From: Candidatus Nitrosopelagicus sp.
GTDB taxonomy: Archaea > Thermoproteota > Nitrososphaeria > Nitrososphaerales > Nitrosopumilaceae
NCBI GenBank assembly: GCA_028242535.1
Contig: JAOJYB010000002.1
Span: 62,001 to 126,000, forward strand
Direction of reading: 5' to 3'
DNA: 64,000 bases
The number at the start of each line of letters is the position of its first letter. Within the stretch, counting starts at the first letter, position 1. Below are positions 1 to 64,000 of the stretch, one piece after another. Position numbers and translations under genes: made by a program. The notes under the pieces were generated by a model. That model worked only from the letters and a program-made list of their open reading frames with translations, did no database searches and had not been told where the DNA came from.

Positions 1-1347
1 ATTTAATTCTAATTTATTGAAAAACTCATACGATGAATCTATTGAAAGATCACAGACTTCCATAATATTTTTTGAATTAATTTTTACTGCAAGTGCTTCT
101 GGTTTTAATTTTCTTCCATGGCATGTTAAACACGGCGTATCTCTCATGAATTGTTTTAACCATTCTCTTTTTGCTTCGGAATCTGTTTCCATAAATTTAC
201 GTTGAAGATTATTTAGTACACCTTCAAATGCATCCGTATACTCCCAAAATGACTCGCTATTTTTTGATTCATATGAAAATCTCATCAAATCTTCTGAACC
301 GTGTAATATTATCTTGATGTGTTTTGATTTTATTTGATTAATTGGCGTCATCAAATTAAATCCATATTTTTTCCCAACTGCACGTAGTTCCTGACGTCTA
401 AATGATGAAAATCTGCCGCTCCATGGAACAATCGCTCCATTTAAGATTGATTTTGTTTTATCTGGTATAACTAAATCTGCATCAAATTCCATTTTTACAC
501 CTAGACCGTTACATTGATTGCACATTCCAAATGGTGAATTAAAAGAAAATGTACGTGGTTCTAATTCGCCTACTGTAATTCCACAATGAGGGCATGCATT
601 GTTTTGTGAAAAAATCTTTTCATCTTTTTCTGATGCCACTAAAACAGAGCCCTTTGCAGCTTTTAATGCTGTTTGAATAGCCTCAAAAATTCTACTTTTA
701 TCTGATTTTGAGGCTACAATTCTGTCTACTACGATTTCTATGTTGTGCCACTTTTGTCTATCAAGTTTTGGAAACTCATCGTCAAGTACTATTATCTCTC
801 CATTTACTCTTGCTCTGGAATATCCATCTTTTTTCATTTGTTCAAATAATTTTTCATAGGTTCCTTTTTTTCTTTGAACTAATGGTGCCAAAACAAGAAC
901 TTTCTTCTGGCCAAAATCTTTTATGACTGAATCTGTAATTGATTCAATTGATTGTGATGATATTTTTCTTCCACACTTAGTACAATATGGAATTCCAATT
1001 CTGGCAAATAATAATCTCAAATAATCATAAATTTCTGTAGTTGTTCCTACAGTAGAGCGTGGATTTTTACTAGTTGTTTTTTGTTGAATTGATATTGCAG
1101 GGGATAGTCCATCTATTGAATCAACATCAGGTTTATCCATCATTTCTAAGAATTGTCTTGCGTATGACGAGAGTGATTCGACATAGCGTCTTTGCCCTTC
1201 TGCATAAATTGTATCAAATGCGAGTGTTGATTTCCCGGAACCTGATAATCCACTAATAACGATAATTTTGTTTTTTGGTATATTCACATTGATGTTTTTC
1301 AAATTGTGGTGGCGCGCACCTTTAACTCTTAATTCATCATTATTCAT
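1..1347 (-). CDS. uvrA: UvrA, excinuclease ABC subunit A (N-terminal part, cut by window edge)
   Basis: DNA-damage recognition ATPase of nucleotide excision repair, partner of UvrB. The frame is open from the ATG at 1345-1347 to base 1, giving 449 codons of a protein usually about 940 residues long, so the C-terminal half lies outside the window. It starts [19 protein letters not shown], followed by a Walker A motif GLSGSGKST at about residues 33-41. CxxC pairs (CTKCG and CPHCG) form the zinc module in the UvrB-binding region, and FSFNSPFG follows. The start codon overlaps the uvrB stop (ATGAATAA), so uvrB and uvrA are probably co-transcribed and translationally coupled. The Uvr system is patchily distributed in archaea and usually regarded as bacterial in origin. 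Confidence 0.95.
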
Positions 1348-3277
1348 CTTTTTGTAACTCCTTTTCAATTCTTTTTATTTTATCTCTACATCTTATTGCA
1401 TTTTCAAAGTCTAAATCTTCTGCAAATACTTTCATTTGCATTTCAACTTCAATTTTTTGTTTACCTAAATCTGTCTTTGATTTGTTTTTTATTTCATCTA
1501 ACTCTGTTTCTTGTTCTGGTATTGATTTGATAATTGTTTTAGGTGTAATATTATGTATCTCATTATATTTAATCTGTTTTTGACGTCTTCTTTCTGTTTC
1601 AGCAATTGCAGCTTTCATTGATTTAGTTACATTGTCTGCATACATGATCACTTTTCCTTCTACATGTCTTGCAGCTCTGCCACAGGTCTGAATGAGACTA
1701 GTGTCATTTCGTAAAAATCCTTCTTTATCTGCATCTAATATTGCTACAAGTGAAACCTCTGGAATGTCTAGGCCTTCTCTTAGTAAGTTTATGCCTACTA
1801 GTACATCAAATTCACCTAATCTTAATTGCCTGATTAATTCCGTTCTTTGCAATCCTTCAATTTCTGAATGAAGATATCGTACTCTTACCTCCTTTTTTGA
1901 CAGATATTCGGCCAAATCTTCGGCCATTCTTTTAGTTAGCGTAGTTACTAATGTACGCTCATTTTTTTCTGCTCTAATAGAAACTTCTCTAATTAAATCA
2001 TCCATCTGACCTTGTGATTTTCTAATTTCAACATTTGGTTCAATTAACCCTGTAGGTCTTACAAGTTGTTCGACAATTTGATTTGATCTTTTCTTTTCGT
2101 ATTCTCCTGGTGTCGCTGATACAAAAATCACATCTTTGAGTTTTTTTTCAAACTCTTCAAACTTTAATGGTCTATTATCAAATGCACTAGGTAATCTGAA
2201 TCCATAATCTATTAATGATTTTTTTCTTGAAAAATCTCCTTTGTACATACCATGTAACTGTGGAAGTGTAACATGTGATTCATCAATTACTAATAAGAAT
2301 TCTTTTCCAAAAAAATCTAATAAACAAAATGCAGGTTCTCCTGGGTCCCTTCCATCAAAATGTCTAGAGTAATTTTCAATACCTGAACAGTATCCGAGTT
2401 CTTCAATCATTTCTAAATCATATTTAGTACGCATCTCCAATCTTTGTTTTTCTAGTTCTGGTAAGGTGCTTAGTGATTTTTTCAACTCACTTTTGATTGA
2501 TTTTACCGCCTTATCTCGAATATCTTTTGCGATAAGGTAATGCTTTGCTGGAAAAATTTTGAATATTTCTACATCTTTTTTTACATCTAATGATACATTG
2601 TCTAAAATTAATATTTTTTCAATCTCATCTCCAAATAATGAAATTCGTATTACATCTTGTGAATATGCTGGTATGACATCTAACGTATCTCCTTTAACTC
2701 TAAAATTTCCTGGTATAAGTTCTACATCATTTCTTTCATATCTCGCATTGATTAATTTTTTAATTATTTCTGTTCGAGAAATTTTCTCATTTTTATTTAA
2801 TGTAATTGCCATATCTTCCCATTCTTTTGGTGAACCAAGTGAATAGATGCATGATACTGTTGAAATGATAATTGTAGGTTCTCCTGAAAGAAGCATTGCG
2901 GTAGCTTCTAGTCTCAATTTTTCAATTTTTTCATTAATCTGTGTATCTTTTTCTATGTATGTGTCTGTTTGTGGCAGATAACTTTCTGGTTGATAATAAT
3001 CATAATAACTCACAAAGTATCCCACATTGTTTTTTGGAAAAAACTGTTTTAATTCTGAATAAAGCTGTGCTGCTAATGTTTTGTTATGTGATATGATTAA
3101 TGCATTTTTTCCTGTATTTGCTATTACATTTGCAACTGTGAATGTTTTACCACTACCTGTTACTCCTAATAATGTCTGATTCATTCTGGTCTTGGAGCCT
3201 TTTACAAGATCATCAATTGCTTGTGGCTGATCTCCTGTAGGTAAAAATTCTGAATTTATCTCAAATTTTTGCATCAA
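1340..3277 (-). CDS. uvrB: UvrB, excinuclease ABC subunit B
   Basis: Damage-verification helicase-like subunit of the UvrABC excinuclease. Full-length at 645 residues. Walker A GVTGSGKT lies at residues 38-45. The beta-hairpin that clamps DNA ([12 protein letters not shown]) is near residue 92, and the Walker B-like VIDESH near 330. Helicase motifs such as [12 protein letters not shown] and QTCGRAARH are in the second RecA-like domain. A C-terminal UVR motif ([17 protein letters not shown]) that normally contacts UvrC lies near 610-635. Two adjacent Met codons open the frame and either could start. It is the first gene of uvrB-uvrA; no uvrC is in the window. Confidence 0.97.
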
Positions 3278-3319
3278 TTACTATTGTTTTGAAGAAAAAA
3301 TATAGCTAACGATGGAATT

Positions 3320-4291
3320 CTAGCAAACTGCTTCTCTAACTGTTTGTCCTGGGAAGTTTTTATCAAACCAATCCTTGTATTTTTGCTCATTATCGTATCG
3401 ATCTAGGTAGTGCTGTAAGTCTTTTTCAGGATCTGGGAATCCAGGAATTCTTATTTCTTTATCTCCCATTTGTGGAACCAAAACTTCTCTAACTGTTTGT
3501 CCTGGGAAGTTTTTATCAAACCAATCCTTGTATTTTTGCTCATTATCGTATCGATCTTGATAATAATTCAAATCTTTTCCTGGTGAAGGAAAATTAGGAA
3601 CTTTGGTAGATGAAACTAATTGTATATTATCCTGACATGTAATTCTCTCTTCTACTTCCGTATTTGATGAAAACAAATCTGAACTACTGCCCATATATGC
3701 TGCACCTCCACCAATTATAATTACTGCAATCAGTCCTATGACAATTCCTGTTGCTTTTCCTTTCCTTGATTTTCTTACACTAGTATGATCTGCCTCTACA
3801 TGTTCTATGAATTTCTCTTCTATTGTTGGCTCTTTTGATGCCAACTCTTCTTTTCTTGGCTGTGATGCCAACTCTTCTTTTCTTGGCTGTGATTCATTTT
3901 TAGTTTGTGCTCCACAATTAGTACAAAATGTATTCCCCTCTAAAATTTTACTTCCACATTTACTACAAGAATTTGAAATATCCTTTGATAATCTTCTATC
4001 TGTACTTGGTTTGATATACGGGTCTCTTGTTTTTGCTTTAACCTCTGTAATCTTAAATGATGATTCTGTCGACTTTCTAATTCTTGGAATCTTAGTTTCT
4101 TTCATCTTACTTGTCATTTGTCTATGCCTTGGAGTCAAATACTGCTCAACTAGTGCATCAACATATTTTCTATCTTGCATTGAAATCATACTTCTTTTTT
4201 GAAATGATTTGATAATCTGCTTTAATCTGTCTGGATTTCCCTTTCCTATTTCTAGGAGTTTTAGTGCATCATCTATAGTTGAATCTGACAT
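3320..4291 (-). CDS. Zinc-ribbon membrane protein with duplicated C-terminal motif
   Basis: Function unknown. 323 residues, read as follows. The N-terminal part is basic and helical. A zinc ribbon (CSKCG, then CTNCG) lies near 109-126. A nine-residue tandem repeat (QPRKEELAS twice) lies near 134-152. One hydrophobic segment rich in Ile, Val and Gly lies near 180-200. The C-terminal part is probably outside the membrane and carries two copies of a module reading DRYDNEQKYKDWFDKNFPGQ and TVRE, near 245-269 and 296-320. A diverged copy of this module is in the surface protein at 27971-29086. The topology suggests a zinc-ribbon sensor or scaffold inside and a short repeated domain outside; that is inference. 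It follows uvrB upstream on the same strand but has a 42-base gap. Confidence 0.8.
   Translation of the reverse strand: MSDSTIDDALKLLEIGKGNPDRLKQIIKSFQKRSMISMQDRKYVDALVEQYLTPRHRQMTSKMKETKIPRIRKSTESSFKITEVKAKTRDPYIKPSTDRRLSKDISNSCSKCGSKILEGNTFCTNCGAQTKNESQPRKEELASQPRKEELASKEPTIEEKFIEHVEADHTSVRKSRKGKATGIVIGLIAVIIIGGGAAYMGSSSDLFSSNTEVEERITCQDNIQLVSSTKVPNFPSPGKDLNYYQDRYDNEQKYKDWFDKNFPGQTVREVLVPQMGDKEIRIPGFPDPEKDLQHYLDRYDNEQKYKDWFDKNFPGQTVREAVC
3331..3404. repeat. 74-bp direct repeat, copy 1
   Basis: Inside the zinc-ribbon membrane protein gene, a 74-base stretch starting cttctctaactgtttgtcct is identical to 3484-3557. It encodes the second copy of the DRYDNEQKYKDWF module. Identity at every synonymous site points to a recent duplication or gene conversion. 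Confidence 0.95.
3484..3557. repeat. 74-bp direct repeat, copy 2
   Basis: Partner of 3331-3404, the same sequence at every base, with the two copies 153 bases apart in phase. It encodes the first module of the pair. Confidence 0.95.
3837..3890. repeat. 27-bp tandem duplication
   Basis: Two back-to-back identical 27-base units (gatgccaactcttcttttct followed by tggctgt) in frame inside the same gene. They encode the repeated QPRKEELAS segment between the zinc ribbon and the membrane helix. Confidence 0.9.
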
Positions 4292-4334
4292 GTACTTAGT
4301 GCTGTATTGAAATGTTTATAAAAATTGGTACTGA

Positions 4335-4967
4335 CTACCACTCTTCATCTGTCTTCAAGACTGGTTTTCCACTCTCTATGGCAAATCCCATGATTTCCAA
4401 TGTGTCTTGCGCTGTTTTTGAATTTCTAATTAAAATGTTCTCTGCAAGTTCAATTCGTTTCTGTTTTGACATGTTTTGACCAATTTTGTACTTACCGTTC
4501 ATCTCTTTTGGTATAATCTTGATTACTACTACTTCATTGAGAACTTGCATGTTTTCTCTCATAGGCTCATATTTGCCCTCTGGTTGGTATTTTTTCATCA
4601 GTGCATTGAGTGCAAGAGCCTTTTCTGTTGAGTCACTGACTATGGCAGCTTCTCCTTTTATCACTACGCTGATGTATAATGTATCTGCTAATGATGCGTC
4701 ATTAGGATCAAAAAAATATGATGGCAAAAACTCTAAATTTCTATCTACTTCAAACCCTACTTTGGAATTTCGTTTAACATTATCTAGTTTTTCACCTCTT
4801 ATGTGAGAATGCATGTATACTATGTTATTGATTAAAACAAAATTCATAGGAATGATTTGTGGATATCCATTCTTGTCTATACTGGAAATTCTCCCAGTCT
4901 GTTCTTCATTTAGAAATTGAATAATCTTATCTTTAGACTTGATAACTAATTTTCCTAATAACTGCAT
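4335..4967 (-). CDS. Pyridoxamine 5'-phosphate oxidase-family (split-barrel flavin-binding) protein
   Basis: Small flavin- or F420-binding split-barrel protein, 210 residues. The N-terminal half has the family pattern: a helix ending in FLNEEQTGRISSIDKNGYPQ, then strands PMNFVLINNIVYMHS and GEKLDNVKRNSKVGFEVD, then ISVVIKGEAAIV. The C-terminal 60 residues (after EMNGKYKIGQNMSKQKRI) are an extra helical segment. Members bind FMN, F420 or heme, and the substrate cannot be read from the sequence. It sits 27 bases downstream of the F420-dependent-type oxidoreductase on the same strand, which fits a flavin/deazaflavin redox pair (inference). Confidence 0.8.
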   Translation of the reverse strand: MQLLGKLVIKSKDKIIQFLNEEQTGRISSIDKNGYPQIIPMNFVLINNIVYMHSHIRGEKLDNVKRNSKVGFEVDRNLEFLPSYFFDPNDASLADTLYISVVIKGEAAIVSDSTEKALALNALMKKYQPEGKYEPMRENMQVLNEVVVIKIIPKEMNGKYKIGQNMSKQKRIELAENILIRNSKTAQDTLEIMGFAIESGKPVLKTDEEW

Positions 4968-4994
4968 ATGACTAGAATTTCTTTGTCAGTTAAA

Positions 4995-6098
4995 TTATTT
5001 TTCTTGATCTTTAAAGTATGGAATCACTTTACTGGCAAACTTGTCAATAGAACCAAAGTAATTTGAACCCCAGAATCTTACTACGAAATGATTTACTCCT
5101 GCTTTAAGGAATTTCTCGAATACTTCAATTACATCGTCGGGGGTACCAACTCCTGTTGACGATCTTGCAATTTTATCTGGGATGGTTGTTGCGGCTTCTC
5201 TCATCTTCACAATCCAATCTTGATTTGACATTGAATATTCTGTAAAGTATTTCTTAAAATCAAATCCTTCCACTTCTTTTAATCCGTGAACTCTAAGAAT
5301 CTCTGGTTTAAACAAACTAACTTTTACTGCTTCTTTCATCTTTGCCCAAGATGTTTCTGCATCATCTGAAAAGTATACGTCGATGTCTAGTGCCATCTGA
5401 AAATCTTGTTTTTCTTCTTCAGTTCGTCCATTTTCGTTCATTGAATTTACAATCTGATCTTTATGATCTTCAAACAATTCTGGTGTGTATCCAATTGGCA
5501 ACCACCCATCTCCATACTTACCTGTCATCTTTAGAGTACGTGGTCCTCCGGATGCCATGTAAATTGGAACATGTGGTTGTCTTATTGATTTTGCTTGTAG
5601 ACATGCTTCTGTTAATTGATAATACTTTCCTTCCCAGGTTTTTCTATTATCTGGGTCTGAATCATAAAGTTGTTTTATGATTTGTAATTGTTCTTCAAAT
5701 TTTGACACTGGTTTATCAAATGGAATGTTGAATTCTTTTAGATTTTGTGCTTCTCCTGCACCAATTCCTAGTGTTCCTCTTCCTTTTGATAATCTATCTA
5801 GTGTAATTGATGCCAATGCAATATTTGATGGATGTCTTCTTAATGCATCTGTTACACATGTTCCTAATTCTACATTGTTCGTTACTGCTGCAATTCCTGC
5901 AAGCATAACCCATGGGTCATTTACAATTGCTTTACTCCACTGTGGAACATTTGAGTGGTCCATATACCAAATCGAATGATAACCTGTTTTGTCTGCAAGA
6001 CTACATGCTGTTAAAATCTGGTCTTCGGTTAATCCTAATCTTGCAACATTCAATCCATTTTGAATTCCGAATTTGAGCATTTTCCTGAAACTATTCAA
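4995..6098 (-). CDS. LLM-class (luciferase-like, F420/FMN-dependent) oxidoreductase
   Basis: 367 residues with the TIM-barrel architecture of the luciferase-like monooxygenase and F420-dependent reductase class. Markers are FGIQNGLNVARLGLTEDQI, GYHSIWYMDH, DPWVMLAGIAAVTNNVELGT, HPSNIALASITLDRLSKGR and GIGAGEAQNLKEF. This last pattern is typical of methylenetetrahydromethanopterin reductase (Mer) relatives and F420-dependent glucose-6-phosphate dehydrogenases. Thaumarchaeota make F420 and carry several paralogues; the substrate is unknown. The Met at residue 7 (MLKFGIQN) is an alternative start that fits the family N-terminus better. The PNPOx-like gene follows on the same strand. Confidence 0.85.
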   Translation of the reverse strand: MNSFRKMLKFGIQNGLNVARLGLTEDQILTACSLADKTGYHSIWYMDHSNVPQWSKAIVNDPWVMLAGIAAVTNNVELGTCVTDALRRHPSNIALASITLDRLSKGRGTLGIGAGEAQNLKEFNIPFDKPVSKFEEQLQIIKQLYDSDPDNRKTWEGKYYQLTEACLQAKSIRQPHVPIYMASGGPRTLKMTGKYGDGWLPIGYTPELFEDHKDQIVNSMNENGRTEEEKQDFQMALDIDVYFSDDAETSWAKMKEAVKVSLFKPEILRVHGLKEVEGFDFKKYFTEYSMSNQDWIVKMREAATTIPDKIARSSTGVGTPDDVIEVFEKFLKAGVNHFVVRFWGSNYFGSIDKFASKVIPYFKDQEK

Positions 6099-6169
6099 AA
6101 ATGGCTGTTAATAAAGCATAGCGGTTTTATTTGTCACTAGTAAATAAAATATAAAAAATAAATAATATT

Positions 6170-7114
6170 TTAGAGATTTCCGGCTTTAATATCGTTAAGA
6201 CATTTTACAACGTCTTCTTTTGAAATTGGAATTGGATTTGGATCCAAATGACCTTTGTCTGTCATTACAACATCTGCTGCTTGATCAACATCTGCTTTAA
6301 GTTCTAATTTGTCAAATCCCATCTTCTCGATAATTTCTTTGAATCTATCGTAAAATATTGATTTGTTATGTTTGTGGGCAACTGTGGTACATGATGAAAG
6401 TGAATAACCGTGTGGTACCCCTTCATTTGAAAAGACATATGATAATGCATGTCCTAATGTAGTTGAACAGTTTCCAAAGCCCATTCCTGATAACATCGAT
6501 CCATATGGATAATTCTCTGGTTTATCATTCATTATTGCATCATATAATACGTCGAATGCTTGTTTACACAATGTTTTGGTAAGGTCGTTTCCAAGTTTAC
6601 TATCATAACCTTCTGTTGCTTGTGCACATGCATCACATACCGAACTTTTGATAACTTGCTCAGGTGTTCCGTTCATAAAGTATGAATCAATTACTGCTCT
6701 GTCTGCAAGGAATCTATCTTCTCGGAGTAATTTCTTTTTTCCGTCAAATTTTAGAACACAATATGTTGTCATTTCTGCTCCTGTGCCAAACGTTGTAGGA
6801 ATTAGAATTTTCTCTACACCAATTTCTGAAGCTGCATATTTTACAACATCCATTGAACTTCCTCCTCCTAATCCAATCATTGCACTAATGTTTTTAGATT
6901 TGTATTCTTCAATTACTTCTTTAACCATTTCAATTGATGGTTCTGGTTGAACCTTGTCAAACAACAAGTAATCTTGTATACCCATTCTTCCTAACCACTT
7001 GTCAGATAATTCTGGAGGGACTGTTGTTACTACTAACGCATTTTTTGGATATTCAGCCTGTGACAATGCATCTTCCCCAAATTGAATTACTTTAGGAATT
7101 CTTACTGTATTCAT
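6170..7114 (-). CDS. Iron-containing (class III) alcohol dehydrogenase; candidate semialdehyde reductase
   Basis: NAD(P)-dependent Fe-ADH fold, 314 residues, shorter than the usual roughly 380. The dinucleotide-binding segment is MIGLGGGSSMDVVKYAA, followed by PTTFGTGAEMT. Metal ligands are readable as Asp in SSVCDACAQATEGYDS and His in TTLGHALSYVF and VPHGYS. From memory, a class III alcohol dehydrogenase of this kind reduces malonic and succinic semialdehyde in the Nitrosopumilus 3-hydroxypropionate/4-hydroxybutyrate cycle, so that role is proposed here; it is not proven by the sequence. Divergent from glycerate kinase, with its own TATA box. Confidence 0.85.
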   Translation of the reverse strand: MNTVRIPKVIQFGEDALSQAEYPKNALVVTTVPPELSDKWLGRMGIQDYLLFDKVQPEPSIEMVKEVIEEYKSKNISAMIGLGGGSSMDVVKYAASEIGVEKILIPTTFGTGAEMTTYCVLKFDGKKKLLREDRFLADRAVIDSYFMNGTPEQVIKSSVCDACAQATEGYDSKLGNDLTKTLCKQAFDVLYDAIMNDKPENYPYGSMLSGMGFGNCSTTLGHALSYVFSNEGVPHGYSLSSCTTVAHKHNKSIFYDRFKEIIEKMGFDKLELKADVDQAADVVMTDKGHLDPNPIPISKEDVVKCLNDIKAGNL

Positions 7115-7136
7115 ATTTCATGTAAAATAACTATTC

Positions 7137-7146
7137 TTTTTATACC
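7137..7146 (-). promoter_or_regulatory. TATA box for the iron alcohol dehydrogenase
   Basis: On the minus strand the sequence reads ggtataaaaag, centred about 27 bases upstream of the ATG at 7114. This is the spacing of a leaderless archaeal transcript. Confidence 0.6.
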
Positions 7147-7191
7147 TTCCAATATCAAAAACTTAAGTTATTTTCATTTAACCATAGTTAA

Positions 7192-8469
7192 TTGATCAAA
7201 AAACCATCAAAATTAACTCTTAATGCTAATTTTCAAGCAGTACTCTCAATATTGGATGAGGGTTTAGAATCATCACATCCGTCTGTTTATTTAAAAAACT
7301 ATGTTCTCAAAAACCAAATCTTATTTTCAACTTCTAAAATAGATCTCAAAAAATTTAATCAAAAATTTCTAATTGCAATTGGAAAATCAGCTGGCACCAT
7401 GGCAGAATATGTTTCAAAAAAAATTAATTTCAATAAAGGACTTGTTGTAGTTCCAAAAGGCATAACTCCTAAACTAAAAAAATCAATTGAAATTATTAAT
7501 GCTGGTCATCCTATTCCGAATCACAACAGTCTCAAAGCTGGTAAAAACTTGATCTCATTTTTGAGTCAAACTGAGAAAAATGATTTTGTGTTATTTTTGA
7601 TATCTGGCGGTGGTTCTGCGTTGTCAGTTCTTCCTGATTCTATTTCCCTTCGTGATAAAATAATTGTAAATCAAATTCTGATTAGATCAGGTGCTAACAT
7701 TAACGAAATTGCATGTATTCGCAAGCATTTGTCTTTGATTAAAGGAGGGCGTCTAATTCAAAATATGAATTGTGCTGGAATATCTCTTCTTGTATCTGAT
7801 GTTATAGGTAATAATATTGGTTCAATCTCGTCTGGAATAACATATTGTGACAAATCCACATTCTCCGACTCACTCAAGATTATCAAAAAATTCTCTCTTC
7901 AGAACAAGTTACCACAATCTGCAATAGAAATTCTGAAATCTGGACTGAAAGGTGAAATTTCTGAAACTCCAAAAAAACCTCGCATCAAAAATATTATAAT
8001 TTTAAACAATACTTCATGTCTTTCAAAAATGAAAAATAAATCTAAAACGCTAGGACTCAAAACATATGTAATGCCAAACATTACTGGTAATCTTAATCAA
8101 GTTACAAAAATGATTGCTTCCAGAGCGTTAAATTCAAAAAATAATTGTATTGTATTCGGTGGAGAACCAACTGTCACTGTAACTGGAACTGGAAAAGGTG
8201 GGCGTAATCAAGAACTTGTATTACGTTTGTATGAAAAACTAAAAAATCAAAAATTTAAATTTACAATTGCATCTATTGGAACGGATGGAATTGATGGAAA
8301 TACAAAATTTGCTGGAGCTCTATTTTCCACTGAGTATGAATGTGATGGTAAATCATATCTAAAAAATAATGACTCATCATCATTTTTTAAAAAGTATGGA
8401 GGATTGATTAAAACAGGTATTACTCAAAACAATGTAAATGATATAGGTGTAATTCTCAGACATAACTAA
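7192..8469 (+). CDS. Glycerate kinase (GckA/MOFRL family)
   Basis: Phosphorylates D-glycerate, in archaea usually giving 2-phosphoglycerate. 425 residues. The family landmarks are IGKSAGTMAEYVSKKI, GHPIPNHNSLKAGKNL, FLISGGGSALSVLP, CIRKHLSLIKGGRL and LLVSDVIGN. The C-terminal MOFRL domain is GGEPTVTVTGTGKGGRNQEL and IGTDGIDGNTKFAGAL. The start is TTG at 7192, with a palindromic TATA-like element (aacttaagtt, 7160-7169) about 26 bases upstream. No ATG gives a full-length N-terminus. The 3' end overlaps the convergent RNase H-like gene by 14 bases. Confidence 0.9.
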   Translation: MIKKPSKLTLNANFQAVLSILDEGLESSHPSVYLKNYVLKNQILFSTSKIDLKKFNQKFLIAIGKSAGTMAEYVSKKINFNKGLVVVPKGITPKLKKSIEIINAGHPIPNHNSLKAGKNLISFLSQTEKNDFVLFLISGGGSALSVLPDSISLRDKIIVNQILIRSGANINEIACIRKHLSLIKGGRLIQNMNCAGISLLVSDVIGNNIGSISSGITYCDKSTFSDSLKIIKKFSLQNKLPQSAIEILKSGLKGEISETPKKPRIKNIIILNNTSCLSKMKNKSKTLGLKTYVMPNITGNLNQVTKMIASRALNSKNNCIVFGGEPTVTVTGTGKGGRNQELVLRLYEKLKNQKFKFTIASIGTDGIDGNTKFAGALFSTEYECDGKSYLKNNDSSSFFKKYGGLIKTGITQNNVNDIGVILRHN

Positions 8470-8899
8470 AAGAATCTCTTCCTGCAGTATCTTTTCCTTT
8501 TGCAAAAAGATGTCTTGTTGATAAATTCTCTTTCGTATCTATTAATTGAAACTTCATCTTCAACTTACGATGTTCTGTTAATTGATTAATGAAGTGTATC
8601 TTATCATTAATTATTTGGTTTTCTGATTTTTTTCCTTCAGTAAAAGTTTCATACACCATTTTAGAATCACACATTACATCGACTTGATCATTGTCTTTTA
8701 TGATATACACGCCTAATCCCCAGTAAATTCCAATATGTAATGCGATAAACTTTGATTCTTCAGTAGCTTTGACGTCTAATTTTCCTCCAGACAAATATGC
8801 TGGTGGATGGGCTCTAATCTGCTCTGCAAGCTTTTCGCCAGTTCTAATTGTCCATGAATACTCTTTCACGTTTCCATCAAAGAAAATATCATGTTTCAT
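8456..8899 (-). CDS. RNase H-like fold protein
   Basis: 147 residues resembling a compact ribonuclease HI-type domain. FFDGNV supplies the first acidic residue on strand 1, ATEESKFIALHIGIYW the Glu on helix A, and VMCDSKMVYETF the next Asp. A terminal AKGKDTAGRD could supply the last. The spacing matches the D-E-D-D order of RNase H enzymes, but the strands are diverged and activity is unproven. In archaea such proteins remove RNA from RNA:DNA hybrids. A TATA-like element (minus-strand aaattaaatag, near 8926) sits about 27 bases upstream of the ATG. Confidence 0.65.
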   Translation of the reverse strand: MKHDIFFDGNVKEYSWTIRTGEKLAEQIRAHPPAYLSGGKLDVKATEESKFIALHIGIYWGLGVYIIKDNDQVDVMCDSKMVYETFTEGKKSENQIINDKIHFINQLTEHRKLKMKFQLIDTKENLSTRHLFAKGKDTAGRDSFSYV

Positions 8900-8975
8900 A
8901 TGTCAATCAAAAAGGTGTTTTTTGTCTATTTAATTTGTATTCTGGTCTTAATGATCCATATTGAAATTAATTTTC

Positions 8976-9182
8976 ATGATGAAGTCACATAATTTCTTTA
9001 GAAAAATGGTTGATGAATTAGTAGAATTCTCTGCACATGATCCTGAATTGGCTGATGGAATAAAATGGTTAGATATTCAGGCTCAAAAAAAGGGAATTAC
9101 ATTTTATGATATGGTCTTTGAAGTCTTGTACAGTCATGACGTTACATCAAAAGCCAAAAACTGGTTAAAAACAAGAAATTAA
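8976..9182 (+). CDS. Conserved-looking small hypothetical protein
   Basis: Not recognised. 68 residues from the ATG at 8976; an upstream TTG at 8961 would add five residues. Mixed helical character (KMVDELVEFSAHDPELADGI, then GITFYDMVFEVLY), ending KAKNWLKTRN. No membrane segment or metal motif. It lies between the RNase H-like gene (divergent) and citrate synthase (convergent, 1 base apart). Confidence 0.6.
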   Translation: MMKSHNFFRKMVDELVEFSAHDPELADGIKWLDIQAQKKGITFYDMVFEVLYSHDVTSKAKNWLKTRN

Positions 9183-9183
9183 T

Positions 9184-10347
9184 TTATTTTCGATTTTCTA
9201 TTGGAATGTAAGTGCATCCTTGTGGTCCTTCATACTTTCCAACGTATGTTGCCTTTGGTCTGTATAACATTGGTTTTGGTGCTGCTTCTGCAAATTTTTC
9301 CTCAATTACATGTGCTGTCCAACCTGACACACGTGAGATTGCAAAGATTGGTGTATTCAAATCCATTGGAATCCCAAGCATATAGTAAACCGACGCACTG
9401 TAAAGATCAACATTTGGAAAAATATCCTTTTCTTTTCTATTCTTCATTATTCCTGCAGTGATCTCTTCAACTTTTTTTGTGATTTCAAACCATGGTAATC
9501 CCGTCTTTACAGATAATTTTTTTGATAATTCTTTTAAAACCATTGAACGTGGATCAACTGTTTTGTAAACTGCATGTCCCATGCCCATAATCCTATTCCC
9601 ATTTTCTATTTTTGATTTAACCCATCCTTCTGCATTTTCTTCATCTTTGATATCTAGTAACATTTTCATAACCTCGAAATTTGCTCCACCGTGTAACTCT
9701 CCACTTAGTGCGCCAACTGCAGCACTTACTGCAGAATACATGTGTGCACGAGTAGATGCAACTTCTCTTGCAGCAAAAGTTGAAGCGTTGAATGTGTGGT
9801 CTGCATGCAAAATAAGGCATACATCAAACACTCTTTCCATCTCTTTATCTGGTTTATTTCCAGTTAGCATGTAAAGGAAATTTCCCGCATGACTTAATTC
9901 TGGATCCGGTTGTATGACCTCCTTATCATTTCTAACTCTCTCCCAGCTTGCAATAATGGTTGGAATCTTTGCAATTAGATTGACTGCTCTTTGTTGACTA
10001 ATTTCTTTTTCAGATCCATGTTCATCATAATATCCTGCAAGTGCAGCAACAAATGCCTGCAGCACATCCATGGGGTGAGCATTTTTCCTCCAGTTTCTCA
10101 TATTTTTTTGCATTTGTTCAGGAATTTTTCTTGCTTCTTTTAGGCTTAATACAAATTCATCAAATTCTAACTTATTTGGCAAATGATCATGTAAAAGTAA
10201 AAAACAACATTCTTCAAAATTTGAATTTTTTGTTAAATCTAAAACATCAAATCCTCGATAAATCAGTTTACCCTTTTCTCCATCAATCATAGAAATTTTT
10301 GTGTCTGCAATTGAAATATTTCTTAATCCAATATTCTTAGTTTCCAT
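9184..10347 (-). CDS. gltA: Citrate synthase
   Basis: Condenses oxaloacetate and acetyl-CoA to citrate in the TCA pathway that supplies 2-oxoglutarate for biosynthesis. 387 residues, the size of the small archaeal/Gram-positive type. Opening strand ISMIDGEKGKLIYRGFDV. Catalytic His segments are LILHADHTFNASTFAAREV and GMGHAVYKTVDPRS. The catalytic Asp segment is PNVDLYSASVYYMLGIP, and the C-terminal SRVSGWTAHVIEEK carries the citrate-binding Arg region. The ATG at 10347 gives the standard N-terminus. 2-methylcitrate synthase is a related alternative but nothing nearby supports propionate metabolism. Confidence 0.95.
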   Translation of the reverse strand: METKNIGLRNISIADTKISMIDGEKGKLIYRGFDVLDLTKNSNFEECCFLLLHDHLPNKLEFDEFVLSLKEARKIPEQMQKNMRNWRKNAHPMDVLQAFVAALAGYYDEHGSEKEISQQRAVNLIAKIPTIIASWERVRNDKEVIQPDPELSHAGNFLYMLTGNKPDKEMERVFDVCLILHADHTFNASTFAAREVASTRAHMYSAVSAAVGALSGELHGGANFEVMKMLLDIKDEENAEGWVKSKIENGNRIMGMGHAVYKTVDPRSMVLKELSKKLSVKTGLPWFEITKKVEEITAGIMKNRKEKDIFPNVDLYSASVYYMLGIPMDLNTPIFAISRVSGWTAHVIEEKFAEAAPKPMLYRPKATYVGKYEGPQGCTYIPIENRK

Positions 10348-10493
10348 ACTCTTCTCGTTATTTTTTGACTTTTAAATTTTCAATTAGTTTATGAGGTATT
10401 TCATATAATATGCATTCTCAGTCAATTATTTTCAGTACAGAATGTCTAAAGAATCAAAGCTTGGGCATATTACGTCATATTTCATTAATCTAC

Positions 10494-10685
10494 ATGTCGT
10501 CCCTATCTGAACGTGAAATGAGAAAAAAAATTGATGAGGAAATTCTCAATGCTTCACCTGAATTCTTACAGATAATTCAAAAATTTGATCATGAAAATCA
10601 ATTGAATTATTCCACCATCTATGAGATTTATTCCACAATCCTTAATTCCAAAAAAATAGTCTCTCCAAAATCAAAATCAAAATAA
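10494..10685 (+). CDS. Small hypothetical protein
   Basis: 63 residues from the ATG at 10494 (MSSLSEREMRKKIDEEILNA), charged and helical, ending in a Lys/Ser-rich tail (SKKIVSPKSKSK). The frame opens 28 codons earlier at an ATG at 10410, but the upstream part looks non-coding. A gcatattac element about 26 bases before 10494 fits a leaderless start there. Function unknown. It precedes the DHH phosphoesterase gene by 41 bases. Confidence 0.55.
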   Translation: MSSLSEREMRKKIDEEILNASPEFLQIIQKFDHENQLNYSTIYEIYSTILNSKKIVSPKSKSK

Positions 10686-10694
10686 CCATTTTTG

Positions 10695-10703
10695 GTTTAA
10701 ATG
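10695..10703 (+). promoter_or_regulatory. TATA box for the DHH phosphoesterase
   Basis: gtttaaatg centred about 28 bases before the ATG at 10727, consistent with a leaderless or near-leaderless transcript. Confidence 0.5.
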
Positions 10704-10726
10704 AGGGTTATCCAATTTTTACATAA

Positions 10727-11722
10727 ATGGTGAGTAAAATAAAAAAATCAAAAATTGTATGTGTTTCTCATAGAGAAGATGCAGATGGTATTAGCTCTGC
10801 AGCATTAATCAAACAAGCATTTGGGGGTGAAACAATTCTTACTGATTATCCTGGAATGATGGATGACATGGAACCTCTAAGAACTGATGAAAAATTAAAA
10901 GAATTGTACATTTGTGATCTTGGATTAAATAAAAAAAATGAATCTGATTTTGTTGAACTGCTAACCCAATTACGAAAGCGTAGAATCAAAATTTCATATA
11001 TTGATCATCATGATCTTGATAAAAAAATTATTAACCAATTAAAAAAAATTAAAGTTAATGTAGTACATGATACAAATGAATGTGCATCTGTTCAAGTTTA
11101 CAACACATACAAAAGAAAATTAAATGATCATGCTGCTTTTGTTGCTGCATGTGCAGCCATAACTGATTATATGGAGGATAGACCGCTTGGTTCAAAACTT
11201 CTTCAAATATTTGATAGACAATTTGCACTCATTAGCGCAACTGTCATGACATACAATATTGTTGGACATCAAAAAGAACCTGATTATTTATTGTACCTTG
11301 TGGATGAACTTAGTGAATCAAAATATCCACATGAAATTCCAAATTCCTTTGAGTTCGCACAATTACAAGTTGAAAAACTTGCATCAATCATTAGTAAAGT
11401 AAAAGAAAATATGAAATTAAAAAAGAATTTAGGTTATATGGAAATTACTGATTCTGGTGCAAGCGGCGCAGTAAACTTTGTTCTTGGTCTATCTGGAAAA
11501 GATGTTGGGGTTGCATACAAAGAACGTGTTGATTATGGTGTATATGCTGTATCTGTACGAGGATCAAAACAATGTAAAATCCATCTAGGAAGATTGATAA
11601 ATAAAATAACTACTGATATTGGTGGATCTGGTGGTGGTCATGACAAAGCTTGCGGTGCATCAATTCCTAAAGATAAGATTACTAAATTCCTAAATACACT
11701 AAACTCTTCTTTAGCAAAATAA
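10727..11722 (+). CDS. DHH/DHHA1-family phosphoesterase (RecJ/NrnA-like)
   Basis: Predicted metal-dependent phosphodiesterase, 331 residues. The N-terminal DHH domain has CVSHREDADGISSAALI (motif I), the Asp in LYICDLGLN and the signature YIDHHDLD. Further metal-site residues come from NECASVQVYN and the AAITDYM region. The C-terminal DHHA1 domain ends GGSGGGHDKACGASI, the substrate-binding glycine motif. Family members include RecJ-like single-strand exonucleases and nanoRNases degrading pGpG-type dinucleotides. Archaeal versions include the replisome-associated GAN nuclease, but nothing here decides the substrate. The next gene starts 1 base after the stop, so they probably form an operon. 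Confidence 0.88.
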   Translation: MVSKIKKSKIVCVSHREDADGISSAALIKQAFGGETILTDYPGMMDDMEPLRTDEKLKELYICDLGLNKKNESDFVELLTQLRKRRIKISYIDHHDLDKKIINQLKKIKVNVVHDTNECASVQVYNTYKRKLNDHAAFVAACAAITDYMEDRPLGSKLLQIFDRQFALISATVMTYNIVGHQKEPDYLLYLVDELSESKYPHEIPNSFEFAQLQVEKLASIISKVKENMKLKKNLGYMEITDSGASGAVNFVLGLSGKDVGVAYKERVDYGVYAVSVRGSKQCKIHLGRLINKITTDIGGSGGGHDKACGASIPKDKITKFLNTLNSSLAK

Positions 11723-11723
11723 A

Positions 11724-12278
11724 TTGTCTACACAATCATTACGAAAAGATCACAAATTAATTGAAAAGGTGCTACAAGCTTTAGATGCCACAATTAAACT
11801 TCTAAAAGATGGAAAACAAATTCCAGAACAAATCTTACTTCCGACAATTGATTTCACTCAAAACTTCACCGATGTTTGTCATCATGGCAAAGAAGAAGAA
11901 GTACTATTTCCTGCACTTGAAAAGGCTGGAATGCCAACACACATGGGTCCTATTCGTATGATGATAGTTGACCACCAGCGTACTAAGGCAATCGCCGAGA
12001 AAATACAAGAGGCATCTACAAAATATCTTGAAACCAGTGATTCTGCTGATCTTATACTTGCATTAGAGGTATATGTTCAACATGTAACTGAACATCTTTG
12101 GAAAGAAAATAATAGATTATTCATGATGGCTGAAGCTCGATTAAATCATACTGCAAAAGATGTTGACAAGAATCTAGAAGATGTTGAAGAAAAAAAACTC
12201 AAGGAACTTGGAAAAACTCGTTCTGATTATGAAACACTAGCTGATGATTTGGAAAAATCTGTCTCTGAAATTAACTAG
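11724..12278 (+). CDS. Hemerythrin HHE-domain protein
   Basis: 184 residues of a four-helix di-iron binding fold. His/Glu ligands are readable as DHKLIEKVL, VCHHGKEEEVLFPAL, DHQRTKAIAEKI and HVTEHLWKENNRLF, the usual H-HxxxE-H-HxxxE order. Such proteins bind O2 or NO, or sense oxygen and iron; the exact role is unknown. The C-terminal 40 residues are charged and coiled. The start is TTG at 11724, immediately after the DHH stop codon at 11720-11722, so translation is probably coupled. Confidence 0.88.
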   Translation: MSTQSLRKDHKLIEKVLQALDATIKLLKDGKQIPEQILLPTIDFTQNFTDVCHHGKEEEVLFPALEKAGMPTHMGPIRMMIVDHQRTKAIAEKIQEASTKYLETSDSADLILALEVYVQHVTEHLWKENNRLFMMAEARLNHTAKDVDKNLEDVEEKKLKELGKTRSDYETLADDLEKSVSEIN

Positions 12279-12729
12279 AATACTCTACTATCATATCTAT
12301 TTCTACTGTAGAATTTAGTGGAAGGCTTGCAACACCTACTGCAATTCTAGAGTGTTTTGCCATGTCCCCAAAAATTTCAACTAGTAAATCTGACGCTGCA
12401 TTGATAACTTTTGGTTGCTCTGTAAATTCTTGGCTTGAATTAACAAATCCTGAAATTCTGACAAATTTTGTAATCTTATCTAATGAGCCAAGATTAGCCT
12501 TTAATTGAGCAAGACCGTTAATTATACAAATCTTTGCAGCTTCTCTTGCAGAATCCAATGATTGTTTTTCTGGAACTTTTCCTTCAACAATCACTTTTCC
12601 ATCTTTCATTGGAATTTGTCCTGAAACAAATGCAAGATTTCCTGTAGTGACAACCGGTATGTATGAACCTGCTGGATTTGGTGGAGTTGGAATCTCTATA
12701 GATAATTCTCTTAATCTATCTTCAATCAT
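12271..12729 (-). CDS. Rid/YjgF/YER057c-family protein (YoaB-like)
   Basis: 152 residues of the Rid fold (chorismate-mutase-like trimer). Diagnostic stretches are PTPPNPAGSYIPVVTTGNLA, FVSGQIPMKDGKVI, SLDSAREAAKICIINGLAQL and HSRIAVGVASLPLNSTVEID, where the Arg corresponds to the conserved substrate-carboxylate contact. RidA hydrolyses reactive enamines and imines; this longer YoaB-like branch is less defined. Convergent with the hemerythrin gene, overlapping by 8 bases. Confidence 0.88.
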   Translation of the reverse strand: MIEDRLRELSIEIPTPPNPAGSYIPVVTTGNLAFVSGQIPMKDGKVIVEGKVPEKQSLDSAREAAKICIINGLAQLKANLGSLDKITKFVRISGFVNSSQEFTEQPKVINAASDLLVEIFGDMAKHSRIAVGVASLPLNSTVEIDMIVEYSS

Positions 12730-12853
12730 GAAATTCCGTTCAAAATTGTATATTTAGTCTTATGTTGGATATTGCAGGCTCATACATTCTCATCACAGTT
12801 ATTTTTTTTTCCTAAAATCTAATATATCTCATGATCTTCTGTCCTAACTTACA

Positions 12854-13612
12854 ATGTATGAAAATTTATGGTTAATTCCATTGGGATTTGTAGCTGGTGT
12901 ATTGGGGTCTATCGTAGGACTTGGAGGTGGAATTATTGCAGTGCCTGTAATGACTTTTGCTGGATTTCCTCCAACACTTGCCGTAAGTAATAGTCTCTTT
13001 GCAGTTTTTAGTAACTCTGTAGCTTCTACGGTATCATACGCTCGTCAAAAGCGTGTTGAATTTGGAATTGGAATCAAACTTGGATTGATGTGTATTCCTG
13101 GAACTATCTTGGGTGCATTTGTCTCTGATGTAATGACTCCTGTAGCATTTCAAATTTTATTTGCATTTGTATTGATTGCTTCTGCAGTTTACATCTTTGT
13201 CAAACGTGCAGTAGATGGGAAATCATACAATCGAACTACAATGATGATGGTAATTTCTGCTGGTGCAAGCTTTTTTGCAGGAATAATATCTAGCTTATTT
13301 GGAATAGGTGGGGGAATTATATTTGTTCCATTAATGGTTATTGGTATCGGCATTCCTATGAGAAAGGCGGCTCCTACAGCACAGCTTGTTTTGATGTTTG
13401 CTTCTCTTAGTGGCCTTTTAGTACATTCTGCGTTAGGACATCCGGATTATTTACAGGCATCTTTCTTGGCAATTGGTGCATTTGCTGGAGGTTTACTTGG
13501 TGCTCGATTATCATTAGAAATTAAAGAAAGAAAATTGAAAATTCTTGTAACACTAGTTCTTTTAGCTGCTGCGGTAAAATTGATTATAGATTCGATGGGG
13601 GATCTTTTTTAA
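12854..13612 (+). CDS. TauE/SafE-family membrane transporter
   Basis: 252 residues, strongly hydrophobic, with about eight membrane segments in two homologous halves. Each half contains the family glycine signature: GFVAGVLGSIVGLGGGIIAV near the N-terminus and SLFGIGGGIIFVPLM near residue 150. Members export or import sulfite, sulfoacetate, taurine-derived sulfonates or other organic acids; the substrate is not evident. A TATA-like element (taatatatc) lies about 30 bases upstream of the ATG. The 3' end overlaps the convergent hotdog gene by 29 bases. Confidence 0.9.
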   Translation: MYENLWLIPLGFVAGVLGSIVGLGGGIIAVPVMTFAGFPPTLAVSNSLFAVFSNSVASTVSYARQKRVEFGIGIKLGLMCIPGTILGAFVSDVMTPVAFQILFAFVLIASAVYIFVKRAVDGKSYNRTTMMMVISAGASFFAGIISSLFGIGGGIIFVPLMVIGIGIPMRKAAPTAQLVLMFASLSGLLVHSALGHPDYLQASFLAIGAFAGGLLGARLSLEIKERKLKILVTLVLLAAAVKLIIDSMGDLF

Positions 13613-14045
13613 TTCTATAGAGATTCTTCTTTGATATCAAAACTAGTTCTCCATCTTCAAAGGTTGCCTCAAAATCAACACCAATCACTCCAAATTCATC
13701 ATCAATGTCTCTCTTATCTGAAATTGTAAATTTTAGTCGTATCACCTGGTCTGTATACACTGGTCTCAAAAATCTAGCCTGTCTATTTTTCCATTCCTCA
13801 TCACCATCTATTCCATATAGCACAATATAATTTCCATAAATTTGTCGTAATCTTGTAAACTCTCCTTCCATTCTTGAAATAATTGCCCGTCCTGAAACAA
13901 CTCTATCTTTATTTTTTCCAGAATCTATCTCAAACATTGCATTTTTTATTCTTGAAAATCTAAGATACTCTTCTAATTCCTTTTTAGAAATACTCGTGGT
14001 GGAGACAAACGTATTTCCTATCTTCAATGTTGAAAATTTTTCCAT
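13584..14045 (-). CDS. MaoC-like hotdog-fold protein
   Basis: 153 residues with hotdog-fold features: MEKFSTLKIGNTFVSTTSIS, a central segment SGRAIISRMEGEFTRLRQIY, then RFLRPVYTDQVIRLKFTISD and a long C-terminal strand set. MaoC-type proteins hydrate enoyl-CoAs, but the classical catalytic Asp/His motif is not obvious, so it could bind acyl-CoA without being a hydratase. It starts 2 bases after the stop of the tandem-SDR gene on the same strand, so the two are almost certainly one operon and probably act on the same acyl substrate (inference). Confidence 0.6.
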   Translation of the reverse strand: MEKFSTLKIGNTFVSTTSISKKELEEYLRFSRIKNAMFEIDSGKNKDRVVSGRAIISRMEGEFTRLRQIYGNYIVLYGIDGDEEWKNRQARFLRPVYTDQVIRLKFTISDKRDIDDEFGVIGVDFEATFEDGELVLISKKNLYRIKKDPPSNL

Positions 14046-14047
14046 TT

Positions 14048-15796
14048 TTATCTTGATTCATCAGGGCAGAAAATTACTTCTGCACTAGATTTAGAATCAT
14101 TGGATATTGAATAATTGATTGCATCTGTAATTCTTGCATTGTTTGGCTCTTTACCATCTACTGCACCTGCCAATACTAGAAATACTCTTACATTTGATTT
14201 CAAAACGTCACTTAATTCTTGATTTACAGTTGTGGCAAATGGTCTTAATGCTCCTCTGAATACCTCTACTTTTGCTCTTTCTCCTCCGCCAATCTTTTTT
14301 CCATATGGTAAGTCTGGACCAATAATCACGATTCTTCCTGTCGCATCTTTGAAAAGTCTTGGATCGTTTGAACCATTTGGAACAAATATGTTCATTGCAT
14401 TTTGACTGACTGTAGCTGGAATATTGATGAATTTGTTTGTTAATCCATCCCACTCTTTTCTAGATAATTCAGTTAATTTTGAAATGTTTGGAATCTTACC
14501 TGTTATGTGGATAAACACCTCAATGTAACCTTTTGATTTTGCAGTGTTAAACCATCTTGTAATTTCTTCATTCTTTGAAAAATCTATTACGTGTGAATGA
14601 AATTTGTTTGTAATTGAATCTTGAACTTCTTTTGAACATTTGTCTGATATGAAACAAATTGCTTGACCTCCATTCGATTCTATGTTTGCAGCAATTTCTT
14701 CTGCTCTCTTTGCATCTTCTTCATCTGTCGCATCAATCGTCAAAACTGCAATCTTTGATGAATAATCGTGCTGTTTCACTGTTTCTGGAATTGATGTGAT
14801 ATGGGATCTTACAGGATAGAAAACTCGATCTCCTGGAATAATCTTTCCATTTAGAATTTTTGCCTGATCGTCATCTGCAAGTGTTAGAATTGTGGTTGCA
14901 ACCTGATCTTGTGATAGGAACTGTTGGTCTGGAATCATAGTAGAAGTGTTTTTTTGAATTTTCTCTGCTATGCTTTGAACTTTATTTAATAAATTAGTAA
15001 GCGTTGATTCTTGTTTACCTAATTTTTCCGCAGCTGCTTTAATTCCATTTTTAATTGTCTCTTCATCTTCTCCAAGTAATCCTAAAATCTCCTTATTTAC
15101 AATTTCAACTTCTGTAGGTATTAGTTCTTCAAACCCACTTACTCTAAGAAATTCTGATGCTGCTTTAGGATAAACTGTTTTGTAAATTCTATCTGAATGC
15201 ACTGGTCCTGGATTTGTTCCGATTGATACAATTCCTTTTTCAGTTAACTCCCACGACATAGCTTCTACCAGTCTGTTTTTTGCTCCTTGTGCTGCGGTAT
15301 ATGGACCTCGGAATCTATATGGTCTCTGTTCTAATGGTCTTTCTTCTGCAAAGAATGTTGAAATTGTAATAATTTTGGCGCCTTCTTTCATAACTTTCAA
15401 TGCCTGTACTGATGTCCAAAATGTTCCTGTAAGATGAATATCAACTGTACTTCTAAAATCTTCTAATGGTGCATGTGCAAAACATGTAACTGGGCCTGAA
15501 ACTCCTGCGTTATTTACAACTATATCTACATTCACACCTTCATTTTTTAGTGTATCAAACATTTCAGTAATAGCTTTTTCATCACTAACATCTACACCTG
15601 AAAATATTTTTACAAAACCATTTGAATTTTTCTCATTAATTATTTTTGTTAGCATTTCTGATGTACTCTCGAGTGGTTCTTTTCTTCTTCCTAAGATGAT
15701 GACACTGGCCCCATTTTCTACAAATTTTTTAGCAACCGTCATTCCTATGCCGGTCCCACTACCTGTGATTAAAACAACTTTATTCTCAAACTTCAA
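14048..15796 (-). CDS. Tandem short-chain dehydrogenase (two SDR/Rossmann domains), malonyl-CoA-reductase-like
   Basis: About 582 residues from TTG 15796 (KFENKVVLITG); a GTG at 15841 would add 15 residues, and the better start is unsure. First domain: classical SDR with TGSGTGIG, VNNAGVSGP, a Ser in the ISTFF strand and PYTAAQGAK, then NPGPVHSDRIY. The catalytic Tyr is present, but the Lys expected four residues later is Gln. A helical insert follows, then a second Rossmann domain (IAVLTIDATDEEDAKRAEE onward) with no clear active site. This order (SDR, helical insert, degenerate second Rossmann, no other domain) resembles each half of Chloroflexus malonyl-CoA reductase as I recall it. The thaumarchaeal enzyme for that step has been hard to assign, so this is a candidate only. 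Confidence 0.7.
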   Translation of the reverse strand: MKFENKVVLITGSGTGIGMTVAKKFVENGASVIILGRRKEPLESTSEMLTKIINEKNSNGFVKIFSGVDVSDEKAITEMFDTLKNEGVNVDIVVNNAGVSGPVTCFAHAPLEDFRSTVDIHLTGTFWTSVQALKVMKEGAKIITISTFFAEERPLEQRPYRFRGPYTAAQGAKNRLVEAMSWELTEKGIVSIGTNPGPVHSDRIYKTVYPKAASEFLRVSGFEELIPTEVEIVNKEILGLLGEDEETIKNGIKAAAEKLGKQESTLTNLLNKVQSIAEKIQKNTSTMIPDQQFLSQDQVATTILTLADDDQAKILNGKIIPGDRVFYPVRSHITSIPETVKQHDYSSKIAVLTIDATDEEDAKRAEEIAANIESNGGQAICFISDKCSKEVQDSITNKFHSHVIDFSKNEEITRWFNTAKSKGYIEVFIHITGKIPNISKLTELSRKEWDGLTNKFINIPATVSQNAMNIFVPNGSNDPRLFKDATGRIVIIGPDLPYGKKIGGGERAKVEVFRGALRPFATTVNQELSDVLKSNVRVFLVLAGAVDGKEPNNARITDAINYSISNDSKSSAEVIFCPDESR

Positions 15797-15883
15797 TCTG
15801 ACAAAATTTTTGACTGATTTGCAGAATAAATTCCTTACCACTAGGGAATTATCTTTATTTGTGGGTAATCTTGAAGATAGCTA

Positions 15884-16120
15884 ATGCATGATACAGAATC
15901 TGAAACATTTGTCATACAGTCTATGCCTGAAAAATTCTCAGATATGCTAAAAGAGATCGCTGTATCTTCAACTCCAAAAGAAATTGCAACTGATGATGTT
16001 GAAAATGATGATTATTACAGTAGAGCGTTTTCGCAAACAACTCGAATGGTTACAAATAAAGGCTGTTTAGATGTCACTGGCACAAACATTGATGTCATTC
16101 AGATAATCCAAAAGGGATAA
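15884..16120 (+). CDS. Hypothetical protein
   Basis: 78 residues, acidic N-terminus (MHDTESETFVIQSMPEKF), no membrane segment or metal motif. A TATA-like tctttattt lies about 27 bases upstream of the ATG. It is followed after 2 bases by another small hypothetical gene, so the two probably form one transcription unit divergent from the tandem-SDR gene. Function not recognised. Confidence 0.6.
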   Translation: MHDTESETFVIQSMPEKFSDMLKEIAVSSTPKEIATDDVENDDYYSRAFSQTTRMVTNKGCLDVTGTNIDVIQIIQKG

Positions 16121-16122
16121 TC

Positions 16123-16494
16123 ATGCAAGATCCAAATCCACTACCATGGGGCGCTCAAGACCGTTTTCAAGCACACTATATTGTAAGAAAACAAGCAGAT
16201 GATTCTATAGAACTTACTGCACGGACTGTTCTAGAAACCTCTGGTCATTTTGGCTCAAAAAAAGTCACTAATGTTCAATGGCAAGGTGGAAAAATCGCTG
16301 ATACATTAAATTCTGATTCCATCTTAAATGAACTCATTGCACAACAATCTGTAGACGATGCAATAATAACTATTGATCCTACATCAAAAGGTGTTAGAAT
16401 ATATGGAAAATGGAAAAATAGTTTTGAATTTAATGTATCTAGGGAACAATTTGAGATCTTTGATAAAATAGCTGGTCACATCAAAAGTTTCTAG
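16123..16494 (+). CDS. Hypothetical protein
   Basis: 123 residues. Reads as an alpha/beta domain rich in short strands: DRFQAHYIVRKQADDSIELT, TVLETSGHFGSKKVTNVQWQ and KGVRIYGKWKNSFEFNVS. No recognised motif. Second gene of the pair beginning at 15884; its 3' end overlaps the convergent tRNA endonuclease gene by 4 bases. Confidence 0.6.
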   Translation: MQDPNPLPWGAQDRFQAHYIVRKQADDSIELTARTVLETSGHFGSKKVTNVQWQGGKIADTLNSDSILNELIAQQSVDDAIITIDPTSKGVRIYGKWKNSFEFNVSREQFEIFDKIAGHIKSF

Positions 16495-17027
16495 GCTTTC
16501 CACCAATCAAGTGCAACGTAATCAACTTTTTCTTTTCCTGATGGAATTGCCAAAATGAATTGTTTTTTAACACTTGTAGCTAATCTGCCTGCTAACACAA
16601 TATCCGTTGATGCCATATTCTCATTTCTATTATAAACTTGAACTAAAAATGGTGCATGATCAATTCCTGGTCCTTTCTGATACACTGCAAAATCACACCC
16701 AAATTTTATACCGGGATTCACAATGTAACCTTTATCTCTAAAGTCTTTGTAAACTTGAAATTTCTTTTCAAAGTTGTGGTATTGCTCTTGACATATTTCA
16801 AACATCTTCTTTATTGTAATTTTTTTCTTGTTCTTGAAAATCTGAATTTTTAATTTACTCATTAGATAATACCCTTCTATCAAATCTAAAATTAATGGAA
16901 CATCAATCTCATTTAATTTTGGTTTTGGAATTCCAATGGGTTTTCCATAATATCCTTGACTGAATAATTTTTTAGAATCTTCTAAATCTAATACTATTAA
17001 CCGATTTTCTAATAACTCTGTCTTCAA
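16491..17027 (-). CDS. endA: tRNA-splicing endonuclease EndA
   Basis: Cleaves bulge-helix-bulge motifs to remove tRNA introns; the tRNA-Ser(CGA) at 49012 in this window would be a substrate. About 178 residues from TTG 17027, close to the crenarchaeal single-domain form. The catalytic triad is readable: Tyr in GCDFAVYQKGPG, His in IDHAPFLVQV and Lys in SVKKQFILAIP. An in-frame ATG at 17078 would overlap the upstream DUF47 gene by 49 bases, whereas TTG 17027 lies 2 bases after its stop codon and gives the family N-terminus. The two genes are probably co-transcribed. Confidence 0.9.
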   Translation of the reverse strand: MKTELLENRLIVLDLEDSKKLFSQGYYGKPIGIPKPKLNEIDVPLILDLIEGYYLMSKLKIQIFKNKKKITIKKMFEICQEQYHNFEKKFQVYKDFRDKGYIVNPGIKFGCDFAVYQKGPGIDHAPFLVQVYNRNENMASTDIVLAGRLATSVKKQFILAIPSGKEKVDYVALDWWKA

Positions 17028-17029
17028 AA

Positions 17030-17680
17030 TTATAAGCTCAATGCCAAAAGAATGAATGAATCTGAAACTTCTTGACATTTGTCTGCCATCTCTTCAATTC
17101 CTTCTATGGTATCTTTCATCAATAACATCTCACTCGTTGAAGAAATTTCAAGTGCCTTCAATACCATTTTTCTATATTTGATATCAATTTCTCTTTCTAG
17201 TTTTTGGGTGTCTTGTGCCAGTTCAATGGATTTTGCAGAATCTGAATTTAGACTCCTAATAATCTCATTTAATTTGTAAATTTCATCTACAACCAATTCA
17301 ATTAATTCTGTAAGTTCCACATCCAGTTTTGATGATTTTAATGTACTTGCTTTGATGTTTGATAATTTGAAAGCAATGCCTGTGATATAACCTGCAATCT
17401 CATCCATAGTATAAGCTGTATTTAGTAAATTTTCACGATTTAGAATTAGACCTCCAACATCAGCGACATCTCTTGTGATCTTTCTTCTTAGGGTTTCCAC
17501 TTCTTCTTCTAGTGATGTAATTTGTTCCATTGCATCTTTAATTCCTGCTTTATCTTTTTTTACAATTAATTCAGGTAACAGTGAAAGGCTTCTTCCTGCA
17601 TTCAAAATTCTATTAATTTCATCTTGTAAAACGGCAACTGCCTTACGCTTTGCCTGTACTTCTAATTCCCCGCTATACAT
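17030..17680 (-). CDS. DUF47/PhoU-like protein
   Basis: 216 residues, almost entirely helical, with heptad-like charged repeats (SLEEEVETLRRKITRDVADV, LEREIDIKYRKMVLKAL) and the C-terminal IEGIEEMADKCQEVSDSFIL pattern seen in DUF47 proteins. The family is related to PhoU and often accompanies PitA-type phosphate transporters, but no transporter is adjacent here. A role in phosphate transport regulation is therefore only a family-level guess. Confidence 0.75.
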   Translation of the reverse strand: MYSGELEVQAKRKAVAVLQDEINRILNAGRSLSLLPELIVKKDKAGIKDAMEQITSLEEEVETLRRKITRDVADVGGLILNRENLLNTAYTMDEIAGYITGIAFKLSNIKASTLKSSKLDVELTELIELVVDEIYKLNEIIRSLNSDSAKSIELAQDTQKLEREIDIKYRKMVLKALEISSTSEMLLMKDTIEGIEEMADKCQEVSDSFILLALSL

Positions 17681-17736
17681 AACGAGTTTTTCTTCAATTC
17701 ATACGGAATATTAAGGCTTTGTTAATTGAATTTAAC

Positions 17737-19494
17737 CTATTTCTGGTTCACTGTCTTTTTTTGCACTTTGTAGAGTGCAATAACTTCTTCATCTGTAGAT
17801 GCATCTTCCGCATTCTTCTCAGTCCTAATCTTTCCTGTGAATTTTGGGAATCTTAATGCAAGCCCTGTATTCTCTTTAATTTTATCTGATGCTGTCTTAT
17901 GAATTGGGCTTTGAGTGATCTCTGATGCAACAATTTCAATAACTAATTCTGGTTCAAACCACATATCTGCCGCCATATCGCTAATAATTCTTGGATTTTT
18001 TTTCAGTGTAACTTTAGGTGAAAGAATTTGGTATAATTGATCTAAACTATCATCTGAAAAACCTGTGCCAACTTTACATATGCTTGGAAAAATATCCTCT
18101 TCGTCATTATATGTCGCAAGTAATAGTGTTCCATACTTTCCAGTACGTCTTCCTTTCCCAAAAAATGCTCCAATGACTACAAGGTCAAGACTATCTCCAA
18201 GATCATTTTGATATTCTCTTTTTAGCTTAAGCCAGTTACTTCCTCTAATTCCTGCTCTATATGTTGAATTCAAATGCTTTATCATCAATCCTTCACATCC
18301 TGAATTAATTGAATTTTCCAAAACCTCTAAAATTTGTTCTTCGTTGTTTATAATTGACATTGGAATTAGTCTTGCAAAGTCATCTTCTTTGATAATTTTC
18401 TCCAACAATTTTCGTCTTTCCATATATTCCATCTCCATGCAATTTTTTCCATTTGAAAATAACACATCAAAGAAATTTACAGTGATAGGATATTTCGTCA
18501 CTGCCTCATCAATCTCATACTTTCTTCTTCTATGCATTAATTCTTGAAATGGTAAAAAATCCCCAGAGTTAGTATTCATAGCTACTATTTCTGCCTCTAA
18601 AATAATATCATCAGAAATAATTAATTTTGAAATTTTTTCAACGATGTCTGGATAGTATGATGTAATGTTTTCCAAGCTTCGAGAAAAAATCATTATTGTA
18701 TCTTTTTGTTTATGTATCTGTGCACGTTCTCCATCTAACTTGTATTCTGCAGCAAAGTCATTCTGAAATTTCTTTACTGCATCCTCTCCACTCTTAATTC
18801 TATCTGCTAACATTGGGCGAATTGGATTGAACAATTGAATCTGAAATTTTCGTATCTGCTCTATTCCTCCTGTTGAAACAACTTGGGCAACTTTTCCCAA
18901 ATCACTTGAAACATTATATGCATTTTCAATAACTTCTCTATTCTCTTTTTCCCCCGTAAATGCTATTGCTAATGCATCCATGACTGTATTTTCTGCAATA
19001 CCTAATCGTAATGTTCCGAGTAAAATTTTTAAAATAAATTTTGCTTCTTGTGGTGTTGCATCATTTAGTATGCTTGAAACATATCTCATCTTCATCTCTT
19101 GTGAACCTTTTCCTTCTAGATTTGCAATTTTGAGTAATGTCTCGTAAACTCTTTCCAGCGTAATTGTTTCTGATGAAAAAGTTGTCTGAATCTTTCGCTT
19201 TAAAATATTTTCAGCGGTCTGTCCTAAATCTCCTCCTTTGTTATAATCTTCCTCGATTTTTTTTAATGGTATGCCTGATGATTTTGACATTGCTTTCATT
19301 ACAAGCTTTTCTGCAATCCCCAGTTCCACCCCTTCAAAATTTGGTCTTAGTTTTCCCTGAATGAGATAAACAGCTTTTGAAATTACGTCTTCTGGAATCT
19401 CTTTTATTAATTCTACTAGGATGTCTGTTAGCTCGAGTCGTTTACTTGTTACTTCCATCTTTTGAAATGCGTCTGAAATAATTGAAAATTTCAT
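17737..19494 (-). CDS. lig: ATP-dependent DNA ligase
   Basis: Seals nicks in replication and repair. 585 residues, typical for archaeal LigI-type enzymes. The N-terminal DNA-binding domain spans about 1-215. The adenylation domain has the nucleotidyl-lysine motif EYKLDGERAQIHK near 248-260. Later motifs are IILEAEIVAMN, NFFDVLFSNGK, SGCEGLMIKH and WLKLKREY. The OB-fold domain ends with VGTGFSDDSL and FEPELVIEIVASEI. A short basic tail follows (YKVQKKTVNQK). Works with FEN-1, encoded at 47914 in this window, in Okazaki-fragment maturation (family knowledge). Confidence 0.97.
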   Translation of the reverse strand: MKFSIISDAFQKMEVTSKRLELTDILVELIKEIPEDVISKAVYLIQGKLRPNFEGVELGIAEKLVMKAMSKSSGIPLKKIEEDYNKGGDLGQTAENILKRKIQTTFSSETITLERVYETLLKIANLEGKGSQEMKMRYVSSILNDATPQEAKFILKILLGTLRLGIAENTVMDALAIAFTGEKENREVIENAYNVSSDLGKVAQVVSTGGIEQIRKFQIQLFNPIRPMLADRIKSGEDAVKKFQNDFAAEYKLDGERAQIHKQKDTIMIFSRSLENITSYYPDIVEKISKLIISDDIILEAEIVAMNTNSGDFLPFQELMHRRRKYEIDEAVTKYPITVNFFDVLFSNGKNCMEMEYMERRKLLEKIIKEDDFARLIPMSIINNEEQILEVLENSINSGCEGLMIKHLNSTYRAGIRGSNWLKLKREYQNDLGDSLDLVVIGAFFGKGRRTGKYGTLLLATYNDEEDIFPSICKVGTGFSDDSLDQLYQILSPKVTLKKNPRIISDMAADMWFEPELVIEIVASEITQSPIHKTASDKIKENTGLALRFPKFTGKIRTEKNAEDASTDEEVIALYKVQKKTVNQK

Positions 19495-19536
19495 GTATTA
19501 TTCTAGTTTTGATGTTTTATTTGATTAACTTTTGTT

Positions 19537-19965
19537 CTAGATGTATCTGAACATAACTTTTTTTCGGTCTTTTTTAACGTCTGAGACTAGCGCAAAGTTG
19601 TTTAACGGATATGCCTCTTTGTATTGTTTCATAAAACTCCATGCTACATCATGATTTCTGAATTCAGTCCGTAGTCCTGGTAGAACTGTCTCTTTTCCAT
19701 CAATATCGAATGCTACTACTGAGTAGTGTTTAGGTCTGTTATGTGGTCGTGCTCTCATAAACCATGCCAATGCAAAACCAAACGCTGCCACTAAAACGAA
19801 GCCTGCTCCAATATCTTTGAAAACTGGCCAGAAAATTTCTGGAATAGTCTGACTAAATAACTGAACAACAATATGTGAAAACGTCAATACTGCAGCAATT
19901 GTCATTGCAATCTTTGTTACACTATGCGAAAAGAATGAAAATTGAAATTCATATCTTGAAATCAT
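19537..19965 (-). CDS. Small membrane protein, unknown
   Basis: 142 residues with two hydrophobic segments (about residues 16-38 and 50-68) after a short N-terminus. A basic loop (MRARPHNRPKHYSV) leads to a soluble C-terminal domain of about 65 residues containing VAFDIDGKETVLPGLRTEF. Family not recognised. Single gene between DNA ligase and FBP aldolase/phosphatase on the same strand. Confidence 0.65.
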   Translation of the reverse strand: MISRYEFQFSFFSHSVTKIAMTIAAVLTFSHIVVQLFSQTIPEIFWPVFKDIGAGFVLVAAFGFALAWFMRARPHNRPKHYSVVAFDIDGKETVLPGLRTEFRNHDVAWSFMKQYKEAYPLNNFALVSDVKKDRKKVMFRYI

Positions 19966-20017
19966 GTGTGTATATAGAACTACAATTGATTTAATCTTTT
20001 CCTAAAAAATTATGATT

Positions 20018-21154
20018 TTAGTCTGGATCTTCATAATTTTCTTTTCTTTCACTGGAATCTGACTTTGAGTCCATTGGGGCCATTTTTTCTTTGACTACAT
20101 TCATTCTATCTTTGTATCCTTCTGCATATTCTAATTCATCTGGAACAAGTGTTGCTGGATGAATAAATCCTTGACTTCTAATTGCTAATGCCTTTATTGT
20201 TGCTTGCTCCCTTATGTAATCCCAATCTGGAGTTGAGAATCCATCAAATGGACCCGTAAATTTTCCATCATGCATGCTGAAAACAAGTGATTCAACAATT
20301 GGAATACAGAAATTGATTGTTGCTGCAGAATTTAATTTCACAGGCATTAATGGCATATTGTGGCTTCCTCTTGTATTTCCTGCAACATAGTGTGGATTAT
20401 TGAAAACACTTCCTGCTTCTTCAGTTGCTGGGAAATTTTTTTGTGTTCTAACTAGACATACTGGATCATCTTTTCCAACATATGTTCCTGCAATGTTATG
20501 TAATCTATCTGTTGATGCATCCATGATTGGTTCTCCATCTTTAGTTGTAATTGATGAAATAACATATCTTCCAGGATACATTAGTGCAGCCTCTAAAGTT
20601 GGCTTATCCTCCCATAGTGATAATTTTGCAATTGTTGCTTCTTCAACATCCATGACGTAAAATATCACGCCTTTTGCAAGTGATTTATTCACAATTAATC
20701 CTGTATTACTTAGTGCATCTACAAACAATCTATACATTGGATAGTTGAAACAACCTGGCTCTGTCTTGTCTGCTGCAAATACTGTAAATGCTTCATTTGG
20801 TCTTTCTTCAAATTCCAATTCTGCAACTCCTGGCCCCATTCCTTTTACATTACCTGAAAATGAGTCTTTAAGCAAATCTTGACCTGCACCGTATAATCCT
20901 TCTTTTTTTGCAACAGCAGTTCCTGCTACAAATGCATCATATGCTAATTTGTGAATTTTTTCGCTGTCGACCCCTTGTGTGTGGCTCATAACTATGTGAA
21001 CGTCGTCTCCACAATATCCAATATAATGATCAATCAGTAAATCTCCTGCAGATTTTACAGTATCTCTGACGGCTTGAATCAAATTATCGCTAGGTCGTGT
21101 GTGTCCTCCTATTCCTCCGACATCTGCTTTGATAACTGACACTGTAATTTTCAT
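20018..21154 (-). CDS. fbp: Bifunctional fructose-1,6-bisphosphate aldolase/phosphatase
   Basis: Archaeal gluconeogenic enzyme making fructose 6-phosphate from triose phosphates. 378 residues. The N-terminus MKITVSVIKADVGGIGGHTR matches the family, including the metal-ligand Asp and His. Other landmarks are DHYIGYCGDDVHIVMSHTQG, FAADKTEPGCFNYPMYRLF, SLWEDKPTLEAALMYPGRY and HNIAGTYVGKDDPV. The C-terminus ends in a charged tail. It removes carbon from the route fed by the autotrophic cycle. Divergent from EF-1alpha across 137 bases. Confidence 0.97.
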   Translation of the reverse strand: MKITVSVIKADVGGIGGHTRPSDNLIQAVRDTVKSAGDLLIDHYIGYCGDDVHIVMSHTQGVDSEKIHKLAYDAFVAGTAVAKKEGLYGAGQDLLKDSFSGNVKGMGPGVAELEFEERPNEAFTVFAADKTEPGCFNYPMYRLFVDALSNTGLIVNKSLAKGVIFYVMDVEEATIAKLSLWEDKPTLEAALMYPGRYVISSITTKDGEPIMDASTDRLHNIAGTYVGKDDPVCLVRTQKNFPATEEAGSVFNNPHYVAGNTRGSHNMPLMPVKLNSAATINFCIPIVESLVFSMHDGKFTGPFDGFSTPDWDYIREQATIKALAIRSQGFIHPATLVPDELEYAEGYKDRMNVVKEKMAPMDSKSDSSERKENYEDPD

Positions 21155-21262
21155 ATTAACGATTTTTTCTTCTTTGATTTATACTATATGTTAAATTATC
21201 AAAATTTCTATGATCTAAAAATTTCAAAAAATCATACAAAAAATTGCAAAAAATCAAAATGA

Positions 21263-21270
21263 TTATAAAG
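21263..21270 (+). promoter_or_regulatory. TATA box for EF-1alpha
   Basis: ttataaag centred about 26 bases before the ATG at 21292, within AT-rich flanking sequence. A canonical strong archaeal promoter arrangement. Confidence 0.7.
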
Positions 21271-21291
21271 CGGACTTGATACGAATTTTCT

Positions 21292-22590
21292 ATGGCAGAC
21301 AAACCACACCTGAACATGATTATCACAGGACATATTGATAATGGTAAATCAACCACAATGGGTCATTTCTTAATGGATCTTGGTATAGTTGACCAGAGAA
21401 CAATTGATGCTCATGCTGCCGAATCTGAGAAGACTGGAAAGGGTGATACCTTCAAGTATGCTTGGGTTATGGATAACATCAAAGATGAGAGAGAAAGAGG
21501 TATTACAATTGATCTTGCTTTCCAAAAATTCGAAACTCCAAAATTTAATTATACATTAATCGATGCTCCAGGACACAGAGACTTTATCAAAAATATGATT
21601 ACAGGTGCTTCTGAAGCAGACTGTGCAGTTCTTGTTTTGTCTGCAAAACCTGGTGAAACTGACACTGCAATTGCACCTGGTGGACAAGCACGTGAACACG
21701 CTTTCTTACTAAAAACACTCGGTGTAGGTCAAATTATAGTTGCAATTAATAAAATGGATGATAGTAACTATACAGAAGATGCATACAAAGCAGCAGTTGA
21801 GAAAGGTAAAGGATTAATCAAATCATGTGGTTACAAAGCAGATGAAGTAGCATTCATCCCAGTTTCTGGATGGAAAGGCGATAACTTGGTAAAAAAATCT
21901 GAGAACATGGCATGGTATTCCGGTAAAACACTTTTAGAAGCATTTGATGATTTCGTTGCTCCTGAAAAACCAACTGGTAAACCATTAAGACTTCCAATTC
22001 AAGATGTATACTCAATCACTGGTGTCGGAACTGTTCCTGTAGGACGTGTTGAGACTGGATTAATGAAACCAAATCAAAAAATAATTGTAATGCCATCTGG
22101 CGCACAAGGTGAGGTTAAATCAATTGAATCCCATCATGCAGAACTTCCAAGTGCTGAAGCCGGTGACAACATTGGTTTTAACTTGAGAGGAATTGAAAAG
22201 AAAGATATCAAACGTGGAGATGTTTTAGGTACTCCTGATGCACCACCAATGGTTGCAAAAGAATTCAAAGCCCAAATTATAGTTATTCATCATCCAACAG
22301 CAATTGCACCAGGTTACACGCCTGTTATGCACTGCCACACCGCACAAGTTGCAGCAACAATCACTGAATTCCTTGGAAAAATTAACCCACAAACCGGTGC
22401 AATGGATGAGGAAAATCCAAAGTTCCTAAAAGTTGGTGATTCTGCTATTGTTAAAATCAGACCTGTAAGACCAACATGTATTGAAACATTTAGTGAATTC
22501 CCTGAAATGGGTAGATTTGCATTAAGAGACATGGGCGCAACAATTGCTGCCGGTGTTGTAAAAGAAATTACCGAAGAACACAAACCTTAG
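21292..22590 (+). CDS. tuf: Translation elongation factor EF-1alpha (aEF1A)
   Basis: Delivers aminoacyl-tRNA to the ribosome. 432 residues, complete. G1 motif GHIDNGKST (Asn where bacteria and most archaea have His), effector region DERERGITIDLAF, G3 DAPGHRDF and G4 NKMD. Domains 2 and 3 follow from VYSITGVGTVPVGRVETG. A leaderless-type promoter precedes it. S10 starts 13 bases downstream and RpoP 36 bases further on, giving an EF-1alpha/S10 order found in many archaea. Confidence 0.98.
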   Translation: MADKPHLNMIITGHIDNGKSTTMGHFLMDLGIVDQRTIDAHAAESEKTGKGDTFKYAWVMDNIKDERERGITIDLAFQKFETPKFNYTLIDAPGHRDFIKNMITGASEADCAVLVLSAKPGETDTAIAPGGQAREHAFLLKTLGVGQIIVAINKMDDSNYTEDAYKAAVEKGKGLIKSCGYKADEVAFIPVSGWKGDNLVKKSENMAWYSGKTLLEAFDDFVAPEKPTGKPLRLPIQDVYSITGVGTVPVGRVETGLMKPNQKIIVMPSGAQGEVKSIESHHAELPSAEAGDNIGFNLRGIEKKDIKRGDVLGTPDAPPMVAKEFKAQIIVIHHPTAIAPGYTPVMHCHTAQVAATITEFLGKINPQTGAMDEENPKFLKVGDSAIVKIRPVRPTCIETFSEFPEMGRFALRDMGATIAAGVVKEITEEHKP

Positions 22591-22603
22591 AGATTGAGTC
22601 ATT

Positions 22604-22912
22604 ATGGCTCAAAATGCTCGCATCAAATTAACTAGTACCAGTCTTTTGAAGCTAGGCGGTGTATGTGATGAAATCATGGGCATTGGTAAAAAAACTGGTG
22701 TTAAAGTAAAAGGTCCAACTCCACTTCCTGTTAAACGTCTCAATGTCGTTACTCGTAAATCTCCATGTGGAAGTGGAACTGAAACATATGAAAAATGGGA
22801 GATGCGGATGCACCGAAGAATTATTGATCTTAATGCAGATGATAAAGCAATAAGACAATTAATGCGTCTGAAAATCCCTGATGATGTCTATATTGAGTTA
22901 TCTCTAAAATAA
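22604..22912 (+). CDS. rpsJ: 30S ribosomal protein S10
   Basis: 102 residues, archaeal/eukaryotic S20e-type. Landmarks are ARIKLTSTSLLKLGGVCDEI, the loop GPTPLPVKRLNVVTRKSPCG and WEMRMHRRIIDLNADDKAI. Immediately downstream of EF-1alpha on the same strand and probably co-transcribed with it. Confidence 0.97.
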   Translation: MAQNARIKLTSTSLLKLGGVCDEIMGIGKKTGVKVKGPTPLPVKRLNVVTRKSPCGSGTETYEKWEMRMHRRIIDLNADDKAIRQLMRLKIPDDVYIELSLK

Positions 22913-22948
22913 CTTAGCCTTTTATTATGGAAATTGTGATTATCAACT

Positions 22949-23137
22949 ATGTCTGAAGAGAATTTTGAAGAATCATTTTCTGAGGAAAAATTCAATGTTT
23001 TTTACAAATGCATGCGTTGTGGTCATGAAACTCCACTAGAGGAATTGTCAAGACTTCCTGAAATCAAATGTATATGTGGTTTCAGAGTATTTACAAAGAA
23101 AAGACCAGGTCTTGTAAGAAACGTAAAAGCTATCTAA
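22949..23137 (+). CDS. rpoP: DNA-directed RNA polymerase subunit P (Rpb12)
   Basis: 62 residues. Zinc ribbon with CMRCGHETPLEEL and IKCICGFRVFTKKRP, the pattern of archaeal RpoP, extended by an acidic N-terminus. Small polymerase subunit that stabilises the RpoD/RpoL region. Third gene after EF-1alpha and S10. Confidence 0.9.
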   Translation: MSEENFEESFSEEKFNVFYKCMRCGHETPLEELSRLPEIKCICGFRVFTKKRPGLVRNVKAI

Positions 23138-23361
23138 ATTCGATCTTTTTTGTAACTGTGCTGTCTCTGTAAATGAGTTCGCATATCTTCCATATTTGAG
23201 AAGTTTTCTCCACATTCTTTACAGTCGTATGGTAAATCTTTGTAATGTGTAATTTGAAGATGTTGCATTAATTCTTCTTGACTCTTAAATTTCAAGTCAC
23301 ATTTTTCACACGGAATTTTTGTAAAAAATCTCATCTTAGCTATTTTTTGCTTTTTGTTCAT
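23134..23361 (-). CDS. Small protein with two C2H2 zinc fingers
   Basis: 75 residues. Finger 1: CEKCDLKFKSQEELMQHLQITH. Finger 2: CKECGENFSNMEDMRTHLQRQH. Both have full Cys2His2 spacing, and the basic start MNKKQKIAKMRFFTK could add nucleic-acid affinity. Probably DNA- or RNA-binding; the target is unknown. Overlaps the preceding zinc-ribbon gene by 26 bases on the same strand, so translation is likely coupled. Convergent with rpoP, overlapping by 4 bases. Confidence 0.8.
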   Translation of the reverse strand: MNKKQKIAKMRFFTKIPCEKCDLKFKSQEELMQHLQITHYKDLPYDCKECGENFSNMEDMRTHLQRQHSYKKDRI

Positions 23362-23746
23362 CCCAGCATCTTCTACATAATTGACCTTTTATTTTCCAAT
23401 CTGGTTTTGGATTATATCTAACGAATCCCATTTTCTTATTACATAAAACACAAAATTCTTTTTTTGTTTTGAAATCGCCTTCTTTGTTATCAAAACAGGT
23501 TTTACAAAGTAATCCTTTCATATCCCATTGCCATCTTGGTTCCCACAAATCTGTAATCTTTTTTTGAGTTTCACATACCGCACATTTTGCTTTAATATTT
23601 GAATCGTAAGATTCTTGCATTTTATCCATATAACAATCTCCACAAAGTGGTGATTCCACATACCATTCTTTTTTTGCATTATGCTTGTGTTTTGTCTCCT
23701 TTTTACAAACGGTACAAATTGCCGGTTTTTTACTAAATAACCCCAT
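23336..23746 (-). CDS. Multi-zinc-ribbon protein with MGLFSKK N-terminus
   Basis: 136 residues with three CxxC...CxxC units: CTVC with CGDC, CAVC with CKTC, and CVLC with CRRC. The units are separated by basic and aromatic segments such as WQWDMKGLLC and WKIKGQLC. Looks like a triplicated treble-clef or zinc-ribbon module. The N-terminus MGLFSKK resembles those of two other proteins in this window (25688 and 34088). Function unknown; it is followed by the C2H2 gene at 23134. Confidence 0.75.
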   Translation of the reverse strand: MGLFSKKPAICTVCKKETKHKHNAKKEWYVESPLCGDCYMDKMQESYDSNIKAKCAVCETQKKITDLWEPRWQWDMKGLLCKTCFDNKEGDFKTKKEFCVLCNKKMGFVRYNPKPDWKIKGQLCRRCWDEQKAKNS

Positions 23747-23805
23747 ATTGATTAATGAAATAGGGATCTAAATAAATTATAAAATCATAAAAAGAATTTT
23801 TTGAT

Positions 23806-23931
23806 TTAGAGATCTGATAGAAGTTTCTCTAAACCTTGACTTGAATTTAACATGCCTTTCTTCTTTGCAATTTCTTCGATCTTTTTGAATTGTTCATTAG
23901 TGAAGCAAACTGGCATTGAACGTTTATCCAT
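23806..23931 (-). CDS. 41-residue ribbon-helix-helix-like protein
   Basis: A very short frame: MDKRSMPVCFTNEQFKKIEE, then IAKKKGMLNSSQGLEKLLSD and L. A short strand (SMPVCF) is followed by a helix, a turn (GMLNSS) and a second helix, the layout of Arc/CopG-type DNA-binding domains. A minus-strand TATA box gttataaaaa is centred 25 bases upstream of the ATG, which supports it as a real leaderless gene. Possibly a small transcriptional regulator; targets unknown. Confidence 0.6.
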   Translation of the reverse strand: MDKRSMPVCFTNEQFKKIEEIAKKKGMLNSSQGLEKLLSDL

Positions 23932-23950
23932 GCAATCCTGACTTTTCCTT

Positions 23951-23960
23951 TTTTTATAAC
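23951..23960 (-). promoter_or_regulatory. TATA box for the 41-residue RHH-like gene
   Basis: Minus strand gttataaaaa, centred 25 bases upstream of the ATG at 23931. It supports the reality of the short gene. Confidence 0.55.
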
Positions 23961-24000
23961 TCTTTTTAAAAATTATATTGAGATCAGTTATTCATTATGT

Positions 24001-24510
24001 ATGACAAAAATGCGTCAGATCCTGATTATTGGAAATAATGATAATGGGTGTACTCCTGAAATAGAATCTGCTGCATATGAAGCAGGTAAAGAAGTTGCAA
24101 AATCTAATTCAGTTTTAATCACTGGTGGGTTAGGTGGTGTTATGAAGGCTGCATCACATGGTGCAAAAGATGCTAATGGACTAACTATTGGTATAATTCC
24201 ACAAGATGATTCATCGTTAGCAAATGAATATTGTGATATTGTAATTCCATCGGGAATGGGATTATCTAGAGATTTTCTTAATGCATTATCTGCAGATGGT
24301 GTAATTGTTGTAGGTGGTGGTTCTGGAACCTTATCTGAAATATGTGCTGCATATATGTACAAAAAACCAATTGCTACTCTCAAAAATTCTGGTGGAATGG
24401 CTACAAAATATGCTGACCAGTATTTGGATCACAGAGAAAATGTGAAAATAATTGGATTTGATTCTCCTAAAGACGCAGTTAACTATATCCTAGAGCAGAT
24501 TAAATCATAG
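24001..24510 (+). CDS. TIGR00725/LOG-like Rossmann protein
   Basis: 169 residues of the lysine-decarboxylase-like (LOG/SLOG) fold. Landmarks are LITGGLGGVMKAASHGAKDA, IGIIPQDD, SGMGLSRDFLNALSADGVIV and the nucleotide motif GGGSGTLSEICAAYMYKKP. Relatives bind nucleotides or release phosphoribose from nucleoside monophosphates; the substrate is unknown. The ATG at 24001 is preceded closely by an out-of-frame ATG. Convergent with the 3-hydroxyacyl-CoA dehydrogenase, overlapping 11 bases. Confidence 0.85.
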   Translation: MTKMRQILIIGNNDNGCTPEIESAAYEAGKEVAKSNSVLITGGLGGVMKAASHGAKDANGLTIGIIPQDDSSLANEYCDIVIPSGMGLSRDFLNALSADGVIVVGGGSGTLSEICAAYMYKKPIATLKNSGGMATKYADQYLDHRENVKIIGFDSPKDAVNYILEQIKS

Positions 24511-25639
24511 ATTCCAAAAGTGGGTCTGGTTTGTAAAACTCACCGTGTTCTTTTGCAAGTTTGTTTAATTCCTCTACAATATTTTTAATTCCAATTTCTT
24601 TTGCTGTTTCAAATAATGGTTTTCTCAAACCTAATCCAAGCTTACATGCTTTCTCAATTTCTTCAATATCGCTTGCACCATTTGAGATTAACCACGCAGC
24701 ATTATTTAGAATATTTGCAACTAATTGTATTGGATTACATTTTTGTGCCAGATCTTCAGATAGTTCAACTCTTTCGTATTTGTCATCTGAATATTTGTAA
24801 TAACCTTCTCCTGACTTTTGACCTAATTTCTTTTCATCAAACATTTTCTCAACTGTACTATGTGGATTGATTACTTTTTTATCTCGTAAATGCATCTCGA
24901 CTGTTGCCTTATGAATAACATCCATGCCTGTAAAATCTGCCAATTCAAAAATTCCCATTGGAAATCCAAGTTTGAATTTTACTGCAGAATCTATTTCCTC
25001 TAACGTTGCATTTGTTCTATCTTTTAAATAACATGCTTCATGTACCATTGGAATGAATAATCGGTTTATAATGAATCCTGGTACATCTTTTCTACATAGT
25101 ACTGCTTGTTTATTCACTGATTTTACAAATTCCTGTGTCATATCTGTTATTTCTTGAGATGTTTTTTCACCTGGAATAATTTCTACTAATTTCATTAATT
25201 GTGGCGGATTGAAAAAATGAATACCAATAAATTTCTCAGGTCTACTTGTTGTGTTTGCAATCTCTGTAATTGGTAATGTACTTGTATTTGATGCAAATAC
25301 TACCTCTGGTTTTGCAACTTTATCTAATTCTGCATAAACCTGCTTTTTTAAATCCATTATTTCTGGAACGACTTCTATTATCATTTCTGCATCTTTCACT
25401 GCTTCGCTCAAATCTACTATTGGTGTGATTCTTGAATAAATCGCGTCCCCTTCTTCTTTTGAAATCTTTTCTTTAGTGACCATTTTATCTAAACTCCATT
25501 TTATTTTCTCCATCGCTTTATCTAGAAATTCTTGTTTGATGTCTCGTAATACTACATTATATCCTGCAGTTGCTGAAACCTGTGCAATTCCATGCCCCAT
25601 GACTCCTGAACCTAAAACTGTGATATTTTTTACTGTCAC
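24500..25639 (-). CDS. 3-hydroxyacyl-CoA dehydrogenase (candidate 3-hydroxybutyryl-CoA dehydrogenase)
   Basis: NAD-dependent oxidation of 3-hydroxyacyl-CoA. About 379 residues from GTG 25639 (MTVKNITVLGSGVMGHGIAQ); an ATG at 25660 would add seven non-family residues and would lie over the promoter. NAD domain GSGVMGHGIAQVSATAGYNV, catalytic His region GIHFFNPPQLMKLVEIIPG, VPGFIINRLFIP, then two C-terminal dimerisation domains. In the thaumarchaeal carbon-fixation cycle such an enzyme converts 3-hydroxybutyryl-CoA to acetoacetyl-CoA, and no beta-oxidation genes are nearby. It shares a TATA box with the divergent zinc-finger gene at 25688. Confidence 0.92.
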   Translation of the reverse strand: MTVKNITVLGSGVMGHGIAQVSATAGYNVVLRDIKQEFLDKAMEKIKWSLDKMVTKEKISKEEGDAIYSRITPIVDLSEAVKDAEMIIEVVPEIMDLKKQVYAELDKVAKPEVVFASNTSTLPITEIANTTSRPEKFIGIHFFNPPQLMKLVEIIPGEKTSQEITDMTQEFVKSVNKQAVLCRKDVPGFIINRLFIPMVHEACYLKDRTNATLEEIDSAVKFKLGFPMGIFELADFTGMDVIHKATVEMHLRDKKVINPHSTVEKMFDEKKLGQKSGEGYYKYSDDKYERVELSEDLAQKCNPIQLVANILNNAAWLISNGASDIEEIEKACKLGLGLRKPLFETAKEIGIKNIVEELNKLAKEHGEFYKPDPLLESMI

Positions 25640-25658
25640 GCACCCTGTTTGAAAAACC

Positions 25659-25667
25659 ATTATATCA
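25659..25667. promoter_or_regulatory. Shared divergent TATA box
   Basis: attatatca on the plus strand and tgatataat on the minus strand. The centre is about 25 bases from the ATG at 25688 and about 24 from the GTG at 25639. No second TATA-like element exists in the 48-base gap, so one box probably serves both genes. Confidence 0.55.
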
Positions 25668-25687
25668 ATCTAATTTGGATTACATGC

Positions 25688-25870
25688 ATGGGATTATTTG
25701 GTAAGAAAAAAGAAGATAACAAAACTAATACCAAATGCAAAGTTTGTGATCTGGAATTACATCAACCTGAAAGGTTAGAACGACACATGAAAAAAGCACA
25801 TGGTAATGTCCCTGAGAAAAAACAAGAATTTAGTACTAAAGGTGGCGTCGAACAAGGCGGCATGTGGTAA
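25688..25870 (+). CDS. Small C2H2 zinc-finger protein with MGLFGKK N-terminus
   Basis: 60 residues from the ATG at 25688. One finger: CKVCDLELHQPERLERHMKKAH. A Gly-rich C-terminus (KGGVEQGGMW) follows. The frame opens earlier at 25649, but the TATA box at 25659-25667 sits 25 bases before 25688 and excludes that start. The finger sequence resembles that of the protein at 34463 (CKKCGSDLHDAERLKRHEK), so the two are probably paralogues. Confidence 0.8.
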   Translation: MGLFGKKKEDNKTNTKCKVCDLELHQPERLERHMKKAHGNVPEKKQEFSTKGGVEQGGMW

Positions 25871-25912
25871 AATTATTTACTTCATGACATAACCCTGGCG
25901 TAACAGTCAAAA

Positions 25913-25921
25913 TTTAAAAAA
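25913..25921 (+). promoter_or_regulatory. TATA box for the HIT protein
   Basis: tttaaaaaa centred 26 bases before the ATG at 25943. Confidence 0.55.
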
Positions 25922-25942
25922 GCTTATCCCTGGTGAATAATT

Positions 25943-26353
25943 ATGGATTGCATATTTTGTAAAATAATCTCAAAAGAGATTCCTGCAAAAATCTTATATG
26001 AAGATGAAGACACTATTTCATTTCTTGATGCATTTCCCGTTGCAAAAGGTCATACATTAGTAATACCGAAAGAACATCACACAAAAATTCAAGATTTATC
26101 GTCAAATGAAAACCAAAAATTATTTGATACTGTTCATAAAATGATTGAAAAGGTTGATTCATTGCAAGGGTCAACTCTTGTAGCAATTCATAATGGAAAA
26201 GAGAGTGGACAAGAAGTCCCACATGTTCATGTACATTTGATACCTAGAAGTAATGATGATTCTGCAGGTCCTGTACATTCAATGTTCAAAGATAAAATTG
26301 AATTATCTGATTCTGAAATTAATTCTCTTTATAATAATTTAAAAATTAACTAG
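25943..26353 (+). CDS. HIT-family (histidine triad) nucleotide-binding protein
   Basis: 136 residues. N-terminal CIFCKIISKEIPAKILYED with the CxxC zinc half-site, FPVAKGHTLVIPKEHH, and the catalytic histidine triad VPHVHVHLIPR. HINT-like enzymes hydrolyse nucleoside phosphoramidates and aminoacyl-AMP by-products. The end overlaps the convergent J-domain gene by 4 bases. Confidence 0.95.
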   Translation: MDCIFCKIISKEIPAKILYEDEDTISFLDAFPVAKGHTLVIPKEHHTKIQDLSSNENQKLFDTVHKMIEKVDSLQGSTLVAIHNGKESGQEVPHVHVHLIPRSNDDSAGPVHSMFKDKIELSDSEINSLYNNLKIN

Positions 26354-27036
26354 TATGGATAAATTCTTTGATTTTCGTCTAAATTATCTACAATGATTGC
26401 TTTAGTAGGACATGTTTCTGCTGCACTGATAATTTTTTGATTTTTTGCGCCATTTTTATTGTATACTCTTGATTTTGGATTTGATTTTGTATTTTTGTCA
26501 ATTGTAAACACTCCTGGTGCAATCGTCTCACAACTACAGCACCCAATACAGAGACTTTGATCAACATCTACTTTTAATTCAAATTCTTTACGCTTTTTTG
26601 GAAATCCCCTATCTTCTGGTTGTTTGTCTGTTTGTTCGTTTACTGTTTTTTCATATTTTTCCCAAAATTCATTTTCATATCTTTTCCACCATTCTTCATT
26701 TGCCTCGAAATCTTTTGTGTATCGTCCCCAATCAGCTTCTGGTGTTTTCTGTTTTCCATCTTTTCCCCATTTTGTTCTCTTGTAGAATCTCTGATTAGTT
26801 TTTGTAAAGTCTGATTTTTCTTGAGTTTTTTCTGGTTTTTGTCGTGCAGTGTGTTTATTTTGATTTTTCAAAAAATGGTATGCATTTGTGATTATTTTGA
26901 ATTTTTTTTCACTATCTGAATCATTATTTTTATCTGGATGATACTGAAGAGCTAATTTTCGGTAAGCATATTTTACTTCCTCAAATTCTGCATCGTTTTG
27001 TATTTGTAATGTTTTGTATGCTTGACCAGAATTCAA
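26350..27036 (-). CDS. J-domain/ferredoxin fusion protein
   Basis: 228 residues. J domain at about 3-60 (AYKTLQIQNDAEFEEVKYAY, RKLALQYHPDKNND, with the HPD motif). The linker is basic and aromatic (residues 60-150, several WGK/DWGRYTKDFEANEEWWKR stretches). A C-terminal ferredoxin-like domain has CIGCCSCETIAPGVF and CPTKAI, giving four Cys in the order CxxCxxC...CP for one iron-sulfur cluster. The J domain would recruit an Hsp70; the cluster may allow redox or iron sensing. A plastid-like DnaJ-ferredoxin fusion in Thaumarchaeota has been described in the literature. The window shows no dnaK. Confidence 0.9.
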   Translation of the reverse strand: MNSGQAYKTLQIQNDAEFEEVKYAYRKLALQYHPDKNNDSDSEKKFKIITNAYHFLKNQNKHTARQKPEKTQEKSDFTKTNQRFYKRTKWGKDGKQKTPEADWGRYTKDFEANEEWWKRYENEFWEKYEKTVNEQTDKQPEDRGFPKKRKEFELKVDVDQSLCIGCCSCETIAPGVFTIDKNTKSNPKSRVYNKNGAKNQKIISAAETCPTKAIIVDNLDENQRIYPY

Positions 27037-27072
27037 TGTCTCTCTTTAGTTACAATATCATAAAAACATGCT

Positions 27073-27432
27073 CTATTCGGATATTTCGTCTTCTTGTCTC
27101 CATGCAGGATCCACTATACAGAGTAGAATTAGATCTATTTTTCCATTGTTTTCTAAAAATTGTTTTGACATTGGCGGGACAAAAATCGTTTCATTTTGCT
27201 TCACCTGTTTTTGCTCTTCTCCTATGTGCATAATTCCATTTCCTTGTAAGATGTAGTACATTTCACTTGTTTTCATTGTATGCAGTTTTGAATTATTTCC
27301 TGGATTAATTGTACAATGTGCAATGCTGTATCGAATTGCATTGTTTGTTTCAATAGGGGAAAAAATTTGTTTTATCTGAGTGCCTTCTTGTCCTGTAAAT
27401 GCTTCAATTTCTTCAATTTTTTTTGTAATCAT
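27073..27432 (-). CDS. Cupin-domain protein
   Basis: 119 residues, single cupin barrel. Motif 1 region: KLHTMKTSEMYYILQGNGIM. Motif 2 region: ETIFVPPMSKQFLENNG. The first motif has a His and Glu (LHTMKTSEM), the second lacks the usual His, so the metal site may be incomplete. It starts 1 base after the stop of the cupin gene at 27434 on the same strand, and the two probably form an operon. Confidence 0.8.
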   Translation of the reverse strand: MITKKIEEIEAFTGQEGTQIKQIFSPIETNNAIRYSIAHCTINPGNNSKLHTMKTSEMYYILQGNGIMHIGEEQKQVKQNETIFVPPMSKQFLENNGKIDLILLCIVDPAWRQEDEISE

Positions 27433-27433
27433 T

Positions 27434-27898
27434 TTATGATAATTTTTCTGTCACTTTTGACTTAAAATCTGACTCAAACCAAACTGTTTTTGGCTCTGTA
27501 TTCTTTTTTGGAAATGAGTTTATTGCAACATGTGCAAAATCCTCTTTTTTATTTATCGATCCATGTGTATGGAGTCTTTTTGCAGGTATATGTACACAAT
27601 CTCCTTTATTGAGAGTTACACTTTCTAATTTTTTAATTTTAAAACTTTTAACTTCTGCACCTATTTTTTTGTACATTACTAAACTTCCTTTACCTTTAGT
27701 AACTATCAGTGTTTGACCTGCATTATGAAAATGTAATTTTGTTCTTGCTCCTCCTTTGAATGTTACATGATAGATCTTTTCAGTAGATGGTTTGATCTTA
27801 GCCGAAATATCTTTTGCAGCAATCTTTCCTGTGAAATAATTTATCTTAGCTTTCTTACTTGGAATGCCAGTTTTTGTAAAAAGATTCTCTTTATTCAT
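27434..27898 (-). CDS. Cupin-domain protein
   Basis: 154 residues. Cupin motif 1: GARTKLHFHNAGQTLIVTKG. Motif 2: GDCVHIPAKRLHTHG. Both contain His residues suited to metal binding (HFHNAGQ and HIPAKRLHTHG). Basic N-terminus. A minus-strand TATA (27920-27926) lies 25 bases before the ATG, and one copy of the 19-bp inverted repeat lies just upstream of it. Small-molecule ligand unknown. Confidence 0.8.
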   Translation of the reverse strand: MNKENLFTKTGIPSKKAKINYFTGKIAAKDISAKIKPSTEKIYHVTFKGGARTKLHFHNAGQTLIVTKGKGSLVMYKKIGAEVKSFKIKKLESVTLNKGDCVHIPAKRLHTHGSINKKEDFAHVAINSFPKKNTEPKTVWFESDFKSKVTEKLS

Positions 27899-27919
27899 AA
27901 TTTTTGTGCTTAGGATGTC

Positions 27920-27926
27920 GTATATG
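27920..27926 (-). promoter_or_regulatory. TATA box for the cupin pair
   Basis: tatata-type element in cgtatatgt, centred about 25 bases before the ATG at 27898. The 19-bp repeat lies 9 bases further upstream. Confidence 0.5.
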
Positions 27927-27935
27927 TCTCTACTT

Positions 27936-27954
27936 GTATTTCAGCATATAGAAT
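27936..27954 (+). repeat. 19-bp inverted repeat, left copy
   Basis: gtatttcagcatatagaat. Its exact reverse complement is at 32489-32507, so the two copies bracket the surface-protein operon. On the minus strand this copy sits upstream of the cupin TATA box, where an activator site would lie. Confidence 0.85.
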
Positions 27955-27970
27955 TTGTTCTAAATGGTCA

Positions 27971-29086
27971 CTACAAAAATCGTTTCTTTAGGGAAATAAT
28001 CAATACTGCTGGTGCTACAAAGTACATTCCAACATTTAGCAGAATGATTCCAATTCCATAGCCTAGCATTTCTTCTTCAGTGTCAACCTCAACGTAATTG
28101 AGTAGTGTCAATGAGGTAAGTAATGGTGTGAGAGTTACTTTGACTGCTTCTTTGAAGATTGGATTCTCTCTTTCATAATCTGCTACATATGGCGAAAATG
28201 AATAGTAGAATTGGTTGAAACCTGTCATGAATGTTGTACCAGATTGTGTTTGTAGAACGGTATTATCACGAAGTTCTCTTAAAAATTGTACTTGTGGTGC
28301 CATCTCAGAACCAAATGCCGCAGTTGCAATTAGGCAACCACCTCCTTTTGATGATTGAGTAGTTGCAGGTTCTGGTTCTGGTTCTGCAACTATTGTTTCT
28401 TCGATTACTGGTTCTGCAACTATTGTTTCTTCGATTACTGGTTCTGGTATAGGTTCAGCAGGTTTTGTTAATTCATTTACAATAGTTCTATATTCTTCCT
28501 GAGTTATTCCAATTCCCTCATAGATTGTATAATCTGGAAAGTTTTCATGAAACCAATCCTTGTAAGTTTCTTCATTTAGATATCTTTTCACATAATGACT
28601 AGGATCTTTTGTTTCATCAACAAAGCTTAGTCGTTCTTTTGTTTCTGGTTCAGCGACAACTTCTGGTTCTGGTGCATCTGCAGCTGGTATTGGTTCTTCT
28701 TCAACTGCTGGCGTACTTGGTATTACAGCTTTTTTCACTGATGCAGAACCAGATTCAGAATATGCCAAACCGTCAATCTCAACTATAGCTATTATACTAA
28801 GAGTACCTACTGCTGCAGATGTGGGAACTTTGAACTCCAGAGAAAAATTACCAGACGAGTCAGCCGTAACTGTTCTGATGAGAATTATGTCCCCATCTGC
28901 ATCTTTAATCTCTATTCCAACTGGTTTTCCAGCGTTATTTTGTTGAATTTTTCCATTTAGTTCAGCAATTTCACCTTGTTTAACTGAATATTTATCAAGA
29001 CTGAATGAGATTATTTCTGAAGCTGATGCAGTATAAACAAATGGAACTAGTACCAAGAGTGCAAAAAGCAAAATTACTTTCATCAT
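27971..29086 (-). CDS. Secreted/surface protein with CFI-box-type C-terminal region
   Basis: 371 residues. Signal peptide about 1-22. A beta-sandwich of the macroglobulin/adhesin type about 25-110 (FSLDKYSVKQGEIAELNGKI). A Pro/Glu-rich spacer 113-150. A module reading YVKRYLNEETYKDWFHENFP, related to the duplicated motif of the protein at 3320. A second Glu/Pro repeat spacer (VIEETIVAEP twice). A GGGCLIATAAFGSEMAPQVQ segment, the CFI-box pattern seen on archaeal surface proteins. A C-terminal hydrophobic helix about 345-367 and RF/L tail. Likely envelope-anchored. ATGA overlap with the large surface gene upstream, so one operon. Confidence 0.85.
   Translation of the reverse strand: MMKVILLFALLVLVPFVYTASASEIISFSLDKYSVKQGEIAELNGKIQQNNAGKPVGIEIKDADGDIILIRTVTADSSGNFSLEFKVPTSAAVGTLSIIAIVEIDGLAYSESGSASVKKAVIPSTPAVEEEPIPAADAPEPEVVAEPETKERLSFVDETKDPSHYVKRYLNEETYKDWFHENFPDYTIYEGIGITQEEYRTIVNELTKPAEPIPEPVIEETIVAEPVIEETIVAEPEPEPATTQSSKGGGCLIATAAFGSEMAPQVQFLRELRDNTVLQTQSGTTFMTGFNQFYYSFSPYVADYERENPIFKEAVKVTLTPLLTSLTLLNYVEVDTEEEMLGYGIGIILLNVGMYFVAPAVLIISLKKRFL
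28381..28440. repeat. 30-bp tandem duplication
   Basis: Two adjacent identical 30-base units (gttctgcaactattgtttct then tcgattactg) within the CFI-box protein gene, in frame, coding for the Pro/Glu repeat IEETIVAEPV. Confidence 0.9.
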
Positions 29087-32000
29087 GAAATGTTCTCCGT
29101 TTTAGAAACTTCACCAGTAAGAGAAACTCCACCATTACTAATCCAATCAGTAAATGCATTTACATAAATTACTCCGCTACCTAATGCTGCATCATCAGGT
29201 ATCAAAAATGATAAAATGATCTCAGATTCTCCCTCATTAATCGGAGTTCTAATTGATCCTACTCCAAGTGTTGTTAAAGAGGTGTCAAAGAGGTTTACTG
29301 TAACAAGTGGTTCGATGTTAATATTAGATGTTAGTGTAACTTTGATGTGAGCCATCTCTCCTCTTTGTAGAGTTGATGCATTACCTTGCTGATCAGTTAC
29401 TTGGACTGTTTGAATTTGGAATTTATCATATTGTGATTTTATATTAAAAAATACATTGTCTGTTATGATATTACCATTCACATTACTAGAAGCTGAAATT
29501 TTATAATATCCGACAAGGAATCTATCAGAAATTCTAAAGTCTAATTGTTCAGAAGAGCTACCAACTTGTAATGTTCTTGTAATTATTGGAGTTCCGTTTG
29601 GATCAATTACATCAATTGTTACATTTGAAGTGCCAGAATTATCACTAATACTTGCACCTACGGTGATTAATTCGTCAAGATCAAACTCACTTTTACTTAA
29701 AGAAAGGTTTAGTTCAGCATCTGGTTGTGGGGCTTCTGGAATGCCAGTTCCAACATAGATTGTTCCTGTCATCCATGGATGCACCATACAAAAGTACGGA
29801 TAAGTACCAGAATTGTTCAGAGTTACAGAATAACTACTTCCTGATGTCATTATTCCACTGTCCCAAATACCATATCCTTCACCAGATGGAGTTCCAGATG
29901 TTGTTGTATGTGGAGCCATATCAGAGTTAACAAAGGTAACAGTATCTCCAACTGCAGCTGATGCCTGACTAGGAATGAAGCAGTTTGGTTCACATCCAGG
30001 CATGCTTGAACCTTGTGCATATTGTATTGTTGTAGTTTGTGGTGGGAGTGGAACACTCAGTTGAAGTGTAATTGCATCTGCGAGGAGAACACATTGAGAT
30101 GAGATATCAACTACATTTCTTCCTAGACTAGAATCATATGATGTACAAAAAGACATGTCGTCGTATAATGCCTCTACAACTCTGATTGTAAATGTATAAT
30201 CACCTACTAGTTGTGGGGTCCAAGATAAACTTGGAGAAAATGATTGTCCAGGATCCAATTGACTTGTAACCCACGTTACACCAGATTCAGGACCTGTATG
30301 AGATATCATAAAACCAAACTCCTGATAAGAATTTTGATTATTTACCAGATCTACTTTAATTTGTGTTTGTTGACCTATAGATACTTCAGATACTGGATCA
30401 GCAAGTGAGTTTGTAAAGATTCCAGCATTACTGATGTTAAGGTATGGCGGGGTGTATTCAACTATTGTTATAGTAAAGCTTGCAGTTCCAGTATTACCAT
30501 TTGCATCTTGAGCTGTACATGTTACGGTGGTACTACCAACAAAAAATTGAGTACCAGATGAATGACTACATGTAGGAGTTATCGAACCATCAACATTATC
30601 AGTTGCACTAACAGAAAATACACCTACCGCACCAACATTGCTTGCAATCTCATCAAGTGTCATATCTGAGGGAACACTTACTGTTGGTGGCGTTGTATCA
30701 TATTCTATTACTGAAATAAAAAAGACGGCAGTTCCAACATTTCCAGCTGCATCAGCTGCAGTACAATATATCTCATTATTACCAATTTGTAATGTTGCAC
30801 CAGATTCGGGAGAACATGTTGGACCCACAGTTACTGCATAGTTATCAGTTGCAGTAACAGAAAATGTGGCAGTAGAATTTGTAGAGCCTTGTGGGAGATT
30901 AATTGTCATATCTGAAGGGACGTTAATGACGGGAGAAGTTGTTTCAAGATTTACAGTCACATCAAATGTAGATTTTATGCCATTTTGGGCAGTACAGATT
31001 ACATTAGTTGTCCCAATTGGGAATGTTGCTCCAGATGAGGTATCACATGTTACAGACATTGCACTTCCGTCATGTGTAGCTGAAACTGCAGAATAGGTTC
31101 CAACAACACCTGAGTTATCAGGAGCCCCTAAAGTTATGTTTCCAGGCGTGTTGATTTGTGTTAGCCAGCCATCCTGAACGGTCCAGACATAATTATCCTC
31201 AATGTTAACGGTTCCTCCACTAAATGGATAAGGATCATCACAAATACTATCACTGTCACTGTCAGTACATATACCACTATAATCACTCCAATAATTTCCA
31301 CTATTGATTACCTCAGAATTTTCTGTCCAATCATACGTGTCTAGTTTATCAAAATCAGAACCGTTACCTTGATTTTGTTCATTATTTACAAAATTGTTGT
31401 GAACAACTTGGGAAGAAGCCCATGATTGGATACCATAATTATTATTTGAAATTGTATTGTGGTAAACTAGATTAAAATTTGACAATCCAATGCCAGTTTG
31501 AAAACCAGAAATGGTATTATCATGAATTTCTGCATAACCTACATTTATACCTGTACCAACAGTATTATCAGAAAAATATGTAAATTCTCCATTGTAAGTT
31601 AAAGTATTATCAAAGATGTGACATCTTTGACAATTTTGTATTCCTATTTCAATAATAGGACCTATAGAATTATTTTTGACCGTTACTGGTTCATTGTTGT
31701 AATAATTACCGTTGGACACAAAAATACCATATCGAACACCTGAAATTGTATTATTTTCGATAACATTAGTATCAGAACCGTAATGAATACTTACATTTAT
31801 TCCACCTACTGTTTCTAATCTCCATCCCGTGTAATTATTAGGATCAAAATATTGGTTTGATGGATCAGTTATAGTATTTCCAGTAATTATGAAATTTTTA
31901 CCTTCAAGCTGTATTGCTGTTTCTCGTATATCAGTAAATACATTATTTGTAATTGAATCCCCTACAGAATTTGAAAGTGTTATTCCGTACTGAGTTTCAG

Positions 32001-32442
32001 TAATTGTATTTCCCTGAAATGAATTATTTATTGAGTTATCACCAATGACAAATCCACAAAAATCTTTTACTGTAAAGTTTTTAATCACCAAATTTGTTTT
32101 GGCATTAAAGGAAAATGCACGATTATCCTCAGTCAGACCTTGACAATAATATTGCCAGTTGTAATCCCCACTTCCATAATTTTGATCATAGTTTGTATTT
32201 GGACTTCCAGTAATATTTACACCGTTCCCATCTAGAATGATGTTATTTGCTGAGATAACAATATTTTCTGAAACATCGCTTGTGAAAGTACAGGTCCGAG
32301 TTCCAGCATCCCATGTTCCAACTGTTGAACAATCACCACCTGTGGCATCGTCAGTTATGGAAAGTTCGGCAAAAGCATCAGGTAATGCATAAAGTCCAAT
32401 AGCAAAAATTACTAGAATAGAAAAGAGTAGAATTTTCAACAA
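29083..32442 (-). CDS. Large secreted multidomain protein: beta-helix, HYR repeats, cupredoxin
   Basis: 1119 residues, no C-terminal membrane segment. Signal peptide about 1-25. Right-handed beta-helix of Asn-rich NosD-like turns about 50-410 (NNTISGVRYGIFVSNG, HDNTISGFQTGIGLSN). A Ca-binding-like DSDSDSICDDPYPF follows. Three HYR-type domains about 435-660 with paired Cys (TCSHSSGTQFFVGSTTVTCT). A CARDB-like region to about 800. A cupredoxin about 805-895 with copper-ligand pattern MAPHTTTSG and YFCMVHPWMTG (His, Cys, His, Met). A final beta-sandwich to 1119. It probably sits outside the S-layer. The Cu domain suggests electron transfer or copper binding; the rest may be adhesive. Co-transcribed with the CFI-box protein. 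Confidence 0.9.
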   Translation of the reverse strand: MLKILLFSILVIFAIGLYALPDAFAELSITDDATGGDCSTVGTWDAGTRTCTFTSDVSENIVISANNIILDGNGVNITGSPNTNYDQNYGSGDYNWQYYCQGLTEDNRAFSFNAKTNLVIKNFTVKDFCGFVIGDNSINNSFQGNTITETQYGITLSNSVGDSITNNVFTDIRETAIQLEGKNFIITGNTITDPSNQYFDPNNYTGWRLETVGGINVSIHYGSDTNVIENNTISGVRYGIFVSNGNYYNNEPVTVKNNSIGPIIEIGIQNCQRCHIFDNTLTYNGEFTYFSDNTVGTGINVGYAEIHDNTISGFQTGIGLSNFNLVYHNTISNNNYGIQSWASSQVVHNNFVNNEQNQGNGSDFDKLDTYDWTENSEVINSGNYWSDYSGICTDSDSDSICDDPYPFSGGTVNIEDNYVWTVQDGWLTQINTPGNITLGAPDNSGVVGTYSAVSATHDGSAMSVTCDTSSGATFPIGTTNVICTAQNGIKSTFDVTVNLETTSPVINVPSDMTINLPQGSTNSTATFSVTATDNYAVTVGPTCSPESGATLQIGNNEIYCTAADAAGNVGTAVFFISVIEYDTTPPTVSVPSDMTLDEIASNVGAVGVFSVSATDNVDGSITPTCSHSSGTQFFVGSTTVTCTAQDANGNTGTASFTITIVEYTPPYLNISNAGIFTNSLADPVSEVSIGQQTQIKVDLVNNQNSYQEFGFMISHTGPESGVTWVTSQLDPGQSFSPSLSWTPQLVGDYTFTIRVVEALYDDMSFCTSYDSSLGRNVVDISSQCVLLADAITLQLSVPLPPQTTTIQYAQGSSMPGCEPNCFIPSQASAAVGDTVTFVNSDMAPHTTTSGTPSGEGYGIWDSGIMTSGSSYSVTLNNSGTYPYFCMVHPWMTGTIYVGTGIPEAPQPDAELNLSLSKSEFDLDELITVGASISDNSGTSNVTIDVIDPNGTPIITRTLQVGSSSEQLDFRISDRFLVGYYKISASSNVNGNIITDNVFFNIKSQYDKFQIQTVQVTDQQGNASTLQRGEMAHIKVTLTSNINIEPLVTVNLFDTSLTTLGVGSIRTPINEGESEIILSFLIPDDAALGSGVIYVNAFTDWISNGGVSLTGEVSKTENIS

Positions 32443-32488
32443 TAATACAGGATGTTAATCTCAATTAAGAATTTTCTAGAATAGTCTT

Positions 32489-32507
32489 ATTCTATATGCT
32501 GAAATAC
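32489..32507 (-). repeat. 19-bp inverted repeat, right copy
   Basis: attctatatgctgaaatac on the plus strand, the exact reverse complement of 27936-27954. It lies about 20 bases upstream of the TATA-like element of the 1119-residue gene (minus-strand cttaattga, near 32466) and about 25 bases upstream of the TATA box of the plus-strand gene at 32568. Confidence 0.85.
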
Positions 32508-32531
32508 GTGAATGTCTCTTAGTTTAACAGG

Positions 32532-32541
32532 ATTTAAAAAT
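32532..32541 (+). promoter_or_regulatory. TATA box for the gene at 32568
   Basis: atttaaaaat, centred about 31 bases before the ATG. The spacing is slightly long. Confidence 0.4.
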
Positions 32542-32567
32542 ACATGGACATATGATATTTAGTTAAT

Positions 32568-33272
32568 ATGACAAAAATTGATGCAAAAACAAAAGTAATT
32601 TCATTAAAACCCGGTCTTGATTCTGATGCCGCTGAAGAAATGGTTGATTCAAGAAAAGTAAAACTTTTCCAGACATTACTTCATAAACCTAAAAAAAGTG
32701 AGATACATCTACATTCTCTCACATTACATTTTGAAGCAATTCTTATACTATCTGGTAAATACTGTGTAGACTTTATTCGTGATGCTGAACATTCTTTATC
32801 TGTTGATAAAAATGTCCAGGAAGTGATTATTTCTGATGAGGTTTTTCCTGTCAAAAAAAAGAAAGGGGTTCTCAGTAAATTGGAACCATCTTTCAAAAAT
32901 AAAGTAAAAATTGAAATGCAGGAACGTGTCATGCTTCAGAACACAGATGATATATCATTTGATCATCATGGGAAAGAGTTGAATCTCTCATACAATGACA
33001 CGCTAAAACTATTAGAAAAACATCCTAAAAAAACAATAAATGCTGATAAGGATTCTATACGTCGACCTGAAATCACAACTGATGCTGCAATTTCAAAACT
33101 TATGTCAAAACTTAAAAAACCAGCAGATGCTGGAATAAAATCGTCTGAGGAACGTATTGAATTTAGAGATATTTTGGAAATATATGTTCCAATTTATGAG
33201 GCGAGATTAATTGGTCCTAAGAAAAGAATCAAAATATTACGAATTGATGCAGTTAGAAAAAAAATTCTATAA
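32568..33272 (+). CDS. Hypothetical protein
   Basis: 234 residues, charged, no membrane segment. A central part (HLHSLTLHFEAILILSGKYC, then FIRDAEHSL) looks like a globular alpha/beta core. The Lys-rich segments FPVKKKKGVLSKLEPSFKNK and LGPKKRIKILRIDAVRKKIL suggest nucleic-acid contact, but no family is recognised. It lies just beyond the right copy of the 19-bp repeat. Confidence 0.65.
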   Translation: MTKIDAKTKVISLKPGLDSDAAEEMVDSRKVKLFQTLLHKPKKSEIHLHSLTLHFEAILILSGKYCVDFIRDAEHSLSVDKNVQEVIISDEVFPVKKKKGVLSKLEPSFKNKVKIEMQERVMLQNTDDISFDHHGKELNLSYNDTLKLLEKHPKKTINADKDSIRRPEITTDAAISKLMSKLKKPADAGIKSSEERIEFRDILEIYVPIYEARLIGPKKRIKILRIDAVRKKIL

Positions 33273-34088
33273 TTATTTTATCATTCTCTGAAATTCCGGG
33301 TCATCATGGAATTTTTCAAAAACTTTCTCTTTTCGTGCCCATAACTTAATTGTCTTTGAGTGTTTAATTGCAACATTTAGCAAATCAAATGCTTCGTTAA
33401 CCTCATTTAACGCAGCTTTACTTCTGGCTTTTGCATAAACCACATTGATGTTTCCTTTGTGTCTATCTAAAATTTTATCAAAAACATCAATAGCTTTTTC
33501 ATGTCTATCTAATTCTGCCAATTCTATTCCTTTATGAAATAAAGAATCAAGATGTTTTGGATTTGCTCTATATACATTTTCAAAACAATTCAGTGCAAGT
33601 TCATGTTTCCCTGTTTTGCCTAATACAATTCCTTTGTAAAATCTCGGGTTTGATTTTTTTGGGTCAATTTTAATTGCTTCATCTAATACTTTCAATGCTT
33701 CATCATGTTCAAGTTTCTTGTCAAGTAAGACTCCTTTATTGTAATATGCCGGCGCATAGCTTGTGTCTGCCTTGATTGCTTTTTCATAATATTCCATTGC
33801 TCCTTCCGGGTCTCCAAGTTCTGCCATTGCAATTGCACGATTATTCAATGCTGGCGCATCATTTGGGTTCATTTGTACTATCATATCAAAACACGTTATT
33901 GCATCCGGATACTTTTTCAATTGATTTAATGCCAAACCCTGATTGTACCATGCATTAACATTTTCAGGATCAATTTTTGTGACTTTTTTAAATAATGACA
34001 CTGCAGCTTTTGGTTGATTTTTCTCTAAAAATGTCATTGCCTGATACATCAAGTCTTCTGGGTCTTCCTTTTTTCCAAATAATCCCAT
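33273..34088 (-). CDS. Tetratricopeptide-repeat protein with MGLFGKK N-terminus
   Basis: 271 residues. After MGLFGKKEDPEDL, about six TPR units follow with the usual W4-L7-G8-Y11-A20-F24-P32 pattern, for example NVNAWYNQGLALNQLKKYPD, APALNNRAIAMAELGDPEGA and YAPAYYNKGVLLDKKLEHDE. TPR arrays act as protein-interaction scaffolds; the partner is unknown. The N-terminal seven residues match the zinc-finger protein at 25688. The neighbouring plus gene at 32568 ends 1 base before this gene ends. Confidence 0.88.
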   Translation of the reverse strand: MGLFGKKEDPEDLMYQAMTFLEKNQPKAAVSLFKKVTKIDPENVNAWYNQGLALNQLKKYPDAITCFDMIVQMNPNDAPALNNRAIAMAELGDPEGAMEYYEKAIKADTSYAPAYYNKGVLLDKKLEHDEALKVLDEAIKIDPKKSNPRFYKGIVLGKTGKHELALNCFENVYRANPKHLDSLFHKGIELAELDRHEKAIDVFDKILDRHKGNINVVYAKARSKAALNEVNEAFDLLNVAIKHSKTIKLWARKEKVFEKFHDDPEFQRMIK

Positions 34089-34100
34089 ATTTTTTAATAA

Positions 34101-34196
34101 TTAATCCTGTTTATAACAACTGCACTGTTTTGACTTGTGGTGTATACATCCGATTAGTTTATGGTCTTTACATCCGCAAATCATACACTTTTTCAA
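34101..34196 (-). CDS. Possible 31-residue Cys/His-rich peptide
   Basis: A short frame from TTG 34196 or ATG 34184 reads KKCMICGCKDHKLIGCIHHK then SKQCSCYKQD, with six Cys and three His in a small space (CxxCxC...H...C..HH...CxC). Such density suggests a zinc- or metal-binding micro-protein. No TATA is clear and the frame is only 96 bases, so it may be chance. It sits between the TPR gene and the small regulator at 34280. Confidence 0.35.
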   Translation of the reverse strand: MKKCMICGCKDHKLIGCIHHKSKQCSCYKQD

Positions 34197-34232
34197 CTTT
34201 TCACATGTACTTTTGATTGACCACTACTTAAT

Positions 34233-34269
34233 GGGTTGCATAATGAATCTATAATATCATTCATCACCC
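34233..34269. promoter_or_regulatory. Inverted-repeat operator candidate over the TATA box
   Basis: ATGAAT (34243-34248) and ATTCAT (34259-34264) flank ctataatatc, which holds the TATA box for the TTG at 34280. An outer GGGT (34233-34236) and ACCC (34266-34269) extend the dyad imperfectly. Its position suits autorepression by the small RHH-like protein it precedes. Confidence 0.45.
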
Positions 34270-34279
34270 TAATGTAATT

Positions 34280-34462
34280 TTGAGAAAAATTACTATTAGG
34301 CTAAACGAAAAAGATTATCTGGATTTTTTACTTGAAAGTAATGAGCATAACAATACGGCTGTAGAGCAAATACATGAAATCATAAAATATTATGTTTTAA
34401 TCAGACGTCGCCGTGTAAAATTAAAACCTACTTCTAAAGAAAATTTGGATTCACATATCTGA
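34280..34462 (+). CDS. Small ribbon-helix-helix-like protein
   Basis: 60 residues from TTG 34280. A strand KITIRLNEKDYLDFLL and helix NNTAVEQIHEIIKYYVLIRR resemble RHH (Arc/MetJ) domains; a basic C-terminal tail (RRRRVKLKPTSKENLD) follows. TTG is the only start giving the strand, with a TATA (ctataatat) about 26 bases upstream. The operator-like dyad over that TATA supports a regulatory role. Convergent with the C2H2 gene at 34463, ends abutting. Confidence 0.55.
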   Translation: MRKITIRLNEKDYLDFLLESNEHNNTAVEQIHEIIKYYVLIRRRRVKLKPTSKENLDSHI

Positions 34463-34657
34463 TTATTTACATTTTTTCCTATGCTTTCTCAAGTCATTTG
34501 GGTCTCTAAACTCTTCATCACAATTACGACATTTTACATCAATTCTTCTTCCATGTGCAACTTTTTCATGTCTTTTTAATCTCTCTGCGTCATGCAAATC
34601 TGACCCACATTTCTTACATTTTGTGGTACTATCTTCTGTTTTTGCAAAAAGTTTCAA
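34463..34657 (-). CDS. Small protein with two zinc fingers
   Basis: 64 residues from TTG 34657 (MKLFAKTEDSTTKCKKCG). Finger 1: CKKCGSDLHDAERLKRHEKVAH. Finger 2: CRNCDEEFRDPNDLRKHRKKC, with a Cys as last ligand. Relates closely to the finger of the protein at 25688 and the double finger at 23134. The start MKLFAKTED resembles MGLFGKKED of other proteins in this window. Possible nucleic-acid-binding adaptor; target unknown. Confidence 0.75.
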   Translation of the reverse strand: MKLFAKTEDSTTKCKKCGSDLHDAERLKRHEKVAHGRRIDVKCRNCDEEFRDPNDLRKHRKKCK

Positions 34658-34731
34658 CGCACATTATAGTCATTAGATGTTAAAATGATTTTCCTTTTTT
34701 CCATTAGGAGTATGATAATGTTGTTTATTTT

Positions 34732-35034
34732 ATGTATAATATGAAAACAAATATGGATCTAAGCAAGGTAGTAAAAATTGGAATAATATCTGGAATCTCA
34801 ATAATTGGCATTATTGCAATAACAAACATGTTTTTTCCTTCAAATACCCTAAATTTACATGAGCAAGCATGCATGAGTCTTGCAAATCAAATGATTGAAA
34901 ATATGGAAGAATCCAATTTTGACACTGAAAAATTTGCAAAAATAAACGACTTATTGTTCTTAAAAATGATTAATGAACAATGCACTGATACTGAAGGTTG
35001 GAAAAAAATTGTGAGTTATAGTCCTGAAAATTAA
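34732..35034 (+). CDS. Membrane-anchored small protein, unknown
   Basis: 100 residues. One hydrophobic segment about 14-34 (VVKIGIISGISIIGIIAITN) then a soluble domain with two Cys (HEQACMSLANQMIEN and MINEQCTDTEGWKK). The Cys pair could form a disulfide outside. A similar layout (signal-anchor, CxEQ-type Cys helix, second Cys) occurs in the protein at 63158, so these may be relatives. Several Met codons near the start make the exact start uncertain. Confidence 0.6.
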   Translation: MYNMKTNMDLSKVVKIGIISGISIIGIIAITNMFFPSNTLNLHEQACMSLANQMIENMEESNFDTEKFAKINDLLFLKMINEQCTDTEGWKKIVSYSPEN

Positions 35035-35399
35035 TTTGGTTTGAATATCTCTGGCATCATTTCTAAAATTATTTTATGGGATGGCTGCCTTTCTAATTTC
35101 TGACAAATTTTATAGACACAATCTCCTATCATTGATGAGGTCACATCTCTAACTTCATATTTTTCAAAAATTTCATCATCTGACATATTTTTCATCTGAG
35201 AATTAATGTTAAATGCAATTTCTAGTGCAACTGGTTTTAATTTTGCTTCATAATCTTGCTGTAAAATTTCAATTTCTTCTTTGAGTCTGTTTGTTATTTC
35301 TTTATCCGTTGTAGTCTTTTTTTCTAATTCTAGTTTTCTTAATTTTTTAACAGTCTTTCCGCTGTGGTAATCAAAACTAATGATTAATTCCTTTATCAC
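35031..35399 (-). CDS. Hypothetical helical protein
   Basis: 122 residues from GTG 35399, helical and charged (RKLELEKKTTTDKEITNRLK, then EEIEILQQDYEAKLKPVALE). It could be coiled coil up to residue 65, followed by a smaller helical domain. No family recognised. Its GTG lies 51 bases from the queE ATG at 35451, around a common TATA box. Confidence 0.6.
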   Translation of the reverse strand: MIKELIISFDYHSGKTVKKLRKLELEKKTTTDKEITNRLKEEIEILQQDYEAKLKPVALEIAFNINSQMKNMSDDEIFEKYEVRDVTSSMIGDCVYKICQKLERQPSHKIILEMMPEIFKPN

Positions 35400-35421
35400 A
35401 CTGACTAAATTGGGAGTTTAG

Positions 35422-35430
35422 GATATAAGG
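35422..35430. promoter_or_regulatory. Shared divergent TATA box
   Basis: gatataagg on the plus strand, ccttatatc on the minus. The centre is about 25 bases from the ATG at 35451 and about 27 from the GTG at 35399. It also argues for the internal queE start at 35451 over the ATG at 35442. Confidence 0.5.
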
Positions 35431-35450
35431 TATATGAAATAATGAGTACT

Positions 35451-36131
35451 ATGCAAGTAAATGAAATTTTTAAATCAATTCAAGGAGAGGGGCCAAATTT
35501 TGGTAAGCCTGCAATTTTTCTAAGAACTGCTCAGTGTAATTTGAAATGTACTTGGTGTGATACAAAATATACTTGGGATTGGGAAAATTATGATTTTCAA
35601 AAAGAAGTAAATGAAATGACAATTGATGAGATTAAAGGTGCTATATTAGATCTTGAAATTAACCATCTGGTAATTACTGGTGGTGAACCATTGCTTCAAC
35701 AAGATGATCTGGCTGATTTACTATCTTTTCTAAAACCTGATTTCTATGTGGAAATTGAAACTAATTGTACAATCTTGCCAAACAAAATGTTAACAGATCT
35801 AGTTGATCAATGGAATGTATCTCCCAAAACTGAAAACTCTGGAAATCCGTTGGAACTTTATGAAAATAACGAATGCTATTACTTTTTTGCAAATCAGGAA
35901 AATTGTTTTTTTAAATACGTTGTAGAAAGCGAAGCCGATATTCCTGAAATCAAAAAATTTGTCACAAAGTACAAAATTCCTGAAAAAAGAGTACAATTGA
36001 TGACTCAGGCATCAACAAAAGAAGAAATACGTATACGAGAAAAATCAATTTCTGAACTAGCAAAATCTAACAATTTTGCGTTCTCCCCAAGACTTCATGT
36101 TGCAATGTGGGGGTCACAACGTGGAAAATGA
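35451..36131 (+). CDS. queE: QueE, 7-carboxy-7-deazaguanine synthase
   Basis: Radical-SAM enzyme making CDG on the way to archaeosine in tRNA. 226 residues from ATG 35451 (MQVNEIFKSIQGEGPNFG, the family N-terminus); an ATG three codons earlier (35442) is less likely given the TATA position. Cluster motif CNLKCTWCDTKYTW gives the CxxxCxxC triad of the radical-SAM core, and GGEPLLQQDDL binds SAM. Two extra Cys occur in ENNECYYFFANQENCFFKY. No queC or queD is in this window. Confidence 0.93.
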   Translation: MQVNEIFKSIQGEGPNFGKPAIFLRTAQCNLKCTWCDTKYTWDWENYDFQKEVNEMTIDEIKGAILDLEINHLVITGGEPLLQQDDLADLLSFLKPDFYVEIETNCTILPNKMLTDLVDQWNVSPKTENSGNPLELYENNECYYFFANQENCFFKYVVESEADIPEIKKFVTKYKIPEKRVQLMTQASTKEEIRIREKSISELAKSNNFAFSPRLHVAMWGSQRGK

Positions 36132-36155
36132 TTATAACCTGAGAAAATTAGAATT

Positions 36156-36962
36156 TTGAACATGGCAAAAATAAAAACAGGAGACCTTGTAATGTTTTTT
36201 TATAACGATTCAAAAAAGTGGCTACTGAAAATTACTAAAAAAGAACAATTTCACTCACACATTGGAGTTATCAAACATGCTGATGCGATAGGAAAAGAAT
36301 TTGGAAGCAGATTAGTTACAAACAAGGACAAATACGTTTACTTGTTAAAACCTACAATCCATGATCATGTAATGAAAATGCAACATAGTACACAAATTGT
36401 TTACCCAAAAGATTTTGGATATATTGCAGCAAGAATGGGCGTTCAATCTGGTCAAAAAATACTTGAAATTGGAACTGGAAGTGGCTCATTAACTACTTTT
36501 CTTGCTAGTATTGTAAACCCTCGTGGACATGTTTACACTTTTGATGTTGAACCAAAATTCATGGAAATTGCAGAAAAAAATATCAAAAAGGCTGGAATGT
36601 CAAAATATGTTACCATGCATGAAATGAATCTAAAAAAATCTAAAAAAATGCCTTTAGAAGAAATGGATTTAGCTATAATTGATCTTGGTGATCCTTGGGA
36701 GGTATTACCCCAAGTTAGAAAAATGCTCAAAAGTAGTGGAAGTGTAGTTGCAATTTGCCCAACGATGAATCAACTTGAAAAATTATCTGTCGCTTTTGTA
36801 GAAAATGAGTTTACTGATATAGAATGTACTGAACACATACTTCGTCATATTGAAGCTAGAGAAGGAAAAACTAGACATTCGTATAGAGGAATCGGTCATA
36901 CAACATATCTTGCAATAGCAAGAAAAGTCCACTTTAATAAGAAAAGAACAAAGAAAAAGTGA
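36156..36962 (+). CDS. trmI: tRNA (adenine-N1)-methyltransferase TrmI
   Basis: Methylates A57/A58 in the T-loop of tRNA. 268 residues. An N-terminal strand domain (GDLVMFFYNDSKKWLLKITK) precedes the Rossmann SAM domain with IVYPKDFGYIAARMGVQSGQ, ILEIGTGSGSLTTFLA and FDVEPKFMEIAEKN, and the catalytic-region Asp in AIIDLGDPWEVLPQ. The ATG at 36162 (MAKIKTG) is an alternative start. Follows queE by 24 bases, and both modify tRNA. Confidence 0.93.
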   Translation: MNMAKIKTGDLVMFFYNDSKKWLLKITKKEQFHSHIGVIKHADAIGKEFGSRLVTNKDKYVYLLKPTIHDHVMKMQHSTQIVYPKDFGYIAARMGVQSGQKILEIGTGSGSLTTFLASIVNPRGHVYTFDVEPKFMEIAEKNIKKAGMSKYVTMHEMNLKKSKKMPLEEMDLAIIDLGDPWEVLPQVRKMLKSSGSVVAICPTMNQLEKLSVAFVENEFTDIECTEHILRHIEAREGKTRHSYRGIGHTTYLAIARKVHFNKKRTKKK

Positions 36963-36967
36963 ATTAA

Positions 36968-37825
36968 TTGACTCTAGATAAACTAACTAAAGAAATTGTA
37001 GAAAAATTCATTCCTTCCCGTGAAAATAATTCTAGAAAAGGTGATAATGGTAAAGTCTTGATAGTTGGTGGAAGTTACATCTATCACGGTGCGCCAGCAC
37101 TTTCATCACTTGCTGCATTACGTTCTGGAAGTGATCTTGTGTATACATGTGTTCCAAAAATTAATGCATTTTCAACACGTTCAATTTCACCTGATTTGAT
37201 AGTTATCCCGATGGCCGATTCAAAACTTACTCGTGGAACTGTTAACAAAATGTTAGGACAAGTTCCTGTTGATATTGATTCAACTGCTATTGGAATGGGA
37301 CTTGCAATACAAGATATTGAGGCGATAAAGCTACTTGTAAAATCTCTACTTGATAGAAATGTACGTGTTTTATTAGATGCTAGTTCTTTAGTAAAAGAAA
37401 TACTTCCAATAATTGAAGGACAAAATGTTATTGTCACACCTCATTCAGGTGAATTTAAAAGAATTTTTGGTGAACCTGTTGAAAATGAAATCAATCCTCG
37501 AATTTCTTCATGTGAAAAATTTGCGAAAAAACATTCAATCACAATATTACTAAAAGGACAAGAAGATATAATCACAAATGGTGATGTTACCTACACAAAT
37601 CCTACATTAACTCCATGTATGACCGTTGGAGGTACAGGTGATGTTCTATCTGGATTAACTGCTGGATTTTTATCTAGAAATAAAAATATGATTGAATCTG
37701 CAAGTGCTGCAATCTTTGTTAATGGTATGGCCGGACAAATACTTCAAAAAGAATTTGGTAACCATATTCTTGCAAGTGATCTTATATCCACATTACCTAA
37801 AGTGTTAAACTCATTTAATAATTAA
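36968..37825 (+). CDS. nnrD: NAD(P)H-hydrate dehydratase (NnrD domain)
   Basis: Repairs damaged NAD(P)HX in an ATP- or ADP-dependent reaction. 285 residues of the ribokinase-like YjeF C-terminal domain. Landmarks are NGKVLIVGGSYIYHGAPALS, VIVTPHSGEFKRIFG, ILLKGQEDIITN and GGTGDVLSGLTAGFLSRNK. TTG at 36968, 5 bases after trmI, so it is in that operon. The N-terminal epimerase domain (NnrE) fused in many organisms is absent here. Confidence 0.93.
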   Translation: MTLDKLTKEIVEKFIPSRENNSRKGDNGKVLIVGGSYIYHGAPALSSLAALRSGSDLVYTCVPKINAFSTRSISPDLIVIPMADSKLTRGTVNKMLGQVPVDIDSTAIGMGLAIQDIEAIKLLVKSLLDRNVRVLLDASSLVKEILPIIEGQNVIVTPHSGEFKRIFGEPVENEINPRISSCEKFAKKHSITILLKGQEDIITNGDVTYTNPTLTPCMTVGGTGDVLSGLTAGFLSRNKNMIESASAAIFVNGMAGQILQKEFGNHILASDLISTLPKVLNSFNN

Positions 37826-37829
37826 AAAA

Positions 37830-39191
37830 ATGAACTATGAAAAAGCATTAAAATTCATAGATAAAAATAAAGATTCTCTTCTTAAAGATCTACAAACATT
37901 AATCCATCAACCAAGTATTTCTGCAAAAAACGAAGGAATTGAAGAATGTAGTATTCTTGTATCTAAAATTTTAAAAAAATCTGGCATAAAATCCGAAATT
38001 TTACGATTAGGAAAGAATGCAGCACCTCTTGTATATGGGGAAGTAAAATCAAAAAACAATCCAAACACTACATTGTTATTTTATAATCATTATGATGTAC
38101 AACCTGTTGAACCATTAGACTTATGGGATGATCCTCCTTTTAGTGGTAAAATAATTGGAAACAAAATTTTTGGTCGTGGGGCATCAGATGACAAAGGTGA
38201 ATTAATCACTAGAATCAAAGCTGTTGAATCGTATCTGAAAACATATGGTGATGTTCCATGTAACATAAAATTTGTAATTGAAGGCGAAGAAGAAAATGGA
38301 AGTGAAAACATTGAACGTTACTTAAAAAAATACAAAAAGAAATTTGTATGTGATGGCGTTGTATGGGAGTTTGGTTATGTTGATCAAAAAAATAGACCAA
38401 TTATTGGGTTAGGAATGAAAGGTCTACTATACGTAGAATTAATTGCAAAAGAATCTGTAAGAGATGTTCATTCTAGTTTTGCAGTAATTATCAAAAATCC
38501 TGCATGGAAATTAGTTCGGGCACTAAATACAATGCGTGATGAAAACGGAAAGGTGTTGATCAAAGGCTGGTATGATGACATCATGCCATTATCAAAAAAT
38601 GATATTAATCTGATCCAAAAAGAACCCTTTGATGCTAAAGGTTTCAAAAAAGAATATGGTGTGAAAAGTTTTGTTGGTAACAAAAATGCCTTTGCTGCAA
38701 AGAAAGCTTTGGTATCTGGGGTAACATGTAACATTGCAGGTATAACCTCTGGTTATATTGGTGATGGTGCAAAGACAGTTCTTCCAGGAAGTGCAAAAGT
38801 GAAGATTGACTTTAGATTAGTTCCAAACATGGATCCAAAAAAATTAATAAAACTTTTAGCAAAACATCTACGTGTAAATGGGTTTAACGATATATCGATC
38901 AATGTTTTAAATGCAGAAGCAGCTGCAAGAACAAATCCAAATGAAAAAATTGTTACAACTGTTTGTGAAAGCACAAAAAAAATTTTTGGTGACTATGTTT
39001 TGAACATTTCTAACGCGGGAACTGGACCAATGCATGCATTTACAAACATTTTATCGGTTCCTTGTATCTCTGTAGGTGCGTCATACATTTTTTGTAGAAT
39101 GCATTCTCCAAATGAATTTGCAAAAATCGATCTACTAAATAAAACTACTAAGAATATTTGTTTGTTGATAGAAAATTTTTCACGATCATAA
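37830..39191 (+). CDS. M20-family metallopeptidase (dipeptidase-like)
   Basis: 453 residues, co-catalytic zinc peptidase. Metal ligands: LFYNHYDVQPVEP (His, then Asp), GRGASDDKGELI (bridging Asp), the catalytic/ligand pair VIEGEEENGSENI (Glu-Glu) and a C-terminal His in FCRMHSPNEF. A lid/dimerisation domain spans about 185-315. Family members hydrolyse dipeptides or N-acyl amino acids; the substrate is not clear. Starts 4 bases after nnrD, in the same transcription unit. Confidence 0.9.
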   Translation: MNYEKALKFIDKNKDSLLKDLQTLIHQPSISAKNEGIEECSILVSKILKKSGIKSEILRLGKNAAPLVYGEVKSKNNPNTTLLFYNHYDVQPVEPLDLWDDPPFSGKIIGNKIFGRGASDDKGELITRIKAVESYLKTYGDVPCNIKFVIEGEEENGSENIERYLKKYKKKFVCDGVVWEFGYVDQKNRPIIGLGMKGLLYVELIAKESVRDVHSSFAVIIKNPAWKLVRALNTMRDENGKVLIKGWYDDIMPLSKNDINLIQKEPFDAKGFKKEYGVKSFVGNKNAFAAKKALVSGVTCNIAGITSGYIGDGAKTVLPGSAKVKIDFRLVPNMDPKKLIKLLAKHLRVNGFNDISINVLNAEAAARTNPNEKIVTTVCESTKKIFGDYVLNISNAGTGPMHAFTNILSVPCISVGASYIFCRMHSPNEFAKIDLLNKTTKNICLLIENFSRS

Positions 39192-39247
39192 TTTGTGAAA
39201 TTTACTTGATTTAATTACACAATGTATGTAAAAACAAGTAACTTGTA

Positions 39248-39256
39248 CAATATAAC
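39248..39256 (+). promoter_or_regulatory. TATA box for the H1-like gene
   Basis: caatataac, centred about 28 bases before the ATG at 39281. Confidence 0.5.
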
Positions 39257-39280
39257 ACGGAAAAGATCCGGCAGAATGTT

Positions 39281-39679
39281 ATGGCTATGTCTAAAGCTAA
39301 GAGAAGCGCAGCAGCTAAAAAAGCAGCACGCACTCGTAAAAGAAGAGCAACAGCCGCAGCTACAGCAGCTACAAAGAAAAGAGCTTCTGCAGCACGCAAA
39401 CGTAAGCGAACCGTCGCAAAGAAAGGCGGAGCAAAACGTAAAGCAGCTCCAAAACGTAAGGCAGCAGCAAAACGTAGAGCACCAGCAAAAAAAAAAGGTG
39501 GAGCAAAACGTAAAGCAGCCCCAAAACGTAAAGCAGCAGCAAAACGTAAAGCACCAGCAAATAAAAAAGGTGGTGCAAAACGTAAAGCAGCTCCAAAACG
39601 TAAGGCAGCAAAACGTAAAGCAGCTCCAAAACGTAAGGCAGCAAAGCGGAAAGCAGCTCCAAAACGACGTCGTCGTTAA
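39281..39679 (+). CDS. Lysine/alanine-rich histone H1-like basic protein
   Basis: 132 residues made almost only of Lys, Arg, Ala, Pro and Gly. The core is a set of imperfect repeats of KRKAAPKRKAAAKRxAP and KKGGAKRKAAPKRKAA, ending KRRRR. This composition equals the C-terminal tail of eukaryotic H1 and bacterial Hc1/AlgP-like proteins; there is no globular histone fold. Most likely it coats or compacts DNA, or binds RNA. GCA/AAA-rich codon repeats create long spurious open frames on both strands. A second start (ATG at 39287) is possible. It precedes the proteasome subunit by 152 bases. Confidence 0.85.
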   Translation: MAMSKAKRSAAAKKAARTRKRRATAAATAATKKRASAARKRKRTVAKKGGAKRKAAPKRKAAAKRRAPAKKKGGAKRKAAPKRKAAAKRKAPANKKGGAKRKAAPKRKAAKRKAAPKRKAAKRKAAPKRRRR

Positions 39680-39703
39680 ACTGATCGAAAATATGTCAGT
39701 AAC

Positions 39704-39718
39704 GTTGACCGCGGTAAC
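39704..39718 (+). other. GC-rich palindromic patch in intergenic region
   Basis: gttgaccgcggtaac: an exact 8-bp palindrome accgcggt with flanking gtt and aac. It lies in a 152-base gap whose first half (to about 39745) is clearly richer in G and C than neighbouring spacers. The other half (39746-39831) holds a T-run and the psmB promoter region. Could be a protein-binding site or part of a small RNA. No transcript is proven. Confidence 0.4.
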
Positions 39719-39831
39719 ACGCTGATGCGTTCTCGGCAATTGACGATCTACATTTTTTTAGATATCACCTAACTAAGGGTATTCACAAATTTCTAGTAAT
39801 GACTTTTATTGTCTGTTTTTAGACTCATTGT

Positions 39832-40428
39832 ATGAGCATGTACATGCCAGGTGCAACTGCTGTAGGTATTACATTTGATCAAGGTGTAGTATTTGCAAGT
39901 GAAAAAAGAATTGCATACGGAAATTTTCTTGTTAGTAAATCTACAAAAAAAACTTTCCCAATAACTCCTAAAGTTGGAGCAACTTGTGCAGGGTTGGTTG
40001 CTGACATGCAATTATTATCCTTACAAATTTCGGCATTAGCAAAAATTAGAAGAATGGATTTAAAACGTGATGTTCCACCAAACACAATTGCAAAAATGAT
40101 GTCAAATATGATGTATGAGAGACGATACTTTCCTTTGTTAACTCAAGTGATTGTTGGTGGAATGACTGACAAACCTGTAATCTATACCCTTGATCCTTTA
40201 GGTTCGGTCTTACCTGATGACTACGCTGCTGTTGGTACTGGTGCTGAAATGGCATTGGGAGTCTTAGATCCTCAATTCAAAGAAAACATGAATGAAAAAG
40301 ATGCCGTGGACTTGGCTGTTAAAGCAGTTCGTTCTGCAACCATGAGAGATTCTTTCAGTGGTGATGGAATTGATATCTTAGTTGTAAACAAAGATGGAAT
40401 TACTGAATTCACCGAAGACGTAAAGTAA
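39832..40428 (+). CDS. psmB: Proteasome beta-type subunit lacking the Thr1 nucleophile
   Basis: 198 residues. The fold and most catalytic-site residues match archaeal beta subunits: short propeptide MSMYMPG, then ATAVGITFDQGVVFASEKRI, Lys33 in SKSTKKTF, Gly47 in CAGLVAD, and the RDSFSGDG segment. Aligned with the Thermoplasma beta subunit (TTTVGIT) the first mature residue is Ala instead of the N-terminal nucleophile Thr. It is therefore probably catalytically inactive and structural. Many Crenarchaeota and Thaumarchaeota have two beta genes; the active one is not in this window. Confidence 0.85.
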   Translation: MSMYMPGATAVGITFDQGVVFASEKRIAYGNFLVSKSTKKTFPITPKVGATCAGLVADMQLLSLQISALAKIRRMDLKRDVPPNTIAKMMSNMMYERRYFPLLTQVIVGGMTDKPVIYTLDPLGSVLPDDYAAVGTGAEMALGVLDPQFKENMNEKDAVDLAVKAVRSATMRDSFSGDGIDILVVNKDGITEFTEDVK

Positions 40429-40429
40429 T

Positions 40430-40900
40430 CTATAGGGTTTTAGAAATTTCCCACGCTTTGTCGGAAATATAATGTAAATTTTTCAAAACTTCTCCTTTCT
40501 CCATATTTTCTAATTCACTACTATCAACCTCTGATTTTCCAACTGCAAGAAATTTATTTTGTGACTCTTCGACAATACACACAATGTCATTTTTTGCAAA
40601 TTCTGAAAATTTTTTGATTCCAGGTCTCATGAGATTAGCTCCTTTACACATGAATCTAACAGCTCCCATATCCACTTGAACATATGGAAATTTTTGTAAT
40701 GTTGAAATTTCACTGAGAAACGGAAGATATTCATCTTTAATTTTTAAAATTTTAATCTCATTACCTGTGATCAATTGTATCTCATTGTCAATCTCATAGA
40801 CCTTGAGATTTTTCACTTTAGGTACATCTATTTTCCATTTTTTTGACACAATTTTCAGTAATTGCACTGTTTCACTTTTTGAAATTAAATTTGTCTTCAA
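40430..40900 (-). CDS. PUA-domain RNA-binding protein (MCT-1-like)
   Basis: 156 residues. An N-terminal pre-PUA part (about 1-75) then a PUA domain about 80-150 with VQVDMGAVRFMCKGANLMRP, GIKKFSEFAKNDIVCIVEES and FLAVGKSEVDSSELENMEKG. This order resembles archaeal relatives of eukaryotic MCT-1/Tma20. Probably binds tRNA or rRNA. Its ATG overlaps the stop of the homoserine dehydrogenase gene by four bases (ATGA), so they share an mRNA, although no functional link is known. Confidence 0.85.
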   Translation of the reverse strand: MKTNLISKSETVQLLKIVSKKWKIDVPKVKNLKVYEIDNEIQLITGNEIKILKIKDEYLPFLSEISTLQKFPYVQVDMGAVRFMCKGANLMRPGIKKFSEFAKNDIVCIVEESQNKFLAVGKSEVDSSELENMEKGEVLKNLHYISDKAWEISKTL

Positions 40901-41907
40901 GCCTTTGTGATCTCTTTTCTAATGTCTATTAGGTCCCGTAATATTGCACTGGCAGTTTCAATTCCTCCTGCACCTCTTCCAATAATTGTCTGAGTACCTG
41001 AATGTTCAGATGTGAATGAAATGGCATTTAATGTTCCATTTACACATAATGGATCATTAATTTTTATCTCTATAGGAGACACCGTTAATTCTTTGTCACA
41101 TGAGGCAATTAGTTTCACTGCACAATCTTTTTTTTGTGCATTTTTGATGTCATTTGTATTAACTTTACGAATTCCCTTTTTAATTATATCTGGCATTGTA
41201 ACTTTCATGCCCATTATCCAATTTGCTAGAATGACAAGTTTCGCAGCTGCATCTAATCCATCTAAATCAAGGGATTCATCAGCTTCAACATAACCTTTTG
41301 ATTTTGCATCATTCAATGCATCATCAAATGACATTCCATCTGCCATATTTGTCAGTATATAGTTAGTTGTACCATTAAGAATTCCTTGAAATGATAATAT
41401 CCTTTCTCCGCTTAAACTATTTTTTGCATAATCTAAGATTGGCGTGCCTCCTCCAACTGTTCCGCTAAATCTGAGCATCACTTGATTGTATGTTGCTAAT
41501 TCCATCAATGAAGGAAATGCAAGTGCTAACGGTCCTTTATTTACTGATATAACATGCATTTTTCTTTTCATTGCAGAAATTATGTGACTCATTCCAGGTT
41601 CTGCATCTTTGTAATTACTTGCAGTAGTTTCAATTAAAACATCTGCATCAACATTCTGAATAATTTCTTTACCTGGAATCTGTTTAATTGATTTATCATA
41701 CTCTCTAACTGTTCCTGACTGTTTTTTTATTTTGTTTAGTTTTTTCAGATCCAATCCTGCTTCATTATATGCGCATCCTTTGCTATCAAAAACTCCCACA
41801 ATTCTTGGTTTGAGTCCAAATTTTGAATAAAGATCATGTGTACGTGACTCTAAAAGCTGTGAAAAGCTTTGCGCTACAACCCCAAATCCACATAGTATTA
41901 TTCTCAT
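40897..41907 (-). CDS. hom: Homoserine dehydrogenase
   Basis: Reduces aspartate semialdehyde to homoserine for Thr and Met synthesis. 336 residues. NAD(P) motif LCGFGVVAQSFSQLL, then VISVNKGPLAL, MLRFSGTVGGGTPILDYAKN, GILNGTTNYILTNM and the catalytic region AKSKGYVEADESLDLDGLDA with AAKLVIL. No ACT regulatory domain, so it is the monofunctional short type. Co-transcribed with the PUA protein. Confidence 0.95.
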   Translation of the reverse strand: MRIILCGFGVVAQSFSQLLESRTHDLYSKFGLKPRIVGVFDSKGCAYNEAGLDLKKLNKIKKQSGTVREYDKSIKQIPGKEIIQNVDADVLIETTASNYKDAEPGMSHIISAMKRKMHVISVNKGPLALAFPSLMELATYNQVMLRFSGTVGGGTPILDYAKNSLSGERILSFQGILNGTTNYILTNMADGMSFDDALNDAKSKGYVEADESLDLDGLDAAAKLVILANWIMGMKVTMPDIIKKGIRKVNTNDIKNAQKKDCAVKLIASCDKELTVSPIEIKINDPLCVNGTLNAISFTSEHSGTQTIIGRGAGGIETASAILRDLIDIRKEITKA

Positions 41908-41932
41908 AGTATCGTAAAATAGGATGGATTAT

Positions 41933-42331
41933 TTAATCTGTGTCTAATTTGAGAGATAATGAGTTTATACAATATCTAAGTTTAGTTGGATTGGGTCCAT
42001 CATCAAAAACATGTCCCAAATGTGTTCCACATTTCTTACAGTTAACTTCAACTCTTACCATCCCAAAACTTCTGTCTTCTATGTATTCTATGTAATCATC
42101 ATTTTCAGGTTTAAAAAAACTAGGCCAACCTGTACCTGAATCAAATTTTGTATTTGATGAGAATAATTTAATTCCACATCCTCTGCATTTGTAAACTCCA
42201 TTTTCTTTACAATCCCAATACATTCCTGTAAATGCACGTTCTGTTCCTTTCATTCTGCAAACTTCGTATTCATCTGAATTAAGTTCTTTTTTCCATTCCT
42301 CATCTGTCTTAATATTTTCCTTACTCATCAT
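41933..42331 (-). CDS. msrB: Methionine-R-sulfoxide reductase MsrB
   Basis: 132 residues. Zn sites CRGCGIKLF and [29 protein letters not shown]; catalytic Cys in [12 protein letters not shown]. Repairs oxidised methionine with thioredoxin-type reductants. ATGA overlap with the ThyX-like gene upstream, so they form an operon. Confidence 0.96.
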
Positions 42332-43935
42332 CTATTCCTCTTTGCCTCTGTCCTTTTTTCAGACTCAAATCTTTCTAATTCGTATTTATTCATGTCAACA
42401 AATTTGATTATCTTGCTTAACGTTGGATGTTTTTTATTAATTGCTTGATACATTTTCTGTGCTACAATTCTGTAATCTTGATGCCCTTGTGGCACAGTAC
42501 GTAACTCAATCATGTGAACTGCTTCTCTTAAATTCATTTTCATCATATATGGATAGTTATATGCAAAATTAACAACATATTGTGCTTCCTCTGGAAATTT
42601 TTTTCTAATCTTGTTGAATATGATGTTTGTATTATTCATACATTCTTTGAATTCTTTTTGAATCCCAAGATCCTTTATTTCTTGAGGAACATCAAACCCA
42701 TGAAATGTTGTAAGTAATTGTCTCTCTAATGTTAATGCCCTATGTCTATGAAAGTCTCTAAACATTCCAAAATTTGTGACTAAATCAAACGTATACTCTG
42801 TCATTTCAAATGCACGTGATGGTCTATGTCTTCTATTTTTTCGAATATTTGACATTTCAGAAATAATTTTCTTTTTCTTGGCCATGCCCATTTTTCTTAT
42901 TTGTTGTAAAATTTTCTCAAATGAAATTCCTGGTGATTGTTCATAAATTATTGCAGATATTACACTGTTGATTGCTCTTTCTTCACTTCCAATTTCTACT
43001 AATTTTACTACTTTTCCTCTACTTGATGTGCCTGAAATAGAAGATTTTGCTACATTTTGTGCAGATTTTTTTATCTGATTTAGATAATTCTGTAAGATTT
43101 TACCGTATTTGTCATCTGATCTTCTTACAAATGATTTGATTGTGGTATCAAGTTCATTTTTTATTTGAGATGATAAATTATTCTCTTCTTTTAATTTGGA
43201 TGCAAACAATATTGATAATAGATATTCAAATGCCCTTCCATTTCCAGTAATTCCGACATTTGTTAGTGTTGATGCAGGAAGTAAACTTCTTAATGCATCA
43301 AGTGCTTTTGCTTTTGTTGCAGCATTGTATATTCTAATTGAAGATTTTATAATCACATCATCATTAATTGCATTGAATTTTTTTTCTTTACCATCTCTAT
43401 CTCTAAATTTATAATTATTAATTGAATCCCTTTCTCTAATTAGTTTTAGCATAGGTTCTATATTGTTAGAATATATCTTAAAATCTAAATTACATGAATC
43501 AATATATTCATCAGCAAATCTTGATTTCATTATTGTTGGTTCATAGAGAAATTTGTATTTTCCTCTAATTTTTTTATCCCATGATACATATCTTGATGAT
43601 TTTTCTAAATATGAAAATCCAATTCTTCTATCTTCAATTTTTTTAACTGCAATATTTGAAAGTCCTTCCACTGCAATTTGTGCAATACCTAACTCTGCAA
43701 CTGAATCATCACCATATTCTAACAAAACTTTATCGTAAAACTCTTCCCCACGATTTTTATTTTTTAGAAATTCATCTAAGAAAATTTTTCTCATACTTTT
43801 GTTTGTTCTACTATATCGTGACATCAATGCCCCACGATCAACTTGCCTTGGTGTGATTACTGCAAAGACATTTTTATCTGAATTCGAAAAATGTTTTTCT
43901 AAAATTCTTCTCTCGTTGGCTGAAAATTCTGGCAA
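42328..43935 (-). CDS. Tandem ThyX-like protein
   Basis: 535 residues containing two ThyX-type (flavin-dependent thymidylate synthase) domains. First domain about 20-270: [20 protein letters not shown] and the end of the signature as [15 protein letters not shown] (102-116). Second domain about 290-520: [37 protein letters not shown] (near 388-402) and [20 protein letters not shown]. The single-domain signature RHRxxSxNExSxRY is split: the RHR part is kept in the second domain and the ExSxRY part in the first. It could still make dTMP, as a fused heterodimer, or do something else. Confidence 0.8.
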
Positions 43936-43965
43936 TAATATTATTTCCTGTGATTGGTTTTATCT

Positions 43966-44277
43966 TTATCTTCTGCCAATCTGAATTAGATCGGGTGACT
44001 TTGTTGGAAGATCAGTTCCATTTTGTTGACCTTTTGCTTGCCATCTTGTTAAAACTTCACGGAATGCTTTTTCCATATCTTCATCTTCAATATACATCAA
44101 AGTTGTCACCCATCTCCCTTTAACGCTCTTTTCATTTCCAACCGGTCCACCAAGTGACTTCATCCAAAATTTAGATGGAAGAACTTTCAATGAATCATTA
44201 TTTGGTTCATCTCTTAATTTTTCCCAATATTCTGACACAAATTTTAGAATCTGACCTAATTCTTCTTTATCAATCAT
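43966..44277 (-). CDS. Hypothetical protein
   Basis: 103 residues: helical N-terminus (MIDKEELGQILKFVSEYWEK), then a domain with FWMKSLGGPVGNEKSVKGRW. No recognised motif. It sits upstream of the ThyX-like gene on the same strand with a 30-base gap. Confidence 0.6.
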   Translation of the reverse strand: MIDKEELGQILKFVSEYWEKLRDEPNNDSLKVLPSKFWMKSLGGPVGNEKSVKGRWVTTLMYIEDEDMEKAFREVLTRWQAKGQQNGTDLPTKSPDLIQIGRR

Positions 44278-44409
44278 AATACTTTCTCGTTAAATTCTAA
44301 TAATAAAATTGCTCTTAGTCATGAATCTCTAATTTAGTTAATTTCTTTCTACCAAAATTGTCAACCTTGTTAACACTTGGTCGGTTATATCGATCTGTCA
44401 ATTCCAGTC

Positions 44410-45219
44410 ATGAACAACTCTGAAGTTGAGATTATTGGTAAACCCGTAAAAGACATGTACGGTGCACCAATGGGCAAAATTTTAGGTACCTCCACAGATG
44501 TTGATGGTTCTATACAGACAGTCGGCATCAATTGTGGTTCTGAAGGACTAAAACAAATTGCTTTTGATCAACTCGTAGTTCAATCTGAAGTAGTAATTTT
44601 CATCCCTAAGTGGAGATTGGATTCACAACGTTTACTAAAACAAAAAGAACTTGTAATCCGACGTCTTAACGCATTGATGGAAATTGTCTCTGACAACGAC
44701 AGCATGAAGTCTGATGCAGAAATAATTCATGAAAAGTACAACACAAAATTAATGACACTCCAACGTACTGAATATGAAATTAACTCTGAGTTAGATAATA
44801 GAGTCGTCGAAATTGAAGAACAGGAAAAATCTGTCAAAGTTCTTTTGTTTGACGCAAAAGTTCAATTCAAAAGTAACGAAATTTCTCAGGAGACCTTCGA
44901 TCATGTACAAAAAGAAACAGACGAAATGCTTCAGCACATGAAACATGAGAAAGATGAGATTGCTAAAGTTAAATCCAGACTAGCAAATCTCTCACTCGAA
45001 GATATGATTCCAAAGGTATCACAATCTTCGGTGATGCCAGGAACCTATCTAAAAGAACCTTCTGAATACAGTTCAAATGAAACTCGCTTACCGGAGCCTC
45101 CTTGCTCTGAACCTTCATCAGAAGAGTCATCTAAAACTCAGATGATGACAATTCCTTCACAAAACGATGCTCCAGCAGCACTTGAATCTGACTGGATTAA
45201 AAGAATGAATTCACAATAA
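44410..45219 (+). CDS. cdvA: CdvA, cell division protein A
   Basis: ESCRT-linked division protein that marks the division site and recruits CdvB. 269 residues from ATG 44410 (MNNSEVEIIGKPVKDMYGAP), with a ttatat element 23 bases upstream; a TTG at 44377 would add 11 residues. PRC-barrel at about 5-75, coiled coil from about 80 to 205 (QKELVIRRLNALMEIVSDND, QRTEYEINSELDNRVVEIEE), then a Pro/Ser-rich tail ending in ALESDWIKRMNSQ, possibly the CdvB-binding peptide. CdvA stands apart from cdvB and cdvC in Thaumarchaeota, as here. A member of the Nitrososphaerota/Crenarchaeota-type division set; not found in Euryarchaeota. Confidence 0.92.
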   Translation: MNNSEVEIIGKPVKDMYGAPMGKILGTSTDVDGSIQTVGINCGSEGLKQIAFDQLVVQSEVVIFIPKWRLDSQRLLKQKELVIRRLNALMEIVSDNDSMKSDAEIIHEKYNTKLMTLQRTEYEINSELDNRVVEIEEQEKSVKVLLFDAKVQFKSNEISQETFDHVQKETDEMLQHMKHEKDEIAKVKSRLANLSLEDMIPKVSQSSVMPGTYLKEPSEYSSNETRLPEPPCSEPSSEESSKTQMMTIPSQNDAPAALESDWIKRMNSQ

Positions 45220-45258
45220 TTCGTTTAACTTTTTAAAATCATAATATAACAAGTATTA

Positions 45259-47181
45259 TTGCACTCTGAGAAATTTGAGATTGGATTAGGAAATAATGAT
45301 TCTTCAATAAGGGAATCTGCAAAGAAAGACTATCTGTCATTTTGGGATGAATGTGCAAAATCATTGTCTTGGTTTGAACCGTGGAGCAAAACTCTACAAT
45401 GGAATCCTCCTTTTGCAAAATGGTTTGTTGGTGGAAAACTCAATGCATCATACAATGCCTTAGACGTACACCAAAAATCAAAATCTGATAAAACTGCTAT
45501 TTTATGGGAAGGTGAAGATGGGACTGATAGAAAAATTACATACGGAGAAATGTTCGAACAAGTCAAAAAACTTGCCAATGTTTTGAAATCATTAGGCGTC
45601 AAAAAGGGAGATCGTGTAACAATCTATCTTCCTATGATTCCTGAACTACCAATTTCCATGCTTGCATGTGCACGAATTGGAGCAGTTCATACGGTTGTAT
45701 TCTCTGGATTTAGTGCAAATTCTCTTTCAGATCGAGTTGAAGATTCACAATCAAAGATCATAATTACTGCTGATGGTGGATACAGAAAAGGAAAAATTAT
45801 CAATCTCAAAGAAATTGTTGATGAATCTGCATCTTCTATTCAATTTGTAAAAAATGTAATTGTTTATCAAAGAACTGGTCAAGAGATCCAAATTAACGAA
45901 AAAGATTTGATGTGGTCTGATGTAATGGATACTTCTTCAGATGTTTGTGATGCCGAAAAACTCGACAGTAATGATTCGTTGTATATCTTGTATACTTCTG
46001 GAACTACTGGAAAACCAAAAGGTGTGTTACATGGAATTGGTGGTTATCTGACTCATGTTTATTCAACATACAAATGGGCATTTGACATAAAAGACCATGA
46101 TGTTTATTTTTGTACCGCTGATATTGGATGGGTTACTGGTCACAGCTATGTAGTTTATGGTCCATTGTTACATGGAGCAACACAGGTAATGTATGAAGGT
46201 GCACCTGATCATCCAAACTCTTCTAGAATGTGGGATATAATCCAAAAATACAATGTCACAATTTTCTACACAACCCCTACTGCACTCCGCATGTTAATGA
46301 AATTTGGAGATGACATTCCAAACTCATTTGATCTTTCAACTTTACGTTTGCTTGGAACTGTTGGTGAACCAATAAACCCTCAAGTTTGGAAATGGTATTT
46401 TGATGTGATTGGAAAAAAGAAATGTCCAATCATTGATACATGGTGGCAAACAGAAACTGGTGGCATACTAATCAGTCCTCTTCCTGGCATTGAAACTATT
46501 CCATTAAAACCTGGTTCTGCAACATTACCTATTCCTGGTCTTGATATTTCTGTTGTTGATGAATCTGGAAATGAAGTAGAAGCAGAAACAAAAGGCTCAC
46601 TAATAATTAAAAATCCTTGGCCTGGAATGCTTCTTGGATTATGGAAGAATATGGAAAAATACAAAAACGTCTATTGGTCAAAATTTGAATCACTATATTA
46701 TCCTGGAGATTATGCAATCAAAGATTCTGATGGATATTTGTGGCTTCTAGGTCGTTCTGATGATGTATTGAAAGTCGCCGGTCATAGAATTGGTACTGCA
46801 GAATTAGAAAGCAGTATTATATCACATAATGATGTGGCAGAATCTGCAGTGTGTGGAATCCCTGATGATGTGAAAGGTGAATCAATAATTGCCTTTGTTG
46901 TCTTGAAAGAAAATGTTCATACCTCTGATGACACTCTTCGTTCTGAACTACGTGATACAATTAGAACTCAAATTGGTCCTATTGCAACCCCAAGTCAATT
47001 TTACGTAGTTAGTAAATTACCAAAAACTCGCAGTGGAAAAATTATGAGACGTCTTCTCAAATCGATTGCGAACAATGAAACCATTGGTGATGTTAGTACT
47101 CTTGAAGATGGTACTGTGGTGAGTGAAATTCAATCGACATTTAATGAATTACAAAAAAACATACAAAATCAAAAGAACTAA
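45259..47181 (+). CDS. acs: AMP-forming acyl-CoA synthetase (acetyl-CoA synthetase type)
   Basis: 640 residues. TTG start with TATA ttttaaaatc about 24 bases upstream. Adenylation motifs YTSGTTGKPKGVLHG, YTTPTALRMLMKFG, DTWWQTETGG and YPGDYAIKDSDGYLWLLGRS DD-type core (read as separate segments), and the lysine of RSGKIMRRLLK. Members activate acetate, propionate or 3-hydroxypropionate. The known thaumarchaeal 3-HP/4-HB CoA ligases are ADP-forming, so this AMP-forming enzyme likely acts on acetate or propionate. Confidence 0.93.
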   Translation: MHSEKFEIGLGNNDSSIRESAKKDYLSFWDECAKSLSWFEPWSKTLQWNPPFAKWFVGGKLNASYNALDVHQKSKSDKTAILWEGEDGTDRKITYGEMFEQVKKLANVLKSLGVKKGDRVTIYLPMIPELPISMLACARIGAVHTVVFSGFSANSLSDRVEDSQSKIIITADGGYRKGKIINLKEIVDESASSIQFVKNVIVYQRTGQEIQINEKDLMWSDVMDTSSDVCDAEKLDSNDSLYILYTSGTTGKPKGVLHGIGGYLTHVYSTYKWAFDIKDHDVYFCTADIGWVTGHSYVVYGPLLHGATQVMYEGAPDHPNSSRMWDIIQKYNVTIFYTTPTALRMLMKFGDDIPNSFDLSTLRLLGTVGEPINPQVWKWYFDVIGKKKCPIIDTWWQTETGGILISPLPGIETIPLKPGSATLPIPGLDISVVDESGNEVEAETKGSLIIKNPWPGMLLGLWKNMEKYKNVYWSKFESLYYPGDYAIKDSDGYLWLLGRSDDVLKVAGHRIGTAELESSIISHNDVAESAVCGIPDDVKGESIIAFVVLKENVHTSDDTLRSELRDTIRTQIGPIATPSQFYVVSKLPKTRSGKIMRRLLKSIANNETIGDVSTLEDGTVVSEIQSTFNELQKNIQNQKN

Positions 47182-47352
47182 TTAGAAATCATCTAATGTT
47201 GCTTCTTCATCTTCATCTAATGCAACATTTGTTTGGAATCCTGCCCAGACTATTGCAATTGCTTCAGAATTTACTGATATTCCTTGTTCTTTACAAAAAT
47301 TAATGAAATTTCTACATTCACCATAAACATCCACCTCTTCTTCGAAACTCAT
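47182..47352 (-). CDS. Acidic 56-residue hypothetical protein
   Basis: MSFEEEVDVYGECRNFINFC then KEQGISVNSEAIAIVWAGFQ and TNVALDEDEEATLDDF. Two Cys, acidic C-terminus. A continuous frame abutting the acs stop codon. No family recognised. The strongly acidic ends and short globular core make coding plausible. Confidence 0.5.
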   Translation of the reverse strand: MSFEEEVDVYGECRNFINFCKEQGISVNSEAIAIVWAGFQTNVALDEDEEATLDDF

Positions 47353-47376
47353 AAATTTTCACAATGGCAAGGGTAG

Positions 47377-47607
47377 TTAATCTTTTTCATCATTTATTTC
47401 CTTATCTATGGATTCTACATCATTACTCATTTGAGGAATTACATCTCGAAGGTTTTCCATTGCACTTTTTATTTTCAAGACTGTGACTGATGCATTAGTT
47501 TTTTCTTGATCATAACTATGGCAAAACTTATCAATTCTTTCTAGTATGCCTTCTAATCTCTTGATATTCAATAACAAATCATGCTTGATTTGCTCATTTT
47601 CTGCCAT
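47377..47607 (-). CDS. Hypothetical small helical protein
   Basis: 76 residues, charged and helical (KHDLLLNIKRLEGILERIDK, then VLKIKSAMENLRDVIPQMSN), possibly a short coiled coil. No family recognised. Preceded by a 306-base gap that holds the hairpin described next. Confidence 0.6.
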   Translation of the reverse strand: MAENEQIKHDLLLNIKRLEGILERIDKFCHSYDQEKTNASVTVLKIKSAMENLRDVIPQMSNDVESIDKEINDEKD

Positions 47608-47819
47608 AGATTTTGTTTAATGTTAGTTGATTTATAGTTTAGAAATTGGCACTCAGCAAGTCCATCAACACGAGATGGAATGTTTGGTATTCAATATATT
47701 CCCAAACTGGCCAACTAATCCCTGTAAATTATCCTATGTAATAAAACTAATCAAGAAGAAATGATCCTCTTTAGAATCTTATCTTTAGTTTAGTTTTTAT
47801 TTTTGTATTCTACAGGATA

Positions 47820-47899
47820 GTTGAGGGGGATAATATCTAGAATCCCAGTGTTTGACGAACACATCAGTGTTTGTATCGGCTTCGATTATCCTTCTCAAT
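47820..47899 (+). ncRNA. Possible small structured RNA in a 306-base gap
   Basis: In the gap 47608-47913 (no coding frame seen). ttgagggggataat (47821-47834) pairs with attatccttctcaa (47885-47898) as 14 continuous pairs including two G-U. Inside, acgaacac (47855-47862) pairs with gtgtttgt (47867-47874) around an atca tetraloop with one G-U. On the minus strand all three wobbles become C-A mismatches, so the structure favours plus-strand transcription. It does not fit tRNA, and no box C/D pair or ACA box is clear. Transcription is untested. Confidence 0.45.
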
Positions 47900-47913
47900 A
47901 TAATATCTGAAAT

Positions 47914-48939
47914 TTATGTAAACCATTGTTCTAATGTCTGACTTTTCTTCTCAAGACTCTTTTTTAATCGATTTAACGACGTTTCGACCCTGTCTTTTGA
48001 AAAGTCACGTTCTTCTGATAGATATTTGACAATCCCTTCATAGTCTGTTTCTCCAAATTCAATTTTATCTATTTTAGATACATCTGGCTCTAAGAAAATT
48101 TTTCTTATCTGATCAAATGGAATTTTATTTAATTGTTCTTGGATCTGAGGAATATCTTCTAGTCTTTTATGCTGTTTAATCATCTTCATTGCAGTCTTTG
48201 GTCCAACTCGCTCAAATCCATCTGGATTAAAATCTGTACCAATCAAAATCCCGACATCGACAAGTTCCTCCCTGTTTAATCCCATGTTGTCTAAATTTTT
48301 TTGATATTCAATTATTTCCGGCAAAACCTCGATGTATGAATTTCTATTTGGTAGTTTTCTTCTACCACTATTTGTGAAATTCCTAACTAATCTTTTAGCG
48401 CCAAATAAAATAGAGTCAAAGTCCTGACTTGCAGATGCATATGCATGTCCTGTTGTTGTTAGACTTGCAGCTGTCGCTTCTCCTTCAGACGGTGCTTGGA
48501 TATGTGGTATACCAAATAAATCAAGTAATTTCTTTGAATCTTCTACCATTCCATCTCTCATCGATGTAGTTTGTTGTGCAAACTTTCTTGCGTCTTCCAT
48601 ATTTCCTGAATGAATCGCTTTTTCATATTTCACTGTAGCTTCTTTTTTGATTTGCTTTCTTTTTTCAATCTCTGCCGATTTTAGAGAAGGTGGTTTCCCA
48701 TCAAACACATAGACTGGTTTAATTCCAATTGAAAGAAAATTTATGTTTCTAAACAAGAGTCCTGTGATATGACTTGTAACTCTTCCTTGAGAGTCTGTCA
48801 GATGAAGTCCCTCTGGACCTCTTATTATTGCTAAAAACTGATAGATTGCATTATACGCATCAATTGCAACAATTCTATTTGTAAAAGATTCAAGCTGTGT
48901 TTTATCTCTAACAAGTAATGGTTTAAGATCTAATCCCAT
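47914..48939 (-). CDS. fen: Flap endonuclease FEN-1
   Basis: Removes 5' flaps in Okazaki processing and repair. About 341 residues from ATG 48939 ([20 protein letters not shown]-terminal Gly2 as in the family); an ATG four codons earlier (48951) is less likely. The N and I regions carry the acidic sites [43 protein letters not shown] and the H2TH segment [14 protein letters not shown]. The C-terminus ends QTLEQWFT, a PIP box for the PCNA clamp. Lies head-to-head with the tRNA gene. Confidence 0.95.
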
Positions 48940-48981
48940 ACAATCATTCAATACTTACTGGTTTTTTTGTTTACTGATTCG

Positions 48982-48990
48982 ATTATTATA
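48982..48990 (+). promoter_or_regulatory. TATA box for tRNA-Ser
   Basis: attattata, centred about 25 bases before the tRNA 5' end at 49012. Confidence 0.6.
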
Positions 48991-49011
48991 CTAGAAATTC
49001 CTACTTTGCAT

Positions 49012-49111
49012 GTCGGGATAGCCAAGCTTGGTCCAAGGCGGACGCCTCGAAATCTCAAAACAGGATAGCGTCTGTGCATTGCACACGGGGGTTCAAATCC
49101 CTCTCCCGGCG
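49012..49111 (+). tRNA. tRNA-Ser(CGA) with a 15-nt intron
   Basis: Acceptor stem gtcggga pairs with tcccggc (one G-U). D-arm gccaagcttggtccaaggc, anticodon stem gacgc/gcgtc (49041-49045 with 49068-49072), anticodon CGA at 49048-49050. A long variable arm tgtgcattgcaca marks a class II tRNA; this, with CGA, gives Ser. T-arm ggggg-ttcaaat-ccctc. Discriminator G at 49111; CCA not encoded. Between position 37 (49051) and 38 (49067) lie 15 extra bases, in the canonical archaeal intron place. A T-run follows (tcttttttaaa). Confidence 0.95.
49052..49066 (+). other. tRNA-Ser intron (15 nt)
   Basis: atctcaaaacaggat, inserted between tRNA positions 37 and 38 next to the anticodon. Removal leaves a 7-base loop ctcgaaa. 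Substrate for the tRNA endonuclease at 16491. The boundary could shift by a base because of local repeats. Confidence 0.8.
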
Positions 49112-49146
49112 CCTCTTTTTTAAATACCGCTGAAATACATTGTAAC

Positions 49147-49578
49147 ATGGCTATATCCGTTAACAAAATCTTGGTCCCTCTTGATAATTCTAAAAATTCC
49201 TTTAGAGGATTATCATCTGCAATTTACTTTGCAAAAATGTGCAATGCCAAAATAATTGCAGTACATGCTGTATATGCCCCTCCAAAAGGTGATTTTGACA
49301 CTTCTGGTCATTTCAACAAAGATCATAAAAAACAAGTCAAATCTATGATGAAAATTGCAGAAAAACAATGTGAAAAGGCTGGAGTTGAATTTGTTCAAAA
49401 AATTATATATGGAAATCCTGGTTATGAACTTGCAAAATTTGCAAACTCATCAAAAAATAAAATTGATCTGGTTGTAATTGGTTCTCGAGGAAGAAGTTCT
49501 GCAAAAGAACTATTTTTTGGAAGTACGTCTCAATTTGTTCTGCACAAATCAAAACCTCCTGTCTTAGTGATAAAATAA
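49147..49578 (+). CDS. Universal stress protein (UspA family)
   Basis: 143 residues. Opening strand ILVPLDNSKNSFRGLSSAIY, and the ATP-binding end motif VIGSRGRSSAKELFFGSTSQ then KPPVLVIK (the G-2x-G-9x-G-S pattern). Cytosolic, often nucleotide-binding, role in stress. A preceding T-tract ends the tRNA. Confidence 0.92.
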   Translation: MAISVNKILVPLDNSKNSFRGLSSAIYFAKMCNAKIIAVHAVYAPPKGDFDTSGHFNKDHKKQVKSMMKIAEKQCEKAGVEFVQKIIYGNPGYELAKFANSSKNKIDLVVIGSRGRSSAKELFFGSTSQFVLHKSKPPVLVIK

Positions 49579-49579
49579 T

Positions 49580-49654
49580 CCACTAGTGGAAAAGAGAGGA
49601 AAAAAAGGTCCATCTCATTTTTTGCCAAAAAACGGCACTTTCACTGATGGACTT
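49580..49654 (+). other. Palindrome and nested hairpin between convergent genes
   Basis: In the 124-base gap between uspA and cysS. ccactagtgg (49580-49589) is a perfect 10-bp palindrome. aggtccatc (49606-49614) pairs with gatggactt (49646-49654), eight Watson-Crick pairs and one G-U, enclosing tgcc/ggca (49623-49626/49634-49637). Possible transcript end or small RNA; no T-run directly follows. Confidence 0.35.
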
Positions 49655-49702
49655 AGTCTATGTCAAAATCATTATTAAATATTGTCGATAAATTATTTTT
49701 GG

Positions 49703-51103
49703 CTATTTTTCAGCTTTGATTATTTCTTTTTTCATCCAAACAGTTCTATTTTTATGATCAATTAATGAAATTCCCATACTTGCAATCTCATCTCTAATTT
49801 TATCTGCCTCTTCAAATTGTTTTTGTTCTCTGAGATTTTCTCTTTTCTTAATTAGAGTAAACACCGATTTTATTTCTTCATCTGACACAGTTTGAATTTT
49901 TAATCCTAATATGTCGAGCATATATTCTAAAACTGGTAGCACTTTTTCAGACATATTCTTAGTAATTTTTTCTTCAGCAGCTAAACTATTGATACTTTTT
50001 ATCATATTAAAAAACACGGATAATGCAAGTGGAGTATTAAAATCATCATTTAATGCAGCATCAAATTTCACTCTTGAATCTCGTACTAATTCAGAAATAT
50101 CTTCTGAATCATTTGTATATTCTGATAGTCTTAATTCATAATAACATGTTTCAATTTGTCGTAATTTGATTAGATTTTCTTTCAGAAGGTCTTCTGTATA
50201 ATCAATTGGCTTTGAATAATGTCCTGAAACACAAAACAGTCTTGCAACATTTGGTCCCCATGAGTCTAGTACATGACTAATTGTTTTTACATTGCCTACT
50301 GATTTTGACATCTTTTCACCATTTATGGTAATCATTCCTGCATGCATCCAGATTTTTACAAATTTTTCATTGGTGAATGATTCTGATTGTGCGATTTCAT
50401 TCTCATGATGTGGAAAAATTAGATCACGACCTCCGCCATGTATCTCAAAGTTTTTGCCAAGATACTTGATACTCATTGCTGAACATTCTATGTGCCATCC
50501 CGGTCTGCCTTTGCCCCATGGGCTTTCCCAACATGGCTGTTCATCAGAAAATTTCCATAATGCAAAATCAAGTGGGCTTTCTTTTGATTCGTCGACTTGA
50601 ATTCTTGCTCCACTTTCAAGTTCATCTGTTTTTTTCTTTGATAGTTTGCCATAATCTAAAAATCTTGATACCCGAAAATATACTCCATTTTTTGATGTGT
50701 ATGCAGATTCTTTATCTACCAATTTTTGGATTAAATCTATCATATCTTCAATATGTTCTGTAGCTTTAGGATAATTTGTCGCTCTTTTGATGTTTAATCT
50801 ATCTGAATCTTCAAAATATGTCTGAATGTATTTACTTGATAGTCCGTTTGCAGACTCTCCTTGTTCTTTTGCTCTGCTGATAATTTTATCATCAACATCT
50901 GTAAAATTTTGAATAAATTCAACTAGTATGCTGTTTGCTTCAAGAAATTTTCTGAGTGTATCAAAAATTATGATAGTTCTTGCATGTCCTATATGTGATT
51001 GATCATATACTGTTACACCACAAAGGTAAATTCTAACTTTGTCTGAAAATTCCAATTCTTTTTTTGTGTTTGTTAGAGTATCAAGAATTCTAATTTGACT
51101 CAT
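49703..51103 (-). CDS. cysS: Cysteinyl-tRNA synthetase
   Basis: 466 residues, class I. Zn site CGVTVYDQSHIGHART with the HIGH motif; WHIECSAMSIKYLG; GGRDLIFPHHENE; KMSKS as GEKMSKSVGNV. C-terminal helical domain. Charges tRNA-Cys. nadE follows upstream with 8 bases between them on the same strand. Confidence 0.97.
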   Translation of the reverse strand: MSQIRILDTLTNTKKELEFSDKVRIYLCGVTVYDQSHIGHARTIIIFDTLRKFLEANSILVEFIQNFTDVDDKIISRAKEQGESANGLSSKYIQTYFEDSDRLNIKRATNYPKATEHIEDMIDLIQKLVDKESAYTSKNGVYFRVSRFLDYGKLSKKKTDELESGARIQVDESKESPLDFALWKFSDEQPCWESPWGKGRPGWHIECSAMSIKYLGKNFEIHGGGRDLIFPHHENEIAQSESFTNEKFVKIWMHAGMITINGEKMSKSVGNVKTISHVLDSWGPNVARLFCVSGHYSKPIDYTEDLLKENLIKLRQIETCYYELRLSEYTNDSEDISELVRDSRVKFDAALNDDFNTPLALSVFFNMIKSINSLAAEEKITKNMSEKVLPVLEYMLDILGLKIQTVSDEEIKSVFTLIKKRENLREQKQFEEADKIRDEIASMGISLIDHKNRTVWMKKEIIKAEK

Positions 51104-51111
51104 ATGTTTTT

Positions 51112-51897
51112 CTAAAGTATCTCTGATGTTATTCGTTTGTGTTTGCTTTTTTTGTACAGTTGGTAGATTTTCTGCACTTTTTCCTCACTAATTTTTGTTG
51201 ACTTGCTTATTTCATCAATAGGAAACTTCAACTCCAAAATAGAATACAGTATAATATCAATTTCTTCATACGTTGCACCAATCTCATGTTCTGCTTCATG
51301 ATTTGGCCATAAGTGAGGGCTACTTTTTTTCTCTATAATTGAGTTAGAAATATCTAGATGCCGTGCCATCTCTCGAATTTGTGTTTTGTATAGTGACGCA
51401 ATTGGTAACACATCTGCCGCTCCATCTCCAAATTTTGTGAAGTATCCAATACTGAATTCACTTTTGTCACTAGACCCCAAAACTAGTAAATTCTTTGCAT
51501 TTCCATAATAATACAAAATATTCATTCTGATTCGTGCTCGTAGGTTTCCTAACGCTTTGTCGTTTGGCTCTAAAACTTTACTGTACTCTTTATGAATTAA
51601 ATTAATATCTAATAATTTGTAATTAATTCCCAATTTATCTACAATTTGTATTGCATCATTTGTTTCAGATTCTGGTGAAATCTTTGAGTCAGGCATTATT
51701 ATTGTAAGTGTCTTATCTTTTATTGCATTATTACAAAGATATGCTATCACCGCAGAATCAATTCCTCCGCTTAAGCCAAAGATTACTCCATCAGTCTTAG
51801 TTTCCAAAATTTTTTTTTCGATTTTATTTTGAATTCTGTTAATTTCATCTTCATATTTGACGCCATTAACTATGTCTTCAAGAATGTCTTGATTCAC
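51112..51897 (-). CDS. nadE: NH3-dependent NAD+ synthetase
   Basis: 261 residues. ATP-PPi motif GVIFGLSGGIDSAVIAYLC; ITEKT-type binding replaced by SSDKSEFSIGYFTKFGDGAA; ASLYKTQIREMARHL; SSPHLWPNHEAEHEIGATYE. No glutaminase domain, so it uses free ammonia, which suits an ammonia oxidiser. Makes NAD from deamido-NAD. In an operon with cysS. Confidence 0.95.
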   Translation of the reverse strand: MNQDILEDIVNGVKYEDEINRIQNKIEKKILETKTDGVIFGLSGGIDSAVIAYLCNNAIKDKTLTIIMPDSKISPESETNDAIQIVDKLGINYKLLDINLIHKEYSKVLEPNDKALGNLRARIRMNILYYYGNAKNLLVLGSSDKSEFSIGYFTKFGDGAADVLPIASLYKTQIREMARHLDISNSIIEKKSSPHLWPNHEAEHEIGATYEEIDIILYSILELKFPIDEISKSTKISEEKVQKIYQLYKKSKHKRITSEIL

Positions 51898-51936
51898 AGA
51901 TTCTTCTTAAAACAATCTCATAAAAAGTCTACCAGA

Positions 51937-52242
51937 TTATGCATCGACGTAAATGCCATCGTCTCGGACATCTACTTCATATTTTTGTAATTTAACACCT
52001 TTTAGATAATCCATTAATTCACCTGTCTTGATATTGTAATGCCAAAAATGTAGTGGACATTCTACTATGTCTCCTTCAATTTTTCCTTTTGGTGCAATTG
52101 AACCATCTTGGTGTTGGCAAATTCCATCTAATGCATGAAATCCATCTTGATTAAAAACTGCAATTTTTTTCCCATCTACTTCAACTTCTTTACTTGAACC
52201 AGATTGAATATCGCCTTTTTCAGCAACTTTAGTCCATGTCAT
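51937..52242 (-). CDS. Rieske [2Fe-2S] ferredoxin-like protein
   Basis: 101 residues. Cluster motifs CQHQDGS and CPLHFWHYN (CxH...CxxH). No membrane anchor, so soluble; like the ferredoxin components of dioxygenases and NirD-type small subunits. Partner oxygenase not seen here. Confidence 0.93.
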   Translation of the reverse strand: MTWTKVAEKGDIQSGSSKEVEVDGKKIAVFNQDGFHALDGICQHQDGSIAPKGKIEGDIVECPLHFWHYNIKTGELMDYLKGVKLQKYEVDVRDDGIYVDA

Positions 52243-52284
52243 CTAAATGATTTTGAAATAATGTTCTTTATTTACTTATTCTTG

Positions 52285-53523
52285 TTACCAGCTTTCGGCA
52301 TATTTCTTTTGTTCTTTTGTTAAACTGTCTATCTTAACATTCATTGCTCTTAATGCGTCAACTGCAATTTGTCTATCGATTTCTTTTGGGACAATCATAG
52401 TCTTTTTACCCATCTTTTTATGATTTTTCAAGATGTACAATAATGATAATATTTGGTTTGAAAATGACTGTGCCATGACTTCTGGCGGGTGTCCTTCTGC
52501 TGCAACAAGATTTGCCAATCGTCCTTTACCGATTAAATAGATTTTTCTTCCATTTCTTAAGATACATTCGTCTAATGATGGTCTTACCTCTCTAACTGAT
52601 TTTGATTTTTCTAATAGGAATTTAGTATCAATTTCTACATCAAAATGTCCCACATTTCCAACTACCGCGCCATCTTTCATAGAAAGAAGATGTTCTTTTC
52701 TAATTACGCTAGTCATTCCTGTAGTTGTAATGAAAATTTGTCCAATTTTTGCAGCTTGTGACATTGGCATTACATCAAATCCATCCATATGTGCTTCTAG
52801 TGCTTTAACCGGATCAATTTCTGTCACAATTACTTTGCCGCCCATTCCTCTGGATCTTTCAGCAACTCCTCTTCCTACCCAGCCGTATCCTACGACAACA
52901 ATTTTCTTTGATGTGAATAGTAATCCCATTGCTCTTAGATAACCATCTATTGTGCTTTGACCTGTGCCGTATCTATTATCAAACATGTGTTTTGTGTCGG
53001 CATCGTTGACAATAACTACTGGATATTTTAATTTCCCTTGTTTCTCCATGGCTTGTACTCTTGTAACTCCTGCAGTGGTTTCTTCTGTAGAGCCAAGAAT
53101 TTCTAATGATTTGAATTTTTTATCAAAATGTACCTTTACATTCATGTCTGCACCGTCATCACAAATTAAACTTGGTTTGTGGTTTAGTACTTGATCGAGA
53201 CACCAATCGTATTCTTTGTTGGTTTGACCATTCCATGCGTAAGTGTGAATTCCTTGCGTTGCAAGATATGCTGCAATATCGTCTTGTGTTGTTAATGGAT
53301 TTCCTCCGCATACTGCAACATTTGCTCCTAATTCTTTAGCACCCATTAACAAAACTGATGTTTCTTTTGTAATGTGGAGACAAAATGCAATTGTCACTCC
53401 TTTGAGTGGCTTTGATTTTTTTAATCTGGTTAATGTGTTATCTAAAATATCCATATGAGTACGAGCCCATTCGTATGAGATCTTTCCTTGTTTTGCTAAT
53501 TTTGGGTTTTTCACTTTACTCAT
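52285..53523 (-). CDS. ahcY: Adenosylhomocysteinase (SAH hydrolase)
   Basis: 412 residues. Clears S-adenosylhomocysteine to relieve methyltransferase inhibition. KGVTIAFCLHITKETSVLLM; GGNPLTTQDDIAAYLATQGI; CDDGADMNVKVH; EETTAGVTRVQAMEKQGKL; KHMFDNRYGTGQSTIDGYLR; NAD motif VVGYGWVGRGVAERSRGMGG. The C-terminus lacks the KPxxYRY tail of eukaryotes, as usual for archaea. Confidence 0.97.
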   Translation of the reverse strand: MSKVKNPKLAKQGKISYEWARTHMDILDNTLTRLKKSKPLKGVTIAFCLHITKETSVLLMGAKELGANVAVCGGNPLTTQDDIAAYLATQGIHTYAWNGQTNKEYDWCLDQVLNHKPSLICDDGADMNVKVHFDKKFKSLEILGSTEETTAGVTRVQAMEKQGKLKYPVVIVNDADTKHMFDNRYGTGQSTIDGYLRAMGLLFTSKKIVVVGYGWVGRGVAERSRGMGGKVIVTEIDPVKALEAHMDGFDVMPMSQAAKIGQIFITTTGMTSVIRKEHLLSMKDGAVVGNVGHFDVEIDTKFLLEKSKSVREVRPSLDECILRNGRKIYLIGKGRLANLVAAEGHPPEVMAQSFSNQILSLLYILKNHKKMGKKTMIVPKEIDRQIAVDALRAMNVKIDSLTKEQKKYAESW

Positions 53524-53590
53524 ATTTTACAATCTTCCAAATCTCTTTAAAAACCATACCTTAATAGTTAAAAAATCCAAACCATCACAA

Positions 53591-55240
53591 ATGAATAAAA
53601 AAGCAATAATCACAAGTGCCTTACCATATTCCAATGGTGAGATTCATCTAGGTCATGTTGCATCAACATATCTGCCTGCAGATGTTACGACTCGCTTTTT
53701 AAAACAAAATGGTGTTGAAGCGTATTATGTCTGTGCATCTGATGATTTTGGAACTCCTATTCTAATACAATCTGAAAAACTTGGTCAAACTCCACAAGAA
53801 TATGTTGAACATTGGAATAAGCGTGACTATGAAGATTTTACTGCTTTCGATATTGCATTTGATTTTTTCTATAAGACCAGTTCATCTGAAAACATATCTT
53901 TTGTACAAGACGTATTCAAAAAACTACAAGAAAATGGCCATATTTATCAAAAAGAAATCATACAATTCTTCTGTGAAAATGATCAAAAATTTCTTCCAGA
54001 TAGATTTGTAAAAGGAACTTGCCCACACTGTAATGCTGAAGATCAATATTCTGATTTATGTGAAAAATGTGGCCGCGTACCTGAGGAAATCAACAATCCT
54101 CATTGTTCAATCTGTGGTCAAACTCCTGTAAAAAAATCTACAAATCATTATTTCTTTAAACTAAAAAATTTCTCTGATTCACTTTTAGAATATTTGTCTA
54201 ATGCACCACACCTTCAAAAAGATGTAAAAAAATATGTTGAAAATTGGATTAAAGAAGGATTGATTGATTGGGATATAACTCGAGATATCTCATGGGGTGT
54301 ACCAATCCCTATTGAAGGATTAACAGACAAAGTATTCTATGGATGGTTTGATAATCATCTGGCATACATCTCATCCACATTAAAATTTTTAAATGAGAAA
54401 AAAATAGATGGAAAAACTTTCTGGAATGAAGCTGACATTTATCATTTTATTGGAAAAGACATTGTTTATCACCACTATCTGTTTTTACCTGCAATGAGAT
54501 TGGGAATTAATAATGAATTCAAATTACCTGATTACATTCCAACTCGTGGCCACCTTACACTTGAAGGTAAAAAAATATCAAAAAGCAGGAATTGGTATAT
54601 CGGTCTAAAAGATTTTCTAGAAAAATTCCCTGCTGATTATTTGAGATTTTATCTTGTTTCGATAAATCCTTACTCGCAAGATGATCTTAATTTTGACTGG
54701 GAACAATTTTCAACAAAAATTAATTCTGAATTAATTGGTAATTTGGGAAATCTAGTTAACCGTGTACTTGGATTTACAACCAAAGCTTTTGATGGTGTTG
54801 TGCCTGAACCTGAATCTTTTGATGAAAAAGATTCCGAATCTGAGAAAAAAATTAAATCTCTTGCTGATGATGTTGGAAAATTAATGCAAGAAAATCATTT
54901 GGATCGTGCATTAAAAAAGTTGATGGAATTTTCAGCTCATTATAATCAGTATTTCCAACATAAAGAACCTTGGAAAAAAGAACCTGGGACAAATGCCTGT
55001 ATCTATCTATCAGTTAATGCTGTACGTTCTATTGCAATCTGTTTACATTCATTTCTGCCAAAATCATCTCAGAAAATTTGGTCACAGTTAGGACTTGAAG
55101 GAAATATTTCTGATATATCTTGGAATGAAATGTCTGAGTTGAAACTAAAAGCGGGACATAAAATTGGAACAGTTGAACCTTTATTTTCCAAAATAGAATC
55201 TTCTGACATTGAAAAAGAGCAATCCAAGTTAGGAAATTAG
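53591..55240 (+). CDS. metG: Methionyl-tRNA synthetase
   Basis: 549 residues, class I. SALPYSNGEIHLGHVASTYL (HLGH); zinc knuckles CPHCNAEDQYSDLCEKCGRV and CSICGQTPVKKS; KFVGKD-like FIGKDIVYHHYLF; KMSKS variant as GKKISKSRNW; C-terminal helical anticodon domain to about 545. No C-terminal EMAP/tRNA-binding domain. ATG at 53591. The alpha/beta hydrolase starts 1 base after the stop. Confidence 0.96.
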   Translation: MNKKAIITSALPYSNGEIHLGHVASTYLPADVTTRFLKQNGVEAYYVCASDDFGTPILIQSEKLGQTPQEYVEHWNKRDYEDFTAFDIAFDFFYKTSSSENISFVQDVFKKLQENGHIYQKEIIQFFCENDQKFLPDRFVKGTCPHCNAEDQYSDLCEKCGRVPEEINNPHCSICGQTPVKKSTNHYFFKLKNFSDSLLEYLSNAPHLQKDVKKYVENWIKEGLIDWDITRDISWGVPIPIEGLTDKVFYGWFDNHLAYISSTLKFLNEKKIDGKTFWNEADIYHFIGKDIVYHHYLFLPAMRLGINNEFKLPDYIPTRGHLTLEGKKISKSRNWYIGLKDFLEKFPADYLRFYLVSINPYSQDDLNFDWEQFSTKINSELIGNLGNLVNRVLGFTTKAFDGVVPEPESFDEKDSESEKKIKSLADDVGKLMQENHLDRALKKLMEFSAHYNQYFQHKEPWKKEPGTNACIYLSVNAVRSIAICLHSFLPKSSQKIWSQLGLEGNISDISWNEMSELKLKAGHKIGTVEPLFSKIESSDIEKEQSKLGN

Positions 55241-55241
55241 A

Positions 55242-56000
55242 ATGATTGGAAAGATATTCCCAAAAATATCTACTCGAGGATATTATGATTTAAAAACTGG
55301 AAAAACTATCAAAAATACTCCTTATGATACATATCCAAAGAAAATCTTTGAAGAGATTTCTCAAAAATCTGAAATTGTAATAATGATCCATGGTTTAAGA
55401 AATAATAAATCTGGAGCTCTTGCAAAATATGTAATTGCAGAAAAACGTCTAAAATCATTGAATTACAAGTATAATGTAGTTGGATACAGCTATGATTCAA
55501 ACACTGCAGGTGTACAATACAAATCAACTGCACTTTCTGCCTTAAAGGTTGGTGTATTGATTGCAAAAAAGAATGGAAGAAATCTCTCAAAATTCATAAA
55601 AGATCTAAAATCAAAAAACCATTTGATAAAAATTCGATTAATGGGCCATTCACTTGGAACCCAGGTTATACTATCTACTGTTCAGTCTCTAGCAAAAAAT
55701 CCAAAAAACAAAGGAATAATTGAATCCGTACATTTCTTTGGTGCTTCTATTCCTGCAAACTCTTTAGCCATTAGAATACACGGAAACGACTTTCAAAAAG
55801 TTGTAAATAATCGAATTACAAACTATTTCAGTCCTTATGATGATGTTTTAAAAGCAGCGCATGATGAAAAATGGGTTGAATCTCCTATTGGGTATAGGGG
55901 TGCATTAGGAAAAACTTGCTCAAAATATTATCAAAAAATGGTTCGCCCACAAAACCATCGATTTGCCAGCTATGCAAAAACGATCAAAACATTTCCGTAA
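55242..56000 (+). CDS. Alpha/beta-hydrolase (DUF726/lipase-like)
   Basis: 252 residues. MIHGLRNNKSGALAKYV (oxyanion loop), the nucleophile elbow LMGHSLGTQVILSTVQSL, a possible acid in YDDVLKAAHDE and His in PQNHRFASYAKT. Probably an esterase or hydrolase; substrate unknown. No signal peptide is evident. Likely co-transcribed with metG, being 1 base away. Confidence 0.75.
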   Translation: MIGKIFPKISTRGYYDLKTGKTIKNTPYDTYPKKIFEEISQKSEIVIMIHGLRNNKSGALAKYVIAEKRLKSLNYKYNVVGYSYDSNTAGVQYKSTALSALKVGVLIAKKNGRNLSKFIKDLKSKNHLIKIRLMGHSLGTQVILSTVQSLAKNPKNKGIIESVHFFGASIPANSLAIRIHGNDFQKVVNNRITNYFSPYDDVLKAAHDEKWVESPIGYRGALGKTCSKYYQKMVRPQNHRFASYAKTIKTFP

Positions 56001-56023
56001 ATTAAAAAGAGAATTTGCAAGTT

Positions 56024-56182
56024 TTAACACATTGCTTTTTCTTCTAAAATGAAATATTTTGCAAGTTTGAGATATGTCTCACGCTCAAAATCAGATATCT
56101 CTTCATCACTACTATAGATCCTCTCAAACCATGAAATTATATTCTCGATGTCTTTTGTAGTGAAAACTGTCATTTCTGGCAT
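56024..56182 (-). CDS. Small hypothetical protein (52 residues)
   Basis: MPEMTVFTTKDIENIISWFE then RIYSSDEEISDFERETYLKL and AKYFILEEKAMC, helical and acidic. Met4 is an alternative start. Not recognised. The 106 bases upstream (56183-56288) show no other frame. Confidence 0.5.
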   Translation of the reverse strand: MPEMTVFTTKDIENIISWFERIYSSDEEISDFERETYLKLAKYFILEEKAMC

Positions 56183-56288
56183 AATGACGTATAATCTAAC
56201 TTGTATTTCATAATTTTAGTAAAAAATTATCTCGATCAGTGTTGCTAAAAATCTATTTTGTAAAGAATTTGGTGGAATAGAAGATCTG

Positions 56289-56564
56289 TTATCCTAGTCG
56301 TTTAATGATGTGATATCCGAATTGAGTTTTTACTGGGGCTGACATTTCTCCTACCTCTAAGTTGAATGCAACGTCTTCAAACTCTTTCACCATCATTCCT
56401 TTCGTGAAATATCCTAAATCTCCATCTTTCTTTTTACTGGGGCATGTAGAAATTTCTCTAGCAGCGGCACCAAATTTTTTCCCTTTCTTAATCTCTTCAA
56501 ATATTTGTAAAGCCTGACTTTGTTTCTCAACTAAAATATGTGAGCATTTTACTTTCTGTGCCAT
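56289..56564 (-). CDS. Parvulin-type peptidyl-prolyl isomerase
   Basis: 91 residues, a single parvulin domain with [57 protein letters not shown] and FGYHIIKRL. Matches the stand-alone archaeal parvulins described from Thaumarchaeota (Cenarchaeum, Nitrosopumilus). Isomerises Xaa-Pro bonds. Its ATG overlaps the stop of the gene at 56564 by one base. Confidence 0.95.
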
Positions 56565-56857
56565 TATTTCTCAAAAACCCTTTCTCTAATTTGTGGTACC
56601 CGTTTATACACCATATCTCTAATTTTTGTTTGCTCTTGTGGTGTTGGCATTTCCTTTCCGCCTTTCATTTGTGCAAGTGCTGATATTCCTCCTAACAGTA
56701 CTTGACCCATTATTAATCCGAAAACATATTCTTTCGTGTCTTTAACTTTTAAAACATCATTACTAGCATTCACCTCATTTTGATAATTATCTAAATTCAC
56801 TATTGCATTTTCAATAGTTTTATCAACAATTGCCTGTAATTTCTCTTCAGCGCTCAT
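56564..56857 (-). CDS. Hypothetical protein
   Basis: 97 residues from ATG 56857 ([20 protein letters not shown]); the frame opens at 56923, but that earlier start adds 22 residues that look unlike the rest. A short hydrophobic stretch ([20 protein letters not shown]) near residues 46-65 might be a membrane helix. Basic C-terminus. Overlaps parvulin by 1 base. No family recognised. Confidence 0.55.
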
Positions 56858-56934
56858 ATGTTTCTCAATATTTTTGGATAAATAAGTAATTGCATCAAGA
56901 TATCTTTTAATTAAACAATTCAATCATCTGATTA

Positions 56935-57336
56935 TTGTTCAAATATTTCACGGTACAAACTGCAAATGAAGTTTTACCTCTTGTTATACAAAAATATGAT
57001 AATATCAAAAAACAAAAAAATGAAATAATTAAAGCCGAACAAGAACTACAAGTTACATTATCTGATAATAATACATTTGAAAATTATGTTGTTTTAAAGC
57101 AGAAATTGAATGAAGAATTATCAAAATTTTATAAAACTATTGAAGAATTAGAAGAAACTGGTGTTGTTATGAAAGGATTGGATCAGGGTCTTTTAGATTT
57201 TCCTTCAAAAAGATTTGATGAAGAGGTGTGGCTTTGTTGGAAAGATGGTGAAACAGAAATAAAATTTTGGCATGAAAAGGATTCTGGATTCAATGGAAGA
57301 AAACCTGTAAGTGTTGATGCTGAGTCACTAATCTAA
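56935..57336 (+). CDS. DUF2203-family protein
   Basis: 133 residues. Helical N-terminus with FTVQTANEVLPLVIQKYDNI, then the diagnostic end GVVMKGLDQGLLDFPSKRFD, WLCWKDGETEIKFWHEKDSG and FNGRKPVS. TTG start 56935 with tttaattaa about 26 bases upstream. Function unknown. The UbiA gene overlaps its stop codon by 1 base. Confidence 0.8.
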   Translation: MFKYFTVQTANEVLPLVIQKYDNIKKQKNEIIKAEQELQVTLSDNNTFENYVVLKQKLNEELSKFYKTIEELEETGVVMKGLDQGLLDFPSKRFDEEVWLCWKDGETEIKFWHEKDSGFNGRKPVSVDAESLI

Positions 57337-58220
57337 TGCTCTCTGTTTGGTTACGTGCAATTCGAATAAAATTTCTACTAGCATCTGTAATTGCTGTTTC
57401 ACTTGGACTTTCTCTTTCATGGTATGCAGGATATTCAATTGATGTTTTTCATGCAATACTGACATTTGCAGGTGTTATTTCTCTTCATGCTAGTGTAGAT
57501 CTACTAAATGATTATTGGGATTTTAAGCGTGGAATTGATACAAAAACAAAACGAACTAAGATGAGTGGGGGCACAGGAGTTTTACCTGAAGGATTACTCA
57601 AACCAAAATCAGTATATCTTGTTGGTATTGGATTTTTAATTTTAGGTGCAATCATTGGCATCTATTTTGTTACAATATTTGGAATTACAATTGGATTGAT
57701 CTTAGGCTTTGCTATTCTTTCTGTTTATTTCTATTCAACAAAGATTGTTAACTGGGGACTTGCAGAAGTATTTGTTACAATTAAGGGCACATTGATTATA
57801 ATTGGAACTTATTTTATTCAAACTCAAAATATCGATGATTTTACAATTCTTGCAGGTATTGTAGTAGGAATACTTTCTTCATTAGTTTTGTTTGTAACTT
57901 CAATTCCTGATCATGATGTAGATAAAGAAAAAGGACGAAGAACATTGATAATTATTTTCGGTAAATCAAATGCAGTCAAAACTTTCTTAATTTTTCCAAT
58001 ACTGGTATATGGAATTATAATTTATGGGGTGGTATCCGGATTATTCCCCATTTACAGTCTAATTGTTCTTCTAGCTAAGCCATTTCTCATTTTAGCTATA
58101 TTGCATTTGAAAGATTTAGAAAAATCTGAAAATATTCTAATTAGTTCAATGACCAATACTCTTTACTTTAGTAGAATTGCCGGTGCGCTTTTCATTATTT
58201 CATTTTTGATAGGATTTTAA
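57336..58220 (+). CDS. UbiA-family prenyltransferase (MenA-like)
   Basis: 294 residues, about eight to nine membrane helices. First Asp-rich motif LLNDYWDFKRGIDTKTKRT, second SIPDHDVDKEKGRRT. The mid-sequence KMSGGTGVLPEGLLKPKSVY resembles 1,4-dihydroxy-2-naphthoate prenyltransferases. Likely builds the menaquinone of the respiratory chain. Alternatives are heme O or digeranylgeranylglycerol-phosphate synthase, but the motifs fit MenA better. Co-transcribed with the DUF2203 gene. Confidence 0.87.
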   Translation: MLSVWLRAIRIKFLLASVIAVSLGLSLSWYAGYSIDVFHAILTFAGVISLHASVDLLNDYWDFKRGIDTKTKRTKMSGGTGVLPEGLLKPKSVYLVGIGFLILGAIIGIYFVTIFGITIGLILGFAILSVYFYSTKIVNWGLAEVFVTIKGTLIIIGTYFIQTQNIDDFTILAGIVVGILSSLVLFVTSIPDHDVDKEKGRRTLIIIFGKSNAVKTFLIFPILVYGIIIYGVVSGLFPIYSLIVLLAKPFLILAILHLKDLEKSENILISSMTNTLYFSRIAGALFIISFLIGF

Positions 58221-58245
58221 GTAATGATTTCTGATATAATTTATA

Positions 58246-59340
58246 ATGATTTCCGGCTTTGCAACATCTACTGGAACCAAAACCTTCTCTGAAAAGTTTC
58301 TTATCGAAAATTACAATTCAGTTCAAAATTTACATCTGTCAAATGTGGGTATTGGAACATATCTCGGTGAACCCGATTCTCAAACTGATGAAATGGTAAC
58401 TGAAGCAGTAAAAAAATCAATTTTATCTGGTGTAAATGTAATTGATACTGCAATAAATTATCGCGCACAAAAATCTGAGCGAAGTATTGGAAAGGCATTA
58501 TCTGAATTAATTAGTGAAAATCTGATAAAAAGAGAACAGGTATTCATCTGCACAAAAAATGGTTATGTGACTAATGATGGGGATATTCAAGAAGATTTTA
58601 TGCAATATGTAATGAGGGAATTTGGTCAATCTGGAATTGTCAAAGAGGGTGATATTTCATCTGGATATCATTGCATGACTATCCCATACTTGGAGGATCA
58701 ACTTGAAAGGAGTTTGAAAAATCTTGGTTTGGAATGTATTGATTTGATGTATCTTCATAATGCTGTAGAAGGTCACCCTGAAATGTCTAAAGCTGATTTT
58801 CTGGAAAACTTGAAAAAGGTTTTTGAATTTTACGAAAGCAAAAGAAAAGAAGGTAAAATTAGATTCTACGGGATGGCGACTTGGGAATGTTTTAGAGCAA
58901 CTTCTGATAATGCAATGTTCTTATCATTAGAAGATGTTGTAAAAATTGCACAAGATGTGGGTGGTAATGATCATGGCTTTAGGTTCATACAACTTCCTTT
59001 TAATTTACATTTTGATCAAGCAATGATGCTAAAAAATCAAACAGTAAATGATAAACAAAAATCAATTTTAGATTCGGCTCTAGAATTGGGAATTGGTGTT
59101 TTCACAAGTGTTCCTTTAATGCAAGGTAAATTGCTGGAATGGGCAAAATCAAAACCTATCTTTGCAGATGTATCTCCTTCGGTTGGACTCTTACAATTCA
59201 TTCGTTCAACTCCCGGTGTTCTTTCTCCATTAATTGGGCAAAAATCTAGCCAACATGTAGATGAAAATTTAGAAGTAATGAAAACCAAATCCCTGAGTAA
59301 ATCTGAATATGATGAATTTGTTAAAAAATTAGTTTCTTAA
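58246..59340 (+). CDS. Aldo/keto reductase
   Basis: 364 residues, TIM-barrel. LSNVGIGTYLGEPDSQTDEM, catalytic VIDTAINYRAQKSERSIGKA (Asp and Tyr), CTKNGYV (Lys), CIDLMYLHNAV (His), and NAD(P) end LLQFIRSTPGVLSPLIGQKS. Long insert at 115-140. Substrate unknown. ATG 58246 is 25 bases after ubiA. Confidence 0.9.
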   Translation: MISGFATSTGTKTFSEKFLIENYNSVQNLHLSNVGIGTYLGEPDSQTDEMVTEAVKKSILSGVNVIDTAINYRAQKSERSIGKALSELISENLIKREQVFICTKNGYVTNDGDIQEDFMQYVMREFGQSGIVKEGDISSGYHCMTIPYLEDQLERSLKNLGLECIDLMYLHNAVEGHPEMSKADFLENLKKVFEFYESKRKEGKIRFYGMATWECFRATSDNAMFLSLEDVVKIAQDVGGNDHGFRFIQLPFNLHFDQAMMLKNQTVNDKQKSILDSALELGIGVFTSVPLMQGKLLEWAKSKPIFADVSPSVGLLQFIRSTPGVLSPLIGQKSSQHVDENLEVMKTKSLSKSEYDEFVKKLVS

Positions 59341-59508
59341 TCACACACAACATAAACCATTTTTTAATTTCTCAATTTGTATGATATAATCACAATTTTT
59401 ACACACAATCCAATTTTTTGTTTTCAATAGAATTTTGAGACAGTCATATTCTGTCATGAATAACTCTTCTTTTCCACAATTATGACATATGCCCAAAAGT
59501 TTTTTCAT
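59341..59508 (-). CDS. Small zinc-ribbon protein
   Basis: 55 residues from ATG 59508 (MKKLLGICHNCGKEELFMTE); the open frame runs to 59592 but the first residues look non-family. Two CxxC: CHNCG and CKNCD, plus a final CC near the C-terminus. Zn-binding, function unknown. Abuts the aldo/keto reductase gene stop on the opposite strand. Confidence 0.6.
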   Translation of the reverse strand: MKKLLGICHNCGKEELFMTEYDCLKILLKTKNWIVCKNCDYIIQIEKLKNGLCCV

Positions 59509-59604
59509 GCATTGGATTAATTTTTTTCCATATAAGATAGTCTTATGATTTATCAGTTCTACCTCTTCAGATAAATAGAAATACATCTCCACTTGAAAAA
59601 AATT

Positions 59605-59757
59605 ATGAAAGTTACTGATCCTGTTTGCGGTCTTGAATTTGATGAGGAATTGTCAGTCACACATGAACATAATTCTAAAAAATATCACTTTTGCTGTGAT
59701 GGCTGCAAAAAAATATTTATCAAAAAACCAAAAAAATGGTCAAAAAAATCTAGATAA
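59605..59757 (+). CDS. YHS-domain protein (50 residues)
   Basis: MKVTDPVCGLEFDEELSVTH then EHNSKKYHFCCDGCKKIFIK and KPKKWSKKSR. This is the YHS/TRASH-type metal module (PVCGLEF ... YHFCCDGCKKIF). Related domains sense or carry copper and other heavy metals, often next to transporters. Basic C-terminal tail. The end overlaps the asparagine-synthase-like gene by 8 bases on the other strand. Confidence 0.85.
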   Translation: MKVTDPVCGLEFDEELSVTHEHNSKKYHFCCDGCKKIFIKKPKKWSKKSR

Positions 59758-60697
59758 TAGGAAATTTTCCACACATTCTACAAAATTTTGAATCTAATTT
59801 TATCTCATAATTACAATCTGGGCATTTTTTATCTGAATTTGAGTCAATAACTGAATTTGATTTCCTGAAGCATTCATAGTAGTGCAGTGATTCTTTGCTC
59901 CTGATATATACGCCATCTTTTTCTAAAATTTCTGTTCTTTTTCGTGAAAATATGTCGTCTGTAATTATTGTATTGAATAAGTTTGTGAGGTTTGCAGTTC
60001 CTGATCCATCCTGCATGGGAGATTTTTCTCTCCAAATAATATTTTTTGGAAGATTATTTTCAAATGTCTTTCTAAGAATCCATTTTCCAAATCTCTTATC
60101 TTCTTTTAGATTAATTTTCTCTGATATTGGAACTCCATCAGAAAAATTTATGACTTCTTCATCTAAAAATGGTGTCTCAACTACCATGTCTAGTGATGTG
60201 GCAATATCTTTTGATGGAAAGTGCATAATTTTTTTAATTCTTCTTAATTCTTCTTCAAGTTCTTGATCTGTTTTTTTTAAAAGAAAATTATAACCTGCAA
60301 AAACTTCGTCAGCTCCATCTCCTGTGATGACCGAATTCACTCCTTTCTCTTTTAATGAACTTAGATACATGTATGGTACAATAGAATTACGTATTTCTAT
60401 ATCGTTAAAATTTCCTAAAATCTTAATGGTCTCATTAATGGAATCTAACACTTCTTCCATACTTACTTGCATTAATGAAAGAGACAATCCCATGTGTTTG
60501 GCAATGATCTGTGCATAAGTGAGATCTGTTCCCAAAAAATCCTTTGTAATGATGGTCATCGCTTGTGGTTTTTGATCTTTTAGCAGATGTGCAAGTATGC
60601 TGCTATCTAATCCCCCCGATAATGCAATCCATTTTGATTCACATTCTGCAACTGAATTTTGTAAAACTACTCTACATTGATCTATTAATGATTGCAT
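59750..60697 (-). CDS. Asparagine-synthase-type ATP-PPi ligase with C-terminal zinc ribbon
   Basis: 315 residues. P-loop WIALSGGLDSSILAHLLK; TGDGADEVFAGYNFLL; ETPFLDEEVINFSDGVPI; ILRKTFENNLPKNIIWREKS. It corresponds to the synthetase half of AsnB but has no N-terminal glutaminase, so ammonia is likely the nitrogen donor. The C-terminus is a zinc ribbon CPDCNYEIKLDSKFCRMCGK, unusual in AsnB. It may amidate a small molecule other than aspartate. Confidence 0.85.
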   Translation of the reverse strand: MQSLIDQCRVVLQNSVAECESKWIALSGGLDSSILAHLLKDQKPQAMTIITKDFLGTDLTYAQIIAKHMGLSLSLMQVSMEEVLDSINETIKILGNFNDIEIRNSIVPYMYLSSLKEKGVNSVITGDGADEVFAGYNFLLKKTDQELEEELRRIKKIMHFPSKDIATSLDMVVETPFLDEEVINFSDGVPISEKINLKEDKRFGKWILRKTFENNLPKNIIWREKSPMQDGSGTANLTNLFNTIITDDIFSRKRTEILEKDGVYIRSKESLHYYECFRKSNSVIDSNSDKKCPDCNYEIKLDSKFCRMCGKFPII

Positions 60698-60771
60698 GAT
60701 TTGTTTATAATGTGATTTTAAATAAAATTTGTTAATTCATTCATAGATAGTTTTAGCTAATTTCAGCGGAA

Positions 60772-60780
60772 CTTATAAGG
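60772..60780 (+). promoter_or_regulatory. TATA box for the HTH regulator
   Basis: cttataagg, centred 25 bases before the ATG at 60801. Confidence 0.6.
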
Positions 60781-60800
60781 TAATTACATTAAGAACCCTC

Positions 60801-61217
60801 ATGTTACTACCAGCTGAAATTGAATCAAAAACATTAATCCCTGCTCTTCGTGCAATACTTGCAAAAAATTTATCTGAAAATCATGATGTTCGCGAAGATG
60901 AGATCTCAAAAATGTTGGGTGTAACACAAGCTGCAATTAGTAATTATATCCGTGGAACTCGTGGTGATCCTGAATTAATTAAAAAACTAATTGCTGAAAA
61001 ACAAGTATCTGAAATGATTGATGAGATTGCTGTTGATCTTTCTTCTGACATGGCATACTCTCCTTCTAGCCTATCAAAATTTATTGGTCTTTGTAACTAC
61101 ATCAAAACTAGTCTTTTAATCTGTGATATTCATCATAATCTAGAATCCGATATAGATGAAGCAATCTGTAAAGAATGTGAAAATATGCTTCTAAAAGGCC
61201 CTGGTAGTGTATACTAA
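60801..61217 (+). CDS. HTH (XRE-like) transcriptional regulator
   Basis: 138 residues. An N-terminal helix (LIPALRAILAKNLSENHDVR) precedes the helix-turn-helix EDEISKMLGVTQAAISNYIR. A C-terminal helical domain has two conserved-looking Cys/His sites (LLICDIHHNLESDIDEAICK). Predicted DNA-binding, archaeal COG2522-like. Leaderless promoter. Convergent with Alba, 4-base overlap. Confidence 0.85.
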   Translation: MLLPAEIESKTLIPALRAILAKNLSENHDVREDEISKMLGVTQAAISNYIRGTRGDPELIKKLIAEKQVSEMIDEIAVDLSSDMAYSPSSLSKFIGLCNYIKTSLLICDIHHNLESDIDEAICKECENMLLKGPGSVY

Positions 61218-61513
61218 TCTTTTAGTATCGTGATTTCTATATTCGAGGTCATCTGTCCATCTTCTTCTGAAATTACACTATCTAGTTTGATATCTTGAAT
61301 CGAAGAATTTCCTTTTAACATATTCTCTGTAACAATATTTGCCACTGCAACTGCATTTGGAATTAAATCCCCATTCGCCTTCAACACAATTCTGTTGTTA
61401 GATGATATTTCTGTTATAACATCCACTGCACTTTTCATCACTGATTCATTTTTGATCCAAAAACTATCTTTATCTGGTATGCTTTCTGATCGTTTAATTT
61501 CTTGTAATTCCAT
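61214..61513 (-). CDS. albA: Alba-family DNA/RNA-binding protein
   Basis: 99 residues: FWIKNESVMKSAVDVITEIS, IVLKANGDLIPNAVAVANIV, TENMLKGNSSIQDIKL, C-terminal hairpin EDGQMTSNIEITI. Core fits Alba (IF3-C-like fold), although the Lys16-equivalent GxG signature is diverged. Chromatin or RNA binding. A minus-strand atttaaaag lies upstream. Confidence 0.8.
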   Translation of the reverse strand: MELQEIKRSESIPDKDSFWIKNESVMKSAVDVITEISSNNRIVLKANGDLIPNAVAVANIVTENMLKGNSSIQDIKLDSVISEEDGQMTSNIEITILKD

Positions 61514-61562
61514 CTTAACTATAACCTCGTTGAACTTCTTTTAAATTTTATAGACGATTGAT

Positions 61563-62138
61563 CTATTGTTTGAAATCCAATAATGGTATATTTTGATAAT
61601 TTCCATTAGGTAAAACACGTCTTATTGTAATTGGTATTACTCGTTTTTCTAATTCCTTCATTGAAATGTCAAGTGAGGTTACAGCACTTACTGGTATATC
61701 TATGAATGGTGGTGCACCCAATGATAATTGTAATGCTCGCGCACCCATGATTCTTGCTTTTTCAAATCTTGTTAGTGTTGGAGGACCCATCAATATTTTA
61801 CCATCAACACTCAGTTCTACTGCCTCGTGTTTTTCATCTATATCGATAATCGCACGTTGTCTGATTATCTCACATTCTTTATCTAATTGTTCCATTTCTT
61901 TGTCTGTTAATTCTATTGTAGATTTTTTGCCAGTAGAATCAATCTCATATTTGGTTTCTTTAATTTTTCTATAATTATCAATTGCCTTTTCCATTGTTGC
62001 ATGAACGCTAATTTCGGCATCTGGATCAATCTCCTCGGTTTCAGGTGTGATGATTTCTTCTAATTTTGCCTCTGGTACTAATGGAGCTGGTTCCTCTTTT
62101 TCTTCAACTACATTAGGTGTTTCTTCAGGTTCTGACAA
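61563..62138 (-). CDS. rpoK: RNA polymerase subunit K (Rpb6) with long acidic N-terminal extension
   Basis: The C-terminal about 75 residues are canonical RpoK: PTLTRFEKARIMGARALQLS, GAPPFIDI and ITIRRVLPNGNYQNIPLLD. The N-terminal about 115 residues are acidic and helical (MSEPEETPNVVEEKEEPAPL, EEIITPETEEIDPDAEISVH), absent from standard archaeal RpoK. Start chosen at TTG 62138: the palindromic TATA attatataat (62160-62169) lies 26 bases before it, and an ATG at 62177 would sit upstream of that box. 191 residues. Resembles the acidic tail of eukaryotic Rpb6. Confidence 0.88.
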   Translation of the reverse strand: MSEPEETPNVVEEKEEPAPLVPEAKLEEIITPETEEIDPDAEISVHATMEKAIDNYRKIKETKYEIDSTGKKSTIELTDKEMEQLDKECEIIRQRAIIDIDEKHEAVELSVDGKILMGPPTLTRFEKARIMGARALQLSLGAPPFIDIPVSAVTSLDISMKELEKRVIPITIRRVLPNGNYQNIPLLDFKQ

Positions 62139-62159
62139 GTAACTTAATTGAAAAATGCC

Positions 62160-62169
62160 ATTATATAAT
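62160..62169. promoter_or_regulatory. Shared palindromic TATA box
   Basis: attatataat, a perfect palindrome. The centre is 26 bases from the rpoK TTG at 62138 and 26 from the ATG at 62190. One box probably drives both leaderless transcripts. Confidence 0.65.
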
Positions 62170-62189
62170 CCAAACATTTTCTTGTTGAT

Positions 62190-62576
62190 ATGGATGGAGG
62201 ATCTGTCTCAAAATTGTATATAATTTTGGAAATAACTGGCAAATTCAAAATTAAATGTGAATTAAAACGTCATCTTTCTCCATCATTAGTTGGAACAATT
62301 AATCGCTCATTACCTATAACCGGAACTATTCACATGTTTGGTACTAGTGGTGTATATGTAGAATCTCATATCGAATCTGGAGGAGAACGAACTAGAAAAG
62401 AATTCAAAAAAGGTGACATTGCATTTTTATCTATAGGTCACGCGTTTTGTTTTTTTCATAACGATGCCAAAGTTGGTAAAGATCTAATTCCAATCGGAAA
62501 GATCTTAGATAATCCTGAAGATTTACTGAAAACAGAATCTGGGGATGAAGTTTCTATTTATTGTGATATTGGTTGA
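62190..62576 (+). CDS. Cyclophilin-like fold protein (TM1367 family)
   Basis: 128 residues. The second half is typical: RKEFKKGDIAFLSIGHAFCF, HNDAKVGKDLIPIGKILDNP and DLLKTESGDEVSIYCDIG. The family is cyclophilin-like in fold but lacks isomerase residues; role unknown. Divergent from rpoK through the shared TATA. Convergent with S25e, overlapping by 19 bases. Confidence 0.8.
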   Translation: MDGGSVSKLYIILEITGKFKIKCELKRHLSPSLVGTINRSLPITGTIHMFGTSGVYVESHIESGGERTRKEFKKGDIAFLSIGHAFCFFHNDAKVGKDLIPIGKILDNPEDLLKTESGDEVSIYCDIG

Positions 62577-62857
62577 TAAATATAGTGCCCACTAAATCCG
62601 CCAACTTTTTTCACAGTTCCTTGTACTAATGCTCTTTTAAGAAATGCATTTGCAGTTGAAATCTTTACATTTGCTTGTCTTGCTAGATCCTGAATTGTAA
62701 TTACTTTTGATGATTTAATAATTTTACTTGCTTGATCCTCATTTATGAACACGTCAACATCTTTTTTCTCACTATGATCTTTCTTGTCTTTTTTTACCTT
62801 ATCTTTTCCACCTTGTGATTTTTCACTTGATGAGACTGATTTGTTTTTACTTCCCAT
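62558..62857 (-). CDS. rps25e: 30S ribosomal protein S25e
   Basis: 99 residues. Lys-rich N-terminal tail (GGKDKVKKDKKDHSEKKD) and winged-helix core KVITIQDLARQANVKISTAN with LVQGTVKKVGGFSGHYIY. S25e occurs in eukaryotes, Crenarchaeota and Thaumarchaeota, but not in most Euryarchaeota. Confidence 0.93.
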   Translation of the reverse strand: MGSKNKSVSSSEKSQGGKDKVKKDKKDHSEKKDVDVFINEDQASKIIKSSKVITIQDLARQANVKISTANAFLKRALVQGTVKKVGGFSGHYIYQPISQ

Positions 62858-62878
62858 AATTGTTGAACTTTAATTCCT

Positions 62879-62887
62879 ATTTATAAA
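62879..62887 (-). promoter_or_regulatory. TATA box for S25e
   Basis: Minus-strand tttataaat, centred about 26 bases before the ATG at 62857. Confidence 0.6.
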
Positions 62888-62908
62888 CGAACAAAAAAAA
62901 TTCTTTTT

Positions 62909-62930
62909 TTCAACTTTATTAACAGTTGAA
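62909..62930. promoter_or_regulatory. Inverted repeat over the promoter of the gene at 62944
   Basis: ttcaact (62909-62915) and agttgaa (62924-62930), an exact 7-bp dyad around ttattaac. The box at its centre is 25 bases before the ATG at 62944, so a dimeric regulator could block it. Confidence 0.4.
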
Positions 62931-62943
62931 TCGTCACTAATAC

Positions 62944-63156
62944 ATGGGTATTGTTTCAAAAGGCTCATCCTGTAATGTAGACGGATGTGATAATGATGCC
63001 GTTCGTTCTCTTAACACAAAAAAAGTTCAGGATGCAGGATTACGTCTTGATTCTACTGGCAAAAAATCTGCTTTATGTAAAGAACATTATAAAGAATGGA
63101 AAAAAGCAACAAAAGATGACCGCTCTTTAGAACGTGCCAGATATGACCGTGATTAG
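62944..63156 (+). CDS. Small Cys/His protein, unknown
   Basis: 70 residues: MGIVSKGSSCNVDGCDNDAV then RSLNTKKVQDAGLRLDSTGK, KSALCKEHYKEWKKATKDDR. Cys/His set CxxxxC...CxxH suits one zinc. Probably nucleic-acid binding given the Lys/Arg-rich tail; unproven. A dyad overlies its promoter. Confidence 0.7.
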   Translation: MGIVSKGSSCNVDGCDNDAVRSLNTKKVQDAGLRLDSTGKKSALCKEHYKEWKKATKDDRSLERARYDRD

Positions 63157-63157
63157 T

Positions 63158-63502
63158 TTACGGTGTGAATCCTTGATTGTTGGGTTTACAGTCAGTTAAT
63201 CTGTGTAGTCTTTCACTAATTTCATCTAATTCTTTATCGGTTTGAGCTTTACTTGCAGATTCTTTTAGTGTTAGCAGCATATTCGTGTTAAATGAATTTA
63301 ATGAAACAGACTCTCCTGCTAGATTCTGTTCTAGACATGCCTCAATTTCCTGCAATACTGAATTATCACTTTGAGTTTCAATTGAAATTGGAATGTCTAT
63401 GGAAATCTCTGTTTGGTTAAAAAAATATGCTGAAGATGAAAACCCAATAATTGCTACTACGACAATTATTATCGGAAATATTTTCTCCATATGTAATCTC
63501 AA
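63158..63502 (-). CDS. Membrane-anchored small protein
   Basis: 114 residues. An N-terminal anchor about 6-28 (FPIIIVVVAIIGFSSSAYFF) and an outside domain with Cys in VLQEIEACLEQNLAGES and LTDCKPNNQ, a probable disulfide. The layout parallels the protein at 34732. Function unknown. Confidence 0.6.
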   Translation of the reverse strand: MRLHMEKIFPIIIVVVAIIGFSSSAYFFNQTEISIDIPISIETQSDNSVLQEIEACLEQNLAGESVSLNSFNTNMLLTLKESASKAQTDKELDEISERLHRLTDCKPNNQGFTP

Positions 63503-63568
63503 AAATAACGCTTTTTAATTTTTTACATACCGAATCATTTACATTGAAAAAGATTTTTCGCATTATTT

Positions 63569-63649
63569 ATGGGTAAAAGAAAAGATGGAAAACATGCACG
63601 ATTTGCAGATCAAAAGGCTGCACGAAGAAAAGCCAATAAAAAATCCTAG
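63569..63649 (+). CDS. 26-residue basic peptide
   Basis: MGKRKDGKHARFADQKAARR then KANKKS. Highly basic, with ATG, clean stop, and no overlap with the upstream gene; the last 4 bases overlap deoxyhypusine synthase on the other strand. Possibly an RNA-binding micro-protein. Evidence is composition only. Confidence 0.45.
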   Translation: MGKRKDGKHARFADQKAARRKANKKS

Positions 63650-64000
63650 TCTACATTGATATCTGATTTTTTTAGAATTTCGGCAAATTTCTCAGGAATT
63701 TTTATGGCTGATTCTTGAAGTGTTTCATAATACTTACCTAGATTTTTGTAAATTCTCTTTGGCTCTCTTGGTTCTTCATTTGCAAGTGCATAAAGTGCTA
63801 AAATTGGAAATGCGATTGTTGCATCTGCATATACCGTGATTAAATTTTCATGAGAGTCTTGTACTTTTCCCCAACTCTTTCCTTCTTGTAAGGTTGCACC
63901 TGAAAGTCCTCCTGTATCTGGTCGTGCATCAGTAATTTGTACAATGTAATTCTGTCCTCCGTGTTCTTTTCTTAGAATCTGGTCTAACAACGGCCCTGTC
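63646..64000 (-). CDS. dys: Deoxyhypusine synthase (C-terminal part, cut by window edge)
   Basis: The frame is open to base 64000 and the rest lies beyond the window. About 118 residues are visible: YIVQITDARPDTGGLSGATL, QEGKSWGKVQDSHENLITVY and ADATIAFPILALYALANEEP. SWGKV carries the Lys that forms the enzyme intermediate in the family (human Lys329). It uses spermidine to modify a Lys of IF5A. Extra C-terminal helices follow. Confidence 0.9.
   Translation of the reverse strand, partial: TGPLLDQILRKEHGGQNYIVQITDARPDTGGLSGATLQEGKSWGKVQDSHENLITVYADATIAFPILALYALANEEPREPKRIYKNLGKYYETLQESAIKIPEKFAEILKKSDINVD

Follow-up and report, generated by a model that had tools for sequence, protein, structure and literature searches.

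Ammonia-oxidising archaea (AOA) are among the most abundant autotrophs and fix CO2 over large parts of the ocean and of the soil. Thaumarchaea do so via the 3-hydroxypropionate/4-hydroxybutyrate cycle, and the malonyl-CoA reductase (MCR) of the Sulfolobales is an enzyme of the Asd family. The MCR gene of N. maritimus was listed as unidentified in papers of 2018 and 2020, and malonyl-CoA reduction activity was measurable in cell extracts (PMC6038301, PMC6964070). The question raised by the locus described here, which lies in a 64,000-nucleotide stretch of DNA from Candidatus Nitrosopelagicus sp. (hereafter called the window), is whether a tandem-SDR protein fills this gap. A first-pass annotation of the window had proposed that the protein is shaped like one half of the Chloroflexus MCR and may act on malonyl-CoA or its semialdehyde. 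The protein emerges from the present analysis as the best candidate that sequence data offer for the missing malonyl-CoA reduction step.

The gene, its start codon and its predicted domains

The open frame at 14048-15841 on the reverse strand has 597 codons and begins with a GTG at 15841. A more probable start of the conserved protein is the TTG at 15796 (codon 16 of this long frame), which would leave 582 amino acids, since the alignment with homologues sets in at about that residue and most of them have ATG there. Several homologues have stop codons just upstream of the aligned start. Residues are numbered according to the 582-amino-acid form, unless the long frame is named, and the coordinates are collected in Table 1. 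The source genome of the window is 1.0 Mb in size and 81 % complete, and the closest public relative locus, among 80 loci listed, shows 98 % identity.

A single SDR domain was identified with Pfam (PF00106, E 5e-35, residues 21-217 of the long frame). The AlphaFold2 model (pLDDT 87.2, pTM 0.88), for which 32 diverse homologues were the input, contains a first Rossmann domain and helices at residues 202-306, after which a second Rossmann-like domain sets in at about residue 349; the active-site loop (149-166) is of low confidence. The first-pass annotation had read from the sequence a single chain in which a helical insert separates an SDR domain from a degenerate second Rossmann domain, and this architecture was borne out by Pfam for the first domain and by the model for the whole. 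The segment NPGPVHSDR, to which the annotation had drawn attention as resembling a segment of the Chloroflexus enzyme, is present as described, and its counterparts in that enzyme are IAPGPVEGDR in the C half and FPGPIESDR in the N half.

Table 1 Features of the tandem-SDR locus (positions in the window)
Feature	Position	Strand	Basis or remark
Tandem-SDR (half-MCR-like) gene	14048..15796	-	582 codons from TTG at 15796, plus stop
TGSGTGIG, glycine-rich NAD(P)-binding motif, residues 11-18	15743..15766	-	Invariant alignment columns
YRFRGPY (160-166), YXXRXXY malonate/semialdehyde-binding motif of MCR	15299..15319	-	Alignment, 122/122
Gln170, at the SDR catalytic lysine site (Lys182 / Lys753 in RfxMCR)	15287..15289	-	Gapless alignment
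Lys173, invariant, one helical turn past Gln170	15278..15280	-	Alignment
NPGPVHSDRIY (195-205)	15182..15214	-	Profile and motif alignments
Predicted helical insert, about residues 205-330	14807..15184	-	AlphaFold2 secondary structure; lengths from MCR sequences
Predicted degenerate second Rossmann/SDR domain, about residues 345-582	14051..14764	-	AlphaFold2 model; full-length Foldseek match to MCR halves
MaoC-like hotdog gene	13584..14045	-	2 bases downstream of the SDR stop codon

Relationship to bacterial malonyl-CoA reductase

When the AlphaFold model was compared with solved structures using Foldseek, the first 24 ranks were taken by MCR, either as halves or whole, in full-length alignments with E-values between 1.4e-23 and 9.7e-18 and a target-based TM of at most 0.77. 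Rank 25, after a break, was the yeast MFE-2 (2et6) with E 2e-17, TM 0.57 and rmsd 15.5, and single SDRs followed below it at E about 1e-13. The comparison with the MCR halves that the first-pass annotation had suggested thus returned MCR before any other SDR.

Sequence searches against the PDB also placed full-length MCRs at the top, at 107-108 bits vs 68 with a single sequence (phmmer), although part of this lead arises because MCR holds two catalytic SDR domains, each of which matches. With the family profile the full-length MCRs scored 162 bits and the next protein, the yeast MFE-2, which likewise has two SDRs, scored 99 bits. The single best MCR domain scored 86 bits against the family profile, which is inside the range of the best single SDRs, and the sequence score alone is therefore not decisive. 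By hhalign the protein matched MCR-N with E 1.5e-23 over residues 2-511. The second domain alone matched MCR weakly (probability 4-28 % in three tests), and against full MCR-C the probability was 83 %, but the alignment was to the first domain of MCR-C, so that the tandem-SDR likeness in this part of the protein rests on structure.

In a tree of first domains, the AOA proteins, MCR-N and MCR-C were split from 24 other SDRs (23 from AOA genomes and E. coli FabG) with support 100/97, and this split survived the removal of either MCR half and of long branches. MCR-N grouped with MCR-C (94/76), and the AOA protein may be nearer to either half. The MCR sequences used were compared with PDB chains as a check. 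It is nearly certain that the protein is related to the MCR halves; it is no generic SDR but an archaeal counterpart, by descent, of one half of the tandem-SDR MCR of bacteria. The arrangement of a catalytic and a degenerate SDR in one half is found in the AlphaFold2 model and in the full-length Foldseek match, but the two halves with four SDR domains on one chain are not, the 582 amino acids corresponding to one half.

Active-site residues

In RfxMCR-N the NADP contacts are Arg41 and Asp70, the triad is Thr165-Tyr178-Lys182, the semialdehyde carboxylate is met by Tyr172 and Arg175, and Ser213 and Arg215/Ile216 are further contacts. RfxMCR-C has the triad Ser731-Tyr749-Lys753, together with Tyr743/Arg746, Arg785, Arg799 and Arg1164, of which Arg799 in the extra domain and Arg1164 in SDR4 hold malonyl-CoA; the YXXRXXY motif is common to both halves, and replacement of Lys753 by Ala abolished activity (PMC10470521).

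The SDR cofactor motifs TGxxxGIG and NNAG are present in the archaeal protein, with T11, G12, G14, G16, I17, G18 and N95-G98 invariant. The glycine-rich motif is followed by GRR (36-38), of which Arg37 aligns with the NADP-binding Arg41 of RfxMCR-N (Arg616 in MCR-C). Tyr166 occupies the catalytic-tyrosine position, Ser201, Arg203 and Ile204 align with Ser213, Arg215 and Ile216 of MCR-N, and Arg203 aligns with Arg785 of MCR-C. Altogether Arg37, Asp69, Thr147, Tyr160, Arg163, Tyr166, Ser201, Arg203 and Ile204 stand at MCR contact positions and are invariant in the alignment.

YRFRxPY, PGPVHSDRIY, Gln170 and Lys173 were invariant in 122 of 122 distinct homologues. Since the search pattern for this set demanded YXXRXXY and a looser PGP motif, only Q, K and HSDRIY were unforced, and the unbiased check of the invariance is the homologue alignment made without that pattern. 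YXXRXXY and PGPxx[SG][DE]R[IL] occurred in every AOA and MCR row compared and in 0/24 other SDRs; as judged from these rows, the sharing of the two motifs between the AOA protein and MCR is far above chance.

The SDR triad (YxxxK) is incomplete: Thr147 and Tyr166 are kept, but the lysine is Gln170 in 122/122. Gln170 is taken as a true replacement because as many residues separate it from NPGP as separate the MCR lysine from YPGP, and the alignment in between is gapless. A FabI-like active site (Tyr-x6-Lys, formed by Tyr166 and Lys173, as in an enoyl- or acryloyl-CoA reductase) was ruled out, Gln170 and not Lys173 being at the lysine site. Arg218 is invariant and near the Arg799 position, and the profile alignment to MCR-C ends before the Arg1164 region. 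As the substrate contacts Thr147, Tyr160, Arg163, Tyr166, Ser201, Arg203 and Ile204 are kept, there are good grounds for proposing that the protein acts on malonyl-CoA or malonic semialdehyde.

Distribution among ammonia-oxidising archaea

Matches were found in 270 of 400 genomes of the class searched, all of them in the four families (f1, f2, f3 and f5) that have archaeal AmoA; the f1 genomes without a match, among those listed, had a completeness of at most 93 %. A profile search of 299 genomes across the phylum gave one copy in each of 56 genomes, all from AOA families, and no match to the tandem SDR in the other 243. All 56 are near-complete AOA genomes and AmoA-positive (56/56), so that the presence across ammonia-oxidising archaea which the first-pass annotation had named as a check was observed throughout this sample. 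Even an AOA genome of 0.8 Mb carries the gene, and identity between homologues of different AOA families goes down to about 45 %. From these genome sequences, all AOA seem to carry one copy of the half-MCR-like protein.

A scan of bacterial and archaeal genomes with family-specific peptides listed 80 loci, all of them thaumarchaeal or from uncultured archaea, and in plasmid records the matches were partial and of SDR type, all of them falling short of 80 % coverage of the query. In family f4, among the genomes listed, HpaB-type proteins were present, but neither AmoA nor the tandem SDR. Many genomes of f4 and of further families in that order, among them G096, G146 and G169, have HpaB/4-hydroxybutyryl-CoA dehydratase-type proteins and are without AmoA or the tandem SDR.

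The gene neighbours of the tandem SDR vary between families. At 16123-17078 of the window, a gene for a 123-amino-acid AOA protein and a tRNA-intron-endonuclease-like gene adjoin the SDR gene, as they do in many sampled loci.

The neighbouring hotdog gene

The first-pass annotation had also noted a MaoC-like hotdog gene 2 bases after the tandem SDR. The gene order was confirmed, and the fold is MaoC-like by model (1q6w, TM 0.73), with a weak sequence match; no Asp/His hydratase motif was visible by eye in the alignment of the hotdog protein. The two genes lie side by side only in Nitrosopumilaceae, in most of the sampled loci of that family, and in many AOA the SDR is retained but the hotdog gene is broken or absent; it is absent from G089, G178, G103, G037, G124, the f2 genomes and others. 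It is therefore not an obligate partner, and a role as general functional partner was rejected. Hotdog homologues of soil-type AOA (L162 in G070, L163 and L165 in G109) were seen apart from the SDR gene, with stops or split, as if decaying.

Other enzymes of the cycle

PF01118 was searched in 14 genomes, and most AOA genomes had two proteins over the cut-off. In two AOA genomes examined closely these were ArgC and a canonical asd_EA protein, which scores as an ordinary aspartate-semialdehyde dehydrogenase with the stretch LPNCTTTG, and no Sulfolobus-type Asd paralogue was found in the AOA genomes examined. As the first-pass annotation had stated, a clear homologue of the Sulfolobus enzyme has been lacking for the MCR of thaumarchaea. 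According to a 2025 paper (PMC12542715), acryloyl-CoA reduction is carried out by an Adh4 equivalent, and Asd and GabD, which both rise under carbon limitation, are among the candidates proposed for unproven cycle steps; the rise of Asd was seen in N. viennensis.

Candidatus Nitrosocaldus cavascurensis lacks the characterised semialdehyde reductase, and some of its SDRs, which share about 30 % identity with the Chloroflexus enzyme, were suggested as possible semialdehyde reductases (PMC5797428). The tandem-SDR gene may be among the SDRs tabulated for this organism in the supplement of that paper. Expression or assay data for the tandem-SDR protein were not found in the literature, although an earlier mention in the original cycle papers of 2014/2016 is possible, and literature on locus tags near the guessed position of the N. 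maritimus orthologue gave no information on function.

An iron-ADH-type protein of about 320 amino acids, which we infer to be of the Nmar_1110 type by its length and distribution, occurs in f1 and f3 and is missing from f2 and f5, whereas the tandem SDR occurs in all four. AOA of f2 and f5 that have the tandem-SDR gene without this iron-dependent alcohol dehydrogenase include G067, G077, G080, G099, G137 and G112. About 9 kb from the SDR gene, at 24500-25660 on the reverse strand of the window, lies a gene for a 3-hydroxyacyl-CoA dehydrogenase resembling the Nmar_1028-type (S)-3-hydroxybutyryl-CoA dehydrogenase of the same cycle.

Proposed function and alternatives

That the protein is the missing NADPH-dependent malonyl-CoA reductase of the thaumarchaeal cycle is the most likely of the explanations considered, at about even odds. 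It is based on the predicted fold, the kinship with MCR, the retained cofactor and substrate residues, the single copy in near-complete AOA genomes and the lack of matches in the other sampled genomes of the phylum. The reaction would be malonyl-CoA + NADPH -> malonic semialdehyde + CoA + NADP+, and succinyl-CoA is possibly also a substrate. NADPH would be bound by the first Rossmann domain via GRR, and the free carboxylate held by Tyr160, Arg163 and Arg203. Hydride would attack the thioester carbon, the resulting oxyanion being stabilised by Thr147 and Tyr166, and the intermediate would then collapse with release of CoA. Lys173 might touch the ribose, and the product would pass to a separate iron-alcohol-dehydrogenase-type semialdehyde reductase, where one exists. 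The presence of the gene with or without such a reductase fits an upstream step common to all AOA.

The exchange of lysine for Gln170 could be accommodated because the step from thioester to aldehyde depends more on a stabilised oxyanion than on a proton given by a lysine-activated Tyr; that thioester reduction tolerates the loss better than aldehyde reduction is chemical reasoning and not evidence. Several observations nevertheless speak against malonyl-CoA reduction. The lysine equivalent to the invariant Gln is essential in RfxMCR; in the CoA-acylating half of the bacterial enzyme a large extra domain and Arg1164 of SDR4 take part, but the insert is smaller here and no clear counterpart of Arg1164 was found; some features are nearer to the semialdehyde-reducing half, MCR-N; co-occurrence with AmoA would be seen for any other AOA-specific trait as well as for carbon fixation; and Asd and GabD are rival candidates (PMC12542715). 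The earlier proposal of action on malonyl-CoA or its semialdehyde thus holds in part: the kept MCR-N contacts would favour it, but the invariant Gln weighs against it and the hotdog neighbour adds little. That the protein represents a new active-site type of MCR, in which a single archaeal half would reduce malonyl-CoA (perhaps also succinyl-CoA) without the SDR lysine and perform a key reductive step of AOA carbon fixation, is put forward tentatively, with slightly more doubt than belief.

Loss of the catalytic lysine in all homologues would also fit an MCR-derived protein with another AOA-specific function, either a different carboxy-acyl-CoA reaction or a non-catalytic binding or regulatory role. 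The phyletic pattern suits any AOA-wide trait, and the gene neighbours differ between families, but a pseudoenzyme is not expected to keep its NADP(H) and malonate contacts invariant down to the identities observed, and we regard such a function as rather unlikely. If instead the single Asd-family protein had two substrates, the tandem SDR would be unrelated to the step. The enzyme family of the Sulfolobales MCR and the proposal of Asd as a candidate that rises under carbon limitation (PMC12542715) point that way, but the AOA genomes examined have one ordinary asd_EA protein and no paralogue, and this single Asd is presumably needed for threonine and methionine synthesis, which makes the explanation unlikely.

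A malonic (or succinic) semialdehyde reductase like MCR-N, in which NADPH reduces the free aldehyde to the hydroxy acid, would account for the complete set of MCR-N contacts (Thr, Tyr, Arg, Tyr, Ser, Arg, Ile), for PGPxxSDRI(Y), which is closer to MCR-N, and for the f2 and f5 AOA without the iron-ADH-type protein, in line with the report on Ca. Nitrosocaldus (PMC5797428). Aldehyde reduction, however, needs proton donation by Tyr, and Gln invariably stands in for the lysine by which this Tyr is tuned; such an enzyme would also be redundant in f1 and f3, where the iron-ADH-type reductase coexists and the gene is kept all the same, and this function is distinctly unlikely. The yeast MFE-2 consists of two SDRs joined to a MaoC hydratase, and a tandem SDR of this type working with the hotdog protein in (R)-3-hydroxyacyl-CoA metabolism would explain why MFE-2 is the next structural match after MCR and why the adjacent gene is MaoC-like. 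The match is far worse than that to MCR in both bits and superposition, and the hotdog protein shows no hydratase motif by eye and is missing or broken in many SDR-bearing AOA, so that this explanation is highly improbable.

With the archaeal MCR relative, a specific, apparently universal, single-copy candidate is now at hand for the malonyl-CoA reduction gap. If its proposed role is true, the gene would be a marker for the thaumarchaeal cycle, and that cycle would have an ancestral half-MCR in common with the bacterial 3-hydroxypropionate bicycle, which would link the origins of the two. If the protein is inactive on malonyl-CoA, an AOA-wide relative of MCR would still call for an explanation.

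Comparison with known systems

The Sulfolobales malonyl-CoA/succinyl-CoA reductase (Asd family, K15017) serves the same step of the cycle of the same name, but its fold and family are unrelated, and Pfam found no match to PF01118 (semialdehyde dehydrogenase) in the tandem-SDR protein. The yeast peroxisomal MFE-2 (2et6) shares the two SDR domains per chain and a MaoC partner, but the match is much weaker and the active-site motifs differ.

The closest relatives by structure, profile and tree are the bifunctional bacterial MCRs (K14468), known from Chloroflexus aurantiacus (8hjw) and from Roseiflexus castenholzii (8hi4), which have in common with the archaeal protein a catalytic SDR followed by a degenerate one, YXXRXXY, PGPxx[SG][DE]R and the NADP-binding Arg. 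The bacterial enzyme consists of two fused halves of about 1220 amino acids in all, whereas the archaeal protein is a single half, has 15-18 % identity by structure alignment, carries Gln for the triad Lys and has a helical insert of intermediate size. It thus lacks two hallmarks of bacterial MCR, the fused halves and the catalytic lysine, and has the others that could be checked. The likeness is divided between the halves. MCR-N (semialdehyde reductase; 8hi6, 8aew) shares the triad Thr, PGPxxSDRI and the semialdehyde contact residues and gave the best TM-score by target length (0.77) and the best hhalign E-value, but it is without the long loop, has a shorter insert and has the catalytic Lys182. 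MCR-C (CoA-acylating; 6k8s, 8a30, 8hi5) was the top Foldseek match and shares the longer loop before YXXRXXY (STFFTEE..PY vs SSYFGGE..PY), PGPV and extra interdomain helices, but it has a larger extra domain, Ser where the archaeal protein has Thr, and Lys753 in place of Gln170, so that Lys then Gln at the two sites in MCR-C face Gln170 then Lys173 in the archaeal protein.
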